DNA of 64,000 bases from an uncultured Agathobaculum sp. (GTDB lineage: Bacteria; Bacillota; Clostridia; Oscillospirales; Butyricicoccaceae), in the NCBI GenBank assembly GCA_944384725.1, contig CALWUJ010000005.1:46253-110252 (forward strand), in the 5' to 3' direction. Position 1 is the stretch's first letter. Each line of letters starts with the position of its first letter. Both the position numbers and the translations under genes were made by a program. Shown in pieces: positions 1-64,000 of the stretch. Under the pieces are notes generated by a model, which did not search any database, was not told the origin of the DNA, and worked only from the letters and a program-made list of their open reading frames with translations.

Positions 1-3000
1 TCTGCGCGCGGGCTGCTCGACTGCGGCAAGTGGCAGTATGCGGACGGTGCGCTGCAAATCCCGATGGATGAAGTCAGCGAGCGTCATTTTGCAAATGCGC
101 TGCGCCATCTGGAAGCACGCATTCTGCGCGAGTTGGGCGCGCCCTGTCCGGTGCATGCCGTGCGGGCGGAGGTCTGTGACTTCGTACCGGCATCCGACGC
201 GCCGCCGCGGGAAGAGATTTTGCAGAAAGCCATTGAGCAGGCATCTGCGGAAGTACCCGCCGAACCGAAACCGAAAAAGCCGCGTCCTGCACCGAAACAG
301 GAGCATACCGGCTATCAGCGTCCGCGCACGGAAAAGGTGCGTGAGGATGATTTGATTTTCGGCAAACTCATACAGGACCCGATCATCTCGGTTAACGAGG
401 CGATTGCGGCATATGACATGGTCACCATTCAGGGCGAGGTGTTCTTCACCGACAACAAGGACATTCACAGCAAGAAAACCGGCAAGGATTATGTCAAGAT
501 CGCGTTCGACATGACCGATCGCACCAATTCCGTGCGCGTTTCCAAGTTCCTTGCCGCGGATAAGGCGGGCGATACCGCTTCCAAGATCAAAAACGGTCTG
601 TACTGCACGGTGCAGGGCAAAATGGTGTACGATTCCTACGCGAAAGAGATGGTGCTCGAGCCGACCGGCATCGTCAAGGCCAAAAAGCCTGTGCGGCAGG
701 ACAAGGCTGAGGGCATGAAGCGCGTCGAGCTGCACCTGCACACCAATATGAGCGCGATGGACGGCATGACATCGACTGCGGCGCTGCTGTGCCGCGCGGC
801 GCAGTGGGGGCATCGCGCCATGGCGATCACCGATCACGGCGTAGCGCAGGCGTTCCCTGAAGCGTTGCACGCGCAGGAGGGCAAGCAGAAAAGCATCATT
901 GGGGATATGAAGATCATTTACGGCATCGAAGCGTATTACATCAACGATGAGGACACGCTTTCGGTTGTGCGCGGCAAATCGGCCGAGCCGCTGACCGGTA
1001 CATTTATTGTTTTTGACCTTGAGACAACCGGGCTGAACCCCGCAAGCGAGGAAATCACCGAGATTGCGGCGGTACGCATTGTGGACGGTGCAATTCAGGA
1101 TAGCTTCCAGACATACGTCAATCCGCACAAGCCCATTCCCGAGGAAATCACTAAGCTGACCGGTATTTCGGATGAGACGGTTGCGGATGCGCCCGAGCTT
1201 GCCGAAGCCGTGCCGAAGTTCCTTGCGTGGGCGGGCGAGGGAAAATATCCTCTTGTCGCGCACAATGCGGGCTTCGATATGGGCTTTTTGCGCACAGCCT
1301 GCAAGCGGCTGGAAATCGAGCGGGATTTTACCGCCATAGACACGCTGGAAATGAGCCGCCTGATGCTGCCGCATCTGCATAAGTTCAAGCTGAACATTCT
1401 GGCAAAAGAACTGGCGGTCGGCCCGTTTGAGCATCACCGCGCGAGTGAGGATGCGGCTGTGCTGGGGCGCATTTTTGTAAAGCTGCTCGCGCGGCTCAAA
1501 GACGAGCTGCATGCGGTCACCACGGCGGATATCAACCCTGTCCTTGCCGCAACGACCGATCGCAAAAACAAGCTGAAAAACCTGCCGCGGTATCACTTTA
1601 TCATTCTGGTGAAAAACCAGGCGGGACTGAGAAATCTGTATCAGCTGATCTCCAAAAGCTTTCTGGAATACTACAATAAGCGTCCGATCATGCCGCGTTC
1701 AGAGCTTATCTGCCACCGAGAGGGACTGATTTTCGGCTCAGCATGCGAAGCGGGCGAGGTGTTCCGCGCGCTGACAAACGGCGCGGAGTGGGACGAGCTG
1801 AAGCGGCTCGCATCTTTCTATGATTATCTGGAGATCCAGCCGATCGGCAACAACCAGTTTATGGTCGCTAAAGGAATGGCAAAGGATGACGAGCAGCTGC
1901 GAGACTGGAACCGGGACATTTTACGGCTGGCCGACGAATTAGGGAAACCCTGCTGCGCGACCGGCGACGTACACTTCCTTGAGCCGGAGGACGAAGCCTT
2001 CCGCCGCATCCTGATGGCGGGGCAGGGTTTTGGTGACGCGGACAATCAGGCGCCGCTGTATTTCAAATCGACTGACGAGATGCTCAAGGAATTTTCCTAT
2101 CTCGGTGAGGATCGCGCGTATGAGGTCGTCGTCAAAAACACCAATATGATCGCGGACATGTGTGATGTGATCCGTCCCGTGCCGCGCGAGAACTACCCGC
2201 CGCACATCGACGGCTGCGAGAACGATCTGCGTAACATGTGTTACGAAAAGGCAAAGCGCATTTACGGCGACCCATTGCCTGAAATGGTGCAGGCGCGGCT
2301 TGACCGTGAGCTGAACTCGATCATCGGCAACGGCTACGCAGTTATGTACATCATTGCGCAAAAGCTGGTGACCAAGTCACTGGCGGACGGCTATCTGGTC
2401 GGTTCGCGTGGTTCGGTTGGCTCGTCACTGGCGGCGTTTATGTCGGATATCACCGAGGTAAACTCGCTTGCGCCGCACTATCTGTGCCCGGATGACAAAT
2501 ATGTTGAGTGGCATGAGGAATATTCCTGCGGTGTCGATCTGCCGGATAAAATCTGCCCGAATTGCGGTAAACCGCTGACCAAGCAGGGCTTTAACATCCC
2601 GTTTGAGACTTTCCTCGGCTTTGAAGGCGACAAGGTGCCCGATATCGACCTGAACTTTGCGGGTGAATACCAGTCTCGCATCCATTATTATACGGGTGAG
2701 ATTTTTGGGCATGACCATGTGTTCCGCGCGGGCACCATCGGTACGGTTGCGGAAAAAACTGCCTACGGTTATGTCAAAAAATATATGGATGAGCGCGGTA
2801 TCGAGTGCTCGCGTGCGGAGGAAAACCGCCTTGCGGCGGGCTGCACGGGTGTGCGCCGCACCTCGGGACAGCACCCGGGCGGTGTCGTTGTCGTGCCGAA
2901 GGAAATTGAGATTTACGACGTTTGTCCGGTGCAGCATCCGGCGGACGACCCGGATTCGGATATCATCACGACCCATTTTGAATATCACTCGATCGACGCG

Positions 3001-4083
3001 AACCTTTTGAAGCTCGACGAGCTGGGGCACGATGATCCGACCATGATTAAGCATCTGGAAAACCTGACCGGCGTCAATGCGCAGGAGATTCCGCTCGATG
3101 ACCCGGACACCATGAGCCTGTTCCACTCGTGCAAGGCGCTGGGGTACACGGGCGAAAACCCGGACACCGATCCGATTCTGGGTGACCTCGGCTGTCTGGC
3201 GGTGCCGGAGTTTGGCACCAAGTTCGTGCGCGGCATGGTGAGGGAGACACATCCCTCGACCTTTGCCGAATTGGTTTCGATTTCCGGCCTGTCGCACGGT
3301 ACGGACGTATGGCTGGGTAACGCGGCTGATTTGGTACGGAGTGGCATTCCGCTGTCCGGCTGTATCTGCTGCCGTGACGATATCATGAACTATTTGATTT
3401 TGCAGGGCGTGCAGCCCAAGCTGTCGTTTAAGACGATGGAATCTGTCCGTAAGGGCAAAGGCCTGACCGAGGAAATGGAGGGCGCGATGCGGGAGCAGAA
3501 CGTGCCCGACTGGTATATCGATTCCTGCAAGAAGATCAAATACATGTTCCCCAAGGCACATGCGGTGGCGTATGTTATGATGGCATTCCGCATCGCATGG
3601 TTCAAGGTACACCGGCCGCTTGCGTTTTACTCGGCTTACTTTTCGGTGCGTGCCAAGGGTTTTGATGCCTCCTGCATGATTAAGGGGGACAAGGTCGTGC
3701 AGGACAAGCTGCGCGAGCTGGCAGTTAAGGAAAAGGAAAAGACCATCACCGCAGCAGAAAAGGAAATGTCCACCACGCTCGAGGTCTGCCATGAGTTTTA
3801 CCGCCGCGGCTTTGTTTTTGAGCCGATGGATATTTACGCATCGGATGCAACGACTTTTCTGGTAACCGAAAACGGACTGATTCCGCCGTTTACTTCGATG
3901 CCCGGCATCGGCGAACAGGCGGCGCAGAACATTGTGGAAGAGCGCAAAAACGGAAAATTCCTCTCGGCGGAGGAACTGACGGTACGTTGTCCCAAGGCTT
4001 CCAAGTCGGTTGTGGAGCTGCTCGACCAGATTGGCGCGCTTGGCTCGATGCCCAAGACAACACAGATTTCGCTGTTTGCATAA
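1..4083 (+). CDS. polC: DNA polymerase III alpha subunit, Gram-positive PolC type (5' end outside window)
   Basis: The replicative polymerase of low-GC Gram-positives. The frame is open from base 1, so the N-terminus lies upstream; 1360 residues are present against about 1440 in the family. Numbered from base 1, the order is an OB-fold region, a PHP-domain motif (HLHTN near 244), an inserted DEDDh proofreading exonuclease (FDLETTGL, D339 and E341), a Cys4 zinc knuckle (CPNC near 850), the palm catalytic PDIDLNF (D881, D883), and a C-terminal helix-hairpin-helix region (PGIGEQAAQNI). The exonuclease placed inside the PHP region separates PolC from DnaE. It ends 29 bases before the next gene. 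Confidence 0.98.
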   Translation, partial: SARGLLDCGKWQYADGALQIPMDEVSERHFANALRHLEARILRELGAPCPVHAVRAEVCDFVPASDAPPREEILQKAIEQASAEVPAEPKPKKPRPAPKQEHTGYQRPRTEKVREDDLIFGKLIQDPIISVNEAIAAYDMVTIQGEVFFTDNKDIHSKKTGKDYVKIAFDMTDRTNSVRVSKFLAADKAGDTASKIKNGLYCTVQGKMVYDSYAKEMVLEPTGIVKAKKPVRQDKAEGMKRVELHLHTNMSAMDGMTSTAALLCRAAQWGHRAMAITDHGVAQAFPEALHAQEGKQKSIIGDMKIIYGIEAYYINDEDTLSVVRGKSAEPLTGTFIVFDLETTGLNPASEEITEIAAVRIVDGAIQDSFQTYVNPHKPIPEEITKLTGISDETVADAPELAEAVPKFLAWAGEGKYPLVAHNAGFDMGFLRTACKRLEIERDFTAIDTLEMSRLMLPHLHKFKLNILAKELAVGPFEHHRASEDAAVLGRIFVKLLARLKDELHAVTTADINPVLAATTDRKNKLKNLPRYHFIILVKNQAGLRNLYQLISKSFLEYYNKRPIMPRSELICHREGLIFGSACEAGEVFRALTNGAEWDELKRLASFYDYLEIQPIGNNQFMVAKGMAKDDEQLRDWNRDILRLADELGKPCCATGDVHFLEPEDEAFRRILMAGQGFGDADNQAPLYFKSTDEMLKEFSYLGEDRAYEVVVKNTNMIADMCDVIRPVPRENYPPHIDGCENDLRNMCYEKAKRIYGDPLPEMVQARLDRELNSIIGNGYAVMYIIAQKLVTKSLADGYLVGSRGSVGSSLAAFMSDITEVNSLAPHYLCPDDKYVEWHEEYSCGVDLPDKICPNCGKPLTKQGFNIPFETFLGFEGDKVPDIDLNFAGEYQSRIHYYTGEIFGHDHVFRAGTIGTVAEKTAYGYVKKYMDERGIECSRAEENRLAAGCTGVRRTSGQHPGGVVVVPKEIEIYDVCPVQHPADDPDSDIITTHFEYHSIDANLLKLDELGHDDPTMIKHLENLTGVNAQEIPLDDPDTMSLFHSCKALGYTGENPDTDPILGDLGCLAVPEFGTKFVRGMVRETHPSTFAELVSISGLSHGTDVWLGNAADLVRSGIPLSGCICCRDDIMNYLILQGVQPKLSFKTMESVRKGKGLTEEMEGAMREQNVPDWYIDSCKKIKYMFPKAHAVAYVMMAFRIAWFKVHRPLAFYSAYFSVRAKGFDASCMIKGDKVVQDKLRELAVKEKEKTITAAEKEMSTTLEVCHEFYRRGFVFEPMDIYASDATTFLVTENGLIPPFTSMPGIGEQAAQNIVEERKNGKFLSAEELTVRCPKASKSVVELLDQIGALGSMPKTTQISLFA

Positions 4084-4112
4084 GCAGCATGGCATAAAAG
4101 GAGGGACCCTGC

Positions 4113-4457
4113 GTGGCAAAATACGAAAAGCAACTGACTGGCGATTTTGACGCATTTCTCGATTACTTATTTGATGGCATCATGAACGGCAGTGCATCGG
4201 CCTCTTACGAGGACGGCAGCGACTGGACAGCAGATGGTGTACGCGTGGCAGTGCGTGTATTTGAACGCTTCAGCTGGACGGGCAGCAATCGCGTGAGCCT
4301 GAACCTGACGCTGGCCGGGCAGGGGAACAGCCTATTTTTGATGGCGATTACTTCGGGCGGCAGTCAGGCAATGTTCTGGAAACTCAACACCATGGGGGAG
4401 GAGAGTTTTCTGGACAAGGTGATCGAACTGGCTGAGCAATACGGCGGAGGTGCATGA
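4113..4457 (+). CDS. Small conserved protein, possibly DUF6054 family
   Basis: 114 residues, soluble, no signal peptide or transmembrane segment. It starts at GTG with AAAGGAGGG seven bases upstream. The alternating hydrophobic pattern in the middle (VSLNLTLAG, LFLMAITSGG) looks like a small beta-sheet fold followed by a C-terminal helix. It resembles from memory the DUF6054 proteins of Clostridia, but no function is known to me. Its stop overlaps the next start (ATGA), so the two genes are probably translated together, downstream of polC. Confidence 0.75.
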   Translation: MAKYEKQLTGDFDAFLDYLFDGIMNGSASASYEDGSDWTADGVRVAVRVFERFSWTGSNRVSLNLTLAGQGNSLFLMAITSGGSQAMFWKLNTMGEESFLDKVIELAEQYGGGA

Positions 4458-5416
4458 GCTTGTACTGGATTTGCTTCGGGGACAGCGCTAAGGGATGCTT
4501 GGCAGAGACATGTAGATCGCTCGATGCCAAAATGGATGCAAAGCATATTCTTGCACTTTCGGACGATTATTCACAGGGCGATATCCGGGATGTGACCGAC
4601 CGCGCTGCGCGCGAGGATATATTGACACCGTGGCGCGGCGACCCAGAACTGGATGGGGCGTGGCAGGCAGAATATCAGGCGCGGCACTGGGATGTGATCG
4701 ACCGGTTGGACAGGGTCGATGGAGCGGTCATCTGGTATGCGGGTGGCAATGCGCTCGAGCAGTGCGGCCTGCGGTATGTGGTCAGCCGTTTGTATCAAAA
4801 ACAGATTCCGGTTTGGGCAACAGAAGTTGGGGAAGTCCCGTTGAATGAGATCCGTGAGCCGGAAGGAACGGGCGGAAACGTAGTCGCAGTGAGCATTCTT
4901 ACCAATAATCGCTTGGTAAATGCGCTGCTGCGCTTCATTCCGCGCCCTCTTCTGGTGCGCTATGCCGCGCGGATGGACCGTCGGGCGCGTGAGGAGCGTG
5001 CCGCAAAGGGTGGAAAAGTAAAGTATAGTCTGGTAGGCGAAATGGAGACAGGCGCGGCGGCGTATTTTTACAAGCGCCGCCGTCAGCTGACCGCAACCGA
5101 ACAAGCCGCCCTCTTGACCGATTGGAAGCGCATGCAAGAGGAAAATATGCCGCTGCGCGCGATGGTGGATGGAAAAGTGCGGTCGGTTTCGGAGGATTTT
5201 TATGATGAGATCATTTTGTCCTGTGTGCCGGAAGAGGAAAATCGTGCCGCGCTGACTGTTGGCCGGGCGATTGCCAAACTCGATGAAACGGGCAACCGGG
5301 TCAGCGATATGCTGATTTTTTCCCGTGTCCGCGCACTGGGTGCCGCGGGCCGGATCACTATTGTGAAAGACGGCGCGACCTATCGCGATATGATCATCCG
5401 TAAAAACGGGGGTTGA
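4454..5416 (+). CDS. DUF1835-like domain protein
   Basis: 320 residues. The N-terminus (WICFGDSAKGCL) matches the opening of DUF1835 proteins, which often carry a C-terminal DUF3658-like domain; the C-terminal third here (ILSCVPEEENRAALTVGRAI and onward) fits that arrangement. No membrane segment. The biochemical role of the family is not known to me. It overlaps the previous stop by four bases. Its own stop codon lies inside the -35 box of the histidine operon promoter. Confidence 0.7.
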   Translation: MSLYWICFGDSAKGCLAETCRSLDAKMDAKHILALSDDYSQGDIRDVTDRAAREDILTPWRGDPELDGAWQAEYQARHWDVIDRLDRVDGAVIWYAGGNALEQCGLRYVVSRLYQKQIPVWATEVGEVPLNEIREPEGTGGNVVAVSILTNNRLVNALLRFIPRPLLVRYAARMDRRAREERAAKGGKVKYSLVGEMETGAAAYFYKRRRQLTATEQAALLTDWKRMQEENMPLRAMVDGKVRSVSEDFYDEIILSCVPEEENRAALTVGRAIAKLDETGNRVSDMLIFSRVRALGAAGRITIVKDGATYRDMIIRKNGG

Positions 5417-5442
5417 CAGGCGGCATACAGATATGGTATTAT
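5413..5442 (+). promoter_or_regulatory. Promoter of the histidine operon
   Basis: TTGACA (5413-5418) and TATTAT (5437-5442) are separated by 18 bases, a good sigma-70/SigA match. The -35 box contains the TGA stop of the preceding gene. The expected transcript leader is only about 30 bases, too short for a T-box. Confidence 0.75.
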
Positions 5443-5478
5443 TTTAACGCGATAAAGCGATAAAGGAGTTTTGCGGCC

Positions 5479-7113
5479 ATGAACCGTTTTCGGATTTCCA
5501 CCCCTGAGGGTACACGCGATCTGCTGTTCGCGTCCTGCCGTGTGCTGCGGCAGACTGAGCGCGCGGTGCGTACTGCGCTGGAGGGGTGCGGATATAGTGA
5601 GATCATTACGCCTGCGGTTGAGTATTTTGATGTGTTTGCGCAGGCAAACCCTGAACTCGATCAGGAGAATATGCTCAAAATCATCGACCGTTCGGGACGT
5701 ATCTGCGTTGCACGTCCGGATAACACCACGCCGATTGCCCGCATTGCGGCGACCCGTTTGGATGACGCGGCGCTGCCTGTGCGGCTGTATTATAGTCAAA
5801 AGGTGTTCCGCTCGGTCGTGGGCGGGCACGGGCACAAGGGTGAGTTTTTGCAGGTCGGCGCGGAATTGATCGGCGCGGACGGCCTTGCAGCGGATCAGGA
5901 TATTCTGTCGGCGGCCTTCAGTGCGTTGACCGGAACGGGTGTGGACAATTTCCGCATCGAACTCGGTCATGCGGAGATCTATAAGGCGCTGATCGAAGAA
6001 TTGGGCGTGGACGCACAGACGGCAGAGAGCATCCGCCGCCTGATCGAAAACAAGTCCTTTGCGGCACTGGGTGATGCACTGGCACCTTATGGCGAGCGTC
6101 CGGCTGCCAAGGCGCTGGGCGCGATGCCGCAGCTGTTCGGCGGCGTGGAGGTGCTCGATCAGGTTGAGGCGCTGACCGGAAACGTGCGCGTGTTGGGTGC
6201 GGTGTCCTATCTGCGCCGGCTGTATCAGGCGCTTGATGCGGCAGGCTATGGTAACCGTATCATGATCGATCTCGGCTTGGTGCATGAGATGGATTATTAC
6301 ACGGGCGTGATGTTCCGCGGCTATATCGGCGGTGCGGGCGCGGCGATCCTGTCTGGCGGACGGTATAATGCACTGTGCGCCAAATTCGGCAAGGATCTGC
6401 CGGCAGGTGGTTTCGGTATCGACGTGGAGCGCATTGCGGACAGCTTGCAGGGCGCGGCGCGTCCCGAGGCGGCGACCCGCCGCGATACCGTGCGCATTGC
6501 ACTGACCAAGGGGCGTCTGGAAAAGAAAACACTTTCGCTGCTCAAAGCGGCAGGGTATGATATCTCCGAGCTGGAAGCCGGTTCGCGCAAGCTGATTTTC
6601 ACCTTGCCGGATGCAGGGGTCGAGATCGTGCTGGCTAAGGCGGCGGACGTCATTACCTATGTCGAGCACGGCGTGTGCGATATGGGCGTGGTCGGCAAGG
6701 ACACGATCATGGAAAAGGGCGGCAGCTTTTACGAGATGGTTGATCTCGGCTTTGGAAAGTGCCGTTTTGCGCTGGCGACCAAAAAGGGCAAGGATGTGTA
6801 CGGCGGCTATAAAACCCCAGTCATTGCGACCAAGTACCCGGCGGTCACAAAGGCGTTCTTTAATAAAAAGAACATGGATGTGGAGACGATCAAAATTGAA
6901 GGTTCCGTAGAGCTTGCCCCGCTGCTGGAACTCGCGGATGCCATCGTGGATATCGTGGAAACAGGCACGACGCTCAAGGAAAATGGCCTTGAGGTCATCG
7001 AGGATGTTGCTCCCATTTCCGCGCGTGTGATCGTCAATCTGGCGAGTGCAAAGATGAAGAAAGCCGCCATCCAACAGGTGATTTCCGATCTGGAAAGCGG
7101 TTTGGAGGGATAA
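5479..7113 (+). CDS. hisZG: HisZ-HisG fusion: ATP phosphoribosyltransferase with built-in regulatory subunit
   Basis: First step of histidine synthesis, joining ATP and PRPP. Residues 1 to about 325 are a HisZ module, a histidyl-tRNA synthetase-like regulatory subunit (opening TPEGTRDLL, motif-2-like ARPDNTTPIAR, motif-3-like GGRYNALC). A short Ala/Arg-rich linker follows. Residues 338-544 are a complete short-form HisG (VRIALTKGRL, then VEHGVCDMGVVGKD, and the PRPP-binding DIVETGTTL). Short HisG normally needs a separate HisZ, so one chain supplies both. Start ATG has AAAGGAG upstream. hisD follows one base after the stop. Confidence 0.96.
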   Translation: MNRFRISTPEGTRDLLFASCRVLRQTERAVRTALEGCGYSEIITPAVEYFDVFAQANPELDQENMLKIIDRSGRICVARPDNTTPIARIAATRLDDAALPVRLYYSQKVFRSVVGGHGHKGEFLQVGAELIGADGLAADQDILSAAFSALTGTGVDNFRIELGHAEIYKALIEELGVDAQTAESIRRLIENKSFAALGDALAPYGERPAAKALGAMPQLFGGVEVLDQVEALTGNVRVLGAVSYLRRLYQALDAAGYGNRIMIDLGLVHEMDYYTGVMFRGYIGGAGAAILSGGRYNALCAKFGKDLPAGGFGIDVERIADSLQGAARPEAATRRDTVRIALTKGRLEKKTLSLLKAAGYDISELEAGSRKLIFTLPDAGVEIVLAKAADVITYVEHGVCDMGVVGKDTIMEKGGSFYEMVDLGFGKCRFALATKKGKDVYGGYKTPVIATKYPAVTKAFFNKKNMDVETIKIEGSVELAPLLELADAIVDIVETGTTLKENGLEVIEDVAPISARVIVNLASAKMKKAAIQQVISDLESGLEG

Positions 7114-7114
7114 T

Positions 7115-8416
7115 ATGTTTTTGAAAACCGTGCTCGCGGACGGACAGGCCGAGCAGACTGTCATCCGTGAGATGAAAGCGCGTGCAGCGGGCGCACGCGG
7201 CGATATCGAGCAGACCGTTCGCGCGATTATGGATGATGTGCAGGCGCGCGGCTGGGACGCGGTCTGTGAATATGCGAAGAAATTCGATAAAAGCGAGCCG
7301 TATATCATCGAGCCTGCGCAGCTCGATGCGGCTTATGCTGCTTGTTCGCCCGCGCTGATTGCCGCGCTTGAGAAAGCGGCAGCGAATATCCGCGACTACC
7401 ATGAGCAGATGCTGGCCAAGTCGTGGGAGTGGAAGCGGTCGGAGGGCGAAGTGCTTGGCCAGACTGTGCGCGGCCTTGCGCGCGTCGGCCTGTATGTGCC
7501 GGGCGGCACAGCGGCCTATCCGTCGAGCGTGCTGATGAACGCGATCCCGGCGAAGGTGGCGGGCGTGGGCGAGCTGATTATGGTCACGCCGCCGACCGAA
7601 AACCTGTCCAATGAAGTGCTGGCGGCTGCCAAGATCGCGGGCGTGGATACCGTTATCGCGATCGGCGGCGTGCAGGCGATCGCCGCACTGACTTATGGTG
7701 CGGGCTTTATTCTGCAGGTGGATAAAATCGTCGGCCCGGGTAACGCCTATGTCGCGGCGGCGAAAAAGCTGGCCTTCGGCATGGTGGATATCGACATGAT
7801 TGCAGGTCCCTCCGAGGTGCTGGTCATTGCCGACCATACGGCCAATCCGACTTGGGTTGCGGCTGATCTGCTTAGTCAGGCCGAACACGATCGGCTTGCT
7901 TCGGCTGTTCTGCTGACCGACTCAATGGCACAGGCGCAGGCGATTTCTTGTGAAATGGAGCGTCAGGCAAGGGAACTGCCGCGCTGGGATATCGTCAAAG
8001 AAAGTGTAGCGAATTATGGCTGCGCGATCGTGTTTGACGATTTGAAAGACGCCTGCAAGATGGCGGATGTGGTCGCGCCCGAACATCTGGAAGTTGTGAC
8101 CGCGAACCCACGTGAGTGGTTACCGTACCTGCACAACGCGGGCGCGATCTTCCTCGGACAGTATGCGCCCGAGCCGCTGGGCGATTACATGGCAGGTCCC
8201 TGCCATGTGCTGCCGACCTCGGGAACGGCGCGGTTCTTCTCGCCGCTCTCGACCGATGCGTTTTTGAAGAAAACGAGCGTGATCGAGTACACGCGCGACG
8301 CACTTGAAAGCTATGCGCAGGACATTATCGCGCTCGCGCAGAGTGAGCATCTGGACGCGCACGCCAACTCGGTCGCAGTGCGCTTTGCGGAGGTGAAAGA
8401 CGATGCGGAAGGCTGA
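7115..8416 (+). CDS. hisD: Histidinol dehydrogenase
   Basis: Last two oxidations from L-histidinol to L-histidine, NAD- and zinc-dependent. 433 residues, the normal length. Family motifs are clear: GLYVPGGTAAYPSSV, the nucleotide-region IAGPSEVLV, and the C-terminal zinc/active-site stretch beginning PEPLGDYMAGPCHVLPT. It starts one base after hisZG and overlaps hisB by 14 bases, so it is firmly within the operon. Confidence 0.98.
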   Translation: MFLKTVLADGQAEQTVIREMKARAAGARGDIEQTVRAIMDDVQARGWDAVCEYAKKFDKSEPYIIEPAQLDAAYAACSPALIAALEKAAANIRDYHEQMLAKSWEWKRSEGEVLGQTVRGLARVGLYVPGGTAAYPSSVLMNAIPAKVAGVGELIMVTPPTENLSNEVLAAAKIAGVDTVIAIGGVQAIAALTYGAGFILQVDKIVGPGNAYVAAAKKLAFGMVDIDMIAGPSEVLVIADHTANPTWVAADLLSQAEHDRLASAVLLTDSMAQAQAISCEMERQARELPRWDIVKESVANYGCAIVFDDLKDACKMADVVAPEHLEVVTANPREWLPYLHNAGAIFLGQYAPEPLGDYMAGPCHVLPTSGTARFFSPLSTDAFLKKTSVIEYTRDALESYAQDIIALAQSEHLDAHANSVAVRFAEVKDDAEG

Positions 8417-8978
8417 GATCAAGCGAAAGACCAAGGAAACCGATATTACGCTTGCGCTGGATTTGGAAGGCGGTGAGCGTAAGATTGACACCGGCATCGG
8501 CTTTTTTGACCATATGCTGAACTCCTTTGCCGTACACGGTGGATTCGGTCTGACGCTCCAATGCAAGGGCGATCTGGAGGTTGACGGACACCACACGGTC
8601 GAGGATTGCGGCATCGTGCTCGGACAGGCGCTTGCGCAGTGCTTGGGTGACAAGGCCGGCATTGCGCGTTTCGGTCAGGCGTTTGTGCCGATGGATGAAG
8701 CACTTGGCTTCTGCGCGCTGGACATTTCGGGTCGTCCCTATCTGGTGTTTGACGCGCCCATGCCGCAGCCGATGTGCGGGCAGTATGACACCTGCCTGAC
8801 GGTCGAGTTTATGCGTGCGCTCAGCGTAAACGCCGGGCTGACGCTTCATTTGAAATGCGAATACGGAGATAACGCGCATCATATCACGGAGGCGCTGTAC
8901 AAGGCGCTGGCACGTGCGCTGCGGCAGGCGGTTACGGTGACGGGCGGCGGCGTTTTAAGCGCAAAGGGAGTACTGTGA
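8403..8978 (+). CDS. hisB: Imidazoleglycerol-phosphate dehydratase
   Basis: Sixth step of histidine synthesis. 191 residues, the monofunctional form without the phosphatase domain seen in enterobacteria. Manganese-binding histidine motifs are present: FFDHMLNSFAVHG, DGHHTVEDCG, and HHITEALYKALARAL near the C-terminus. Start has GGAGGTG inside the end of hisD. Because no HisB-type phosphatase is attached, histidinol-phosphate must be hydrolysed by another enzyme encoded elsewhere. Confidence 0.98.
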   Translation: MRKAEIKRKTKETDITLALDLEGGERKIDTGIGFFDHMLNSFAVHGGFGLTLQCKGDLEVDGHHTVEDCGIVLGQALAQCLGDKAGIARFGQAFVPMDEALGFCALDISGRPYLVFDAPMPQPMCGQYDTCLTVEFMRALSVNAGLTLHLKCEYGDNAHHITEALYKALARALRQAVTVTGGGVLSAKGVL

Positions 8979-9595
8979 TGGGGTATATCGCAATTGTAGA
9001 CTACGGCGCGGGCAATCTGATGAGCGTGCACAATACGCTGGATTTTCTGGGCTATGAAAATAAGGTTGCGGATACGCCTGCGGTTATCGAGCAGGCTTCC
9101 GGTGTGATTTTACCGGGTGTGGGTGCGTTCCCCGATGCAATGGTCGCGCTGCATGCTTCGGGTCTGACCGACGCGGTGCTGCATGCGGCGGAAGAGAAGC
9201 CGTTTCTCGGTATCTGTCTCGGCATGCAGATGCTGTTTGAAGAGTCGGACGAGGTGCGGCTGTGTAAGGGACTTGGATTGCTGCCCGGCCGCATAGAGCG
9301 TATCCGAACCGAACTCAAACTGCCGCAGATTGGCTGGAACGCGCTGGACATCGTGCGTCCCAACGCGATGACCGAGGGAATTGTCAGCGGCGACTATGTC
9401 TATTTCGTGCATAGCTTTATGGCGTGTCCCGCGCAAGAGGATGATCTTGCCGCGGTAACTGACTACGGCGCGCGTGTGCCCGCTATGGTGGCGCGCGGCA
9501 ACCTGTTTGGCTGCCAGTTCCATCCGGAAAAAAGCGGAAAAGTAGGACTTCGTATGCTTCAAAACTTTGCAAAACTGACGGAGGTGGACAAATGA
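8978..9595 (+). CDS. hisH: Imidazole glycerol phosphate synthase, glutaminase subunit
   Basis: Class I glutamine amidotransferase that supplies ammonia to HisF. 205 residues. The nucleophile-elbow motif LGICLGMQMLF carries the catalytic cysteine, and the His/Glu pair is in GCQFHPEKSG; the oxyanion region GVGAFPDAM is also present. I use the ATG at 8978 because AAGGGAG lies seven bases upstream; a GTG three bases earlier is also possible. The start overlaps the hisB stop (TGATG). Confidence 0.97.
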   Translation: MGYIAIVDYGAGNLMSVHNTLDFLGYENKVADTPAVIEQASGVILPGVGAFPDAMVALHASGLTDAVLHAAEEKPFLGICLGMQMLFEESDEVRLCKGLGLLPGRIERIRTELKLPQIGWNALDIVRPNAMTEGIVSGDYVYFVHSFMACPAQEDDLAAVTDYGARVPAMVARGNLFGCQFHPEKSGKVGLRMLQNFAKLTEVDK

Positions 9596-10305
9596 AGGTT
9601 ATCCCGGCGATTGATCTCAAAGATGGGCAGTGTGTGCGCCTGAAAAAAGGCGATTATGATACGGTGCATAAAGTAGCCGAAGATGCGGTTGAGACTGCGC
9701 GCAAGTTCATGGCCGCGGGCGCGACGATGATCCATATGGTTGATCTGGACGCGGCGAAGGACGGCTCACATGCCAATTATGACGTGGTCGAGCGGGTCAT
9801 TCGTGAGACCGGCGCGGTGGTTGAACTGGGCGGCGGCGTCCGCACGATGCAGAATGTTGAGGCGGTGCTGGCACTTGGTGTAAAGCGCGTCATTATCGGT
9901 TCGGCGGCGGTGCGCAACCCGCAGTTTGTGGCGGAAGCGGTCAAAAAATACGGCGATAAAATCGCGGTCGGCATCGATGCGAAGTCGGAAACCGTGCGTA
10001 CCGATGGCTGGTTAGGCGACAGCGGCGAGAATTACATCTCGTTTGCCGAGCGCATGGAGTCTTACGGCGTGAAAACGATCATTTTCACTGATATCGACAA
10101 GGACGGCATGCTCGCCGGCCCGAACTTTGACCAGCTCGCAGCGCTGCGCGCGACCGTGTCCTGCCGCATTGCTGCGTCGGGCGGTGTGTCGACGCTTGAC
10201 GATATCCGTCAGCTCAAGCGGCTGGGCATTGATGCTGCCATTGCAGGCAAAGCAGTTTACACGGGCAAGCTTGATCTGCCCGCTGCCATCAAGGAGGCCG
10301 AATGA
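9592..10305 (+). CDS. hisA: Phosphoribosylformimino-5-aminoimidazole carboxamide ribotide isomerase
   Basis: ProFAR isomerase, fourth step of the pathway. 237 residues, a TIM barrel. It opens [15 protein letters not shown], with the catalytic aspartate in IDLKDG, and has the phosphate-binding GGGVRTMQN and the C-terminal [11 protein letters not shown] repeats shared with HisF. The second catalytic aspartate lies in [14 protein letters not shown] overlaps the hisH stop by four bases. Confidence 0.98.
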
Positions 10306-11069
10306 TGCTGGCCAAACGCATTATCCCTTGCCTGGATGTCAAGGACGGCCGGGTGGTCAAGGGCGTCAACTTCGTCGGCCTGCGTGATGCGGGTGATCCG
10401 GTGGAACTGGCGAAATTTTATTCGCAGGAGGGCGCGGACGAAATCGTATTCCTCGATATTACGGCGACAAGCGACGGCCGTGACACGATTGCGGACGTGG
10501 TGCGCCGCACCTGCCGCGAGGTATTCGTTCCGGTTACGGTCGGCGGCGGCATCCGCACAGTGGACGATTTTCGCGATATTCTGCGCGCAGGCGCGGACAA
10601 GATTTCGGTTAATTCGGCGGCGGTGAAAAATCCCGATCTGGTGAATGCTGCGGCAGAGAAATACGGCAGTCAGTGCGTGGTCGTTGCGATCGACGGCCGT
10701 TGGACGGGCAAGACGCCCTCGGGTTTTGAGGTTTACGTCGCGGGCGGCCGCACACCGACCGGTATCGATGCAGTCGCATGGGCGCGTGAGGTATATGAGC
10801 GCGGCGCGGGCGAGATACTGCTGACCTCGATGGACAAGGACGGCACGAAGTCGGGGTTTGACCTGGAATTGACGCGCGCAGTGGTTGACGCAGTCGGCAT
10901 TCCGGTCATTGCGTCTGGCGGCTGCGGCTCATTGGAGCACTTCTCCGAGGTGTTCGAGAAAACAGGCTGCGACGCGGCGCTTGCCGCCAGCCTGTTTCAC
11001 TATGGCGAGCTGACGGTAGGGCAGGTCAAGACGCATCTGCACGAAAAAAATATTCCGGTGAGGTTGTAA
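10305..11069 (+). CDS. hisF: Imidazole glycerol phosphate synthase, cyclase subunit
   Basis: TIM-barrel cyclase that works with HisH to make imidazole glycerol phosphate and AICAR. About 254 residues. Signature motifs are [38 protein letters not shown] and [11 protein letters not shown]. Two adjacent ATG codons occur; I prefer the second (10305) because AAGGAGG then sits seven bases away and the product begins MLAKRI as usual. It overlaps the hisA stop by one base. Confidence 0.98.
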
Positions 11070-11072
11070 GAG

Positions 11073-11405
11073 ATGGATTTGAGCAAGTTTTTTGTCAAAG
11101 CGCCGCTCATTCCGGTGATTTGTCAGGACGAGCGAAACGGCGAGGTGCTGATGCTGGGTTATGCCAATGAAGAGGCACTCAAGTTGACTATGGACACCGG
11201 CACGGCGTGGTTTTTCTCGCGCTCGAGGCAGAAGCTGTGGAACAAGGGCGAGACTTCGGGCAACTTTATTTTTGTCAGTAAGATACTGTCCGATTGTGAT
11301 GATGATACACTGATTTATGTCGGCATACCCAAGGGGCCGGTCTGTCATACGGGCAACCGCACCTGCTTCTACACCACCTTGTGGGAAAAGGAGGAGCAGG
11401 CGTGA
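11073..11405 (+). CDS. hisI: Phosphoribosyl-AMP cyclohydrolase
   Basis: Opens the adenine ring of phosphoribosyl-AMP, third step of the pathway. 110 residues, a free-standing HisI not fused to HisE. The zinc and magnesium motifs are recognisable: [23 protein letters not shown], and [13 protein letters not shown] near the C-terminus. Three bases separate it from hisF. Its stop overlaps the ATG of a small ORF (TGATG). Confidence 0.97.
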
Positions 11406-11504
11406 TGGCATTTCCTTTGGTGACCGTGGGGCTTTGTGGTCGGTGCGGTCGTGGCGATTGCGCTGATCGCAGCGCTTGTCCTGCTGATTACCAAGCGGCA
11501 GTGA
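11405..11504 (+). CDS. Possible 32-residue single-pass membrane protein with an apparent one-base frameshift
   Basis: ATG at 11405 overlaps the hisI stop and has AAAGGAGGA about ten bases upstream. Read straight, the frame becomes Cys/Gly/Arg-rich after ten residues and ends at 11518. Skipping one G of the GGGG run (11428-11431) moves into a frame coding VGFVVGAVVAIALIAALVLL followed by a KRQ tail and a stop at 11502-11504, a convincing transmembrane helix with a positive end. The base is either a sequencing or assembly error, a real mutation, or a recoding site. I do not recognise a family. Confidence 0.5.
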
Positions 11505-11534
11505 CCGAAGAAAAATGATAGGAGGACGAATGAC

Positions 11535-11858
11535 ATGAATTCGTTTGAACAGATGGAGGCGGTCATCGCGCAGCGCCGCGCGGAGCCGCAGGAAAATTCC
11601 TATACCTGCTACCTGTTTGAAAAGGGTCTGGACAAGATCCTCAAAAAGGTGGGCGAGGAGTGCGCGGAGACGATTATCGCCGCCAAAAACGGCGATAAGG
11701 CAGAACTGGTTGGCGAGATCAACGATGTGTTTTATCACATGATGGTCATGATGAACGAATGCGGCGTGACGCTTGAGGACGTATGCGCGGAGATGGATAA
11801 GCGCGCGGAGAAGATCGGCAACCTCAAGCAGTTCCACGTTTCCGACCATAACACCTGA
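11535..11858 (+). CDS. hisE: Phosphoribosyl-ATP diphosphatase
   Basis: Second step of histidine synthesis, releasing pyrophosphate from phosphoribosyl-ATP. 107 residues, a MazG-like all-alpha NTP hydrolase. The metal-binding pattern VGEECAETIIAAKNGDK with the later GEINDVFYHMMVMM is typical of HisE. TAGGAGG lies nine bases before the ATG. It is the last gene of the operon and is followed by a hairpin terminator. Confidence 0.96.
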   Translation: MNSFEQMEAVIAQRRAEPQENSYTCYLFEKGLDKILKKVGEECAETIIAAKNGDKAELVGEINDVFYHMMVMMNECGVTLEDVCAEMDKRAEKIGNLKQFHVSDHNT

Positions 11859-11951
11859 TTTTACAACAGAACAAATCCCTTTCCTGCATCGTGTTTATGA
11901 TAGAAGCATGCAAGGCCGTCAAACGTATTTTTAGGCAGGAGGAGAAAATTT

Positions 11952-11995
11952 CCCTCGAATTTTGCAGTGTGGCTGTAACGATTCGGGGGTTTTTT
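11952..11995 (+). terminator. Terminator of the histidine operon
   Basis: A nine-base stem, CCCTCGAAT (11952-11960) pairing with ATTCGGGGG (11981-11989) with one G-U pair, is followed by six T. The loop is about 20 bases, which is large. Confidence 0.6.
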
Positions 11996-12130
11996 GACTC
12001 TTATAGATAGAGGCTGCGGAAACCTTCAGAAAACTTTAAGAATTTTCGCGGCAAAATCCTAAGAATATCCTGCTATGCTGGGTATATCAGACAGGCTGTT
12101 CGTGTGGCAGCCGGAAAGGGGAAAACTGAT

Positions 12131-13036
12131 ATGACGACTCGTTATGCTGTGATAGAGAGACAGGAACAGACCCCGCGCACTGCGTCTCGCCCGGCACGGC
12201 GGCGCACCCGCCGTAAAGCGCACAAGCGCCGGCATCCGTTCCGGCTTCTCATGATATTGCTTGTGCTGGGGGCTGTGGTTTGCTTTTTACCGCGTGTTGC
12301 AACCGGCGGCATGGCTGTGCTGCGCTGGCAATTGGACGGGGTGGACGTCAAAAGCGGCACAGCTGCGGAAATTTTTCAGATATCGCTGACGGATAGCCGT
12401 GCAGGTGAGATTTTGCAGCATCCGGAAAACTATCCGCCTGCGCTGCTCGAACTGTTGGCGGGCAATCATGAGACGCTGGACTTTGTGCTGGACTATCCGG
12501 CGCATCACGCGGATGCACCTGCCGAAAGCCTGACCGAACCGCTGGATACCGTGCCGTTGCTGCTGCAATGGGATGGCCGCTGGGGGTATCAGGATTATGG
12601 CAGCAGCTCGATCGCGGTCAGCGGCTGCGCACCGACCAGCCTTTCGATCGCGGCGGCCTATCTGACCGGAGACAGCACGGTTACGCCGTATCAGGTGGCA
12701 CGCTATGCTGCCGAGCATGGGTATTACATACCGGGGCAGGGAACAAGCTGGTCGCTGCTGAGCGAGGGCGCTGCGGCATTCGGGATCAGCTGTCGTCAGC
12801 TTTCTCTGGACAAGGCACAGATCGACGCGGCGCTGGACGCAGGCCAACCGGTGATTTGCTCGATGCTGCCGGGCGATTTTACGACCGAAGGACACTTTAT
12901 CGTGCTGGCTGGACGGGCTTCTGACGGTGCATATGAAGTGCGCGATCCGAATAGCGTTAAGCGCAGCGAAAAAACATGGTCTTATGACCGGCTTTCCGGT
13001 CAGATCGCAGCACTGTGGGCTTGTTCCCGCGCATGA
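12131..13036 (+). CDS. Membrane-anchored C39-like cysteine peptidase
   Basis: 301 residues. A strongly basic N-terminus of about 35 residues precedes one transmembrane helix (LLMILLVLGAVVCFLP), so the rest should be outside the cell. The C-terminal half is a papain-like C39_2 domain: WDGRWGYQDYG, then the catalytic cysteine C166 in SGCAPTSL, H255 in EGHFIVLAG and D272 in VRDPN. Unlike bacteriocin C39 exporters there is no ABC transporter part. The ATG at 12131 is chosen for the upstream GAAAGGGG; the frame extends to 12104. Substrate unknown. Confidence 0.85.
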   Translation: MTTRYAVIERQEQTPRTASRPARRRTRRKAHKRRHPFRLLMILLVLGAVVCFLPRVATGGMAVLRWQLDGVDVKSGTAAEIFQISLTDSRAGEILQHPENYPPALLELLAGNHETLDFVLDYPAHHADAPAESLTEPLDTVPLLLQWDGRWGYQDYGSSSIAVSGCAPTSLSIAAAYLTGDSTVTPYQVARYAAEHGYYIPGQGTSWSLLSEGAAAFGISCRQLSLDKAQIDAALDAGQPVICSMLPGDFTTEGHFIVLAGRASDGAYEVRDPNSVKRSEKTWSYDRLSGQIAALWACSRA

Positions 13037-13041
13037 TTTGG

Positions 13042-13068
13042 AAAGGGGCGCATTTGCGCCCCTTTGTC
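13042..13068 (+). terminator. Terminator after the C39-like gene
   Basis: AAAGGGGCGC pairs with GCGCCCCTTT around a three- to four-base loop and runs into TTTGTCTT, just behind the stop at 13036. Confidence 0.75.
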
Positions 13069-13117
13069 TTGCCTGTGATGGAAAAACATGATATGCTGGT
13101 GCAGAGGTGAAATAATC

Positions 13118-13597
13118 ATGCGCAGAAAAGACAGAGAAATCACAGGACGGGAAAATATTGAGCCGATTTTGCAGGCGTGCAAAACCTGCCGTCTGGCGAT
13201 GATCGCAGACGGTATGCCGTATGTCATTCCGCTGAATTTTGGCTATACATGGGATGAGAGCGGATTGACCATCTATTTTCACAGCGGTATCAAAGGCAAA
13301 AAGATCGATGCGCTGCGCGCAGACCCGCGCGTGTGCTTTGAGATGGATACCGAAATGGGTCTGACTGGCGAAGGCGATCTGGCTTGCCGGTACAGCTTTG
13401 CATTTTCGTCTGTCGTAGGATACGGCAGCATACAGTTTGCGCAGAATAACGAGGAAAAGCGCCGCGGCTTTGACATTATCATGGAGCATCAGACCGGACG
13501 GGGAGACTGGTCATATACAGATGCTGCGCTGTCTGTGGCTGAAGTGTTCTGGGTGCATGCGGATTCGTTTGAGGGCTCGCAAAAGCTGCCGAAATGA
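13118..13597 (+). CDS. Pyridoxamine 5'-phosphate oxidase-like FMN-binding protein (NimA-like)
   Basis: 159 residues. The pattern MRRKDREITG, then LAMIADGMPYVIPLNFGY and FHSGIKGKKIDAL, is that of the split-barrel FMN-binding family that includes NimA 5-nitroimidazole reductases and many uncharacterised flavoproteins. Substrate cannot be told from sequence, and nitroimidazole resistance should not be assumed. The ATG at 13118 has GAGGTGA eight bases upstream. It converges with the next gene across a shared terminator. Confidence 0.8.
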   Translation: MRRKDREITGRENIEPILQACKTCRLAMIADGMPYVIPLNFGYTWDESGLTIYFHSGIKGKKIDALRADPRVCFEMDTEMGLTGEGDLACRYSFAFSSVVGYGSIQFAQNNEEKRRGFDIIMEHQTGRGDWSYTDAALSVAEVFWVHADSFEGSQKLPK

Positions 13598-13624
13598 TAC
13601 AGTGTTTGGCAAACGGAACAAAAG

Positions 13625-13661
13625 AAAACCGCCGGAAACCAGCTTGGTTTCCGGCGGTTTT
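13625..13661. terminator. Bidirectional terminator between convergent genes
   Basis: A 16-base perfect stem, AAAACCGCCGGAAACC paired with its complement around a five-base loop, has A-run and T-run flanks so it can stop transcription from both sides. Confidence 0.9.
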
Positions 13662-13678
13662 GTATTCTCACAAAGAGA

Positions 13679-14278
13679 TTATTCCCAGAAGTGCTGTGCG
13701 ATCTGGTCAGCTTGTGCTTCTGCCTCGCATAGCAGTGCTTCTGCATCGTTACCGACAATATCCAGTCCCTCCGCTGCAAGCGTGTCAAAGCGACCTTGGC
13801 TGAGCAGTTTGCAGATTGACCGCAGGTAGGCGGAAGCGTGATCCGTGAGCATGGGGTCTGTGTTATCCACAATACCGCCGCGGGTGGTGACATAAACAAA
13901 CCGCTGCAAGCGGCAGTCGCCTACCGGATAGTTGTCGCTGCCGTAGTGGAAGGTCAGGCCGGTGACACATAGGCGTTCCAGATAATTGCGTACCATCGAC
14001 GGCACGCTCAGATCCCAGAAAGGACAGGCCAGCACGACCGCGTCCGCATTTTTGAACTGGTTGGCAAGTGCAAAAAACGGCAGACTGAACGCACCGGACG
14101 CGGAAAGCGCATCGCGTTCCGCGATGTCCTTAGCATCATAGGGGGTCAGGTGCAGCGCGGGCAGAGCGAGCACCTCGATCTCGGCGTCCGGAATCTGACG
14201 AATCAGCCGCTGTGCGAGACGAAGGGTGCGGGAGTTAGCTCCGCGGATGCATCCGTTGACAAACAGTACTTTTTTCAT
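13679..14278 (-). CDS. NAD(P)H-dependent flavodoxin-fold oxidoreductase
   Basis: 199 residues. It opens KKVLFVNGCIRGANSRTLRLA, the phosphate-binding turn of the NQO1/azoreductase flavodoxin-like fold, and continues with ADAVVLACPFWDLSVPSMVRNYLE, the second FMN contact. It probably reduces quinones, azo compounds or similar acceptors with NAD(P)H. GGAGT lies before the ATG at 14278, inside the end of the upstream zinc-ribbon gene, so the two form a leftward operon. The frame extends further upstream but that part is not coding-like. Confidence 0.85.
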   Translation of the reverse strand: MKKVLFVNGCIRGANSRTLRLAQRLIRQIPDAEIEVLALPALHLTPYDAKDIAERDALSASGAFSLPFFALANQFKNADAVVLACPFWDLSVPSMVRNYLERLCVTGLTFHYGSDNYPVGDCRLQRFVYVTTRGGIVDNTDPMLTDHASAYLRSICKLLSQGRFDTLAAEGLDIVGNDAEALLCEAEAQADQIAQHFWE

Positions 14279-14285
14279 ATCGGTT

Positions 14286-14693
14286 TTACTCCTTTGGCAG
14301 TTGTTTGCCGCACTTGCGGCAGAAGGCAAAATCACTTTGCACCGACGCGCCGCAATATGGGCAGAAGCTGCCGCTGGTTGGCGGAACATCCGGCGTATGC
14401 TTGGGCTTGCCGCCAAAACGCTGGTTGAGCGGGTCGGGTTCTTCGGTGTCATCCGTGATATCGAATTCGGAATAGCGGTTTTCGCCGGTGGCGTTCTTGA
14501 AGTTGTAAACCGCATTGACAACACCGATGATGATGAACAGCACGCCGAACAGCGGGAAGATGATGCCGACAAGGCCAAAGCCCTGTGTCATGGATGCGGC
14601 AAGCACGGTCCAAAAGATGCCGAATACAATGCCGAACACAGCGCCAAAGCCGCCCATCATGGAAGGGCCACGGCCGGGTTTGATGCTTTTCAT
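14286..14693 (-). CDS. Zinc-ribbon membrane protein
   Basis: 135 residues. Two hydrophobic segments near residues 15-35 and 40-62 (GAVFGIVFGIFWTVL, GIIFPLFGVLFIIIG) are followed by an acidic linker and a C-terminal zinc ribbon with C111, C114, C125 and C128 (CPYC, CRKC). Such proteins are common in Clostridia; the function is not known. GGTGGAG precedes the start. The oxidoreductase gene follows eight bases downstream. Confidence 0.8.
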   Translation of the reverse strand: MKSIKPGRGPSMMGGFGAVFGIVFGIFWTVLAASMTQGFGLVGIIFPLFGVLFIIIGVVNAVYNFKNATGENRYSEFDITDDTEEPDPLNQRFGGKPKHTPDVPPTSGSFCPYCGASVQSDFAFCRKCGKQLPKE

Positions 14694-14716
14694 AGTACTC
14701 CACCTGCCTTTGCTTC

Positions 14717-14745
14717 ATCATAGCACAGGGAAGGTCAAAAGACAA
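14717..14745 (-). promoter_or_regulatory. Promoter of the zinc-ribbon/oxidoreductase operon
   Basis: On the minus strand, TTGTCT (14740-14745) and TATGAT (14717-14722) stand 17 bases apart, ending 24 bases before the start codon. Confidence 0.6.
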
Positions 14746-14746
14746 G

Positions 14747-14775
14747 AAAACCGCTCCTTTTTTTGAAAGGAGCGG
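14747..14775 (-). terminator. Terminator of the rubredoxin gene
   Basis: CCGCTCCTTT pairs with AAAGGAGCGG around a short loop. Read leftward it is followed by TTTTC, just past the stop of the minus-strand flavin reductase-rubredoxin gene. Confidence 0.75.
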
Positions 14776-14794
14776 AAAAGGATGGGTATGATAT

Positions 14795-15427
14795 TTAAGC
14801 TTCGCTGCGCTTGACAAATTTGCTGCGCGGAGCGCGGCAAATCGGGCAAACATAGTCGTCCGGGATGGACTCGTCCAGACGGACATAGCCGCAGACCGTG
14901 CATTTCCAACCGGCATCCGGGCCAACCTCATGATAAACGGGCGCTGCGGGGGGCGCGTCCTTGCCGCGGTTTTCCAGAGCTTTGACGGTCAGGCAGTCAC
15001 CGTCCGCAAGCACTTCGGCATCGGTCAGTTCGCAGATAAACAGCGTGTACGAGCCAATGGCAACCGTTTCCGTTACACGCAGGCTCAAGCGGGAAACCAT
15101 GCCGTCCTTGAGGAACGGGCAGCCGTTGGCATCGGTTTCAAACGGGAACGAAGCGAACTTATCGACCGCGCGACCGGATTTGTAGCCGAATTCGTTGACG
15201 ATTTTTTCGTCAGCATCCTGCGCAAGCAGGGTTACAGCGGCAACGCCGCTCTTTTTCAGTGCCGCGCTGGTAGCCGAGTCGTTGTTGAGGGACAGCGTAA
15301 ACTTCGGCGGACGGGAAGAGGTCACCTGATGGAGCGAATTGATGATGCAGCCGAAATTCTTGCCATCGGCCACGGTTGAGATCAGCGCAAGACTATAATC
15401 GAGCTTTTTGTAGGCGGCGTTATTCAT
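14795..15427 (-). CDS. Flavin reductase-rubredoxin fusion (high-molecular-weight rubredoxin type)
   Basis: 210 residues. Residues 1 to about 150 are an FMN-binding flavin reductase-like split barrel (YKKLDYSLALISTVADGKNFGC). Residues 172-203 are a rubredoxin with the iron ligands C176, C179, C194 and C197 (CTVCGY, CPICRAP). This arrangement is that of Hrb proteins, which pass electrons from NADH or reduced flavin to flavodiiron proteins. An FprA-type flavodiiron protein is encoded at 53.5 kb and is a possible partner. The likely role is removal of O2 or NO in an anaerobe. Confidence 0.92.
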   Translation of the reverse strand: MNNAAYKKLDYSLALISTVADGKNFGCIINSLHQVTSSRPPKFTLSLNNDSATSAALKKSGVAAVTLLAQDADEKIVNEFGYKSGRAVDKFASFPFETDANGCPFLKDGMVSRLSLRVTETVAIGSYTLFICELTDAEVLADGDCLTVKALENRGKDAPPAAPVYHEVGPDAGWKCTVCGYVRLDESIPDDYVCPICRAPRSKFVKRSEA

Positions 15428-15546
15428 AGAGCAGCTCCCTTTCTTATGCTATTAAAATCAATTACTAATTACAAACCAATACTACCACATATGAAAGGGA
15501 AATGCTACATCAAAAGCACCAAAGTTGCAGGGCAGAATTTAGGGAA

Positions 15547-15888
15547 TCATAACAGATTGATGAAGCTGGGGCGTTCCAGATCAGGCAGGTGGTTGAGTTG
15601 GGCGAGCAGTTCCGTGCGGTCGAGCACAAAATCCTCCGAGTTTTCATCTTTTTCGTATGCGGCAAGCACGCGGTCAAACAGGCGGTCGGCCAGATCGATT
15701 TCGTCATGCAGCAGCAGAGAACCGAGCAAAAGCTGTGCATCATCCCAGTGCTGGTGCGCCTTGTCCAGATCGCCTGCTTTGATTTCGCGGACAATGCGGT
15801 CGGTCACTTGTTCCACCGCATGCAGGCTCCACCAGCTGCCCCAAATGAGAAGCGCCAGCAACAGCAGAGCAATGCATAGACGCCGCAT
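15547..15888 (-). CDS. DUF4363 family protein
   Basis: 113 residues from the ATG at 15888. An N-terminal transmembrane helix (LCIALLLLALLIWGSWW) is followed by a helical, charged domain with W/H near DKAHQHWDDAQLLL, which is typical of DUF4363. AAAGGAG lies upstream inside the preceding gene. DUF421 followed directly by DUF4363 is a recurrent gene pair in Firmicutes. Function unknown, possibly membrane-associated and linked to sporulation or envelope stress. Confidence 0.8.
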   Translation of the reverse strand: MRRLCIALLLLALLIWGSWWSLHAVEQVTDRIVREIKAGDLDKAHQHWDDAQLLLGSLLLHDEIDLADRLFDRVLAAYEKDENSEDFVLDRTELLAQLNHLPDLERPSFINLL

Positions 15889-15889
15889 A

Positions 15890-16564
15890 TCAGCGTTTCT
15901 CCTTTCTTTGAATGAAGCTGTTGCCGCAGTCATCCAGCGTCATCAGGAACACATCAGATACGGCAAGGCTTTGGTTTCTCAGTCGGTTTTCGATATCTTT
16001 GGGATCAAGCTGCAACAGACGAAGCGAACGGCGCACCAGCTGACCGTCGGACACGACAACCAGCGGCAGACCGGTATCCTTGGGCGTGATGCCCAGCATT
16101 TCCGCCGTGACCGGCTGCTGCGGCTGTTTGAGGATGACCGACAGCGTGCCGTCCGGTTCGATCACGCCATATTTCACATCGGACACCGAGGCGACATTTT
16201 GTTTGCGCAGTGTCTCGATGATCTCATCGGTGGTCAGACGCATTTCGCGCAGCTTGGGGATATCCAGCTGTCCGCCGCGGATGATAATGGCGGGCTGACC
16301 GTTGAGCAGCCGCCGGAATGTGCGGCTTTTCAGCGCAATCCAGCTGAGCAGGATCTCGAGGACGATAAGCGTAGCGATGGGGACCAGCCCGGCAAACATG
16401 GGGATGCCCAGATCCTGCATGGGAACGGCAGCCAAATCGGAAACCAGAATGGTGATGACCAGTTCGGACGGATCGAGTTCACCGATCTGGCGTTTGCCCA
16501 TCAGACGTACCGCAGCGATGACGGCAAAGTATAATATCAGCGTGCGAAGCAGAGGGACTGCCAT
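15890..16564 (-). CDS. DUF421 membrane protein (YetF/YcaP family)
   Basis: 224 residues. Two to three N-terminal transmembrane helices (LLRTLILYFAVIAAVRLMGKRQIGEL, FAGLVPIATLIVLEILLSW) are followed by the family's soluble DUF421 domain. The motif MGKRQIGELDPSELVITILVSDLAA is diagnostic. One base separates its stop from the DUF4363 start. The family's molecular job is not established. Confidence 0.9.
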   Translation of the reverse strand: MAVPLLRTLILYFAVIAAVRLMGKRQIGELDPSELVITILVSDLAAVPMQDLGIPMFAGLVPIATLIVLEILLSWIALKSRTFRRLLNGQPAIIIRGGQLDIPKLREMRLTTDEIIETLRKQNVASVSDVKYGVIEPDGTLSVILKQPQQPVTAEMLGITPKDTGLPLVVVSDGQLVRRSLRLLQLDPKDIENRLRNQSLAVSDVFLMTLDDCGNSFIQRKEKR

Positions 16565-16664
16565 TTTTCGGCCTCTTTTCTATCAGGATTTATCGGTAGT
16601 ATAGCACAAAAACGGAAGAATATACCCGGTTAGGAATTTAACAAAGTAAAATGCGAAAAAGTTG

Positions 16665-16693
16665 TTGACATTCGCTCAGAGCGGATTTATAAT
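16665..16693 (+). promoter_or_regulatory. Promoter of the ilv T-box operon
   Basis: A perfect consensus: TTGACA (16665-16670), 17 bases, TATAAT (16688-16693). Transcription should begin near 16700, at the base of the T-box leader. Confidence 0.9.
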
Positions 16694-16704
16694 ATGAATT
16701 ACAT

Positions 16705-16990
16705 TTTGAACAACGCAAGTTGGCGATGACCGGAAAAGTAGCGTCTGGAATCCACAAGAGAGAGCCGCCGGGTGGTGCGAGGCGGTGGAGGAAGGAAAGT
16801 GCGAAAGTCCTCCGTGAGCCGAGCGTCTGAAATGGGATGAAACAGGGCCCTGTGTAAGGCGTTCCGCGCGATCTGCGTTAAAAGATCAACTGAGTGGCCG
16901 CAGCATGCAATGCATGAAGCGCGGCAAGAAGAGTGGTACCGCAGAGGAATAGTCTTTGTCTCTTTGTAGAGACAGAGGCTTTTTTTATTT
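16705..16990 (+). ncRNA. T-box riboswitch leader of ilvB
   Basis: The leader holds the AGTA element of the specifier loop (near 16737), the stem-I distal features GAGAGCCGCC and GGTGCGAGGCGG, and the nearly invariant T-box bulge sequence AGAGTGGTACCGC (16930-16942). Directly after it, GTCTTTGTCTC pairs with GAGACAGAGGC and is followed by seven T (16952-16987), the terminator that competes with the antiterminator. Uncharged tRNA should allow read-through into ilvBNCD. I could not settle which specifier codon is used. Confidence 0.9.
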
Positions 16991-17020
16991 TTGTGATTTG
17001 AGGAAAGGAGGCGGATTCGC

Positions 17021-18685
17021 ATGGTAAAGAACGGTTCTGAGATTTTGGTGGAAGCGCTGGTAGAGCAGGGGGTCGATACGATTTTCGGCTATCCGGGCGG
17101 CGCGGTCCTCAACATCTATGATGCACTTTACAAAAACAGCGACCGCATTCGACATATTTTAACCGCCCATGAGCAGGGCGCAGCCCACGCAGCCGACGGC
17201 TATGCGCGCGCAACCGGTAAGGTTGGCGTGTGTCTGGCGACGAGCGGCCCGGGCGCGACCAATCTGGTCACGGGCATTGCAACAGCTTATATGGATTCCA
17301 TCCCGATGGTTGCCATTACCGGCAACGTCGGCACGAGCCTGATCGGCCGCGATTCCTTCCAGGAGGTTTATATCGCCGGTATCACCATGCCGATCACCAA
17401 GCATAACTTTGTCGTGCGGCATGTAGAGGAGCTGGCCGATACCATCCGCAGTGCGTTCCGTATTGCAGCGTCCGGCCGTCCCGGCCCGGTGCTGATCGAC
17501 ATCCCGAAGGATGTAACGAGTGCAGAGTGCGAATACATTCCGGAGCCCAAGGTGGAAGTGAAGGAAACATACGATGTCACGGCGGAGCAGTTGGAAACAG
17601 TCGCCGGTATGATCGCGCAGGCAGAGCGCCCGATCATCTATTTTGGTGGCGGCGTAGAGACTGCGGACGCGGGTGCGGCGCTGCTCGAGCTGATGCGCAA
17701 GGCGGATATCCCGGCGGCGCACACTATGATGGCGATTGGCTGCATTCCAGATACTGAGCCGCTGAGCCTCGGTCTGGTCGGTATGCATGGCACGGTTTCG
17801 GCGGCTTGGGCGGTCGAGCGCAGTGATTTGCTGATCTGCATCGGCGCACGTTTCTCTGACCGCGTGGCAACCAACCCGCGGCGTTTTGCTCCCAAGGCAA
17901 AGGTCGTCCATATCGACATTGACGCGGCCGAGATCAATAAAAACATTGGCGTGGATTATTCGGTAGTCAGCGATGCGGAAAACTTCCTCGAAGCACTGCT
18001 GCCGTATATAAAAGAAGCAAAGCATACCGCGTGGCGTGAACAGATCGCAGAATGGCGCAAGACGCTGGATTATGTGCCCAAGGATGATGACAGCGTCATT
18101 CATCCGCACCAGTTGCTGCGCACGCTGTATGATATGATCGGTGACGATGCGATCGTCGCCACCGATGTCGGCCAGCATCAGCTGTGGTCGGCGCAGTATA
18201 ACCGCTGCCGCAAGATCCGTCACTTCCTGACCTCGGGCGGTCTGGGAACGATGGGTTTTGGTTACGGCGCGGCCATGGGTGCACAGGTTGCGTTCCCGGA
18301 TAAGACGGTTGTCCATATCACGGGCGACGGTTCGTTCCACATGAATCTGAACGAGTTGTGCACGGCTGTTACCTATAATCTGCCGATCATCACAATCATT
18401 ATGAATAACAACGTGCTGGGCAATGTGCGCCAGTGGCAGACCATGTTCTATGAGAAGCGCTATTCCCAGACCAATCTGTATCGTAAGACCGATTACATCA
18501 AGCTTGCCGATGCGTTTGGCGGCCGTGGCTTCCGCGTGACCAATATTGCGGAGCTGCGCGCAGCGCTGGCGGATGCATTGCAGCGCACCGGCCCGGTGCT
18601 GATCGACTGCCGCATCGACAAGGATGAGCGCGTACTGCCCATGATTCCGGCGGGCGGCACGGTGGACGATATCGTGGCGGACTGA
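17021..18685 (+). CDS. ilvB: Acetolactate synthase, large (catalytic) subunit
   Basis: Thiamine diphosphate enzyme that makes acetolactate or acetohydroxybutyrate for branched-chain amino acids. 554 residues. The N-terminal Pyr domain has catalytic E51 in HEQGAAHAADGYAR and GPGATNLVTGIATAY; the central domain binds FAD; the C-terminal PP domain has the thiamine motif GDGSFHMN (D436) ending in MNNN. Start ATG has AAAGGAGG upstream. It heads the operon behind the T-box, and ilvN follows 16 bases later. Confidence 0.98.
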   Translation: MVKNGSEILVEALVEQGVDTIFGYPGGAVLNIYDALYKNSDRIRHILTAHEQGAAHAADGYARATGKVGVCLATSGPGATNLVTGIATAYMDSIPMVAITGNVGTSLIGRDSFQEVYIAGITMPITKHNFVVRHVEELADTIRSAFRIAASGRPGPVLIDIPKDVTSAECEYIPEPKVEVKETYDVTAEQLETVAGMIAQAERPIIYFGGGVETADAGAALLELMRKADIPAAHTMMAIGCIPDTEPLSLGLVGMHGTVSAAWAVERSDLLICIGARFSDRVATNPRRFAPKAKVVHIDIDAAEINKNIGVDYSVVSDAENFLEALLPYIKEAKHTAWREQIAEWRKTLDYVPKDDDSVIHPHQLLRTLYDMIGDDAIVATDVGQHQLWSAQYNRCRKIRHFLTSGGLGTMGFGYGAAMGAQVAFPDKTVVHITGDGSFHMNLNELCTAVTYNLPIITIIMNNNVLGNVRQWQTMFYEKRYSQTNLYRKTDYIKLADAFGGRGFRVTNIAELRAALADALQRTGPVLIDCRIDKDERVLPMIPAGGTVDDIVAD

Positions 18686-18701
18686 GAAAGGAGAAATCAC
18701 A

Positions 18702-19178
18702 ATGGAAAAATATATCCTTTCCGTGACCGTGCAGAATAACGCAGGCGTTCTGGCGCGTGTGTCCAGCCTGTTCGGTCGCCGCGGCTACAACATCGATTCG
18801 CTGACCGTATCCGCGACCAACGATCCGAAGGTTTCCCGCATGTCGATCATTGTGCAGGGCGATGAACCTATCCTCGAGCAGATCATCAAGCAGCTGCTCA
18901 AGTTGGAAGAAGTGCAGCGCGTCGACCACTTGCAGGAAGACGAATCCTGCTGCAGCGAACTGGTGTTCGTCAAGCTCCGCGCGGAGAGCGGCAGCGAGCG
19001 CGATGCCATCCGCCAGCTGTGCGACTTGTATGCTGCGCATATTGTGGAGTCCACCGAACAGACGATGATTGTCGAACTGTCCGAGGTACCCAGCCGCATT
19101 GATGCCTTTCTGGATGTCATCTCCAACTTTGAAGTGGTGGAGATGAGCCGTTCGGGTGTTACCGCGATCCAGAAATAA
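18702..19178 (+). CDS. ilvN: Acetolactate synthase, small (regulatory) subunit
   Basis: 158 residues. The N-terminal ACT domain (YILSVTVQNNAGVLARVSSLFGRRGYNIDSL) binds valine for feedback control, and the C-terminal half is the ALS_ss_C domain. GAAAGGAG precedes the ATG. It partners with IlvB encoded just upstream. Confidence 0.97.
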   Translation: MEKYILSVTVQNNAGVLARVSSLFGRRGYNIDSLTVSATNDPKVSRMSIIVQGDEPILEQIIKQLLKLEEVQRVDHLQEDESCCSELVFVKLRAESGSERDAIRQLCDLYAAHIVESTEQTMIVELSEVPSRIDAFLDVISNFEVVEMSRSGVTAIQK

Positions 19179-19224
19179 CGGCGTTACTCAATTTGTTTTC
19201 CTAATTTCATCTATATATATTTAG

Positions 19225-20232
<1,008 letters not shown>

Positions 20233-20246
20233 TAAAATACTGCGCA

Positions 20247-20272
20247 CAGGCGGGCGGGTTTCCGCCCGCCTG
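20247..20272 (+). terminator. Hairpin between ilvC and ilvD
   Basis: An 11-base perfect GC-rich stem (CAGGCGGGCGG with its complement) around a four-base loop, followed only by TTTC. It may be a weak terminator or an mRNA-stabilising hairpin lowering ilvD relative to ilvC. Confidence 0.6.
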
Positions 20273-20297
20273 TTTCGCACAAAAGGAGGGAATCCCC

Positions 20298-21962
20298 GTG
20301 TCCAAGAGAAGTGACAATATCACCGCAGGCGCTGAGCGAATGCCCAACCGTTCTCTGCTGCGTGCCTGTGGTTTGACCGAAGAAGAGATGAAAAAGCCGA
20401 TCATCGGTGTGGTTTCGGCTTACAGCGAAATCATTCCCGGCCACATCAATCTGGATAAGATCGCGGACGCTGCCAAGGCAGGCGTACGCATCGCGGGCGG
20501 TACGCCGGTGCTTGTTCCGGCCATCGGTGTATGCGACGGCATTGCCATGGGTCACATCGGCATGAAGTATTCGCTGCCCAGCCGCGAATTGATCGCGGAC
20601 AGCGTGGAAACGCTCGCGCAGGCACACCAGTTTGACGCGCTCGTGCTGATTCCGAACTGCGATAAGATCGTGCCCGGCATGTTGATGGCGGCTGCGCGTT
20701 TGAATATTCCGTCTATCATTGTTTCCGGCGGCCCGATGCTGGCCGGACACTATGACGGACAGGAAATCTCGCTTTCCAAGACGTTTGAGACGGTTGGCGC
20801 GTACAAGGCTGGCCTGATCGACGATGCCAAGCTCAAGGAGTGCGAGTGTGGCTCGTGTCCGGGCTGCGGTTCCTGCTCGGGTATGTACACGGCAAACTCG
20901 ATGAACTGCCTGTCCGAGGCAATCGGCATGGCGTTGCCCGGCAACGGCACGATCCCGGCGGTGCACGCTGCGCGAATTCATCTGGCCAAGCACGCTGGCA
21001 TGCAGATCATGGAACTGCTGCGCCGCGACATCAAGCCGCGCGACATCCTGACACCTGCGGCCTTCCGCAACGCCCTGACCTGTGAAATGGCGATCGGCTG
21101 CTCGACCAACTCGGTGCTGCACTTGCTCGCGCTGGCAAACGAAGCAGGCGTACCGCTCGATTTGAATACGCTCAACGAGCTGTCCGCCAAGGTGCCGAAT
21201 ATCTGCCATCTGGCACCGGCTGGCCCGCATCACATCGAAGAATTGTACATGGCGGGCGGCGTACCGGCCATCATGAAGGAACTCACCAAGCGCGACCTGC
21301 TCGATCTGTCGCTTATCACCGCGACCGGTAAGACGGTCGGTGAGAACCTCGAGGGTGTTGTAAATAAGAACACCGAAGTCGTGCGTCCGTTGGAAAGCCC
21401 GTATTCCGAGACCGGCGGTATCGCTGTGCTGTGGGGCAACATTGCCAAGAACGGCTGTGTTGTCAAACGCTCGGCGGTGGCGCCCGAAATGATGGTGCAT
21501 GAAGGCCCGGCGCGTGTCTTTGATTCAGAAGATGATGCCATCAAGGCGATTTATGCCGGTGAAATTCACAAGGGCGACGTTGTGGTCATCCGTTACGAAG
21601 GCCCGAAGGGTGGCCCCGGTATGCGTGAGATGCTCAATCCGACCTCTGCGCTGGCGGGCATGCAGCTCGATAAGGACTGCGCGCTGATTACGGACGGTCG
21701 TTTCTCCGGTGCGTCCCGTGGTGCATCCATCGGTCACGTTTCGCCAGAAGCCGCTGCGGGCGGCGAGATCGCGCTGATCGAAGAGGGCGATATCATTGCC
21801 ATTGATATCCCGAACAGCAAGGTCAATGTCCAGATTTCCGATGAGGAGATGGAGGCGCGTTGCGCAAAGTTTGTGCCGCGTGAGCCGAACATTAAGTCCG
21901 GCTGGCTGTACCGCTATTCTAAGCTGGTTACTTCGGCCGATCAGGGCGCAGTGCTCCGATAA
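20298..21962 (+). CDS. ilvD: Dihydroxy-acid dehydratase
   Basis: Iron-sulfur enzyme making the 2-keto acids of valine and isoleucine. 554 residues. Cluster cysteines are in NCDKIVPGM and [15 protein letters not shown], and the family motif [11 protein letters not shown] is intact. It starts at GTG with AAAAGGAGGG eight bases upstream. The operon ends here without leuABCD or ilvE, so those steps are encoded elsewhere. Confidence 0.98.
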
Positions 21963-21968
21963 ATAAAG

Positions 21969-22001
21969 AAAAAGCCTGAAGCAATTTGCTTCAGGCTTTT
22001 T
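21969..22001 (+). terminator. Terminator of the ilv operon
   Basis: AAAAAGCCTGAAGC pairs with GCTTCAGGCTTTTT around a five-base loop, directly after ilvD. Confidence 0.9.
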
Positions 22002-22034
22002 GTCTGTTGCAGATGGCTTTTTGTCTGTTGCAGA
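21994..22034 (+). repeat. Tandem duplication of a 20-base terminator tail
   Basis: The 20-base string GGCTTTTTGTCTGTTGCAGA occurs at 21994-22013 and again at 22015-22034, a 21-base period. A third partial copy (CGGCTTG) may follow. Confidence 0.85.
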
Positions 22035-22038
22035 CGGC

Positions 22039-22067
22039 TTGTTTCTGTCGGTTAAATCTGGTATACT
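22039..22067 (+). promoter_or_regulatory. Promoter of pyrE
   Basis: TTGTTT (22039-22044), 17 bases, TATACT (22062-22067). The predicted start of transcription falls at about 22073, which argues against the ATG at 22076 as the usual start codon. Confidence 0.6.
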
Positions 22068-22099
22068 GATGACAAATGAGTATAAAGGTGGAACGAGTT

Positions 22100-22762
22100 A
22101 TGCTTTCAGAGGCGAAAAAGGAATTTATCGAGTTTATGATGAGCGCGGATGTGCTGCGCTTTGGCGATTTTACGACCAAATCCGGCCGCAAAACGCCGTA
22201 TTTTGTCAACACCGGCAACTACAAGACTGGTTTGCAGAACTCCCGCCTGGGTGAGTTCTATGCAGCACTGGTCAAGGAAACCATTGGCGACGACTTTGAT
22301 GCGATGTTCGGTCCGGCATATAAGGGCATCCCGCTGGCAACTTCGGTTTCTGGTGCATTGGCACGCAACTACGGCATTGACAAGCCCTTCTTCTTTAACC
22401 GCAAGGAAGCGAAGGACCACGGCGAGGGCGGCAGCATCGTCGGTTATAAGCCGCAGGACGGCGACCGCGTTATCATCATTGAGGACGTCATCACCGCAGG
22501 CACCGCGATTCGTGAGACCATGCCGGTGCTCCAGAGCTGCGCGGATGTCAAGGTGACCGATATGTTCATTTCGGTCAATCGCTGCGAGGTCGGCACGACT
22601 CCGGGCAAGACGGCGGTGATGGAAGTTGGTGAGGAGTTCGGCATCAAGGTACATGCACTCGTCACCGTACAGGATATCCGTGAATATCTGGCGGATAAGG
22701 CGGAGTATGCACATCTGCTGCCGCTGATGGATGCGTATATGGAGCAGTACTGCGTGTTCTGA
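22100..22762 (+). CDS. pyrE: Orotate phosphoribosyltransferase
   Basis: Adds PRPP to orotate in pyrimidine synthesis. 220 residues from the ATG at 22100. The PRPP-binding motif is VIIIEDVITAGTAIRET, with the flexible catalytic loop at RKEAKDHGEGG and the orotate region YFVNTGNYKTG. I choose 22100 because AAAGGTGG is eight bases upstream and the promoter would leave no leader for the in-frame ATG at 22076. It stands alone, without other pyr genes nearby. Confidence 0.96.
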   Translation: MLSEAKKEFIEFMMSADVLRFGDFTTKSGRKTPYFVNTGNYKTGLQNSRLGEFYAALVKETIGDDFDAMFGPAYKGIPLATSVSGALARNYGIDKPFFFNRKEAKDHGEGGSIVGYKPQDGDRVIIIEDVITAGTAIRETMPVLQSCADVKVTDMFISVNRCEVGTTPGKTAVMEVGEEFGIKVHALVTVQDIREYLADKAEYAHLLPLMDAYMEQYCVF

Positions 22763-22851
22763 CACCGAAAATGCAAATGAAAACGTCTTGTTTCCGGTAA
22801 AGTGAACCGCTTCCCGTTAAGAGAACAGTGAAACAATATCAAGTTTTCCCG

Positions 22852-22883
22852 GCTGGCAGCTAATATGTTGCCAGCTGTTTTTT
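22852..22883 (+). terminator. Terminator of pyrE
   Basis: GCTGGCA pairs with TGCCAGC around a loop of about ten bases and is followed by six T. Confidence 0.75.
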
Positions 22884-22909
22884 ATGCGGCGGGGTGGAGC
22901 GGGCGAGGG

Positions 22910-22938
22910 TTGTCAGGCAGTAGCGTGTACGGTATAAT
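22910..22938 (+). promoter_or_regulatory. Promoter of the kinase-lectin gene
   Basis: TTGTCA (22910-22915), 17 bases, TATAAT (22933-22938), about 35 bases before the start codon. Confidence 0.8.
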
Positions 22939-22973
22939 TGTTGCAGGCAAATATATTCCGAAAGGGTTTTGGC

Positions 22974-24377
22974 ATGGAGAATCAGGATAACCGCCTGCGA
23001 AGCTATGCGCCGCTTTGGGGGCATTGGATGCCGGAAAAGAGAATATATCGCAGCGGCAGCTGCAGCGTTTATACTCTGTCCGGCGGGCAGCCGGAACAGG
23101 GCTTTGATTGCGTGGTCAAGGTGGTCACTATTCTTGGGCAGAGTGAGCAGGCTGAGCGTCAGCTGGCTGATGCACAGCAGGAGATTGCGGCGCTCGAGCG
23201 GCTGCGCGGCTGCGCACAGGTAGTCACGCTTTATGATTATGCCATTCGCCCCATTGAGGAAGAGGGCGAGGTGGTCGGCTGGGATGTCTTGCTGCGCATG
23301 GAGAAGCTGGATTGCGTGGCCGAGCTGCTGCGCGAGGGCGAGCCGCTGTCCATGGCGGAGGTGGAAACACTGGCCTGCGATATTGCGGCTGCGTTATCGG
23401 CAGCTCATCGCGCCGGGCTGATCCACCGGGATGTCAAGCCCGCTAACCTGTACCGCACGGCAGACGGGCATTTTCAGCTCGGGGATTTCGGCGTTGCTCG
23501 CCGCTGCCGCACCGGCATGCTGCAAACTATGACCGGCACCGCCGCTTACATGGCGCCCGAGGTCGCCCGGGGCGATGTATATGACGGCCGCGCCGATCTG
23601 TATTCGCTGGGCATCGTGCTGTATCAGCTGCTTAACGGCGGGCAGTTGCCGCTGACAGACGAGGAGACGCCCTATGATGCCCGCGAGGACGCTGTGCGCC
23701 GCCGTTGGCAGGGCACGAAGCCGCCGCCCCCGCCGGAGGGCAGCAGGCGACTGAAAAAAATTGTACTGCGTTGCTGCCAGCCGCAGGCACAGCACCGGTA
23801 TGCTTCGGCGGATGCGCTGTTGTGCGCGCTGACGCGCCGCTCTAACCGTGGTTGGAAGGCCGCTGCTGCTGTAGGCTGGGCCTGCGCGGCGGTGTCTGCC
23901 GTATTGTTGGCATTTTGGAAGCCGTCGGTATCGCCCGAAGCAACGGAGCTTGCGACCGTCGCGCCAGAACAAGGCCCGCGCTATGCGGTTGTGCAGGCCG
24001 TCATGACTTGGGATGAGGCGCGTGTCTACTGCGAATCCCGCGGCGGCCACCTTGCCACGATCACCAGTCAGCAACAAATGGACACGATCATTGCGTTGCT
24101 TGAGGAAAGCAATTTGGAAACCGTCTGGCTGGGGGCGAATAACTATACCAGCAGCGGAGGGTTCCAATGGGTCAACGGCGAACCGTTCGAATTTGCCGCA
24201 TGGGGCGTTGGTGAGCCAAACAACCAGAATGGACAGGAGCATTATCTGATGATGTACAATAAGGACGATCAGGGTTGGGTGTGGAACGACTCGGTTTCCA
24301 ACGGCACGGCAGCCTTTGACTCGCAGCATTGCGGCTTTGTCTGTCAGTGGGACGACAGCAATGGATCGGGCAGCTGA
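22974..24377 (+). CDS. Transmembrane Ser/Thr protein kinase with external C-type lectin domain
   Basis: 467 residues. Residues 25-285 form a Hanks-type kinase: ATP-anchoring K49 in VVKVV, catalytic HRDVKPAN (D153), DFG (D171) and APE (194-196). The glycine loop is degenerate (RSGSCSVY). A transmembrane helix lies near 295-315. Residues 330-465 form a C-type lectin-like domain: WDEARVYCESRGGHLATI, WLGA, W.NGE, then EPNN and WND, the calcium/sugar-binding pair of sugar-binding lectins, and GFVC. So the kinase is inside and the lectin outside, suggesting a glycan sensor. Start ATG has GAAAGGG upstream. It overlaps the next gene by 17 bases. Confidence 0.92.
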   Translation: MENQDNRLRSYAPLWGHWMPEKRIYRSGSCSVYTLSGGQPEQGFDCVVKVVTILGQSEQAERQLADAQQEIAALERLRGCAQVVTLYDYAIRPIEEEGEVVGWDVLLRMEKLDCVAELLREGEPLSMAEVETLACDIAAALSAAHRAGLIHRDVKPANLYRTADGHFQLGDFGVARRCRTGMLQTMTGTAAYMAPEVARGDVYDGRADLYSLGIVLYQLLNGGQLPLTDEETPYDAREDAVRRRWQGTKPPPPPEGSRRLKKIVLRCCQPQAQHRYASADALLCALTRRSNRGWKAAAAVGWACAAVSAVLLAFWKPSVSPEATELATVAPEQGPRYAVVQAVMTWDEARVYCESRGGHLATITSQQQMDTIIALLEESNLETVWLGANNYTSSGGFQWVNGEPFEFAAWGVGEPNNQNGQEHYLMMYNKDDQGWVWNDSVSNGTAAFDSQHCGFVCQWDDSNGSGS

Positions 24378-25425
24378 AATCGCGCGGTGTGAGACGGTCG
24401 GTGACGTGCTCGCGCTGCTGAACGATGATGAGGGCTGGGCTGAGTCGTGGCAAAGCTTTTTTGCCGGGCTGCTGGATGCTTCGGGGCTGAGTTATATTCG
24501 TTTTGCCGCCCGCTGTGGGTTGAGCAAAAATACGGTCAAACGCTGGCGGCTCGAGGGAGGCGCGCCCAAAAGCCGGGACACCTATATCAAGGTTGGATTT
24601 GGTGCGGTCATGGCGCCGCAGGCGGTCAGCGATATGCTGTCGCGCTACGGCGGCTACTGCGGGCTCAACCCGCGCGACCCGTTCGACGCCTGCTGTGTGT
24701 TCTGCCTGCAGCGGAGGATGCAGGGCGACATGCAGTATGACTACGCGGCGGCTGACGCACTCTACCGGCGGCTGCTGGCCGAAGAGCAGCCGGGCGGAGC
24801 GTCCAGCCTGACCACCACACACCTGATGGCACAGTTGTCGGCGGTCGACACGGAGCAGGCGCTCGCAGCGTTTTTGCAGACCTTTGGCGCGGAACTGACC
24901 GGCCGCAAGCAAAAGCTGGAGCGATATCTGGACGAATACCTGACTGTGCATCGGCTGGAAGCCGCACGCGACGGCGGCAGCGGCAGTGTGCACAGTCTTG
25001 GTCTGCCGCCGTGGATAGAAAAGCAGCTGTCCCAACTGCGCCGCCACGGGATCGTGCCGCGCCGCCGCAGCCTGACCGCGCTTGGGCTGCACCTGAACAT
25101 GACACTTGACGAGTTGGATGTGCTGCTGCGCTACGCCGGGATGGAGTCGCTTCGCGCACGTGACCGGCTGGAATGCGTACTGATTTACGCTTTACAGCAG
25201 CTGGCGCTGACCCATCCCGAGCTGGCGTTGGGAAATGCGACCGCGTTGCTCGCGGTCACGCGTGACGCCAAGACCCGCCGTCGCTGCACTGAGCTGGCGC
25301 GCGAATATTGGCAGGCAGGATACCAAAGTGAGGCGGAGGATGTGGAAAGCGTGGCAGCGTATGTGCGCCGCGTGCTGGAGCAGATGGAACTGGACGAAGC
25401 GGACGAATTACTCGGTCTGCTCTGA
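24361..25425 (+). CDS. Double helix-turn-helix protein coupled to the kinase
   Basis: 354 residues from the ATG at 24361, overlapping the kinase gene end, so coupled translation is likely. Two XRE-like helix-turn-helix segments are visible: about 43-75 (SYIRFAARCGLSKNTVKRWR) and about 234-275 (LTALGLHLNMTLDELDVLLRYAGM, followed by LRARDRLE). The middle is helical with several cysteines (CCVFC near 118). No membrane segment. I do not recognise a named family. From the overlap I infer it is the regulator, substrate or adaptor of the kinase. Confidence 0.75.
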   Translation: MDRAAEIARCETVGDVLALLNDDEGWAESWQSFFAGLLDASGLSYIRFAARCGLSKNTVKRWRLEGGAPKSRDTYIKVGFGAVMAPQAVSDMLSRYGGYCGLNPRDPFDACCVFCLQRRMQGDMQYDYAAADALYRRLLAEEQPGGASSLTTTHLMAQLSAVDTEQALAAFLQTFGAELTGRKQKLERYLDEYLTVHRLEAARDGGSGSVHSLGLPPWIEKQLSQLRRHGIVPRRRSLTALGLHLNMTLDELDVLLRYAGMESLRARDRLECVLIYALQQLALTHPELALGNATALLAVTRDAKTRRRCTELAREYWQAGYQSEAEDVESVAAYVRRVLEQMELDEADELLGLL

Positions 25426-25438
25426 GATAACGCAATAG

Positions 25439-25473
25439 AACAAGGCCACCCCTACTGGGGTGGCCTTGTTGTT
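25439..25473 (+). terminator. Terminator of the kinase operon
   Basis: A 14-base perfect stem (AACAAGGCCACCCC with its complement) around a four-base loop, then GTTG. It sits 14 bases after the stop. Confidence 0.85.
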
Positions 25474-25604
25474 GCGCTAGGGTCAATTGGCGGAAAATAG
25501 CGGAAAAATGCATGATACACTTCAGATACGGATAGATAGTGGAGGGCTGCACACAGCAGGGAACGAAATCTTATTCATTTTTTGAAAAGAAAGGAGGCGG
25601 CAGC

Positions 25605-26975
25605 ATGCATCGTGCTTTTCATGTGATACAACGACTGTTTCTGCTTTGTTTTATTCTTGCCGTCATCGGTATTCTGCTTGCCGGCGGATGGCTTGCCGGT
25701 CTGTGTGTCCTTGCTGCCGCCGGCTGGATGGTACGCGGTCAAGTGACCATCCGACATTTCACGCTTTGGCTGTTGATCGGCGGTTTCCTGCTGCGTGTGG
25801 CGGTCATTCTGGTGCTCAATCCGCCGATCATCAGCGATTTCGGACTCCTATTTGAGGCCTCGCAGAGCCTATCGGCGGGTGATACTTCATTCCAGCAGAT
25901 GCGGTATTTCTCTCTATGGGCCTATCAGAGTGTGTTTGTTGCCTGGCAAGCGATGTTCCTTGTGGTTTGGAATAACCCATTGATGATTAAAATAGTCAAT
26001 GCTTTGCTCAGCGCAGGCACAGTGTGTCTGCTCTACCGTTTGGCGCGCGGTCATGTGCGAGAGAGCACGGCGCAGGCTGCCATGCTGATGCTGACGGCTT
26101 TCCCTTTTGCGCTGACCTTGCCTACCGTGTTGACCAACCAAGTCTCTTCAGCATTCTTTTTGACAATCGGCGCATGGCTGCTTGCCAGCCGTGATTGCAC
26201 ACGTCTGGGCTTCTGGCGCTTTCCGCTTGCCGGACTTGCACTGCAGGCAGGTAATCTGCTGCGCAGTGAGGGCATCATCCTTGTGGTGGCTGCGTTGGCG
26301 TATGCGTTTTTCACCGTACTGCACCGACCAGAGACGGTCAAGCGCATCCTGTGCGGTATGGCAGCGCTATTTGTGGTTTACGGAGCGGTCGGCGTGGGTG
26401 CGGATGCCGTTGTGCGCGCGAGTGGGCTGAATGTAAACGGAACGGCAAACGGATACCCCGGCTGGAAATTCGTCACCGGTCTCAATTTCAGTACGTCGGG
26501 CGGCTATTCGACGGATGACTGGAATCAGCTTTCCGCGACATTCGATGAAAGTGGCCCGACCGAAGCGACTGAGGCCGTGCAACACGAGCTGATTTCCGAG
26601 CGTTTGTCCGCTGGACCGAAAGCACTGCTGCTGCATGCGGTGCATAAATGCAAGTTGCTCTGGTGCAATGATGCATTGAACTGGGCGTTCGGCCATTTGC
26701 AGTTACACGATTACCTGACTCTTGTTTATGATAGCATTCAGAAAATGGATCGACTGCTGTTCTATGCCGCGCTGCTGCTGGCGGCCTTTGGGGTGTGTCG
26801 CCCATGCCGCACGCCCGCGGCCTATCTTCCGCTGTTCGTCGTGTTCGCTGCATTCTGCGTGTTCCTGCTGATCGAAGTACAGCCGCGCTATGCCTATCTG
26901 CCACAGTTGTTCCTGTTCTGCGGCGCATCGCTCGGTCTCGATCGCCTGATCGGAAAGGAGGAAAACCATGCCTAA
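25605..26975 (+). CDS. Polytopic GT-C-type glycosyltransferase (lipid-linked sugar donor)
   Basis: 456 residues with about ten or more hydrophobic segments. The loop after the second to third helix contains the aspartate in PPIISDFGLLFEA, as in GT39/PMT-like and GtrC-like GT-C enzymes that use polyprenyl-phosphate sugars. The C-terminus ends FLLIEVQPRYAYLPQLFLF, the R/Y motif common in this group. ATG at 25605 has AAAGGAGG nine bases upstream. It overlaps the GtrB-like gene by eight bases. Acceptor unknown; a cell-wall polymer or surface protein is likely. Confidence 0.8.
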   Translation: MHRAFHVIQRLFLLCFILAVIGILLAGGWLAGLCVLAAAGWMVRGQVTIRHFTLWLLIGGFLLRVAVILVLNPPIISDFGLLFEASQSLSAGDTSFQQMRYFSLWAYQSVFVAWQAMFLVVWNNPLMIKIVNALLSAGTVCLLYRLARGHVRESTAQAAMLMLTAFPFALTLPTVLTNQVSSAFFLTIGAWLLASRDCTRLGFWRFPLAGLALQAGNLLRSEGIILVVAALAYAFFTVLHRPETVKRILCGMAALFVVYGAVGVGADAVVRASGLNVNGTANGYPGWKFVTGLNFSTSGGYSTDDWNQLSATFDESGPTEATEAVQHELISERLSAGPKALLLHAVHKCKLLWCNDALNWAFGHLQLHDYLTLVYDSIQKMDRLLFYAALLLAAFGVCRPCRTPAAYLPLFVVFAAFCVFLLIEVQPRYAYLPQLFLFCGASLGLDRLIGKEENHA

Positions 26976-27906
26976 AATTTCGATCGTCGTGCCCTGCTAT
27001 AATGAGCAGGCCGCGCTGCCGCTTTTTTATCAGGAGATTACCCGCGTGGCGGGCGAGATGGACTATGCGGAGTTTGAATTCGTGTTTATTGATGACGGCT
27101 CTAAGGACGACACGCTGCCCACGCTGCGTTGTCTGGCCGCACAGGATGGGCGCGTGCGCTTTGTCTCGTTTTCGCGCAATTTCGGCAAGGAAGCCGGCAT
27201 GCTCGCCGGACTTGAGGCTGCGACGGGTGACTTTGTCGCCACCATGGACGCTGATCTACAAGATCCGCCCGCGCTGCTGCCTGAATTATATAAAGCCGTG
27301 ACCGAAGAAGGCTACGACTGCGCCGCCACCTGCCGCACCACGCGTGCGGGCGAGCCGCTGGTCCGCTCGTTCTTCGCGCGCATGTTTTATAAACTCATCA
27401 ACCGTATCTCGGACGCTGACATCGTCGACGGCGCGCGAGACTATCGCCTGATGCGCCGCGCGATGGTGGACGCGATTCTGTCCATGCGCGAGTACAACCG
27501 TTTTTCTAAGGGGATTTTCGGCTGGGTTGGCTTCAAAACCAAATGGGTGCCGTTTGTCAATGTTAAGCGCGTTGCGGGCGAGACAAAATGGTCGTTTTGG
27601 AAGCTGTTCCTGTATTCGCTCGAAGGCATCGTCGCGTTTTCGACCGCGCCGCTCGCGCTGGCGAGCGTGTTGGGCGTGCTGATCTGCCTGATCGCGTTCG
27701 TGTTCGTTGGGGTTGTGCTGGTCAAGACACTTGCTTTCGGTGACCCGGTCGGCGGCTGGCCGAGCATGATGTGCGTTATGCTGTTCCTTGGCGGCGTGCA
27801 GCTGCTGTGCATCGGCATTTCCGGACAGTATCTGGCCAAAACCTATCTGGAAGCCAAGCGCCGTCCGGTCTATCTGGTGCGGGAGACCGAGGAGGGTGTG
27901 CAATGA
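26968..27906 (+). CDS. Polyprenyl-phosphate glycosyltransferase (GtrB/DPM1-like, GT2)
   Basis: 312 residues. The GT2 domain opens ISIVVPCYNEQAALPLFY and has the metal-binding MDADLQDPP and the acceptor-loop region FSKGIFGWVGFKT. Two C-terminal transmembrane helices (about 230-260 and 265-290) are typical of GtrB and place it at the inner face of the membrane, where it loads a sugar from a nucleotide donor onto undecaprenyl phosphate. It provides the donor for the GT-C enzyme upstream. Confidence 0.94.
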   Translation: MPKISIVVPCYNEQAALPLFYQEITRVAGEMDYAEFEFVFIDDGSKDDTLPTLRCLAAQDGRVRFVSFSRNFGKEAGMLAGLEAATGDFVATMDADLQDPPALLPELYKAVTEEGYDCAATCRTTRAGEPLVRSFFARMFYKLINRISDADIVDGARDYRLMRRAMVDAILSMREYNRFSKGIFGWVGFKTKWVPFVNVKRVAGETKWSFWKLFLYSLEGIVAFSTAPLALASVLGVLICLIAFVFVGVVLVKTLAFGDPVGGWPSMMCVMLFLGGVQLLCIGISGQYLAKTYLEAKRRPVYLVRETEEGVQ

Positions 27907-28316
27907 ACAAGCTGCACGGCCTGATTGACCGCAAATTCGCCAAATTTCTACTGGTCGGCGTGATCAACACGCTGGTCGGCACCGCGATCATGTTCGGGCT
28001 GTATAACCTTGTGCACTGCACTTACTGGGTGTCAAGCGCGGTGAACTATATCCTGACCAGCATTCTGAGTTTTTTCTTGAACAAATACTTTACTTTCGGC
28101 AGCCGGAAGAAGAGCGCGAGCGAGGTCGTGCGTTTCGCGGTCAACATTGCCGTGTGCTATCTGCTGGCCTACGGCATTGCCAAGCCGCTGTGTGTTGCGG
28201 TACTTTCGGGCGCATCGACTACCATACGGGATAATATCTCGATGCTCTGCGGTATGTGTTTATTCACTGTATTTAACTACTTTGGGCAACGTTTTTTCGC
28301 GTTCCATGTAAAATGA
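27903..28316 (+). CDS. GtrA-like membrane protein (putative lipid-sugar flippase)
   Basis: 137 residues with four transmembrane helices. The pattern FAKFLLVGVINTLVGTAIMFGLY and YILTSILSFFLNKYFTFGS is diagnostic of the GtrA family, thought to help move polyprenyl-phosphate sugars across the membrane. ATG overlaps the GtrB-like stop (ATGA), so the real start is 27903 although the frame is open further upstream. Confidence 0.92.
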   Translation: MNKLHGLIDRKFAKFLLVGVINTLVGTAIMFGLYNLVHCTYWVSSAVNYILTSILSFFLNKYFTFGSRKKSASEVVRFAVNIAVCYLLAYGIAKPLCVAVLSGASTTIRDNISMLCGMCLFTVFNYFGQRFFAFHVK

Positions 28317-28427
28317 AGTTTCTAATTTCTGTGTCATAATGTGATGAGTTGTTTCGACATTTTTCTCGAAAAAAATCTATTTGTGTGATAAACTATTCTT
28401 ATTCAATCAGGAATGGGGCGTTTATCC

Positions 28428-29348
28428 ATGCAGATTCACCAGCTTACTTATTTTGTAACCGTTGCGGAACAAGGCAGCATCAATAAAGCAGCAGAAAAAC
28501 TGTTTGTGACGCAGCCCAATCTGAGTAAAGCCATCAGCAATCTGGAAAACGAGTTAAAGGTCCGAATATTCAATCGCACCAACAAAGGCGTTGTGCTCAC
28601 AGACGAAGGAAAAAAGCTGTATCAATATGCACGCACCATTCTCAACCAGATGGAACTGATTCAAGGGCTGTCCTCAAAAGAGCGTCCACGCATTTTATCC
28701 ATTGCTTCCTATCCGATCATCACCATGGGCCGCCTGATCAGTGAATTTTATAATGAACATAAGCCGCAAGATATTTCGCTCAAACTGGTCGAGCAACGCA
28801 TGCAGCAGGTGATCGAAAGTGTGGAAAGCGGGGAAGCCGAAATCGGATTTGTGATGAGCAATAATGTGCAAGCCAAGGAACTCAAGCACATGCTGCACTT
28901 TAAGAATCTGGTATTCAACCCATTGGGCGAGGATACTTGGTATGCCAACATCGGTCCGCAAAGTCCGCTATACATGCAGAACGAAGTGACTATGGAACAG
29001 CTTTTGCAGTATCCGATCGTTCGACTGCCAGACGATTATTTCTCCAATCTGACCTTTTATCTCGAAATCGACGGTATCCGTCTCACTGAGCACAAAAAAG
29101 TGATTTATGTCAATGATAGTGCTGCGATTCTTGCACTGCTCAGTACAACCGATGTATTTCGGTTCGGGCCTGGATTGAGCGCACCGGATTATGCACGCTA
29201 TGGCATCAAAACCATTCCCATTCGAAATTGCAATGTGCAGATCAATGCCGGTTGGCTGCAAAGAAAACGTGAGCTGCTCAGCCCGGAGGCGCAAGCCTTC
29301 GTAGATCTGCTTGGCCGATTGTATCCCAAGCCGGCTGCGGCGGAATAA
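28428..29348 (+). CDS. LysR-family transcriptional regulator
   Basis: 306 residues from the ATG at 28428. The winged helix is at residues 1-60 (IHQLTYFVTVAEQGSINKAAEKL, then QPNLSKAISNLENEL), followed by the two-lobed effector domain. It lies just upstream of, and in the same direction as, a transporter/peptidase operon whose leader holds two near-identical inverted repeats, so local control is likely. An imperfect TTTCGA/TCGAAA repeat (28352-28371) precedes it and may be its own operator. Confidence 0.92.
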   Translation: MQIHQLTYFVTVAEQGSINKAAEKLFVTQPNLSKAISNLENELKVRIFNRTNKGVVLTDEGKKLYQYARTILNQMELIQGLSSKERPRILSIASYPIITMGRLISEFYNEHKPQDISLKLVEQRMQQVIESVESGEAEIGFVMSNNVQAKELKHMLHFKNLVFNPLGEDTWYANIGPQSPLYMQNEVTMEQLLQYPIVRLPDDYFSNLTFYLEIDGIRLTEHKKVIYVNDSAAILALLSTTDVFRFGPGLSAPDYARYGIKTIPIRNCNVQINAGWLQRKRELLSPEAQAFVDLLGRLYPKPAAAE

Positions 29349-29362
29349 GGTGGTAAGCCGCT

Positions 29363-29374
29363 ATAACCGGTTAT
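29363..29374. promoter_or_regulatory. 12-base palindrome ATAACCGGTTAT
   Basis: A perfect palindrome just after the LysR stop. Its half-site (TATAAC) resembles the repeats described next, so it may be a third regulator site. Confidence 0.4.
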
Positions 29375-29383
29375 GCAAAATAG

Positions 29384-29400
29384 TTATGACTGGATTATAA
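29384..29400. promoter_or_regulatory. Putative LysR operator, copy 1
   Basis: TTATGACTGGATTATAA, an imperfect inverted repeat with a five-base spacer. It differs at only two positions from the copy at 29548-29564. The TTATAA half-sites with T/A ends fit LysR-type boxes. Confidence 0.55.
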
Positions 29401-29454
29401 CTATCTTATAATGGACATCGCAAGTCCTGATTACTATACTCAAAATAGACAAGC

Positions 29455-29490
29455 AAAGGCGCTGTGTTTATGCACAGCGCCTTTTTGTTT
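29455..29490 (+). terminator. Terminator of the LysR gene
   Basis: AAAGGCGCTGTG pairs with CACAGCGCCTTT around a six-base loop, then a T-rich tail. It lies between the two operator-like repeats. Confidence 0.8.
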
Positions 29491-29547
29491 GTTTAAAATA
29501 AATAAATTTATATTCGATATCACGTTGTTTTTGACGTTACGAACAAT

Positions 29548-29564
29548 TTATAACTGCATTATAA
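29548..29564. promoter_or_regulatory. Putative LysR operator, copy 2
   Basis: TTATAACTGCATTATAA, a nearly perfect inverted repeat TTATAA-N5-TTATAA. It overlaps a candidate -10 box (TATAAC, with TTGTTT at 29525-29530 as -35) about 65 bases before the transporter gene. Confidence 0.55.
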
Positions 29565-29628
29565 ATTTTTCGATTTGGACAGTCAAAAAACAGGCATGGT
29601 ATCTTGAAACCAAGAAAGGATGAGGAAT

Positions 29629-30798
29629 ATGACACCGGTTCTGGCACTGACTGTTTTATTATGCATCTATGCCGCAGGAGAGCTGATTGCCCAGAAAAGC
29701 AAGGCGGTCTTTTCTACCGTACTCGGCATTGCAATATTGTTGCTTGCCGGTTTCTGGAGTGGGCTGCTGCCGCGATCGCTGATCGAAGATGCACAGGTAA
29801 CCGGTTTCGGCAATGTGATCGCAGGTCTGTTGATTGCTTCGTTGGGCACAACAATCGACTTTGCCGAACTGCGCCGCCAGTGGAAGGTGGTTCTCACGTC
29901 CTTGTTCTGTGTTTGCGGCGCTGTCATTGCCATTATTTTGATTGGTATGCCTTTCATCGGTCGAGATATGGCAGTCGCCGGTGCACCGATCTTTGCCGGC
30001 GGCAGTGCTGCAACGCTGATTATGACCAGCGCGCTGGACGAAATGGGCCTTGCGCAAGCCAGTACATTTTGCATCGTGCTGTATGTGACACAAAAATTTA
30101 TTGGCGTGCCGATTGCGTCGTTGCTGCTTCGGCGTTCGGCACGACAGTTCCGAGAGAACGCAGCTTTGGTTGCCGAATACAGCGAAGTGCAACAGACCGG
30201 TACCACAGACAGAAAACGTGGTCCGCTTACTTTGCCGGCTGCATTCGCACGGCCATCTGTTTATCTGGCGAAGCTGGGCATCACTGCACTGATCGCTAAT
30301 TTCCTTTCCGAGCTGACCGGCGGCGTAATCCATTATTTTGTACTCTGCCTCATCATGGGAGCAGTCCTCTTTGCAACAGGTTTTCTGGAAAAGGGCATTT
30401 TGGAAAAAACCAAATCAAGCGCGTTGATTACCTTTTTTGTTACGATTTTGATTTTCTCCAACCTTGCGGAAACCACCCCGCAGGAAGTGCTCTCTGTTCT
30501 GCCTGCGCTGGTGCTTTCTGCAATCTGCGGCGTCGGCGGCACAGTGTTGGTCGGTTTTCTCTGTGCCAAGCTGATGCGCATTCCGTTTGCCTTGGCCGTT
30601 TCTCTCGGCATCAGCTGCACCTTTGGTTTTCCCACCACTATGCTTATCCCACATGAAGTTGCCGAAGCGTTTGGCCGCAATGAGCAGGAAAAGGCCGCGA
30701 TACTCAATTATCTTTTGCCGAAAATGCTGACAGCCGGATTTGTCACCGTCACCATTGCTTCTGTTTTGCTGGCGGGTGTTGCAGTACGTCTGCTGTGA
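29629..30798 (+). CDS. Polytopic membrane transporter, family unassigned
   Basis: 389 residues with about ten hydrophobic segments arranged as two similar halves around a charged cytoplasmic loop (residues 175-205). Each half has a glycine-rich broken-helix motif (FAGGSAATLIMTSALDEMG; LGISCTFGFPTTMLIPHEV), as in GltS/2HCT-like secondary carriers; DUF3100 is another possibility. I cannot name the family firmly. Start 29629 is preferred because AAAGGA is eight bases upstream; the ATG at 29620 overlaps that site. It leads the peptidase operon. Confidence 0.7.
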   Translation: MTPVLALTVLLCIYAAGELIAQKSKAVFSTVLGIAILLLAGFWSGLLPRSLIEDAQVTGFGNVIAGLLIASLGTTIDFAELRRQWKVVLTSLFCVCGAVIAIILIGMPFIGRDMAVAGAPIFAGGSAATLIMTSALDEMGLAQASTFCIVLYVTQKFIGVPIASLLLRRSARQFRENAALVAEYSEVQQTGTTDRKRGPLTLPAAFARPSVYLAKLGITALIANFLSELTGGVIHYFVLCLIMGAVLFATGFLEKGILEKTKSSALITFFVTILIFSNLAETTPQEVLSVLPALVLSAICGVGGTVLVGFLCAKLMRIPFALAVSLGISCTFGFPTTMLIPHEVAEAFGRNEQEKAAILNYLLPKMLTAGFVTVTIASVLLAGVAVRLL

Positions 30799-30820
30799 GC
30801 GGATAAAAAGGAGGATTCTT

Positions 30821-32002
30821 ATGGAACAAATTTTTGATCAGATCCGACGTTATATCGACGGAAATCGCAAACCGATGCTCGCGCTTTGGGAAGAACTGGT
30901 CAACACGGAGAGCGGTTCGCGCCAGCTCGAAGGCGTAAACGCCGTATGCAATATCCTGCGACGTGAGTTGGAAAGCACCGGAGCTAAAACACGCGTGATT
31001 CCCATGGAAAACGCAGGCGGTGTTCTGGTTGGTGAATGGAACAGCGAAAGCCCCAAAGCGCCGCTGCTGTTCATTGGGCATATGGATACTGTTTTCAAAG
31101 AAGGTGCTGCCAAGGAGAACCCGTTCCGCATCGACGAAAACGGCTTTGCCCATGGCCCGGGCGTGCTGGATATGAAGGCTGGTCTGGTCATTGCGGTATA
31201 TGCGATCAAGGCACTGACCGAAGCCGGTTTCCGCGATCGTCCCATTAAGTGCATTTTTGCGGGCGATGAAGAAAACCTGCACATGTTTTCTGACGCCAAA
31301 GCTGCCATGGAGTCTGAAGCGGTCGGCGCGCTGGCTGCATTTAATTTTGAGACTGGCTATATGGATAACCGCTTTGTGGTCGGACGAAAAGGTGGTGGCC
31401 CGGTCACGATCACGGTACATGGTGTTGCGTCGCATTCGGGTATTGCGCCGGAAAAGGGACGCTCGGCGATTCTGGAAGCTGCACATAAAATCGCAGCGCT
31501 CGAAGCTTACAACGATTTTGCCCGCGGCAGATTGATCAACTGCGGCAAGATCACCGGCGGCATGGGCGAAAACACCATCCCGGATCAATGTACCATCCAG
31601 ATCGGCATTCGTTTCCCCACCACGGAGATCAAAAATGAAATTCTGGCTGAATTGGAGCGCGTTACGGCAAACAGCACGGTTGCAGATACCTGGGCGGAAC
31701 TGGATACCAGCCGTTTGATGAACTGCATGGACACGACCGACGGCGTTATGGCTCTGTTTGGTCACCTGAAAAAAACCGCACAGATCTGCGGGTTTGGCGA
31801 GATCGGCTGTTTCCAAGTCGGCGGCTTGTCCGACTCTGGTATCACCGTCGCGTGCGGTGTTCCCACTGTATGCGGCATGGGTGCGCGCGGCGAAGGCAAC
31901 CACACGCCTGACGAATATGCAGAAGTCGAATCCATGTTCCAGCGGTGTATTTTGGCAGCATGCGCAGCCTGCACGCTGGAAGATGATTTCACAAAGGGAT
32001 AA
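30821..32002 (+). CDS. M20-family metallopeptidase (carboxypeptidase G2/ArgE-like)
   Basis: 393 residues, cytoplasmic. Dinuclear zinc site: H87 and D89 in GHMDTVF, D117 in GVLDMKAG, then general base E150 and ligand E151 in AGDEEN, and the C-terminal GARGEGNHTPDE histidine. A dimerisation domain is inserted near 190-300. The family removes amino acids from peptides or N-acyl amino acids. AAAAGGAGG precedes the ATG. Between two membrane-protein genes, it probably processes an imported peptide-like substrate. Confidence 0.92.
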   Translation: MEQIFDQIRRYIDGNRKPMLALWEELVNTESGSRQLEGVNAVCNILRRELESTGAKTRVIPMENAGGVLVGEWNSESPKAPLLFIGHMDTVFKEGAAKENPFRIDENGFAHGPGVLDMKAGLVIAVYAIKALTEAGFRDRPIKCIFAGDEENLHMFSDAKAAMESEAVGALAAFNFETGYMDNRFVVGRKGGGPVTITVHGVASHSGIAPEKGRSAILEAAHKIAALEAYNDFARGRLINCGKITGGMGENTIPDQCTIQIGIRFPTTEIKNEILAELERVTANSTVADTWAELDTSRLMNCMDTTDGVMALFGHLKKTAQICGFGEIGCFQVGGLSDSGITVACGVPTVCGMGARGEGNHTPDEYAEVESMFQRCILAACAACTLEDDFTKG

Positions 32003-32025
32003 AAGAGAAAAAGGAGGAAAAACAG

Positions 32026-32664
32026 ATGAAAGAAAAAAAGGAAGAAAACAAGGAGAAAATCGGCATTGGTGCATGGGTTGCGCTGATTGTTCTGATCCTT
32101 GTTCTTTCCGGTGCGTTCCGCACGGTGGACGGTCCGCTCAAGGTACTCGATTTTACCAATCTGTCCGGTTCATTCGGCCAGATCGGTGATACTGGCGCTA
32201 ACCTGATCGGTTCTGGCGGCACAGGCGCGAAGGACGGCTTCATGGCCGGTTTCAACCTCATCCCTGCTGTTATGTTTTTCTGCGGTCTGCTCGGTGTATT
32301 TGAACAGCTCGGCGCATTCAAAGCTTCCGACATTTTGTTCCGCCCGTTGCTGCGCCCTCTGATGGGTATTCCCGGCAAGTGCGGCATCGCGTTCATTTCC
32401 AGCTTCACCGGCTCGGATGTGGCGGCTGTTATGACGCGCGAATTGTATGAGGACGGCGATATCACGGACGATGAACGCACGATTTTTGTCGCTTATCAAT
32501 ATGCAGGCTCTGCTTGCATCAACAATACCATTACCGGCGGCGCACCGCTGGTTGCCATTTGCCCCGTAGCGCTTGGCCCGTGTATCGTAATTATGTTTGT
32601 CTGCAAGCTGATTGGCGCTAACATTGTCCGCCTGATCCTGCATGCAAAACGAAACAAGGCTTAA
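32026..32664 (+). CDS. Nucleoside-recognition (Gate) domain membrane protein, YjiH/SpmA-like
   Basis: 212 residues. After a charged N-terminus come about five transmembrane helices with the Gate-domain pattern FNLIPAVMFFCGLLGVFEQLGAF and IAFISSFTGSDVAAVM. It pairs with the next gene as YjiH/YjiG or SpmA/SpmB do. The motif TGSDVAAVMTRELY is well conserved in YjiH-type proteins. Transport role suspected, substrate unknown. Confidence 0.8.
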   Translation: MKEKKEENKEKIGIGAWVALIVLILVLSGAFRTVDGPLKVLDFTNLSGSFGQIGDTGANLIGSGGTGAKDGFMAGFNLIPAVMFFCGLLGVFEQLGAFKASDILFRPLLRPLMGIPGKCGIAFISSFTGSDVAAVMTRELYEDGDITDDERTIFVAYQYAGSACINNTITGGAPLVAICPVALGPCIVIMFVCKLIGANIVRLILHAKRNKA

Positions 32665-32679
32665 AGGAGGAGATTTCAC

Positions 32680-33195
32680 ATGAGTGCAGAAGTTCAAACG
32701 GCTGCGGCAGCAAAGCCGGCTGCGGCAAAAAAACCGTCTATCGTTGATACCTTCCTCAAGGGCTGTGCAAAAGGCTTCAAGGTCGGCATTGAAAATATTA
32801 CGCCCGCAATGATTCTCGGCTATGTCCTCGTTTACATTTTGCAGGAAACCGGTCTGATGGATTTGCTTGGCACCATCATGTCGCCTGTTATGGGGTTGTT
32901 CGGTCTGCCGGGCGAGGCTTTCGCGGTGCTGATTTCCGCATTTTTCGCGAAGGCTTCCGGTTGTGCAACCGCGGCATCGATGTATCAGGCAGGCACGCTG
33001 ACGCTTGGACAGGCATCCATGATGCTGCCGGCCTGCATTTTGATGGGCACGCTGATCGGACACTATGCCCGCATTGTATTGGTTACCGATTCGAACAAAA
33101 AGTGGCATCCCCTCCTGATCGGCATCTGTCTGCTGGATGCTGCCATCAGCCTGGTTATCATGCGAATCATCCTTGCCGCCATGGGTGTGCAGTAA
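32680..33195 (+). CDS. Nucleoside-recognition domain membrane protein, YjiG/SpmB-like
   Basis: 171 residues. An Ala/Lys-rich start is followed by membrane segments with the YjiG-type pattern ENITPAMILGYVLVYILQETGLMDLLG and FFAKASGCATAASM. AAAGGAGG lies before the ATG and 15 bases separate it from its partner gene. In Escherichia coli, yjiH and yjiG lie beside the dipeptidase gene iadA, which parallels the M20 peptidase here. Confidence 0.8.
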   Translation: MSAEVQTAAAAKPAAAKKPSIVDTFLKGCAKGFKVGIENITPAMILGYVLVYILQETGLMDLLGTIMSPVMGLFGLPGEAFAVLISAFFAKASGCATAASMYQAGTLTLGQASMMLPACILMGTLIGHYARIVLVTDSNKKWHPLLIGICLLDAAISLVIMRIILAAMGVQ

Positions 33196-33219
33196 GCGAC
33201 GCGGAAAGGAGTATCATTC

Positions 33220-33420
33220 ATGTTATCCAGACAGCGCGGCCTTCAGTTGGAGGCTTTCGGTTGCATCCTGATTGTTACGGTGATGCTGGCCGACCGATTT
33301 CTGTTTACTTTGCAGGATGGTTTTGTGCTGACCGCCGCAATCATCTCCGCGGTTTTTCTGACTGTTGGCATCCGCGTAGTCAAGCGGGCGGATGAACAGG
33401 AACAGAAAAAACCCAAATAA
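33220..33420 (+). CDS. Small two-helix membrane protein
   Basis: 66 residues with two hydrophobic segments (LEAFGCILIVTVMLADRFLF, TAAIISAVFLTVGIRVV) and a Lys/Glu/Gln tail. AAAGGAG precedes the ATG, 24 bases after the YjiG-like gene. It is the last gene of the operon. No family recognised; an accessory subunit of the Gate pair is a reasonable guess. Confidence 0.7.
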   Translation: MLSRQRGLQLEAFGCILIVTVMLADRFLFTLQDGFVLTAAIISAVFLTVGIRVVKRADEQEQKKPK

Positions 33421-33462
33421 TCCATTCCCTTTGATACCAACCATTTACATCCCTTCCCATAC

Positions 33463-33498
33463 CCCCACATCGCTGGTCTCCGGCGATGTGGGGCTTTT
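33463..33498 (+). terminator. Terminator of the transporter/peptidase operon
   Basis: CCCCACATCGC pairs with GCGATGTGGGG around a nine-base loop and is followed by CTTTTG. Confidence 0.8.
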
Positions 33499-33650
33499 GT
33501 TTGCGATCTGTGTGGCGGTGCTTCGTTTAGGATTTCCGTATCAGCAGAAGCGGTGAGCAACAAAATAATGAGCATTGCCAAGGCACCAACAAAAAATAGG
33601 ATGCAAAAATGATGGGATTATGTGATACTAATAAATAAAGGGGGATGGAT

Positions 33651-34307
33651 ATGCGTCGCATTCTGATTGTGGAAGATGAGGAAGCCATCGCGAACCTGAT
33701 TCGCACGGTTTTGACAGATGCCGGTTATCAATGTACATGGGCATCGGATGGCCTGCAAGCTGCGGATCTGCTGGAGAACAATCCTTTTGATCTGGCGCTA
33801 TTGGATATCATGCTGCCGGGTGCAGACGGGTATGAACTGCTGGAATACTGCAAGTCGCTGGAGATTGCCGTTATCTTTTTGAGCGCAAAGGGGGAAGTGG
33901 AGGATCGGGTCAGAGGACTTCGCGCCGGGGCGGAGGATTATCTGCCGAAGCCTTTTGCGTTGCCGGAACTGCTGGCCAGAGTGGACACCGTCCTGCGCAG
34001 ATGCGGAAAAGGTGCGGGAATCTTGAAAGTGGCAGAGGATATTGAAATTGACACATCATTCCATATCGTCAAAAAAGCAGGCCGGCCGGTTGCCCTGACC
34101 GCAAAAGAATATGATCTTTTGGTACTGTTTGCACAGAATCCGAACATTGTGCTCCATCGGGAGCGAATCTATGAGCGGGTTTGGGGCGAGATCTATTTGG
34201 GGGACAGCCGGACGGTGGATTTGCATGTTCAGCGGATGCGCAAGAAGCTGGGATTGGAGGAGCGGCTGACGGCCATATATAAAGTAGGGTATCGGCTGGA
34301 GGGATAA
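33651..34307 (+). CDS. OmpR/PhoB-family response regulator
   Basis: 218 residues. Receiver domain 1-115 with acidic D9/E10, phospho-acceptor D52 in LLDIMLPG and the lysine of LPKPF; then a winged-helix DNA-binding domain (LTAKEYDLLVLFAQNP, DSRTVDLHVQRMRKKLG). I choose the ATG at 33651 because AAAGGGGG ends directly against the ATG at 33645. An extended -10 (TGTGATACT, 33621-33629) lies upstream. The kinase follows two bases after the stop. Confidence 0.95.
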   Translation: MRRILIVEDEEAIANLIRTVLTDAGYQCTWASDGLQAADLLENNPFDLALLDIMLPGADGYELLEYCKSLEIAVIFLSAKGEVEDRVRGLRAGAEDYLPKPFALPELLARVDTVLRRCGKGAGILKVAEDIEIDTSFHIVKKAGRPVALTAKEYDLLVLFAQNPNIVLHRERIYERVWGEIYLGDSRTVDLHVQRMRKKLGLEERLTAIYKVGYRLEG

Positions 34308-34309
34308 GC

Positions 34310-35719
34310 TTGAAATTATTCTGGAAGCTGTTTTGCAGTATGCTGCTCATTACGGCATTTACCTGCTCCGTGGGCGTTTTTCTGCTTGTGGACGGGCAGT
34401 ATCGCGCGTCTCTGTCCCGGGAAATGACCGCTGCCGGAACAGAAAATGATACGCTGCGGACGACATTGGCACAGGAATTACAGATCTCACCAACGATGGA
34501 TGCGCACGCTGCGGCACAGGCGTTGGGGGATGCAGTGCTGATGGGCAATGAACCGGATTGGGCTTACTGCCTAAGCAGCCAAAAAGGAACGATTTTGGTT
34601 GGACATGTCCGCCCGTTTACGGATCTTCGATTGCTTGGTGCACTGGAAGAAAATCAGCAGGGATTTCGGCTGGTGCGGGGTACCCACAGCCATTATATCC
34701 ATGTGGTCAGTGTTGTTTCAGTAAACGGGGATACTGTCTATCTGGAAAACTGGAGAAATGTGGAGCCGCTTTTGGTGGAACGGGCAGACCAGTATCGCGG
34801 TGCGCTGATCTGGATGGGCGTGATGCTGCTGATTGTAGGGGGGATTGCGCTGGCGGTCAGTGCGTGGATCGCTCGTCCGCTAATGGAGCTTTCGGCAGCG
34901 TCGGCTGTGCTTGCGGCGGGAGATCTTTCCAGACGCGTCAAAATCACAAACCGACAGGATGAAGTAGGAAAGCTTTCGCAGGACTTTAACCATATGGCCG
35001 ATCAGCTGGAGCGGCAAATGGAGCAGTTGGAACGGGTGTCAAAGCAGCAGGAGGCGTTCTTGCATAGCTTTGCGCATGAGACAAAGACTCCGCTGACCGC
35101 AATTATCGGATATGCGGAATTATTGTTGAGCCATACGGATTCACCTGATATGGTTCGAGAGGGAGCAGAGTACATTTTTCGGGAAGGGCGCAGGATGGAG
35201 CGTCTTGCACGGAAACTGATGGAGTGGATCGTGCTGGAAAAAAACGCTTTTTCCATGCAGGAGGTTGAAATGGGGCAGTATCTTGCGACAATCGCCCATG
35301 CAGTCGATCTGCCGATGAAAAAGAAGGGAATCACTCTGTTGGTGGAGGCAGAATCAGGTCAGATTTGGCTGGAACCGGATCTGATGAAGACGGTCTGTAT
35401 GAATCTGTTGGATAATGCGGCAAAATCCATCGAGGAAAAAGGGGAAATTTTGCTGAAAGGGTGCAGGTTGCCGGAGGGCTATCAAATCGAAGTGACGGAC
35501 AGCGGAAAGGGCATTCCGCAGGAAGAACTCGGCCGAATCACCGAGGCGTTTTATATGGTGGACAAGTCTAGAGCCAGAGCGCAGGGCGGTGCGGGTCTGG
35601 GGCTGTCGCTTTGCCGCAAGATCGTTGAACTGCATGGCGGAACGCTTTCGTTTGAAAGTGAGGTTGGAAAAGGCACGTCGGTATATGTGGTTCTGAAAGG
35701 GGGCAAATCCAATGCGTAA
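34310..35719 (+). CDS. Membrane sensor histidine kinase
   Basis: 469 residues, starting at TTG with GGAGGG upstream. A transmembrane helix near 8-27, an extracellular region of about 130 residues, a second helix near 165-187, a HAMP linker, then HisKA with H256 in HETKTPLTAIIGY and a HATPase domain (NLLDNAAKS, TDSGKGIP, GAGLGLSLCRKIVELHGG). The stimulus is unknown. It overlaps the next gene by eight bases. Confidence 0.94.
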   Translation: MKLFWKLFCSMLLITAFTCSVGVFLLVDGQYRASLSREMTAAGTENDTLRTTLAQELQISPTMDAHAAAQALGDAVLMGNEPDWAYCLSSQKGTILVGHVRPFTDLRLLGALEENQQGFRLVRGTHSHYIHVVSVVSVNGDTVYLENWRNVEPLLVERADQYRGALIWMGVMLLIVGGIALAVSAWIARPLMELSAASAVLAAGDLSRRVKITNRQDEVGKLSQDFNHMADQLERQMEQLERVSKQQEAFLHSFAHETKTPLTAIIGYAELLLSHTDSPDMVREGAEYIFREGRRMERLARKLMEWIVLEKNAFSMQEVEMGQYLATIAHAVDLPMKKKGITLLVEAESGQIWLEPDLMKTVCMNLLDNAAKSIEEKGEILLKGCRLPEGYQIEVTDSGKGIPQEELGRITEAFYMVDKSRARAQGGAGLGLSLCRKIVELHGGTLSFESEVGKGTSVYVVLKGGKSNA

Positions 35720-36470
35720 GCTGACTTATGCAGGGGTGCCGCTTTTGCTTCTGGGTGCGCTTTTGACAGCGGTCTTTTTACCGCAGCAGATATCACTTTG
35801 GAAGGATCGGGAAGAGCGCAACATGATGTATGTCAAAGAGATTTCGCCAAAAGAGAGGAAAGCGCTGAGCATAACCGAAAAAATGCGCCTGTTATGGGAT
35901 ATGATGTCCGTACCGGATACGATGGGACGAAAAGAAACACAATTGATTTCCGATGACACGGATGTTTCACTCTCTGGCGAGATGGAAACCATGCTGCGCA
36001 GTGAGCTGACCGCATGGCAGGATGGGGGGATTTTACCGGAACGCGTGGATGCTCAGAGCTTTTCCTGCTCAGAAGGCAGTTTGATTCGGTATTATGATAT
36101 GGCAAATCAGCTGCAAATGACGACATACGACCTGTATGCAGAGGATTTGCAGGGAAATGCTGCCCGTATGGTATTGGATGCAGAAACCGGAATGGGCTTG
36201 CAGGCGGAGGTTCGTTTGGTCGAGGACAAATTTCTTGCGGACACTTCGGAAGCTGTGGGAGAGTGGTACTTTGACTCGCTGCAAGTCGCCGCAGTATCCA
36301 GACCGGTGAGTGGGGATACCACTTGGTTTGCCATGGAAAAGGAAAATCTGGTTTATCGGATCACATTGGAACATACAGGGCAGCAGATTTCGATTGCCCC
36401 GGTGGGACTGATGAGCCAGATATGGCAGCAGAATGAAGATGATGCAACTTTGATGGAAAAAGGCGGTTGA
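35712..36470 (+). CDS. Membrane-anchored protein of unknown function in a two-component operon
   Basis: 252 residues. One N-terminal transmembrane segment (YAGVPLLLLGALLTAVFLP) and an extracytoplasmic domain of mixed alpha/beta character. No motif I recognise. It overlaps the kinase gene, so it is probably part of the same signalling unit, for example a sensor accessory or a regulated target. Confidence 0.7.
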   Translation: MRKLTYAGVPLLLLGALLTAVFLPQQISLWKDREERNMMYVKEISPKERKALSITEKMRLLWDMMSVPDTMGRKETQLISDDTDVSLSGEMETMLRSELTAWQDGGILPERVDAQSFSCSEGSLIRYYDMANQLQMTTYDLYAEDLQGNAARMVLDAETGMGLQAEVRLVEDKFLADTSEAVGEWYFDSLQVAAVSRPVSGDTTWFAMEKENLVYRITLEHTGQQISIAPVGLMSQIWQQNEDDATLMEKGG

Positions 36471-36548
36471 TTTGATGCAATTGCTTTGTATCATGAAAGC
36501 ACACAAAGGGAAACCATAATCCGATATCATTCGAAGGAGGTAAGCATC

Positions 36549-36992
36549 ATGAAAAAGAGAAATGCGCTTGTACTGGAACTTCTGATTTGCATATGCGTGT
36601 TTGCGCTGGTTGGATGCAAGGCGAGTGCAGTGGTGGAGGGAACAACAAAAAAGCCGTTACCCACGGAAACGCAGGTGGAACAGGAACAGATAGATGAAAC
36701 ATCGGAGCAGGTAGAGGAACTAACACTGAAAGATCTGCTGGGTGAGGATTACATTGACCTCATCGCAGAAACGATCACGATGAACATGGAAAACCGGATG
36801 GACAAAACGCCGGAGGTGCAATACTATCCGATCGTAGATCAGGCTCCCGTAACCGATTATGTGACCATTGATGCGGATTTGCCGTTTGAGATCAATGAAA
36901 ACGGCGACGTGGTGATTACATTCGCGGCAGGGACACTGACAGACGAGACTCACGGAGAGCAGCGCTTTATTCTGCCGAGAATGTATTATTAA
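36549..36992 (+). CDS. Putative lipoprotein of unknown function
   Basis: 147 residues. The signal peptide ends in a lipobox-like LVGC (cysteine near residue 23), so it should be lipid-anchored outside. A Thr/Glu/Gln-rich linker follows, then a small domain ending FILPRMYY. GAAGGAGG stands before the ATG at 36549. It lies 78 bases after the previous gene and closes the two-component cluster. Confidence 0.75.
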   Translation: MKKRNALVLELLICICVFALVGCKASAVVEGTTKKPLPTETQVEQEQIDETSEQVEELTLKDLLGEDYIDLIAETITMNMENRMDKTPEVQYYPIVDQAPVTDYVTIDADLPFEINENGDVVITFAAGTLTDETHGEQRFILPRMYY

Positions 36993-37063
36993 CAGCATCC
37001 GATCACATTTCTGCACGTTGACCGACTTTCTTTTGGATAAAACCATATCTTGATTCTCCATAT

Positions 37064-37098
37064 AAAAAAACGCTGCCGGAAGGCAGCGTTTTTGTTTT
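37064..37098 (+). terminator. Terminator of the two-component cluster
   Basis: AAAAACGCTGCC pairs with GGCAGCGTTTTT around a four-base loop, then GTTTT. Confidence 0.85.
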
Positions 37099-37308
37099 GG
37101 GCAGAAATATCAGTGCCTAAATTTTCGCTTGTGGATTCTGCTTTTATCATACGATGTGTACGGTAAACCGTCAAGCTATGGGTTAAATGTTGTATAAAAT
37201 ATTTATTTTTTTATACGCGTTGTCAGTTAAGTTCATGGAATCGTCATGTGTCCTTTTCTTTCAATGGAGCAATGGAAAGATAATGCATACAAAATGAGTG
37301 GAAAGGCA

Positions 37309-37337
37309 TTGTTATTTTGACAAAGATAGGGTATACT
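37309..37337 (+). promoter_or_regulatory. Candidate promoter of the chemoreceptor gene
   Basis: TTGTTA (37309-37314), 17 bases, TATACT (37332-37337). It would give a leader of about 240 bases. Confidence 0.5.
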
Positions 37338-37586
37338 GGAAATAAGAGATTTGTGCAAAACGGTGAAACGATCCAGACAATGCGTTGGGACGGAATATAC
37401 GGATGAAGGCAGGGGAGAACTCTGTTTTTTCGTAATTATGATGCACGTTGAAAAATAAAAGGGGTCTTTGACCATGAATGGTGCAGAGACTGCCTGTTCG
37501 CTGGGTAGGGTCAAAGGAGGGAAAGATTGGAGAACATGAATTACACAAATCCTGCTTTATAATTTGATCCGAGGGGGCAAACATAC

Positions 37587-39383
37587 ATGAAAAAGGCAGT
37601 TAAACAATCAACATTGCTAACTACGTTAAATCTGGGAACCATCGTATTGGTTATTATTTTGGCCATAGCCTTTTTGCTGTCAGCGTCTATGAACAATCGT
37701 GCCATGGAAATGTACAGCAATGAAGTAGAGTTGACATCGGCTGCACAGCAATTCCTTGATGCATCCGGGTACTTAAACGAGCAGGCACGGGCTTGTGCTG
37801 CTACCGGTGAAAAAACGTATCACGATAACTATCAAAATGAAGTAAACAACTTGCAAAACCGTGAAATCGGCTACAGCAGAATGGAGCAGGTGGGTATCAC
37901 GGAAGAGGAGAAGGCCCTTTTCACAGAGATGTCGCAGATCTCCAATACCTTGGTTCCGCTGGAAGAAAGTGCGATGAATTTGGCAATGTCCGGCGATATT
38001 GCTTCTGCACTGGATTATGTGTTCGGAAATCAATATAGTTCGAATTTGAGCCAAATTCAATATCTACAGGAGCAATTTGTTGAGACGTTTCAGGCTCGGC
38101 TGGCCTCGGAAATCGCGCAGCAGAAAACAAATGTGCTGATCATGCAGATCGTTGTGATTGTTCTTGTCTGCCTGATTGTGGTGTTCCAGGTTTTCAGCAC
38201 GCTGTTCACAAGGAAAAAGGTCATTCGTCCGCTCAAGGTGATTCAGGAAGAAATGATAGAGTTTTCCAAAGGCAATCTGTCGATCGAGGGCAAAATGCAG
38301 GAAGATACCTCAGAATTGGGCATGCTCGTCTATTCTGTACATCAAATGCGGGGTCACCTGAAAGAGTTTATCGAGGATATTCATGAAAAGCTGCTGCAAA
38401 TCGCAGACGGAAACCTCGATATCCATATGGATATTGCATACATCGGTGATTTTGCGGAAATCGAAACCTCAATGAAGAAAATCAGTTCATCGCTCAGTGA
38501 AGCGTTTCGGGAAATTGATTTGGCTGCCAATCAGGTTGCATCGGGTGCAGATCAGGTGTCCAACGGTGCGCAGGCATTGAGCCAAGGCGCAACGGAACAG
38601 GCAAGCGCGGTGGAAGAGCTTGCTGCGACGGTGCAGGAAATCAGCATGCGAATCAATGAGAATGCGAAGGATACGGATTCTGCGAATGAATTGACAACAG
38701 CTACGGGTATCAAAGTCAATGAAAGCAAGAAGAAAATGCAGGAACTGGTGGCAGCCATGGAAGAGATCAAGCAGACTTCCCAGCAGATCCAGGGTATCAT
38801 CAAGACCATTGATGACATTGCTTTCCAGACCAATATCCTTGCATTGAATGCAGCGGTAGAGGCTGCTCGTGCGGGAGCAGCAGGCAAGGGATTTGCGGTT
38901 GTTGCTGATGAGGTGAGAAGCCTTGCAGGCAAATCGGCGGAAGCGTCTAAGAACACGCAGGAGTTGATCAAGAACTCCATCTATGCAGTAGAAAATGGAA
39001 GCGCGTTGGCAGCAGATACCGCAAAGGTACTGGAAGAAACCGCAGAAGGAGCCAACGAAGTGGTGGCATCCATTAAGCGAATCGCAACCGCATCGGCAGA
39101 GCAGGCGCAGTCGGCCGATCAGATCGCATTGGGACTGGATCAGGTTTCCAGCGTGGTGCAGACCAACTCTGCAACGGCGGAAGAAAGTGCAGCGGCCAGT
39201 GAAGAGCTGTCCAGTCAGGCAAGCATGCTGAAAACGCTGGTTGGCAGATTCAAAATTGCAAATGCAGCAAATGCTGGTATGGCGAGCACAGATTATCGTA
39301 TGGATTATCAGACAAATGATTCGTCCGACTATATGGCTCCGGCTCCTGACGTGTCGTCTGATTCGTATTATGATAAGTATTGA
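37587..39383 (+). CDS. Methyl-accepting chemotaxis protein
   Basis: 598 residues. Transmembrane helix near 16-36, a four-helix-bundle-type external sensor (about 40-185), a second helix near 187-208, HAMP, and a long cytoplasmic coiled coil with the conserved hairpin tip [38 protein letters not shown] precedes the ATG. No other chemotaxis or flagellar gene is in the window, so signalling partners are elsewhere. A bidirectional terminator follows. Confidence 0.96.
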
Positions 39384-39410
39384 TTATCAAAGAAGAACCA
39401 ACCGTATAAA

Positions 39411-39454
39411 AAACCAGAGGGACTTCCCGCATACCGGGAGGTCCCTCTGGTTTT
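39411..39454. terminator. Bidirectional terminator between the chemoreceptor and PTS IIA genes
   Basis: A stem of about 19 bases (AAACCAGAGGGAC and onward with its complement) around a CATA loop, with A and T flanks on either side. It serves two converging genes. Confidence 0.9.
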
Positions 39455-39503
39455 ATGTTCAGTATTGTAAGTGGATTTGTATGCAGACAAAAACGTACAG
39501 GTG

Positions 39504-39830
39504 TTATTTTTGCAATCTGCGATACAGCTCCACGAGCTGCTCAGAGAACAGGCGTGCGGTTTCCGCCATAGCGAGCTGATCTTCTGCATGCACCAGCGTC
39601 AAACGGGTCAGAAGTCCGTTTTCGCTGTTTACTTCCTCCTGAATCAGGTCAAAGTGTGCGTTGTGCGCTTGCAGATATTCTTCATTTCCGCGTGCGATAG
39701 CAGCTTCCGCCTCGGTAAAATCGCCGCTTTTGGCGTGCTCGATCGCTTCCAGATAGTCGCTCTTTGCCGCTCCACTGAAGGAAATCAGCTGAAAGCAGGC
39801 TTGTTCCAGTTGTTCTTGTGTGATGGCCAT
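39504..39830 (-). CDS. PTS lactose/cellobiose-family IIA component
   Basis: 108 residues, all-helical. The phosphorylated histidine is H81 in LTLVHAEDQLAMAE, and AKSGDFTEAEAAI is typical of LacF/CelC-type IIA. It receives phosphate from HPr and passes it to IIB. The IIB gene lies three bases upstream on the same strand. The membrane IIC is encoded separately at 42.6 kb on the other strand. Confidence 0.94.
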   Translation of the reverse strand: MAITQEQLEQACFQLISFSGAAKSDYLEAIEHAKSGDFTEAEAAIARGNEEYLQAHNAHFDLIQEEVNSENGLLTRLTLVHAEDQLAMAETARLFSEQLVELYRRLQK

Positions 39831-39833
39831 TTG

Positions 39834-40133
39834 TTATACTCCCATGATCTTCTTGATATCACCATAGACCTTTTTGCCGTCCATGGTGCCGTAAGCCATC
39901 ATATCAATGACCTCTACCGGCTTGCCCTCCGCAATCTCCTCAATGCGCTTTTTGAGATAGCGGATCTGCGGCCCAAGCAGGATGATATCCGCGTTGCCGA
40001 CATGCTCGCGCGCCTTGATTTCGCTGGCTGCCCATACGGTCATGTCGCAGCCGTCCTCCTTGGCGGCGGCAGCAATCCGGTCGCACAGCATGCCGGTGGA
40101 CATGCCCTGCGAGCAAAGCAGTAATACGTTCAT
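39834..40133 (-). CDS. PTS lactose/cellobiose-family IIB component
   Basis: 99 residues. The active cysteine is C7 in LLLCSQGMSTGML, the P-loop-like start of CelA/ChbB-type IIB proteins. GAGGAGG precedes the ATG at 40133. It is divergent from the RpiR-type regulator, with only 79 bases between them. Confidence 0.95.
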   Translation of the reverse strand: MNVLLLCSQGMSTGMLCDRIAAAAKEDGCDMTVWAASEIKAREHVGNADIILLGPQIRYLKKRIEEIAEGKPVEVIDMMAYGTMDGKKVYGDIKKIMGV

Positions 40134-40150
40134 AACTGGAATGCCTCCTC

Positions 40151-40180
40151 TTGTGAATGGTGTAAAAAATATGATATACT
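40151..40180 (+). promoter_or_regulatory. Promoter of the RpiR-type regulator
   Basis: TTGTGA (40151-40156), 18 bases, TATACT (40175-40180), between divergent genes. The leftward IIB promoter must overlap this region. Confidence 0.6.
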
Positions 40181-40212
40181 AACAGAAAAATAAATTCGGC
40201 GGGGGTGGAGCA

Positions 40213-40935
40213 ATGAATCTGATCGATTTATCCAAACGGTATTTGCTCAATGAAACCGAACATCGGGTGTTGGAGTGTATTCTCCGCGCCGTGGAGCATG
40301 GGGATGCAAAAGTCAACATCCGCGCGATTGCGCAGCAATCCTTTGTATCAACGACGACCGTAATCAAGCTATCCAAAAAACTGGGCTATCAGGGTTACAG
40401 CGATATGATGTATTCCCTGCGCCGCCACTCTGAAGCGGAGCGGGATGCGGCGGCCGGAATTGATCTGACGAGCATTCTGGAAACCGTGGACACGGCCTGT
40501 ATCGAAGCGTTTGCCGATGAGTTGCTGCGCTGCCGGAATCGCTGCATCTTTATTGTGGGTTTGGGCTTTTCCACGATCGCGTCCTCGTATTTTATGCGGC
40601 GCCTGGCGACACTCGGCATTCTGGCTTACGATGGGGCGCCGGTGGATATGATGAGAGGCGGCGATGAGCCGAGCCTGACCATCATTCTGTCCAAAAGCGG
40701 CGAAACGCGTGATTTGATCGATATCGCCCTGCATGCGCAGACGCTGCACCACAAGTTGTATACCATCACCGCGCACGGGGACTCCACGCTGGCGCGTATG
40801 AGCGATAACCGTCTGGTGATCCGTACGGGCGGTTCGGTTGCTTATAATGTGCCGGATTTCTTTATCGGCCGCACGATCATCCTGTTTGAGTATATTCTCT
40901 CCCGGTTGGTAGACCGGCTGCAACAGGAAAGCTGA
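40213..40935 (+). CDS. MurR/RpiR-family transcriptional regulator
   Basis: 240 residues. An N-terminal HTH (NIRAIAQQSFVSTTTVIKLSKKLGYQGYSDMMY) is followed by a sugar-phosphate-binding SIS domain (CIFIVGLGFSTIASSYF, ILSKSGETRDLIDIA). It should sense the phosphosugar produced by this PTS. It sits between the leftward IIB-IIA genes and the rightward glycosidase-IIC genes, so it can control both. Confidence 0.93.
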   Translation: MNLIDLSKRYLLNETEHRVLECILRAVEHGDAKVNIRAIAQQSFVSTTTVIKLSKKLGYQGYSDMMYSLRRHSEAERDAAAGIDLTSILETVDTACIEAFADELLRCRNRCIFIVGLGFSTIASSYFMRRLATLGILAYDGAPVDMMRGGDEPSLTIILSKSGETRDLIDIALHAQTLHHKLYTITAHGDSTLARMSDNRLVIRTGGSVAYNVPDFFIGRTIILFEYILSRLVDRLQQES

Positions 40936-41017
40936 CCATGTGGCTATCTGCATTTTAGCATGCTGTGTGATTGGCCGCAACAGGTGCGGGAAAAACAGAA
41001 ACATGTTTTTTATGCAG

Positions 41018-41047
41018 TTGACAAATTTTTTATTCATCCAAAATACT
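41018..41047 (+). promoter_or_regulatory. Candidate promoter of the GH4/IIC operon
   Basis: TTGACA (41018-41023), 18 bases, AATACT (41042-41047). The next feature is a hairpin beginning almost at the predicted transcript start. Confidence 0.5.
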
Positions 41048-41049
41048 TG

Positions 41050-41112
41050 AAAAAACGTCCGCATTCTTTATGCTTATGATACAAGAGCAAGAGAATGCAG
41101 ACGTTTTTTTGC
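41050..41112 (+). terminator. Long hairpin with T-run before the glycosidase gene
   Basis: ACGTC-c-GCATTCT pairs with AGAATGC-a-GACGT around a loop of about 25 bases and is followed by TTTTTTT. It may terminate the regulator gene, attenuate the following operon, or both. Confidence 0.7.
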
Positions 41113-41144
41113 TGCCAAAAGAGGATGCAAGGAGGAAATGCCGC

Positions 41145-42548
41145 ATGAAACAGTTTTCAATCGTAATTGCGGGCGGGGGAAGTACTTATACACCGGACAT
41201 GCTGGAAATGCTTTGTCTGGTGCGGGAGCATTTTCCGCTGCGCCGTGTCGTTTTATACGACATTGATGCCGAACGGCAGGAACATATCGGCCGATTTGGC
41301 GAGATTTTATTCCGGGAATACTATCCGGAAGTTGATTTTTCTTATACAACCGACGCGGAAACCGCGTTTACCGATATCGACTTTGCGCTGGTGCAGATTC
41401 GGCCGGGCGGTTTGAAAATGCGCGAGATGGATGAAAAAATCCCGCTCAAGTATGGTGTGATCGGTCAGGAGACTTGCGGCCCCGGCGGCTTCGCCTACGG
41501 CATGCGTTCGGTGCCGGCGATGATCGAACTGGTGCGTGCGATCCGCCGTTATTCGCCGGAGGCGTGGATTCTCAATTATTCCAACCCGGCGGCTATCGTA
41601 GCGGAGGCGACCAAGCGGGTGTTCCCGGATGACTATCGTCTCATCAATATTTGCGACATGCCGATTTCGATCATGGATATTTTCTGTCCGCTGGCAGGCG
41701 GCCGCAAGCGCACGGATATTGAGCCTCGGTACTACGGCTTGAACCATTTCGGTTGGTTCACCGCGATGTACGATAAGAAAACCGGTGAAGATGTCCTGCC
41801 GGAGATTCTTGCAAAGCTCAAGCGCGGCAATTGCGACGATGAACTGGGCTTTTCGGGCAAAAACGACGATTACTGGAATTTCACTTTTAAGCATTTGGAA
41901 AAGATGGTGCAGGATTTTCCGTTCTCGCTGCCTAATACCTATATGCAGTATTATCTGTATCCCAATACGATGGTTGCGCATACCGATCCCAACTATACCC
42001 GCGCCAATACGGTCATGGATGGTCGCGAGAAACGCGTCAAGGCGTATTGCGATGAGATCGCCGCGCTCGGCAAGATCCGCGGCACTAAGTTCGACATGGA
42101 TCGCAAATACAGCCGTGGTTCGCATAAAAATGCAGACGGTGAGTTTGAGTCGGCAACGATCGCGCATAACGACGCGCACGCGACTTATATCGTAGAGCTT
42201 GCCATGAGCATTGCGTATAATCAGGGCGAGATCTTCCTGTTGATGACCGAAAATAACGGTATTGTACCCAATCTCTCGGATGGGATGATGCTTGAGGTTG
42301 CCTGCCGTGTCGGTGCGCGCGGGGCAGAGCCGCTGCGCATTGCGCCGGCTGGTGCGTTTGAAAAGGGTCTGCTGGAAAGCCAGTATGCGTATGAGAAGCT
42401 GACCGTGGATGCGGCACTGGAAGGCTCTTACCAGAAGGCGCTGCAGGCGCTGGTCGTCAATCGCACCGTGGTGGATACCGATCTGGCTCGTAAGATTTTG
42501 GATGAATACATTGCGGTCAATGGGGAGCACTTCCCCGTCTTAAAATAA
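41145..42548 (+). CDS. 6-phospho-glycosidase, glycoside hydrolase family 4
   Basis: 467 residues. NAD+- and metal-dependent GH4: N-terminal nucleotide fold (FSIVIAGGGSTYTPDML), RPGGLKMREMDEKIP, GQETCGPGG, and the signature C170-D-M-P-I in NICDMPISIM. In GH4, CDMP is the pattern of 6-phospho-alpha-glucosidases, whereas CN(V/I)P marks 6-phospho-beta-glucosidases. The neighbouring PTS is of the lactose/cellobiose family, so the sugar is open to question. The ATG at 41145 has AAGGAGG upstream. Confidence 0.93.
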   Translation: MKQFSIVIAGGGSTYTPDMLEMLCLVREHFPLRRVVLYDIDAERQEHIGRFGEILFREYYPEVDFSYTTDAETAFTDIDFALVQIRPGGLKMREMDEKIPLKYGVIGQETCGPGGFAYGMRSVPAMIELVRAIRRYSPEAWILNYSNPAAIVAEATKRVFPDDYRLINICDMPISIMDIFCPLAGGRKRTDIEPRYYGLNHFGWFTAMYDKKTGEDVLPEILAKLKRGNCDDELGFSGKNDDYWNFTFKHLEKMVQDFPFSLPNTYMQYYLYPNTMVAHTDPNYTRANTVMDGREKRVKAYCDEIAALGKIRGTKFDMDRKYSRGSHKNADGEFESATIAHNDAHATYIVELAMSIAYNQGEIFLLMTENNGIVPNLSDGMMLEVACRVGARGAEPLRIAPAGAFEKGLLESQYAYEKLTVDAALEGSYQKALQALVVNRTVVDTDLARKILDEYIAVNGEHFPVLK

Positions 42549-42581
42549 GACCAAGGCAGTTTTCAGCAAGGGGGAAAGAAA

Positions 42582-43880
42582 ATGAATAAAATCACGGAAT
42601 TTATGGAAACACATCTGATGCCGATGTCGCAGAAGCTGTCCAGCAATAAATATCTGGTTGCGCTGCGCGACGGTCTGATGCTGTCCATGCCGCTGCTCAT
42701 CATCGGCTCGATTGCCATTGTCATCGGTGATTTCCCGGTGCAGGCGTTCCACGACTTTATGACCTCGCTTGTGGGCGATGTTTGGGGCTCGTGGTGCTGG
42801 GACATGGTCAATCCGGCAACGATGGGACTGGTTGCATTGTTTGCAGTGGTTGGCGTATCGCATTCGCTGGCATCGGAAGAGGGGGTTGAACCGCTGCCCG
42901 CGGTTGCCATTTCGATTTCGGCCTATTTCCTGCTGCTTCAGCAGATGGAAGAGGGCGGCTATGCTGCGTCCAGCTTTGAGGCGAGCGGCTTGTTTACCGC
43001 TATGCTGACCGCGCTGTTGGCCACCAAGCTGTATGCGGTGCTGCTCAAGAAAAACCTGAAAATCAAAATGCCGGAATCCGTGCCGAGCTTTGTTTCGCGT
43101 CAATTTGAAGCGCTCATTCCGGCAACGATCATTGTGATTCTGTTCCTCGTCATCCGTCTGGTGTTTGCGGCAACGCCGTTCGGTACGGTGACCAACTTCA
43201 TCGTTACAGTAATTCAGATGCCGTTGACCAACATCGGTACAACACTCATCGGCACATTGTTTATCACCATTCTCAACTCGATTTTGTGGTTCTTTGGCAT
43301 CCATGGAACAGCGGTCATCGACTCGTTCATGGGCCCGCTGTGGTATGCGGCTCGTTTTGCCAACCTGGATGCATTCAACGTGGCGGCGGATGCGGTTCGT
43401 CCGTACATCGTTACGCAGGATTTTGCTAACCATATCATCTTCCTCGGCGGTACAGGCAACACGGTGTCGCTGGCGGCGATCATGGCGTTCCGCTGCCGTT
43501 CCAAACGCATCAAGTCGTTGGGTAAACTTGGCTTGCTGCCTGGTATTTTCAATGTCAATGAGCCGATCATTTTCGGCCTGCCGATGGTGCTCAATCCGAT
43601 GATGGCAATTCCGTTCTTCATCGTTCCGCCCGTGACTGTGCTGATTTCGTTCTGCGCCATGTACTTCGGGCTGGTGCCTTATCCGACCGGTGTGACCGTT
43701 CCGTGGACACTGCCCGCACCGTTCGGCGGCTGGATGATGTGCGGCGACTGGCGCGGCGGCGTACTGCAGCTGGTGGTAATCGTCATTGGCGGTTTGATCT
43801 ATTATCCGTTTATTACTGCACTGGATAAGCAGTATCTGGAGGAGGAACAGTCGGTTCCGACGCAGACTGCGGCAGAATAA
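42582..43880 (+). CDS. PTS lactose/cellobiose-family IIC permease
   Basis: 432 residues, about ten membrane segments. The opening (FMETHLMPMSQKLSSNKYLVALRDG) and the substrate-binding hairpin region GIFNVNEPIIFGLPMVLNP are typical of CelB/LicC-type IIC. It carries the sugar in while IIB phosphorylates it. 33 bases follow the GH4 gene, so uptake and hydrolysis are co-expressed. Confidence 0.95.
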   Translation: MNKITEFMETHLMPMSQKLSSNKYLVALRDGLMLSMPLLIIGSIAIVIGDFPVQAFHDFMTSLVGDVWGSWCWDMVNPATMGLVALFAVVGVSHSLASEEGVEPLPAVAISISAYFLLLQQMEEGGYAASSFEASGLFTAMLTALLATKLYAVLLKKNLKIKMPESVPSFVSRQFEALIPATIIVILFLVIRLVFAATPFGTVTNFIVTVIQMPLTNIGTTLIGTLFITILNSILWFFGIHGTAVIDSFMGPLWYAARFANLDAFNVAADAVRPYIVTQDFANHIIFLGGTGNTVSLAAIMAFRCRSKRIKSLGKLGLLPGIFNVNEPIIFGLPMVLNPMMAIPFFIVPPVTVLISFCAMYFGLVPYPTGVTVPWTLPAPFGGWMMCGDWRGGVLQLVVIVIGGLIYYPFITALDKQYLEEEQSVPTQTAAE

Positions 43881-43928
43881 TCAAAACAGGACGCCGGTAA
43901 TATATTCCGGTTAATCGGATGGAGTGGA

Positions 43929-44531
43929 ATGACATTGCAGGAAAAGAAAGAAATGAGGTCGAAAGGCATCCATCCGCTGCGCCGTTTGGCGGCATATGCG
44001 GTGGATTGGTATCTGGCAACAATGGTGTGCGGTGCACCGCTTCTGCTGGTCAACTCCATGCGTACAGGGATTGCTGCACTGGACACATCGCTGCCGCCAG
44101 ATGGCGCGGGATGGCTCTGGGGAGCAGTTGCGATCTTATTGGGTGTGCTGTATTACTGGCTGGTGCCGCTGCTCTGGAATGGGCAAACGCCGGGCAAGCG
44201 CCTGCTGCGGTTGAAAATCGTGCGTGCAGACAACGGAGAGTCGGTATCTGCGGGCAAGCTGCTTCTTCGGCAGGTGATCGGACTTCTGGTGCTGGAAGGC
44301 GCGGTGGCATTCCCGAGCCAGCTGCTGCGCGAGCTGTTGGCTCGCGGGGCTGGCGAAGGCGCAGCGGATGCAGTGCGCATCGCTATGGTAGCAATCACCA
44401 TTGTATCGGTGATGCTTGGCGTTTATACGCCGGGCAGACGCATGCTGCATGATCGGATTTCCGGCACTTGTGAGGTGCTTTTGCTGGAAACATTCGCAGT
44501 GCGTAACGAAAAATCAAACAGCAAAGCGTAA
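43929..44531 (+). CDS. RDD-family membrane protein
   Basis: 200 residues with about four hydrophobic segments. The RDD arginine/aspartate pattern is visible: LRRLAAYAVDWYLATM near the start, then GQTPGKRLLRLKIV, and RMLHDRISGT near the end. Function of the family is uncertain; some members have been linked to ion transport. The start follows GGAGTGG. Confidence 0.85.
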   Translation: MTLQEKKEMRSKGIHPLRRLAAYAVDWYLATMVCGAPLLLVNSMRTGIAALDTSLPPDGAGWLWGAVAILLGVLYYWLVPLLWNGQTPGKRLLRLKIVRADNGESVSAGKLLLRQVIGLLVLEGAVAFPSQLLRELLARGAGEGAADAVRIAMVAITIVSVMLGVYTPGRRMLHDRISGTCEVLLLETFAVRNEKSNSKA

Positions 44532-44667
44532 ATGCGCACGGGTCGGTGTCCTGATGGACGCCGGCCCGTTTTGCGTGAAGACGATGGAAAATTCACAGTC
44601 TATTCAATTATTTCGGCGTGTGCGTGCTATACTGAAACCAAAGGCAACCGGAAAGAGGGAAGCGGCT

Positions 44668-46251
44668 ATGAAGATGCTGTATTATGGCGGTACGATCCAT
44701 ACCATGGAAGAGAATGGACAGGCGGAGGCACTGCTGGTGGACAATGGCGTGATCGCCGCGGTAGGGGAATATGAGCGGTTGCATGCGCGCGCCAAGGATG
44801 CGGCCGAGATTGATCTGGACGGTCGCGTGTTGCTGCCGGCTTTTATCGATGCGCACAGCCATTTTTCCGGTGCGGCTTATGCGATGCTGCAAGCGCCGCT
44901 CGGAGAAACGGTGAATTTTGCGGAAATTGAGGACGCACTGACGCGTTTTATCGCGGATAATCATATTCCCGGTGGGCAGTGGGTAGTCGGCAAGGGGTAT
45001 GACCAGAATGCGCTTGCCGAGCAGCAGCATCCGACGCGCGAGGTGCTTGACCGTGTATCTGCGCGCCATCCCATCATGCTGGTGCATCAGTCGGGGCACA
45101 TGGGTGTGTTCAACACGCTGGCGCTGGAATTGCTCGGCGTCACGCCGGATACACCGGCGCCGGAGGGTGGTGCTATTGGCAAAGAAAATGGTCAGCTGAC
45201 CGGTTATATGGAGGAAAACGCCTTTTTGCAGTACCAGCAGAAGGTTCCCGCGCCCGATTTGGCGGATTTGCTGGATGCCTGCCGACGGGCGCAGCAGCTC
45301 TATGCTTCTTACGGTATTGCAACGGTGCAGGAGGGCATGATGCCGGAAAGTCTGGTGGGATTGTATCAGGCGTTGCTGGCGCACCGGCTGCTCGAACTCG
45401 ACGTGATTGCCTATCCGGGTGTGGACGTGATGGACGATATCTGTGATGCGTTCCCGGAAGCAGTACGGCGGTATGACCGGCATTTTAAGCTTGGTGGCTG
45501 CAAAATGTTTCTGGATGGCTCGCCGCAGGGACGCACGGCATGGATGCGCGCGCCGTATCAAGATGCGGCGGACGGCTACTGCGGTTATCCCACCATGACG
45601 GACGAAGCGCTGCGGCAGGCGCTGACGACGGCTTATCGCAGCGGCATGCAGCCGCTGGCGCACTGCAATGGGGATGCCGCAGCTGCACAATACCTTGCTG
45701 CGATTGCGGCGGTGGAGAAAGAACGTTCGGATTTCCGCGATTTGAGGCCGGTGATGATCCATGCGCAGCTCTTGGCGCGTGACCAAATGGACGAAGTAGC
45801 ACGGCTGGGCGTGATCCCGTCGTTCTTTATCGCGCATATTCATCAGTGGGGTGATGTGCATATCCGCAATTTCGGGATGGAGCGTGCCGCGCACATCAGT
45901 GCGGCGGGGTCCGCGCTCGCGCGCGGTATTCCGTTTACGTTTCATCAGGATACGCCCGTTCTGCCGCCCGATATGCTGCATACGATCTGGTGCGCGGTGC
46001 AGCGCGAGACCAAGGACGGCGTGACGCTGGGCGCAGACGAGCGCATTCCGATTATAGATGCGCTGCGTGCGGTGACGGTCAATGCGGCGCGGCAATATTT
46101 TGAGGAAGCGCGCAAAGGCTCGCTGCGGCCGGGCAAAACCGCCGATTTGGTGCTGCTGGACGCCGACCCGCTCACCGTGTCTCCTGACAAGCTGCGCGAC
46201 ATCCGTGTGCTCGAAACGATCAAGGCAGGAGAAACTGTGTTCCGCGCATAA
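44668..46251 (+). CDS. Amidohydrolase family 3 protein (YtcJ-like)
   Basis: 527 residues. Metal-dependent hydrolase fold: GGTIHTMEENGQAEALLV at the start, the HxH motif in FIDAHSHFSG, a lysine-region motif (GGCKMFLDGSPQGR), histidines in LAHCNGDAA and MIHAQLL, and the late aspartate in TFHQDTPVLPPD. The class deacylates N-substituted amides or similar compounds; the substrate is not predictable. The ATG at 44668 has AAAGAGGG upstream; the frame is open further upstream but that part overlaps the RDD gene out of frame. Confidence 0.88.
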   Translation: MKMLYYGGTIHTMEENGQAEALLVDNGVIAAVGEYERLHARAKDAAEIDLDGRVLLPAFIDAHSHFSGAAYAMLQAPLGETVNFAEIEDALTRFIADNHIPGGQWVVGKGYDQNALAEQQHPTREVLDRVSARHPIMLVHQSGHMGVFNTLALELLGVTPDTPAPEGGAIGKENGQLTGYMEENAFLQYQQKVPAPDLADLLDACRRAQQLYASYGIATVQEGMMPESLVGLYQALLAHRLLELDVIAYPGVDVMDDICDAFPEAVRRYDRHFKLGGCKMFLDGSPQGRTAWMRAPYQDAADGYCGYPTMTDEALRQALTTAYRSGMQPLAHCNGDAAAAQYLAAIAAVEKERSDFRDLRPVMIHAQLLARDQMDEVARLGVIPSFFIAHIHQWGDVHIRNFGMERAAHISAAGSALARGIPFTFHQDTPVLPPDMLHTIWCAVQRETKDGVTLGADERIPIIDALRAVTVNAARQYFEEARKGSLRPGKTADLVLLDADPLTVSPDKLRDIRVLETIKAGETVFRA

Positions 46252-46265
46252 GTGCCAAAAATCCC

Positions 46266-46295
46266 TTGCCTTTCGCTTGCGGGATGCCGTATACT
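46266..46295 (+). promoter_or_regulatory. Promoter of the DUF4317 gene
   Basis: TTGCCT (46266-46271), 18 bases, TATACT (46290-46295). Confidence 0.6.
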
Positions 46296-46346
46296 AAGAC
46301 GGAAGATCATCGGCCCGCACAGGGCGCAGAACAGGAGAGAAGCAAC

Positions 46347-47597
46347 ATGAATATCACCAAGGGCGATGTGCTCGAGCTGCGCCGCCGCTTGAAAAAGACC
46401 GAATGCACCTTCGGGCGTATGTGCGGCTGCTACGTCAACAGCGGTAAGCAGGTGGTGCTCAAATTCAGCGAATCCTTTTCCGAGCTGGAGGAGGACGAGT
46501 TTTATAAATATCTGGAGATCGCCAAGAAAACGCTGTCCGGTACACTGGGCAGCAATCTGCTCGAACTGGAGTTTGACCGCAGCGAATCTGCGGCGGAGCA
46601 TCAGAAGTATCTGCTTGCACTCAAGGAAAGCAAGTTGGGGAATGAGGAACTGCTCGACCGACTGTACGAGCAGATCATTGCGGAGTATGCGTATCCGGGC
46701 AATTATCTGATTTTGGTATATCACGATATTTATGATGTACCGTCCAAAGCAACTTCAGGCGAGGAGCAGGACGAATCTGAGGAGATTTACGAGTACATAC
46801 TTTGTGCCATCTGTCCGGTCGAGTTGTCCAAGCCCGCGCTGGGCTATCGCGAGGACGAAAACCGCATCGGTGCGCGCGTGCGCGACTGGGTGGTTGGTCT
46901 GCCTGATCTGGGATTTGTCTATCCGGCTTTTGCAAACCGCGGAAGCGATGTCAATGCGGTGATGTATTATGTCAAAACCGGCAAAAGCTCGCACCCGGAG
47001 CTGGTCGAGCAGGTGCTCGGCTGTGTGCCGCAGCGCACGGCGGCCGAGGATAAGCAGGCGTTCCGCAGCGTGGTGCTGGATGCCTTTGGAGAGGATGAAG
47101 AGCAGGCGGACGCTGCCTTTTTCCAGATTCAGAAAACCATCAGCGGCATGGTGGCCGAGCGGGAAGAGGACGAGTCCCTGCCGCCGGTCAGCCTGACGGC
47201 GGAGACACTGTCCGGTCTTGCTACCGAGGCAGAGGTGCCGGAAAAGGTGCGCGAATTGATGGAAAAGAGCTATACGCATGTGTTTGGCGATACGCCACCG
47301 GTGGCGGACAACGTGCTGGACAGCAAGTTGGTCGAGGAAGGCACGGCGCGCGCGCATACGGCGGCGCTTGAGCAGAAGGTGGCGGTTCTGCAGCAGGAGC
47401 TGGCAGCACAGGCGGCGCTGCGCGCCGATGCGGAGGACGATACGCCGTGGCGCGAGGATACGGAGATCGAGCTGCATGTGCCAGAAGAACGGGCAAGCCG
47501 CATCCGTGCGGACGTGGTGGATGGGCAGAAGTGTCTGCTGATTCCGCTTGAGGAAGGCGAGCATGCCCGCATCAACGGTGTAGAGCAGCCGCTGTAA
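46347..47597 (+). CDS. DUF4317 family protein
   Basis: 416 residues, soluble. The N-terminus MNITKGDVLELRRRLKKTECTFGRMCGCYV is the hallmark of DUF4317, a family common in gut Clostridia with no assigned function. The C-terminal part is Ala/Glu-rich with a probable coiled coil (EQKVAVLQQELAAQAAL). Start chosen at 46347 behind AGGAGAG. A terminator follows. Confidence 0.85.
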   Translation: MNITKGDVLELRRRLKKTECTFGRMCGCYVNSGKQVVLKFSESFSELEEDEFYKYLEIAKKTLSGTLGSNLLELEFDRSESAAEHQKYLLALKESKLGNEELLDRLYEQIIAEYAYPGNYLILVYHDIYDVPSKATSGEEQDESEEIYEYILCAICPVELSKPALGYREDENRIGARVRDWVVGLPDLGFVYPAFANRGSDVNAVMYYVKTGKSSHPELVEQVLGCVPQRTAAEDKQAFRSVVLDAFGEDEEQADAAFFQIQKTISGMVAEREEDESLPPVSLTAETLSGLATEAEVPEKVRELMEKSYTHVFGDTPPVADNVLDSKLVEEGTARAHTAALEQKVAVLQQELAAQAALRADAEDDTPWREDTEIELHVPEERASRIRADVVDGQKCLLIPLEEGEHARINGVEQPL

Positions 47598-47615
47598 TTT
47601 TCCCAAAATGCACAG

Positions 47616-47645
47616 AGGACGGGGCAAAACCCCCGTCCTTTTGCA
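47616..47645 (+). terminator. Terminator of the DUF4317 gene
   Basis: AGGACGGGG pairs with CCCCGTCCT around a short CAAAAC loop and is followed by TTTTGC. Confidence 0.8.
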
Positions 47646-47694
47646 TATAAATAGGGAAAAGAAGGCGCATTTTCCGTTTTTTGAGCGGATAACA

Positions 47695-47724
47695 TTGAAT
47701 ATGGTGGGGAAAGTGTGCTATAAT
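47695..47724 (+). promoter_or_regulatory. Promoter of rlmB
   Basis: TTGAAT (47695-47700), 18 bases, TATAAT (47719-47724). Confidence 0.7.
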
Positions 47725-47757
47725 GCCAATATCTAAGGTTTTTTGGAGCGTAGGAAT

Positions 47758-48531
47758 ATGGCTGATAACAAAAATAGACGCCGTCCCCCGCGGGAGGACG
47801 ACGGTACGCTGATCGAAGGGCGCAATGCAGTGCTGGAAACCTTGCGCGCAGGCCGTGCGGTTGACAAGGTTTTTGTGGCTGAGGGTGCGCGTATTGGCGA
47901 TGTGGCGGCGGAAGCGCGGCGGCATGGCGTGCCGGTGGTCACTTGTGACCGCCGCAAGCTCGACCATATGAGCCCGACCGGCAATCATCAGGGTGTGATC
48001 GCGCAGGCCGCGGCGCAGGAATATGTTTCGCTGGACGATATTTTCCGCGTGGCGGAAGAGCGCGGAGAGGTGCCGCTGATTGTGGTGTGCGACGGTATTG
48101 AGGACCCGCATAATCTGGGTGCAATCATCCGCTCGGCGGAAACAGCTGGCGCACATGGCGTGATTATCCCCAAGCGCCGCGCGGTTGGTCTGACGGCGGC
48201 AGTGGCGCGCGCCGCAGCGGGTGCATTGGCCTATGTAGGCGTGCACAAGGCAAACAACCTTGCCGCGACGCTGGATGAGATGAAGGAGCGCGGCGTGTGG
48301 CTGTTCGGTGCAGAAGCCGACGGCACGGTCGGGCTGTATGAGGCGGCTTTTGACCGTCCCACGGCAATCGTGATTGGTTCGGAAGGACAGGGGCTCAGTC
48401 GCCTGACGAGAGATAAATGTGATTACATCGTCAGCATTCCGATGCGCGGCCGGGTCAATTCATTGAATGCATCCAATGCGGCGGCAGTACTGCTGTTTGA
48501 AGCGGTGCGCCGCCGGACGCAGGCCGATTAA
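47758..48531 (+). CDS. rlmB: 23S rRNA 2'-O-ribose methyltransferase (RlmB/TrmH family)
   Basis: 257 residues. A small N-terminal substrate-binding domain (LIEGRNAVLETLRAGRAVDKVFV) is followed by a SPOUT methyltransferase with motif 1 DGIEDPHNLGAIIRSAETAG, motif 2 IVIGSEGQGLSRL and motif 3 IPMRGRVNSLNASNAAAVLL. These are the RlmB pattern; TrmH-family rRNA targets vary, so the exact G2251-type site is by homology. I choose the ATG at 47758; a TTG at 47743 is less likely. Confidence 0.92.
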   Translation: MADNKNRRRPPREDDGTLIEGRNAVLETLRAGRAVDKVFVAEGARIGDVAAEARRHGVPVVTCDRRKLDHMSPTGNHQGVIAQAAAQEYVSLDDIFRVAEERGEVPLIVVCDGIEDPHNLGAIIRSAETAGAHGVIIPKRRAVGLTAAVARAAAGALAYVGVHKANNLAATLDEMKERGVWLFGAEADGTVGLYEAAFDRPTAIVIGSEGQGLSRLTRDKCDYIVSIPMRGRVNSLNASNAAAVLLFEAVRRRTQAD

Positions 48532-48552
48532 AGGAGGCAAACGGATAAGGAT

Positions 48553-50874
48553 ATGGACAGAAAAGACGAAACCATGAATCTGGAAGCGATCAAGGCAATG
48601 CTCAGCGACGTACCGGATGGGGATGAGTTCGATCTGGATTCAATTATCGCTGAGGTAGAGGGTGGTACGCCGGCGCCATCGCGTCAGGTGCCTCGCTCCG
48701 AGCCAGCGACTTTCCGAGCGGCACCGGAGCAACCGGCGCCCAAAGCAGAGCCACCAAAGGCGGCACCGCGGGTACATGTGCCTGAGCCGGAACCGCCGAA
48801 GGCAGCGCCGGTACAGGCAGCAGCTGCTGCACCGCAGACCGCGCCGCGCACTGCACCGAAAAAGCGTGCGCCGCGCAGGGCTGAACCAGAAGAAGAGCAA
48901 ATTCCGGATCTGACCGCTTTTGAGGAGGCGGAACAGGACGAGCGCGCGGCGCGTATTGCAGCGCGCGAAGCCAAAGCGGCCGCCCGTCAGGAAAAAGCCG
49001 CAGCCAAGGCAGCAGCCCGGCAGGCAAAGCGTGAAGCAAAGTTAGCCGCCAAGCAGGCTGCGGAAGCGGAAGAGGAATATGACGATATGCTGGATCTTCC
49101 GGAAGAAGGCATGCATCAGGCGACTTCCTCCAAGCATGCGGATCGCGGTGTGAAAATGACGCGCAAGGAAGCCCGCGCGGCGCGCATTGCGGCCGAGCAG
49201 GCGGAAGAGGAAGAGGAAATCCAATTGCGCGATCCTGCGCAGGCGCAGCGCGCATTCAAGCGGCGCACGCAGGGCTTATCCGCGCGTTCGATCGTTGTGC
49301 TGATCCTTGCGATTGCTGCGGCATATCTCAGTCTTGCGCCCGGCATTGAAGTGCTGCCGATCCCGGCGGCGATAGATGTCGTGGAAAATCCGACGATTGG
49401 CATCGGCATCTTGCTGCTGCTGCAATTCATCGCGCTGTTTGTCGGCATTGACGTGTTTGGCATGGGTTTTTACAATTTGCTGCACGGCATGCCCGACCGC
49501 GCTTCACTGGTGTCGTTTGCCATCCTTGCAGCGCTGCTGCACGGGGCATCCATCATCGTATTTGATAACCAGTCCGGCGTGCAGATTCCGTATCTGGCGG
49601 TCAGTATCCTGCTGTTGTATGCGGCAATGCGCGAGGAACGCGGTCGTTTTGCCGCGCGTGCCCGCGCGTATCAGGCAATCTGCTCGGCAGAGCAGCCCGC
49701 GGCTATTTACAGCCATTATGATGCGGAAGACGATGCCTGCCGCGCGGTCAAGGGGCCGCTGCATGCGGAAAAAGCATTTCTGACCGAAATGGAGCGTCCG
49801 GATACTGTGGATCGATTCTCCATGATCTATGTACCGGTCGCGCTGGCGGCTTCGATCATTTTTGCGTTGCTTGCTTCGGTCGGCCGCGGAGAACCGGTGC
49901 GATTCTTTTGGGCATTTTCCGCCATTTTGTCGGTTTCTGCACCGCTCGGCTTGATTTGCGCGTTTGGCGCAAGCTATAAGAATGTTTCCCGCCGTCTGCT
50001 GGCTTCGGGCGCGGCAATTGCGGGTGCACGGCAGGCCAATTTGCTGCGCGGCACGGAGGAGGTCGTGCTGACTGAGAACGATTTGTTCCCATCCGGTTCG
50101 ATCAGTCTGGAATCGTTGCAGAACATGGGGCGCTTGTCGGATGACAAGGTGCTTGCCTGTGCGGCAGCGCTGGCGGATGCAGCGGGTCTGGAACTGGGCC
50201 GTGTGCTGACCGATGCCACGCGCGAGCGCTACGGTGTGACGCTCGCGGCGCGCAATGTGCAGGCAGTGGAAGGCGGTCTGACGGGTGATATTGGCACCAG
50301 CCGCGTGGTACTGGGTACGGCGGCGCTGATGGTCAAGATGGGGATTCGCATTCCCTCCGGTCAGGGCGAGCAGGTCTGCTCATATCTGGTTGTGGATAAT
50401 GCGCTGGCAGGTGTACTCACGCTGCGCTACCAGCCGACCAAGCATACTTACCGCGCCATGCGCATGATGCGCCGCATGCATATGAATGCGGTACTGGCGG
50501 TGCGGGATTTCAATATCTCTCCCGCGATGGTGGAGGCTGAATTTGATTTGCGCCGCGGCTTTGCCGACCAGCCTGATTCGGCTGGCGTGACGCGTCTGCT
50601 CGATCCGAACTACTCCAATGGAGATGCCCCTGCCGCTATTTTGACGCGCGAAGGCGCGGGTGCGTTTGTGCAGGTGCTGCGGTGTGCAGACAAGCTGGCT
50701 GGCGCGGTACGCTCTGCGCTGACGCTGGGTGCATTCGCGGGCGTTTGCGGCATGCTGATCGTTGCCTATTTGGTTTCGCAGAATGCGGCGGATGCACTTC
50801 CGGTGACGAATTTGCTGCTGTATTTGCTGCTTTGGTATGTCCCTGTATTCATCATCACACAGCAAACCCACTAA
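48553..50874 (+). CDS. Large membrane protein resembling a catalytically degenerate P-type ATPase
   Basis: 773 residues. Residues 1-230 are Ala/Pro/Glu-rich with basic coiled-coil stretches (KAAARQEKAAAKAAAR). Membrane segments follow from about 245. From 455 on it resembles a heavy-metal P-type ATPase: SAPLGL (462) where ACPCAL would be, GAAIAGARQANLLRGTEEVV, an N-domain-like EGGLTGDIGTSRVVLGTAALM, a P-domain-like LAGVLTLRYQPTKHTYRAM, and DAPAAIL before the last helices. The phosphorylation motif DKTGT is replaced by TENDL (507-511), and GDGxND is missing, so no ATP-driven pumping is expected. AAAGGAGG precedes the ATG at a long 15 bases. Confidence 0.7.
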   Translation: MDRKDETMNLEAIKAMLSDVPDGDEFDLDSIIAEVEGGTPAPSRQVPRSEPATFRAAPEQPAPKAEPPKAAPRVHVPEPEPPKAAPVQAAAAAPQTAPRTAPKKRAPRRAEPEEEQIPDLTAFEEAEQDERAARIAAREAKAAARQEKAAAKAAARQAKREAKLAAKQAAEAEEEYDDMLDLPEEGMHQATSSKHADRGVKMTRKEARAARIAAEQAEEEEEIQLRDPAQAQRAFKRRTQGLSARSIVVLILAIAAAYLSLAPGIEVLPIPAAIDVVENPTIGIGILLLLQFIALFVGIDVFGMGFYNLLHGMPDRASLVSFAILAALLHGASIIVFDNQSGVQIPYLAVSILLLYAAMREERGRFAARARAYQAICSAEQPAAIYSHYDAEDDACRAVKGPLHAEKAFLTEMERPDTVDRFSMIYVPVALAASIIFALLASVGRGEPVRFFWAFSAILSVSAPLGLICAFGASYKNVSRRLLASGAAIAGARQANLLRGTEEVVLTENDLFPSGSISLESLQNMGRLSDDKVLACAAALADAAGLELGRVLTDATRERYGVTLAARNVQAVEGGLTGDIGTSRVVLGTAALMVKMGIRIPSGQGEQVCSYLVVDNALAGVLTLRYQPTKHTYRAMRMMRRMHMNAVLAVRDFNISPAMVEAEFDLRRGFADQPDSAGVTRLLDPNYSNGDAPAAILTREGAGAFVQVLRCADKLAGAVRSALTLGAFAGVCGMLIVAYLVSQNAADALPVTNLLLYLLLWYVPVFIITQQTH

Positions 50875-50880
50875 AACATA

Positions 50881-50919
50881 AAAAAGCAGGTCTGGATGAA
50901 AAATCCAGACCTGCTTTTT
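50881..50919. terminator. Bidirectional terminator
   Basis: AAAAAGCAGGTCTGGAT pairs with ATCCAGACCTGCTTTTT around a five-base loop. It can stop the large membrane gene from the left and the tiny minus-strand ORF from the right. Confidence 0.9.
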
Positions 50920-50980
50920 GCCATAAGAGGCAATGGGGGAAAGGTTCACCGCCCGGGGCGGTAAAAAAGAGAGAGAAAAA

Positions 50981-51067
50981 TCATATAGGCAGGACGGAGG
51001 CTACCGAAAAAACGGCAAGCGCAATCGCCAGCACAGCGGCTGCGGTAGCAAGATAGGCTTGTGTCAT
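50981..51067 (-). CDS. 28-residue hydrophobic membrane peptide
   Basis: On the minus strand, ATG at 51067 is preceded by AAGGAGGGGG about six bases away and reads MTQAYLATAAAVLAIALAVF followed by SVASVLPI and a TGA at 50983-50981. The product is one transmembrane helix with little outside it. A strong ribosome-binding site, a TATAGT/TATAAA-rich upstream stretch and a terminator facing it support expression. It could be a small membrane regulator or a type I toxin-like peptide; I recognise no family. Confidence 0.6.
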   Translation of the reverse strand: MTQAYLATAAAVLAIALAVFSVASVLPI

Positions 51068-51227
51068 GGGAACCCCCTCCTTGGTCGTGTCAAAAACTTT
51101 ATACTATATAAACGTATGATGCGCCGATTTTGTGACACAAATAATGTAAAAATTAAAAAATTTTTGTCAGCCCTAGTTTGATGCAGGGGAATGGAAGAAC
51201 AGGCGTAAAAAATGCACAAAAAACAGC

Positions 51228-51256
51228 TTGCATGCGCACGTACAATAGTGTATAAT
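51228..51256 (+). promoter_or_regulatory. Promoter of the EF-G-like gene
   Basis: TTGCAT (51228-51233), 17 bases, TATAAT (51251-51256). A leader of about 70 bases follows. Confidence 0.8.
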
Positions 51257-51330
51257 TACAAATAAGGGAGTCGTTCCCGCTAACAAAGCGCCCGCATAAT
51301 AAGGCTCGGGCAGGGGAGTGTTTATCAACT

Positions 51331-53415
51331 ATGGCCAATTACCCGGTTAACAAGATTCGTAACGTATGTCTGATGGGACATGGCGGCGACGGTAAGACCT
51401 CGCTCGTCGAAAGTATGCTGTATATCGCCGGTGTAACCGATCGTGTCGGCAAGATCACGGACGGCAACACGGTTTGCGATTTTGACCCCGAAGAAATTAA
51501 GCGTCAGTTTTCGATTTCCACGGCGGTCGCACCGATCGAGTGGAACGGCTGTAAGATCAATTTGCTGGATACGCCGGGTTTCTTTGATTTCGAAAGCGAA
51601 GTCAATTGCGCCCTGCGCGTAGCAGAATCCGCACTGATTATCGCCACCGGCAAGTCCGGCCCGGGTGTCGGCACGGAAAAGGCGTGGGAGCGCTGCGAGG
51701 CGCGCGCGATGCCGCGTATGTTCTACATCTCCAAGATCGACGAAGAAAACTCGGATTACTATACTTCGCTGCATAAGCTGCAAAAGCAGTTCGGCGTATC
51801 GGTTGCGCCGATCGTGGTGCCGATTTTTGAAGGCAATCGCGATACCGTCGGCATTGTAGACTGCGTCATCCGCAAGGCTTATCGCATGGAAGGCAATAAG
51901 CGTGTCGAGATCCCGATCCCGGAAGATATGAAGGAGCGTATCGACCAGCACCGTGCGGCGCTGTGCGAAAACGTAGCAGAGCTTTCCGAAGAGCTGATGG
52001 AACGCTACTTTGCGGGCGAGGAGTTCTCGGACGAAGAACTGATCGCCGGCATCCGTCAGGGTGTTAAGGATTTGGTCATTGCGCCGGTATTCTGCGGTAC
52101 CGCAGCAACCGGCATCGGTTCCTATGCACTCTTGAAGGGCATTGCGGACTACATGCCGTCTCCGGACGAAAAGCCGGTTGAGATCTGTGAAGATGAAAAG
52201 GGCGAACTGATCGAAATCAACTGCACGCCCAATGGCTCGACCTGCGCATTTGTATTCAAGACAGTTGCCGACCAGTACGGCCGCTTCTCGTATTTCAAGG
52301 TGATGTCGGGCGAAGTGAAGCAGGATATGACGCTGGTCAACAAGCGCGCAGACGCGAACGAAAAGATGGGCCACATCTATACAGTCTGCGGCAAAAAGAC
52401 CACGGAAGTTCCGGTGGTTGGTTGCGGCGACATCGGCGCGGTTTCCAAACTGGTCACCACCAAGACTGGCGACACGCTTTCGATGAGCGTGCGCAAGGTT
52501 GAACTGGAGCCGATCGAGTTTGCGCCGCCGTGCTATACGCAGGGCATTGCGCCGAAGGTGAAGGGCGCGGAAGAAAAGATTTCCGCTGGTTTGGCGCGTC
52601 TGCATGACGAGGACCCATCCTTCGAGACCGAGTTCAACCCGGAAACCAAGCAGCATACCATTTCGGGCGCGGGTGACATTCATCTGGATGTGTTGTGTGC
52701 CAAGCTTAAGGATAAGTTTGGCGTCGAAGTGCAGCTGACTGCGCCGATTGTGCCGTACCGTGAGAAGATCCGTAAGCCGGTAACGGTGGAAGGCAAGCAT
52801 AAGAAGCAGTCCGGCGGCCATGGCCAGTACGGTCATGTCAAGATGGAATTTGCACCGTATCCGGAAGGCGATTATCTGTTTGAGGAGAAGATTTTCGGTG
52901 GTTCTGTTCCGAAGAACTTCCATCCGGCGGTCGATAAGGGCATCCGCGAGGCCATGGAGCACGGCGTGCTGGCAGGCTATCCGATGGTTGGGCTGCGTGC
53001 AACTCTGCTCGACGGCTCTTACCACGATGTCGACTCCAACGAACTGTCCTTTAAGATGGCAGCGCGCTTGGCGTATAAATCGGGCATCCCGCAGGCAAGC
53101 CCGGTTCTGCTCGAGCCTGTCTGCTCCATGAAGGTTGTCATTCCGGATGCTTACATGGGCGATGTCATCGGCGATTTGAACAAGCGCCGCGGCCGCATTA
53201 TGGGCATGAATCCGATCGAAGGCGGCAAGCAGGAGATTCTGGCTGAGTGCCCGATGGCAGAGCTGGCTGACTATGCAATCACGCTGCGCTCGATGACGCA
53301 GGGACGCGGCTCGTTCGTTTCCAAGTTTGAGCGTTACGACGAAGCGCCCGCACAGGTGCAGGAAAAGGTCATCGCGGAGAACAAGGCGAGACTGGAAGCA
53401 CTCAATAAGGAATAA
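51331..53415 (+). CDS. EF-G-like translational GTPase paralogue
   Basis: 694 residues with the full EF-G domain order. The P-loop is GHGGDGKTS (16-24) rather than the usual AHIDAGKTT, the G3 motif is DTPGFFDF with phenylalanine in place of the catalytic histidine of DTPGHVDF, and G4 is SKID rather than NKMD. The C-terminal domain IV motif GGHGQYGHVKMEF is intact. This is the second EF-G-like group found beside canonical FusA in many Clostridia and Actinobacteria. It is isolated from rpsL/rpsG/tuf, so it is not the housekeeping gene. Confidence 0.88.
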   Translation: MANYPVNKIRNVCLMGHGGDGKTSLVESMLYIAGVTDRVGKITDGNTVCDFDPEEIKRQFSISTAVAPIEWNGCKINLLDTPGFFDFESEVNCALRVAESALIIATGKSGPGVGTEKAWERCEARAMPRMFYISKIDEENSDYYTSLHKLQKQFGVSVAPIVVPIFEGNRDTVGIVDCVIRKAYRMEGNKRVEIPIPEDMKERIDQHRAALCENVAELSEELMERYFAGEEFSDEELIAGIRQGVKDLVIAPVFCGTAATGIGSYALLKGIADYMPSPDEKPVEICEDEKGELIEINCTPNGSTCAFVFKTVADQYGRFSYFKVMSGEVKQDMTLVNKRADANEKMGHIYTVCGKKTTEVPVVGCGDIGAVSKLVTTKTGDTLSMSVRKVELEPIEFAPPCYTQGIAPKVKGAEEKISAGLARLHDEDPSFETEFNPETKQHTISGAGDIHLDVLCAKLKDKFGVEVQLTAPIVPYREKIRKPVTVEGKHKKQSGGHGQYGHVKMEFAPYPEGDYLFEEKIFGGSVPKNFHPAVDKGIREAMEHGVLAGYPMVGLRATLLDGSYHDVDSNELSFKMAARLAYKSGIPQASPVLLEPVCSMKVVIPDAYMGDVIGDLNKRRGRIMGMNPIEGGKQEILAECPMAELADYAITLRSMTQGRGSFVSKFERYDEAPAQVQEKVIAENKARLEALNKE

Positions 53416-53430
53416 AACATTGATTTTGTC

Positions 53431-53461
53431 AAAAACCGGCTGTTTCGGCAGCCGGTTTTTT
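53431..53461 (+). terminator. Terminator of the EF-G-like gene
   Basis: AAAACCGGCTG pairs with CAGCCGGTTTT around a six-base loop, then more T. Confidence 0.9.
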
Positions 53462-53505
53462 GTTGGTGTGAGCGGCGCAGCAGGGTAGACGAAAAAAGGA
53501 ATTTG

Positions 53506-53514
53506 TGATATAAT
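53506..53514 (+). promoter_or_regulatory. Extended -10 promoter element of the flavodiiron gene
   Basis: TGATATAAT (53506-53514), a TGn-extended consensus -10, 35 bases before the start codon. I see no clear -35. Confidence 0.6.
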
Positions 53515-53549
53515 TTTAACAAATTCTGAAAATACGGAGGTTTCTTGCG

Positions 53550-54755
53550 ATGCACACGATCCGAAAGATCCAGGATGATCTCGTTTATGTTGGCGGAAGC
53601 GATCGCCGCCTGAGTCGGTTTGAAAATCTGTTCCCGATCCCGCGCGGTGTTTCTTATAACAGCTATCTGCTGCTGGACGAAAAAACCGTGCTGTTTGATA
53701 CGGTGGATGATTCCATCAGCCGCCAGTTTTATGAAAATGTCTCTGCCGCGCTGGCAGGCCGTCCGCTCGACTATCTGGTGGTTCACCATATGGAGCCGGA
53801 CCATTGCAGCATGATTATTGCGTTGCTGCACCGCTATCCCGAAGCAAAGATTGTTTGCAGCGCTAAGGCGCTGGTTATGCTCTCGCAGTTCTATGCAGAG
53901 GATATGAAGGAGCGCGCGCTGGTGGTCGCAGAAGGGGACAAGCTTTCCACTGGCCGACATACGCTGCATTTTGTCATGGCGCCGATGGTGCATTGGCCGG
54001 AAGTTATGGTCACCTATGACGAGCCGAGCAAGACTCTGTTCTCGGCGGATGCATTCGGCACGTTTGGCGCGCTGGCAGGCAACATTTTTGATGATGAACT
54101 CGTATTTGACAGCGTTTGGCTGAACGATGCCCGCCGGTACTACACCAACATCGTCGGCAAGTACGGCGCACAGGTGCAGGCGCTGCTGAAGAAGGCGGCG
54201 GCATTGGACATCGAGATGATCTGCCCGCTGCATGGTCCGGTTTGGCGCGGCAATCTGGAAACGATGCTGGAAAAATACCAGAAGTGGAGCACCTACGAGC
54301 CGGAGGACAAGGGCGTCATGATCGCCTATGCCACGATGTACGGCAACACCGAGAATGCGGCCAATGTGCTGGCCAGCATGCTGGCTGACAAGGGCGTGCA
54401 CAATATTGCAATGTATGACGTATCCGGCACGGATGTTTCTGAACTGGTAGCCGAAAGCTTCCGGTGCAGTCATCTGGTGCTGGCCGCACCGACCTACAAC
54501 GGTGGCTTGCAGCCGCGCATGGAGGCGTTCCTGCATGATCTCAAGGCGCTGAACCTGCAAAACCGCACGGTGGCGCTGCTCGAAAACGGTACATGGGCAC
54601 CGGTTTCCGGCCGTCACATGAAGGCCATTTTGGAGGACATGAAAAATATGACCGTATTGGAAAATACGATCGCCCTCAAGTCCACATTGGCGGACAGCCA
54701 GTACGGCGCGCTCGAAGAGCTGGCGGATACACTGGCAGCGCAGATCTTGGCGTAA
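53550..54755 (+). CDS. Flavodiiron protein, FprA type
   Basis: 401 residues. The N-terminal beta-lactamase-like domain holds the diiron ligands in HHMEPDH and the later H and D residues (VHWPEVM, SADAFGTFG, LHGPVWR); the C-terminal flavodoxin domain binds FMN (IAYATMYGNTENAA, APTYNGG). It reduces O2 to water or NO to N2O. The flavin reductase-rubredoxin at 14.8-15.4 kb is a plausible electron donor. Confidence 0.96.
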   Translation: MHTIRKIQDDLVYVGGSDRRLSRFENLFPIPRGVSYNSYLLLDEKTVLFDTVDDSISRQFYENVSAALAGRPLDYLVVHHMEPDHCSMIIALLHRYPEAKIVCSAKALVMLSQFYAEDMKERALVVAEGDKLSTGRHTLHFVMAPMVHWPEVMVTYDEPSKTLFSADAFGTFGALAGNIFDDELVFDSVWLNDARRYYTNIVGKYGAQVQALLKKAAALDIEMICPLHGPVWRGNLETMLEKYQKWSTYEPEDKGVMIAYATMYGNTENAANVLASMLADKGVHNIAMYDVSGTDVSELVAESFRCSHLVLAAPTYNGGLQPRMEAFLHDLKALNLQNRTVALLENGTWAPVSGRHMKAILEDMKNMTVLENTIALKSTLADSQYGALEELADTLAAQILA

Positions 54756-54781
54756 TTTTTCTGGATAGAACAAAAATGAAG

Positions 54782-54826
54782 AACACCGCCCGGCAGAAGC
54801 AACCGTTTCTGCCGGGCGGTGTTTTG
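54782..54826 (+). terminator. Terminator of the flavodiiron gene
   Basis: A stem of about 16 bases (AACACCGCCCGGCAGAA with its complement) and a T-rich tail. Confidence 0.9.
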
Positions 54827-54884
54827 TTGTTCTGCTTTGTGGTTTGTCTGCATAGGATAAAGCAAAAGCAGGAGGGGCGATAGC

Positions 54885-55385
54885 ATGATTGTTTTTGCAG
54901 CCAAGGTATCGGTAAAAAAAGTGGTGGCAGGCGTACTGGCGGTGAGTGCTGTGGTTTTGGGTGTTACGCTGCTTGCGCCGGCAGCGGAGACAATGCATGC
55001 GCAGACCGTGTCGGGTGAAATTGATTTGGACAGCAAGCTGAAAAACAATGAGCAGCGCGTCGCGTTACTCGAAAGCTACAGCTGGAAAGTGAACCCCGAA
55101 CCGCGCAGTGAGCGCGAAGTACAGATTCCGAAAACCTTTGATGACACCTATCAGGCATATAACGCCATACAATTGGGGCAGGGGCTGGATTTGACACCGT
55201 ATCAGGGCAAACGGGCGACGCTGTATACCTATGAGCTAACCGAATACCCGACCGGAGAAGAGGGTGTGATCGCCAACTTGCTCATCCGTCGCAATCAGCT
55301 GATTGCCGCGGATATCAGTTCTGCGGAGACAGACGGTTTTGTGCATGGCATTACGGAAATGCCGGAAACCGATCCAGCGGAATGA
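54885..55385 (+). CDS. DUF4830-like exported protein
   Basis: 166 residues. A signal-anchor helix at about 12-32 (VVAGVLAVSAVVLGVTLL) is followed by a small external domain with the DUF4830 pattern: ALLESYSWKVNPEP, IPKTFDDTYQAYN, QGLDLTPYQGKRATLYTYEL. Function unknown; members are frequent in Clostridia. AGGAGG lies before the ATG. Confidence 0.8.
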   Translation: MIVFAAKVSVKKVVAGVLAVSAVVLGVTLLAPAAETMHAQTVSGEIDLDSKLKNNEQRVALLESYSWKVNPEPRSEREVQIPKTFDDTYQAYNAIQLGQGLDLTPYQGKRATLYTYELTEYPTGEEGVIANLLIRRNQLIAADISSAETDGFVHGITEMPETDPAE

Positions 55386-55477
55386 ATGCAAGGGATGCAA
55401 TGCGGGGCGTGTATGCAGCAGACTGTGCAAATATACAAAAAACAGGGATTAGATTGTTATATCCGTAAATGGAATTT

Positions 55478-55507
55478 AGGGAATTGCACTTTTTCTGCAA
55501 TTCCCTA
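55478..55507. other. 12-base perfect inverted repeat upstream of the pseudouridine synthase gene
   Basis: TAGGGAATTGCA pairs with TGCAATTCCCTA around a seven-base loop. It has no T-run, so it is a weak terminator at best for the DUF4830 gene, or an operator; a candidate promoter begins directly after it. Confidence 0.5.
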
Positions 55508-55536
55508 TTGTGCAATTTGCAAAAAAGTGGTATGCT
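55508..55536 (+). promoter_or_regulatory. Candidate promoter of the pseudouridine synthase gene
   Basis: TTGTGC (55508-55513), 17 bases, TATGCT (55531-55536). Confidence 0.5.
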
Positions 55537-55568
55537 ATTAGCAGGAATGAATTGTCGGGGGAGACAAA

Positions 55569-56300
55569 ATGCCACGAATGCGATTGGACAAGCTGCTGGC
55601 GCATTTGAATTGCGGCAGCCGGAAGGAAGTACAGGCTATGATTCGCGCGGGCCGCGTGCAGGTCAACGGCGCGACAGAGCGCGATCCCGCGGCAAAAGTG
55701 GATTCAGCCACTGCGCAAGTGGTGCTGGATGGACAGGCGCAGCAGTATCAGGCGCAGCGGTATTATATGCTCAATAAACCAGCTGGGGTGATCACTGCGA
55801 GCCGGGACGCGCGGCATTCTACCGTGCTCGACTTGTTTCCGGAGGAAATGCGGCGTGGATTGTTTGCAGTCGGTCGGCTGGACAAGGATACCGAGGGTCT
55901 GCTGATCGTGACCGATGATGGCGCGCTCAGCCATGCACTGATGAGCCCATCACGGCATGTGGAAAAGGTGTATGAGGCTACGGTGGAAGGAGAACTGCTG
56001 CCGGATGCGGAACTGCGCTTTGAAAAAGGGCTGGCGCTCAAGGATGGTACGGTTTGTCTGCCTGCCCGTTTGGAACGATTGGCAGGGGATGATACGCAGC
56101 GCGTGCGGGTCATCCTGCGGGAAGGAAAATACCATCAGGTCAAACGCATGATTGCGGCGGTGGGCGGTGTGGTTGTGCAGCTGCGCCGCGTGCAAATAGG
56201 CGGTTTACGGCTCGATCCGACCTTGGGGGATGGCGCGTTTCGCGCCTTGACCGATCAGGAGCTGACGATGCTTCAAAAGCCGCCATCGGAGAGTATCTAA
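55569..56300 (+). CDS. rRNA pseudouridine synthase, RsuA/RluB family
   Basis: 243 residues. An N-terminal S4 RNA-binding domain (MRLDKLLAHLNCGSRKEVQAMIRAGRVQVNG) is followed by the catalytic domain with D105 in GRLDKDTEGLLIVT and the C-terminal HQVKRMIAAVGG motif. Either 16S Psi516 (RsuA) or 23S (RluB) modification is possible; the overall length fits RsuA. The short leader contains an inverted repeat. Confidence 0.9.
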   Translation: MPRMRLDKLLAHLNCGSRKEVQAMIRAGRVQVNGATERDPAAKVDSATAQVVLDGQAQQYQAQRYYMLNKPAGVITASRDARHSTVLDLFPEEMRRGLFAVGRLDKDTEGLLIVTDDGALSHALMSPSRHVEKVYEATVEGELLPDAELRFEKGLALKDGTVCLPARLERLAGDDTQRVRVILREGKYHQVKRMIAAVGGVVVQLRRVQIGGLRLDPTLGDGAFRALTDQELTMLQKPPSESI

Positions 56301-56492
56301 AAATCGCCAAAAAAAATAAAAATTTTTGTACAAAAATGTAGAAGACTATGATATAATGTCTTAAAATGCACAGGGAACTTCAAGCGTTCTTGTGAACAAT
56401 GTCAGGAATACGGCAGTTTTTGTGGCCGGGGCAGCGTTGGCATAGCGCGAAAGCGCACAAGACAAGAGGGAAATACGGGAAAGGTGATGGAA

Positions 56493-57584
56493 ATGGCTTC
56501 AAGATTGTTCCAGTCGATTGTTTTGCAGATGAAGGACACGGTAGAACGTACCATTGGTATCGTGGATGCGAGCGGCGCGGTTGTGGCGTGCACCGATCTG
56601 CCCCGTATTGGTGAAATGCGGGAAGAGGCAATCACCGAACTTGGCTTTGCAGGCGAAATCGTCCGTTTTGGTGGCTACACCTATCATACCACAGGCGATC
56701 GGGCCAGTCGGCTGGAATACGCTGTTTTCGTGCAGGGAGAGGACGAACTGGCGCGCAGCATTTGCTCGCTGGTAGCGGTTGCGATCAACAATATCAAGAC
56801 GCTCTATGATGAAAAGCACGATAAGGCGACGTTTGTCAAAAACATCATTCTGGATAATATCCTGCCGGGCGATATCTACATCAAATCCCGTGAACTGCAT
56901 TTCGGCAACGATGTGCCGCGTGTGGTTTTCTTAGTTCGTCAGCAGATGCCGGCGGACGTTGCGGCGATTGACGTCGTGACCGGTATGTTCCCGGATAAGC
57001 AGAAGGACTTCGTGCTGCATATTTCCGAGACCGATATCGTGGTCGTCAAGGAAGTCAAGGCGGGCAGCGATGTCAAGGATCTGGCAAAGATCGCCGCTTC
57101 GATCGAAGAAGCGCTGCTCAGCGAGCTGTCGGTCAAGTGTTTGATCGGCATTGGCTCGGTATCCTCGCAGATGAAGGATATTGCAAAGTCCTTTAAGGAA
57201 GCGCAGACTGCGATCGAAGTCGGTGCAGTGTTTGATACGGAAAAGAATATCATCAGCTTTGAAAATCTCGGCATTGGCCGCCTGATTTATCAGCTGCCGA
57301 TTACGCTGTGCGAAATGTTCCTCAGCGAGGTATTCAAAAAGGGCTCGATCGACTCGCTCGATCAGGAAACGCTGTTTACCATCCAGAAGTTCTTTGAAAA
57401 CAACCTCAACGTTTCGGAAACCTCGCGTAAGTTGTTTGTGCATCGCAACACGCTGGTGTACCGTTTGGAAAAAATCAAAAAGCTGACCGGCCTCGATTTG
57501 CGCGAATTTGACCATGCAATTGTGTTCAAAGTAGCGCTGATGGTGCGGAAATATCTGGCCAGCCGCGAGGAAAATGTCCGCTGA
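56493..57584 (+). CDS. CdaR/PucR-like helix-turn-helix regulator
   Basis: About 363 residues. The N-terminal half is a sensory region (TIGIVDASGAVVACTDLPRIG), the middle is a GGDEF-like/CdaR fold (VKCLIGIGSVSSQMKDIAKSFKEAQTAIEVG), and the C-terminus has the PucR-type HTH (LFVHRNTLVYRLEKIKKLTGLDLREF). The ATG at 56493 is favoured because AAAGG lies eight bases upstream; ATG 56487 and GTG 56484 are in frame. A TGATATAAT element near 56349-56357 is the likely promoter. It lies directly before ftsE. Confidence 0.85.
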   Translation: MASRLFQSIVLQMKDTVERTIGIVDASGAVVACTDLPRIGEMREEAITELGFAGEIVRFGGYTYHTTGDRASRLEYAVFVQGEDELARSICSLVAVAINNIKTLYDEKHDKATFVKNIILDNILPGDIYIKSRELHFGNDVPRVVFLVRQQMPADVAAIDVVTGMFPDKQKDFVLHISETDIVVVKEVKAGSDVKDLAKIAASIEEALLSELSVKCLIGIGSVSSQMKDIAKSFKEAQTAIEVGAVFDTEKNIISFENLGIGRLIYQLPITLCEMFLSEVFKKGSIDSLDQETLFTIQKFFENNLNVSETSRKLFVHRNTLVYRLEKIKKLTGLDLREFDHAIVFKVALMVRKYLASREENVR

Positions 57585-57652
57585 GGACGGATTGTTCACA
57601 AAATCTTCACGCAAAAATATGGTCGTGCAGGGAAATGGCAGGGATTGTCGTC

Positions 57653-57681
57653 TTGCGTCGGCTTGGAAAATCTGTTATAAT
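57653..57681 (+). promoter_or_regulatory. Promoter of ftsEX
   Basis: TTGCGT (57653-57658), 17 bases, TATAAT (57676-57681). A hairpin begins two bases later. Confidence 0.7.
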
Positions 57682-57682
57682 A

Positions 57683-57719
57683 GGCAAAGGTGTATGATCG
57701 GCATGCACCTTTGCCTTTT
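57683..57719 (+). terminator. Hairpin with T-tail at the ftsE transcript start
   Basis: GGCAAAGGTG (57683-57692) pairs perfectly with CACCTTTGCC (57706-57715), followed by TTTTGG. It can end the upstream regulator transcript; for the ftsE promoter the predicted start lies inside its left arm. Confidence 0.7.
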
Positions 57720-57751
57720 GGTATTTAGATTGGCTCCGAGGAGGAATGCCT

Positions 57752-58432
57752 GTGATACGGATGAACGATGTCACCATGGTGTACGATAACGGTACCCGTG
57801 CTGTGAACAAAGCGAACCTGCGCGTGGATGAAGGGGAATTTGTGTTCCTCGTCGGTGCGTCCGGCTCTGGTAAAACGACAATTATCAAGCTGCTGACCGC
57901 AGAGGTCCGCCCCACCGAAGGACGGGTTCTGGTCAATAATTATAACGTGGGCGAGATGAAAAGACGGCAGATCCCCTATCTGCGTCGTACATTGGGCGTG
58001 GTTTATCAGGATTTCCGCTTGATCAAGAATAAAACGGTTTATGAAAACGTCGCGTTTGCGATGCGCACGATCGGTGCAAAGAGCAAAGCAATCAAAGAAC
58101 GCGTGCCGTATGTACTCGAGTTGGTCGGATTGGCAGACAAGGCGCAGATTAAGCCGATGAACCTTTCCGGCGGCGAGCAGCAGCGTGTTGCCATTGCGCG
58201 TGCACTGGTCAACAACCCGCGGCTGATTATTGCGGACGAGCCGACCGGTAACCTTGATCCCGCGCGTTCGCTTGAACTGATGACCCTGTTTGAAAAAATC
58301 AATGAATTGGGCACCACCGTGCTGATCGTGACACACGAAAAGGGCCTGGTGGACGAGTTTGAAAAGCGCGTTGTTATGATTGACAAGGGCGAGGTCGTCA
58401 GCGACCAGACAGGTGGGTACTATCAGTTATGA
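57752..58432 (+). CDS. ftsE: Cell division ATP-binding protein FtsE
   Basis: 226 residues from the GTG at 57752 (product starts [11 protein letters not shown]). ABC ATPase: Walker [11 protein letters not shown], signature [15 protein letters not shown], Walker [15 protein letters not shown] prefer this start because GAGGAGG then lies seven bases away; the ATG at 57746 is too close. With FtsX it controls cell-wall hydrolases at the septum or side wall. It overlaps ftsX by four bases. Confidence 0.97.
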
Positions 58433-59313
58433 GAAGTTTTGGTTACTATTGGAAGGAAGGCTTCCGCAATATATTCAAGCATGGGTTTATGTCGATTGCG
58501 GCGGTGCTGATTATGATCGCCTGCCTGCTTTTGACAGGAACCGTGACGCTGATCGCGTATAATATTGATTTGAGCATTGAGGAATTGCAGCAATCCAATG
58601 AGATTGTCGTATTCATTGATGAAAGCCTGACTACACGCGAGGCACGAGCCTTGGGGTCGGAATTCAATAAGATCGACAATATTGCAACGGTTGAGTTTGA
58701 GGACCGCGATGTGGCGCTTGAGAAATACCGCGAGGAACTCGGTGAGGATGCGGTAATTCTGGATAACTATAATTCTGCGAATAACCCGCTCCGCAACAGC
58801 TTCATCTTCACCCTGAAAGATCCGACGCTGGCGGAAGAGACAATCAAACAGATTGATGCGGTGGAAGGAACGGATTATATTCGTGCAGATGAGGATGTTA
58901 TCTCTAAGTTGATCCAGGTGCAGCGTGTGTTCAACATCATTGCGCTGGCTATGGTGGTCGGTCTGGCGGTTATCTCGATTTTCATTATTGCCAACACGGT
59001 AAAGCTGGCTATGTTTGCGCGCCGCGAAGAAATTTCCATCCAGAAGATGGTCGGTGCGACCAACTGGTTCATCCGCTGGCCGTTCGTGATCGAGGGTATG
59101 GTGCTGGGTCTGCTGGCAGGCGGTCTGGCATTCCTCGCGCAGTGGGGCATGTACAGCGAACTTGCCAATATCGCGAGCGGTGTGATCCCGTATTTCCACA
59201 TTGTTCCGTTCGACGGGCTGCGCTGGCTGGTGCTGGGCATATACTTGGGTGCGGGCGTGCTGTTCGGTATCGGCGGTTCGGTGACCAGCATTCGCAAGTT
59301 TATGAATGTGTGA
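58429..59313 (+). CDS. ftsX: Cell division protein FtsX
   Basis: 294 residues. Four transmembrane helices (about 22-45, then three near 165-290) with a large external loop between the first two, the typical FtsX layout. The conserved cytoplasmic segment MFARREEISIQKMVGATNWFIRWPF is present. It overlaps ftsE and is followed by an M23 hydrolase gene, which fits its role in activating wall-cleaving enzymes. Confidence 0.96.
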   Translation: MRSFGYYWKEGFRNIFKHGFMSIAAVLIMIACLLLTGTVTLIAYNIDLSIEELQQSNEIVVFIDESLTTREARALGSEFNKIDNIATVEFEDRDVALEKYREELGEDAVILDNYNSANNPLRNSFIFTLKDPTLAEETIKQIDAVEGTDYIRADEDVISKLIQVQRVFNIIALAMVVGLAVISIFIIANTVKLAMFARREEISIQKMVGATNWFIRWPFVIEGMVLGLLAGGLAFLAQWGMYSELANIASGVIPYFHIVPFDGLRWLVLGIYLGAGVLFGIGGSVTSIRKFMNV

Positions 59314-59347
59314 GGCAATGGCGACAGACAAAGGAGCGAATACCATT

Positions 59348-60526
59348 ATGATGAAGAAAAGCACGACGCGGCTGATTTCCTGCATTATTGCCGGGATCCT
59401 TGTGATTGCGCTGCTGTCTTCCATGCTGATAAGCAGTCTGACATTTGCAGGCGCTGCGGAGGACGCAGACGAACTGCAGGATAAGCTGTCCTCGCTGGAA
59501 GATGAAAAGGCGGCAGTCAAGGAGCGTATCGCGGAGCTGACCAAGCAGGCCAGTGATGTGGAAGCGACCCGCGCTGCACTGCAAAGCGAGATCGACCTGA
59601 CCAAGGAAGAGATTGCAACGGTTGAGGCGTATATCGAACGCCTGCAGGATCAGATCGACGTTAAGACCACCGAACTGGCAGCAGCGGAAGAAGCGCTGGA
59701 GCAGAAGGAAGAAGAGTTCGCGCTTACCGTGCGCACCACCTATGAGCAGGGTGACACCAGCTATCTCGAGGTGCTGCTCAACTCCACCAGCTTTGCTGAT
59801 CTGCTGTCCCGTATGGAGATCATCACGGCGATTATGGACGACAACAAGAAGATCGTTGCTGAGTATACTGCGGCAAAGGAAGACATCGAGCAGAAGAAGC
59901 AGGAACTCGAGGATACACAGGCTTCTCAGAAGGAATATCAGGAAAATCTGGGTTACAAGGTAGATGAGTTGGCTGCGAGCGAGGCTGAACAGGCTGCGCT
60001 GGCGGAAAGCATTCAGGCATACAAGGCGGAAAGCGAAGCGGAGTACGACCGTATTGCCAGCGAGATGCAGGATGTCAGCAACCAGATCGCGGCACTGTCC
60101 GCGCAGGCAGCGGCAAATGGCTCGGTGCCGATGGGCGATGGTACACTGATCTGGCCGACTCCGAGCTGCACGACCAACTCCAGTGCGTATGGCTGGCGTA
60201 TCCACCCGATCTATGGCACGCGCAAGTTCCACGCGGGTGAGGATATTCCGGCGGGTTATGGCGCGGAGATTCTTGCCGCGGCATCCGGTACGGTTATCAC
60301 CGCAGGCTGGGTTTCCGGCTATGGCAATTATACGGTTATTGACCATGGCGGCGGCATGATGACGGCCTACGGCCACCAGAGCTCGATTGCGGTATCGGTC
60401 GGTCAGACCGTGACGCAGGGCCAAGTGATCGGTTATGTAGGTTCGACGGGCAATTCGACTGGTCCGCACCTGCACTTTGAGGTGTATATCAACGGTTCGA
60501 CGGTAGATCCGTATCGCTTTTTCTAA
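59348..60526 (+). CDS. EnvC-like murein hydrolase/activator with M23 domain
   Basis: 392 residues. N-terminal signal/anchor helix (LISCIIAGILVIALLSSMLI), long coiled coil (about 35-250) and a C-terminal M23 domain: H286 in HPIYGTRKFHAG, H295 and D299 (HAGED), and H374/H376 in GPHLHFEV, all zinc ligands or catalytic histidines intact, so it may cut peptidoglycan itself. Like EnvC/PcsB/CwlO systems, the coiled coil probably contacts the FtsX loop. AAAGGAG precedes the ATG. Confidence 0.93.
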   Translation: MMKKSTTRLISCIIAGILVIALLSSMLISSLTFAGAAEDADELQDKLSSLEDEKAAVKERIAELTKQASDVEATRAALQSEIDLTKEEIATVEAYIERLQDQIDVKTTELAAAEEALEQKEEEFALTVRTTYEQGDTSYLEVLLNSTSFADLLSRMEIITAIMDDNKKIVAEYTAAKEDIEQKKQELEDTQASQKEYQENLGYKVDELAASEAEQAALAESIQAYKAESEAEYDRIASEMQDVSNQIAALSAQAAANGSVPMGDGTLIWPTPSCTTNSSAYGWRIHPIYGTRKFHAGEDIPAGYGAEILAAASGTVITAGWVSGYGNYTVIDHGGGMMTAYGHQSSIAVSVGQTVTQGQVIGYVGSTGNSTGPHLHFEVYINGSTVDPYRFF

Positions 60527-60538
60527 ACAAGGCTACAT

Positions 60539-60567
60539 AAAGGGAGGGGGATACCCTCCCTTTTATC
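60539..60567 (+). terminator. Terminator or attenuator after the M23 gene
   Basis: AAAGGGAGGG pairs with CCCTCCCTTT around a five-base loop, then TTATC. Confidence 0.8.
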
Positions 60568-60580
60568 ATGGAGGGATGAC

Positions 60581-61747
60581 ATGAAGCAATTGCGTGAAAC
60601 GCGTATCACACTGGCTGGGGCGTTGACACTATGTGTGGTGACAGCGGCTGTAACGGCGAGCATTTGTCTGGCGTCGCAGGCATGGCGCACATCCGCGGTA
60701 GCGGATAAGCTGCGCGAAATTGACCGAATCGCGGCTGAGCAGTATGTCGGAGAGTTGGACGCGGAGAAGGTCGCGGACTATGCAGCAGTCGGTTATGTGA
60801 CCGGACTGGAGGATCAGTGGTCAACTTATATCCCGGCAGACCAGTATGAAGCCTATCGGCTGAGCAGCGAGGGCAAGGGCTGCGGTATCGGTGTTTCCGT
60901 CCTCTCCGGCGATGGCAGCGTGCGGGTTTATCTGGTATATGAGGATTCACCCGCTGCACAAGCCGGCATTGAGAAAGGCGATTACATTGTTGGTGCGGAG
61001 GGCTTGACGGTCGAGAAAGACGGAGCGGATGCTGTGATTGACGCGATTCAGGGCGAGGAAGGCACCGATGTAACCGTATCGTTCACCAAAGAGCAGGGCG
61101 GCACTGTGCAGGAGGCAACCATGCAGCGCGCGATGGTGACGCAGAAGATGGCATGGGGACAGATGCTGGATGGAAATATCGGCTATATCCGCATTGAAAA
61201 CTTCCATGTCGGTGCGGCGGAGCAATTTCAGCAGGTGCTGGACCAGCTGCTGGCGGATGGCGCGCAGTCGTTGGTGCTCGATGTGCGACATAACGGCGGT
61301 GGGCGCGTCAAAGAGATGAGCGAGATGCTCGCCCCGTTGCTGCCCGAAGGCACGATTATGACACTGCGCACCAAAAGCGGCAGTGAAACCGTGTATGAAT
61401 CGGATGCGGAGATGATCGATCAGCCAATTGTCGTTCTGATGGATGACCAGAGCATTTCGGCGGCTGAGTTTTTTGCCGCAGCGTTGCAGGAATATGATCG
61501 CGCGACGCTGGTTGGCACGCACACGACGGGGAAGGGGCGTGCGCAGCAAACTTTTGAGCTGTCCGACGGTTCGGCGCTTAACCTGTCGGTCGAGGAGTAT
61601 TTCACCCCGAAGGGGAATAATCTCGCGGGGGTAGGCATCGCGCCGGATGTTGAGGTCGCATTGACCGATGCGCAGTTGGCGGACTTTTACTTCCTCTCTC
61701 CGGAGGAGGACCCGCAATTGCAAAAAGCGGTCGAAATTCTGGGATAA
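60581..61747 (+). CDS. S41 C-terminal-processing protease (CtpA-like)
   Basis: 388 residues. Signal anchor near 10-32, a PDZ domain (GVSVLSGDGSVRVYLVYEDSPAAQAGIEKGDYI), then the tail-specific protease core with catalytic S293 in SISAAEFF and K318 in TTGKGRAQ. It likely trims membrane or wall proteins; placed directly after the M23 gene it may control the level or activity of the wall hydrolase. GGAGGGATG precedes the start. Confidence 0.94.
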   Translation: MKQLRETRITLAGALTLCVVTAAVTASICLASQAWRTSAVADKLREIDRIAAEQYVGELDAEKVADYAAVGYVTGLEDQWSTYIPADQYEAYRLSSEGKGCGIGVSVLSGDGSVRVYLVYEDSPAAQAGIEKGDYIVGAEGLTVEKDGADAVIDAIQGEEGTDVTVSFTKEQGGTVQEATMQRAMVTQKMAWGQMLDGNIGYIRIENFHVGAAEQFQQVLDQLLADGAQSLVLDVRHNGGGRVKEMSEMLAPLLPEGTIMTLRTKSGSETVYESDAEMIDQPIVVLMDDQSISAAEFFAAALQEYDRATLVGTHTTGKGRAQQTFELSDGSALNLSVEEYFTPKGNNLAGVGIAPDVEVALTDAQLADFYFLSPEEDPQLQKAVEILG

Positions 61748-61792
61748 TTCTGTGCTGTATCGGTCAAAATGCGCAAAAATGCACTTGCTCGC

Positions 61793-61822
61793 TTGACAGT
61801 GCGGCGAATGTTACCGTATAAT
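61793..61822 (+). promoter_or_regulatory. Promoter of greA-lysS
   Basis: TTGACA (61793-61798), 18 bases, TATAAT (61817-61822), both perfect hexamers. Confidence 0.9.
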
Positions 61823-61885
61823 AAGGAGTACTGTACGGCGGCGCGCGATGCCGCCGAACCTATGAAATAAGAAGGGTTTGCAATC

Positions 61886-62359
61886 ATGGCAAAAGAAATC
61901 AAACTGACCCAGGAGAGCCTGGACGCTTATAAGGAAGAACTGGAATATCTGAAAACCACCCGTGCGGACGAGGTGGCTCAGCAGCTGAAGGAAGCACGTT
62001 CTTTCGGTGACTTGTCCGAGAACGCCGAGTACGACGAGGCCAAGAACGAACAGGGTAAGCTGTACTCCCGCATCGCAGAGCTGGAGGAAATCATCAAGCT
62101 GGCGGTCGTCGTAACCGGCGACACCTACGCTGCGGATGAGATCTCTCCCGGCTGCCGTTTTGTGGTCAAGGATCTGGAACTGGACGAGGAGGAGGAATAC
62201 CACTTCGTCGGTTCGCAGGAGGCCGACCCGATGGAGGGCAAAATTTCGGATGAATCTCCCTTCGGCAAAGCGATGCTGGGCAAAAAGGTCGGCACGATCG
62301 TTGAGGTTGAAGCGCCGATCGGTGTAGTCAAGTATCAGGTAATGGATATCAAGAAATAA
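61886..62359 (+). CDS. greA: Transcription elongation factor GreA
   Basis: 157 residues. N-terminal coiled-coil hairpin carrying the acidic tip (DLSENAEYDEAKNEQGKLYSRIAELE) that enters the RNA polymerase channel and promotes transcript cleavage, and a C-terminal FKBP-like domain. Length and motif are typical. It precedes lysS by 21 bases, a frequent pairing in Firmicutes. Confidence 0.98.
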   Translation: MAKEIKLTQESLDAYKEELEYLKTTRADEVAQQLKEARSFGDLSENAEYDEAKNEQGKLYSRIAELEEIIKLAVVVTGDTYAADEISPGCRFVVKDLELDEEEEYHFVGSQEADPMEGKISDESPFGKAMLGKKVGTIVEVEAPIGVVKYQVMDIKK

Positions 62360-62380
62360 AAGAAGAAAGACGGGGAAACT

Positions 62381-63886
62381 ATGGCAGAACAGCATCAGGC
62401 GCAGGAACAGCACGAGCAGACCGCAGAAGAACTGCATGAGCTCAAGCGTATCCGCCGTGAAAAGCTGGCGGAGCTGCAGGCGGCGGGCGCAGACCCGTAT
62501 CAGCAGGTACGCTTTGAGCGCGATCATCACACAGTCGATATTCATGAGCATTTTGAGGAGCTGGAGGGCAAAACCGTCCGTCTGGCAGGCCGTATGATGA
62601 GCAAACGCATCATGGGCAAGGCATCCTTTTCCGACCTTTCCGACCGTTACGGCCGCTTGCAGCTTTATATCAAGCGCGATAATGTGGGCGACGAGGTCTA
62701 TAAGGGCTATAAAAAGTTTGATATCGGTGATCTCATCGGTGTTTCGGGCGAAGTGTTCCGCACCCAGAAGGGCGAAATTTCGGTTGCGGTGCATGAGTTG
62801 ACGCTGCTGAGCAAAAACCTCGCGCCGCTGCCCGAAAAATGGCATGGCCTGAAAGATACCGACATGCGCTACCGCCAGCGCTATGTTGATTTGATCGTCA
62901 ACCCTGAGGTGCGCGACACCTTTGAGAAGCGCTCGGCCATTGTGCGTGAGATCCGCAACTTTATGGACGCACGCGGCTTTATGGAGGTCGAGACACCCTG
63001 CCTGAACACCATTCCGGGCGGCGCGGCGGCGCGTCCGTTCATCACGCATCACAATGCGTTGGATATTGATATGTATATGCGCATTGCAACCGAGCTGCAC
63101 CTCAAGCGCCTGATCGTCGGCGGCTTTGAGCAGGTGTACGAGATCGGCCGTATCTTCCGCAATGAGGGCATGGACACCAAGCACAACCCGGAGTTTACCA
63201 CCATCGAGCTGTATCAGGCGTATACCGATTACAACGGCATGATGGATATTACCGAGGACATGGTTGTGCATGTGTGCGAAAAGGTGCTGGGCACGACCAA
63301 GGTGACCTATCAGGGCACGGAGATCGATTTTGCCAAGGGCTGGCGCCGCATGACCATGGCGGACGCGGTCAAGGAATATTCCGGTCTGGACTTCATGGCA
63401 ATGGACGGCGACGAGGCGCTTGCCGCGGTCAAGGCCAAGGGTGTCGAGATCGAAAAGGGCAAGGAGAGCTGGGGCGATCTGCTCGCGCTGTGCTATGACG
63501 AGTTCGTCGAGGAGCATCTGATTCAGCCGACTTTCATCACGGATTATCCGGTGGAGGTATCTCCGCTGGCGAAGCGTAAGGCATCCGACCCGCGTCTGAC
63601 CGAGCGCTTTGAGTGCTTTGTGGTGGGTCGTGAACTGTGCAATGCATTCTCCGAGCTGAACGACCCGATCGATCAGCGTGAGCGCTTCGAGCGTCAGGTT
63701 GCGCTGCGTGCGGCGGGCGACGATGAAGCCAGCATGATGGATGACGATTTTGTCAACGCGCTGGAATACGGTATGCCCCCTACGGGCGGCATGGGCATGG
63801 GCATCGACCGTCTGGTCATGCTGCTGACCGATTCCGCGTCCATCCGTGATGTGCTTCTGTTCCCCACGATGAAGCCTTTGGACTAA
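62381..63886 (+). CDS. lysS: Lysyl-tRNA synthetase, class II
   Basis: 501 residues. N-terminal OB-fold anticodon-binding domain ([24 protein letters not shown]), then the class II core: motif 1 near [10 protein letters not shown], motif 2 [17 protein letters not shown], and motif 3 [26 protein letters not shown] and GGGGA precede the ATG. No terminator is seen before the window ends. Confidence 0.98.
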
Positions 63887-63946
63887 AATTCCACAATATA
63901 TAGTGTCTGACGAAACCGGACGACACAAGATGTAGTAAAAAGGGCT

Positions 63947-64000
63947 TACAACTACAACTTTTCTACAACTTTTGCTTGAAATCAGACGGCATCAGACGGG
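63947..64000. repeat. Short tandem repeats at the window end
   Basis: CTACAACTTTT occurs twice in tandem (63952-63962, 63963-63973), with TACAAC three times in the stretch. ATCAGACGG(C/G) then occurs twice in tandem (63981-64000). The purpose is unclear; it could be an integration or regulatory region. Confidence 0.6.

Follow-up and report, generated by a model that had tools for sequence, protein, structure and literature searches.

Can a bacterium join a protein kinase to a C-type lectin across its membrane, and which partner inside the cell would such a receptor address? An open reading frame of 467 residues from an uncultured Agathobaculum sp. (contig CALWUJ010000005.1) raises both questions. 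We use the term window for the whole stretch of DNA analyzed, which is 64,000 nucleotides long. The closest named relative is also an uncultured Agathobaculum (locus L014, 93% identity). The gene and the signals in front of it are the following.

22974..24377, + strand: receptor gene encoding a kinase, a transmembrane segment and a lectin, 467 aa open reading frame
22850..22877, + strand: terminator-like stem-loop of 11 pairs (7 GC), then TTTTTT, 3' of the upstream pyrE-like gene
22910..22938, + strand: promoter-like TTGTCA-17-TATAAT, matching the consensus at 11/12 positions
22961..22966, + strand: AAAGGG, likely ribosome-binding site, read from the sequence

The hairpin and the promoter-like site both lie between the pyrE-like gene and the kinase-lectin gene. 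Terminator-like sites were found six times in 2951 scanned bases, with 2.8 expected, and the one listed here has the most pairs; promoter-like sites numbered two in the scanned stretch compared to an expectation of 1.1. TTGTCA and TATAAT hexamers at a spacing of 17-18 nt precede the gene at six of nine loci, which are the loci of the genus (the window, L014, L015, L016, L017 and L040), and an AAAGG-type sequence occupies the place of a ribosome-binding site in the upstream alignment of the loci. A longer reading from a TTG codon at 22938 would begin on the last base of the conserved -10 element, which supports the ATG at 22974 as the start. The kinase-lectin gene thus appears to possess a promoter-like site of its own, and this site, like the co-encoded gene D described below, was absent from the initial annotation of this DNA. 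Further upstream, the window also contains a T-box leader (16717-16966, + strand; Rfam RF00230, 98.9 bits) in front of ilv-like genes.

The N-terminal part of the protein is a kinase domain with one unusual element.

22974..23843, + strand: Ser/Thr protein kinase domain, residues 1-290 (Pfam PF00069)
23046..23072, + strand: degenerate glycine-rich loop, residues 25-33; lacks the first and third canonical glycines and has an invariant C30
23424..23447, + strand: catalytic loop HRDVKPAN, residues 151-158, invariant
23484..23492, + strand: DFG, residues 171-173; DFS in L016, L017 and L020

Pfam PF00069 (Pkinase) matches residues 47-281 with an E-value of 1.2e-34 and 120.3 bits against a cut-off of 31.7. 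The kinase motifs had been described as complete, and this is accurate for the lysine, the glutamate, HRD and DF, which are intact; it does not extend to the glycine-rich loop, which is degenerate in all nine kinase-lectin proteins. The loop reads IYRSGSCSVY in the window where most related kinases have LGxGSxGxVY, and the first and third glycines of GxGxxG are absent in 9/9 members. The assignment to the kinase family therefore relies on the whole-domain match in spite of the missing GxGxxG pattern, and kinase activity is a prediction. With such a loop catalysis may be weak or absent, and the receptor may have a scaffold role. Such a pseudokinase or atypical kinase would pass the ligand signal to the product of gene D by a change of conformation instead of phosphorylation. 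The retention of the loop glycines by most related kinases and their loss from every member agree with this, as does the replacement of DFG by DFS in three of the nine. Other proteins of the order that carry a kinase-type domain, a membrane segment and a lectin (L096, L097 and L098, discussed below) lack the N-lobe, HRD and DFG and point in the same direction. However, K49, E70, HRDVKPAN, DF and APE are invariant in all eight aligned sequences (the window and seven orthologues, L014-L020, with 57-93% identity to it), and drift would hardly have preserved them. We consider a scaffold unlikely for this reason and prefer a working kinase.

The C-terminal part was proposed earlier to hold a lectin-like domain with EPN and WND motifs outside the membrane, and the following features bear on it.

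23859..23915, + strand: putative single transmembrane segment, residues 296-314 (hydropathy)
23979..24350, + strand: C-type lectin domain, residues 336-459 (Pfam PF00059 and PDB C-type lectins)
24213..24221, + strand: EPN, residues 414-416; invariant in 8/8, aligns to MRC2
24237..24239, + strand: E422; invariant in 8/8, aligns to MRC2
24282..24290, + strand: WND, residues 437-439; invariant in 8/8, aligns to MRC2

The five top-scoring 19-residue hydropathy windows begin at residues 294-298 (best mean 2.08), between the kinase and lectin domains. Together with the Pfam domains, they support the layout of a kinase, one membrane segment and a C-type lectin as predicted from sequence, with the kinase presumably inside and the lectin outside the cell. 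Pfam PF00059 (Lectin_C) matches residues 344-441 at 9.8e-14 (52.4 bits, cut-off 22.6), and both the EPN and WND motifs are invariant in 8/8 sequences, which bears out the earlier proposal. A WIGL-like core is present as WLGA in all eight aligned sequences. Residues 324-467, compared with the sequences of the PDB, matched 143 distinct entries at E <= 0.001; the best 60 of these are judged to be C-type lectins or to share their fold, and most are from animals. These matches argue for a lectin assignment. C353 and C457 are both invariant and compatible with one disulphide; long-form C-type lectins have a second disulphide, which is not evident in the lectin domain of the window. AlphaFold2 gave a low-confidence model of the receptor (eight sequences, mean pLDDT 52). 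A formylglycine-generating or sulfatase-type fold was considered as a candidate and rejected, because the Pfam list of the protein contains Lectin_C and no such family.

In animal C-type lectins, the EPN/E/WND residues are ligands of calcium and sugar. EPN, E422 and WND of the window align with EPNN...E...WND of C-type mannose receptor 2, and we take residues 414-416 and 437-439 to be the calcium/sugar site and E422 to be a further putative calcium ligand. Sugar binding is absent from many C-type-lectin-like domains, and the one here could instead recognize a peptidoglycan fragment, a protein or a lipid, or bind calcium alone, in which case the protein would not be a glycan receptor. Elsewhere in the order, certain lectin domains have EPN replaced by EPS or EPT, which is in keeping with such a ligand. 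Yet all five positions of site 2 (E and N of EPN, E422, N and D of WND), presumably the calcium ligands, are kept in 8/8 sequences and align with the mannose receptor domain. A non-sugar ligand seems doubtful to us, if well worth bearing in mind, and a glycan is the ligand we favor.

Conservation also bears on a different role for the lectin, that of a hypervariable display domain diversified by a diversity-generating retroelement (DGR). The attraction of this idea comes from cyanobacteria, where DGR variable proteins are reported to combine a Ser/Thr kinase with a C-type-lectin-like domain (PMC7517822). Against it, the genome of the window (78% complete) has no match to the reverse transcriptase family PF00078, and the lectin domain has not diverged more than the kinase: identity to the window is 64-97% for the lectin, 58-94% for the kinase and 33-78% for the linker, so that the lectin is conserved about as well as the kinase. 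We regard a DGR target as very improbable indeed.

Immediately downstream of the receptor, and overlapping it, is a second gene.

24361..25425, + strand: gene D, 354 aa, HTH-type partner protein; overlaps the kinase gene by 17 nt
24373..24717, + strand: D residues 5-119, first copy of a kinase-linked XRE-like HTH domain, with the HTH LSKNTVKRW (hhalign)
25054..25200, + strand: D residues 232-280, second, partial copy of the domain (hhalign)

Each of the nine distinct loci found (the window, L014-L020 and L040) has gene D next to the kinase-lectin gene, the D of L019 being cut by the contig end. Eight loci have a complete D; with start codons as picked by us, it shares 8 or 17 nt with the receptor gene at seven of them and begins after a 13 nt gap at the eighth, L018. 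In a sample of 394 genomes of the order, the three strong matches to D and the three strongest matches to the kinase fall in the same three genomes (G000, G015 and G018), and all three carry the kinase-lectin fusion. Of ten other genes around the pair in the window, matches were detected at L014 only (PMT, GT2, GtrA and LysR). L015, L016 and L017 share another downstream gene, as judged by eye, so the neighborhood is not wholly free to vary. The kinase-lectin gene and D are what all loci have in common. Downstream of D, genes for a PMT-type glycosyltransferase, a GT2 and GtrA are found in the window (25605-28316, + strand) and in L014; no counterpart was detected at the remaining seven loci, and they could represent a surface-glycan cassette.

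D had no match to a curated family. Its HTH_23 score of 18.8 bits is below the Pfam cut-off of 24.6, and for this reason we call it HTH-like only. Searches with D recovered small proteins of approximately 145 aa, and an alignment of this small family, A7, was made from 26 of 30 small-HTH loci (L137, L144, L150 and L151 left out). In hhalign comparisons with A7, the first half of D aligned over 112 columns and the second half over 49 columns, both at E 3.1e-10. D therefore looks like an internal duplication whose second copy has no recognizable HTH. An AlphaFold2 model of D from eight sequences was of low confidence (mean pLDDT 52).

Is D a DNA-binding regulator, or a signaling adaptor with an HTH-like fold? 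Its sub-threshold HTH scores would suit an adaptor, and a profile of its N-terminal part retrieved no DNA-binding protein from the PDB, the two matches both being dehydratases. Yet the HTH GLSKNTVKRW is recognizable, with S55, K56, N57, T58, K60 and W62 invariant in eight of eight aligned D sequences, and one small relative, L038, scores above the Pfam HTH_31 cut-off (28.7 vs 27 bits). The small family gave weak PDB matches (best E 0.0033); among the 13 listed, seven are judged to be XRE-type and the other six are DnaI and glutathione transferases; the XRE-type majority also speaks for a regulator. The company kept by relatives of the domain speaks for the adaptor. Macro domains bind ADP-ribose, and fusion of the HTH domain to a macro domain is apparent in all eight frames inspected, with a Pfam Macro match in each of the four tested, which keeps an adaptor role of D conceivable. 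In addition, L033 and L034 have D-like genes in the vicinity of genes that resemble, by eye, those for PP2C, vWA and kinase proteins. On balance an adaptor is possible, though we would not expect it, and DNA binding by D is the reading we carry forward.

The macro-domain proteins (L161-L168, in genomes G117, G287, G403, G371, G002, G257, G062 and G213) have the HTH domain C-terminal to the macro domain, which suggests that the kinase-linked HTH domain serves several signaling systems. In L033, genes resembling PP2C, kinase and vWA genes by eye form one cluster with a D-like HTH gene (1142-8210), an arrangement reminiscent of TerY-type phosphorylation triads.

The linkage of the small HTH family to kinases was counted at the best 30 small-HTH loci from the 394 order genomes, one per genome. 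A kinase lies within 1.5 kb of 25 of these loci, within 3 kb of 28 and within 5 kb of 29, as opposed to chance expectations of about 0.18 within 1.5 kb and 0.49 within 5 kb; the expectation uses rounded genome sizes and ignores genome relatedness and contig ends, and the excess is large. The one exception, in G160, is on a contig without a kinase (contig 46). Five of the 30 loci were seeds of the profile, which had been found through D and not through kinases; all five are among the 29 linked loci, and without them the count within 5 kb is 24/25. Counted in the fetched loci alone, linkage is seen at 23 of 30. Eight further HTH matches listed from the same 30 genomes (E 3.1e-16 or better) include six within 5 kb of a kinase. 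Viewed from the other side, the 30 genomes hold 98 kinases at E 1e-10 (two to seven per genome), and 35 of these have a small-HTH neighbor within 5 kb. This count of all kinases in the same genomes supersedes a weak control with lectin loci, in which a kinase match was found at one of 24 loci, itself a fusion, and nine lectin regions comprised three kinase-type fusions and six without a kinase. Matches to the small HTH family occur in 170 of the 394 genomes, a figure that is not a count of kinase-linked genes, since the eight weaker matches inspected are the macro-domain fusions.

Linkage extends to the relatives of D itself. A kinase frame is present in the 10-12 kb regions around all seven weaker D matches outside the genus. 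In 20 regions around related kinases with other C-terminal domains, a D-like gene directly follows the kinase in three (L121, L122 and L124) and lies 2.3 kb downstream in one more (L114), and none was detected in the remaining 16; L121 and L114 were recognized as D-like only after iteration of the profile.

These related kinases also inform on the sensor. The kinase domain of the window has matches at E 1e-30 or better in 35 of the 394 order genomes, 32 of them besides the three kinase-lectin genomes, and the kinases in these 32 are 32-44% identical to it. Among those inspected, the C-terminal regions are leucine-rich or of PASTA, Ig or InlB-repeat type (by eye), and the sensor therefore appears to be exchangeable between related kinases.

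The kinase-lectin fusion itself has a narrower distribution. Lectin_C was detected in 12 of 87 genomes of the family, and kinase fusions account for six of these 12, all of them in the genus, which contributes 25 genomes. Scanning by pattern through one genome per species (84,980 species), an approach that reaches close relatives only, gave nine loci. Seven are kinase-lectin orthologues, of which three bear the label Oscillospiraceae or Avoscillospira, and two are kinase-only loci from Anaerolineae. At higher ranks, Lectin_C is found in 34 of 394 genomes sampled from the order and in 4 of 299 sampled from the phylum, both counts including the genome of the window. Lectin matches listed numbered 40, of which 30 have a locus. 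The HRD motif is present in six of 37 lectin frames scanned (13 family loci and 24 order loci); the loci end approximately 1.5 kb from the match, so some lectin N-termini are cut and a kinase farther upstream could escape. The gene was also considered as phage-borne, and this was rejected: 32 stretches of viral contigs matched the pattern and none encoded a relative.

A tree built from 40 kinase domains groups all nine lectin kinases into a single clade (100/100) that excludes L096-L098; several long-branched rows are placed unsurely, and only the nine-member clade and the separateness of L096-L098 are used here. L096 (5157-6608), L097 (4570-6204) and L098 (5381-6820, - strand) encode pseudokinase-type transmembrane proteins with C-type lectins in the same order. 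As noted above, N-lobe, HRD and DFG are absent from them. They have EPT or EPS followed by D-x-DGT-x-E instead of EPN, a different putative metal site, and the regions retrieved around them yielded no D-like gene. Their position in the tree and their EPT/EPS motifs lead us to think that a lectin has been joined to a kinase-type domain more than once, or so it seems. Other lectin-domain membrane proteins of the order (L090, L093, L094 and L095) include vWA-like ones, by eye, and a double-zinc-ribbon protein with a lectin in L095 (Pfam). The lectin domain may thus be an extracellular module that these bacteria use widely.

Taken together, the locus probably encodes a membrane receptor kinase that uses a C-type lectin as its outside sensor and the co-encoded D as a dedicated cytoplasmic effector, a reading to which we assign a rough probability of 0.55. 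It draws on the two domains and their order around one hydrophobic segment, all read from sequence, on the invariant motifs, on the overlap of the genes and on the presence of D at nine loci. A ligand, probably a calcium-dependent glycan, would bind the lectin outside the cell and cause the receptor to cluster or reorient; the kinase would then phosphorylate itself and D, and phosphorylation of D would alter its binding to DNA or to partners and so change gene expression. The pair of kinase-lectin and D suggests a two-part system that conveys an outside signal to gene control, and since related kinases of the order carry other C-terminal regions, some with D-like neighbors, such a unit would be comparable to a two-component system built on a Ser/Thr kinase.

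A broader proposal, which we offer tentatively and would not yet bet on, is that Oscillospirales possess a general class of such systems, a kinase that is often membrane-bound with a swappable sensor plus an XRE-like HTH substrate, of which the unit in the window would be a true calcium-dependent glycan-receptor version. If this is correct, a gut commensal may read host or microbial glycans through a lectin-receptor kinase straight to a transcription regulator. If functional, the tight linkage of a little-characterized HTH family to kinases would represent a widespread signaling class in an order of gut bacteria. Few bacterial Ser/Thr receptor kinases have a known ligand, and the canonical sugar site on this sensor offers a directly testable class of ligand. 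D provides a candidate substrate, and finding substrates is usually hard for bacterial Ser/Thr kinases.

Searches of the open-licence literature found no paper on a bacterial protein of a kinase and Lectin_C, with or without an HTH partner, and none on the linkage of such HTH proteins to kinases. Anti-phage kinases were tried as a source of similarity and rejected, since the best 25 of 34 matching PADLOC models align only up to residue 318 or before; D had no match among the PADLOC models. PASTA kinases (PrkC/Stk1) have a kinase inside, one transmembrane segment and a sensor outside, the layout also predicted for the window protein. The best NCBIfam match of the window protein is indeed NF033483 (PrkC/Stk1, 9.6e-37), but it differs from this family in its score (127.2 bits against an equivalog cut-off of 450), in a Pfam list without PASTA and in its degenerate glycine loop. 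One further kinase of the genome, 688 aa long, is PASTA-type by eye.

Plant C-type lectin receptor-like kinases join a lectin to a kinase across the membrane, with the lectin N-terminal. They resemble the window protein in placing lectin and kinase on opposite sides of the membrane; in contrast to it, they are eukaryotic, begin with the lectin and have no co-encoded HTH protein. In potato, two of 113 lectin receptor-like kinases are reported to be C-type (PMC7293193). The mannose receptors MRC1 and MRC2 are among the best matches of solved structure, with the calcium/sugar motif of MRC2 aligning, but unlike the window protein they are not kinases and are multi-domain animal proteins.

The nearest precedent found is the set of cyanobacterial DGR proteins, for which the authors of PMC7517822 propose ligand-controlled kinase activity. 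With L096-L098, they qualify the initial annotation, which had treated lectin-type sensors as unusual among bacterial kinases. The cyanobacterial proteins are bacterial, too, and share with the window protein a Hanks-type kinase followed by a C-type lectin fold at the C-terminus. They differ in being DGR targets with variable regions, while no reverse transcriptase was detected in the window genome at 78% completeness, and the window protein has a Pfam Lectin_C domain with EPN and WND together with a co-encoded HTH-like partner. The sensor-variable kinases of the same order have kinase domains 32-44% identical to that of the window protein; they have other C-terminal regions (LRR, PASTA, InlB-repeat and Ig-like, by eye) and mostly a canonical glycine loop, and 3/20 directly precede D-like genes.
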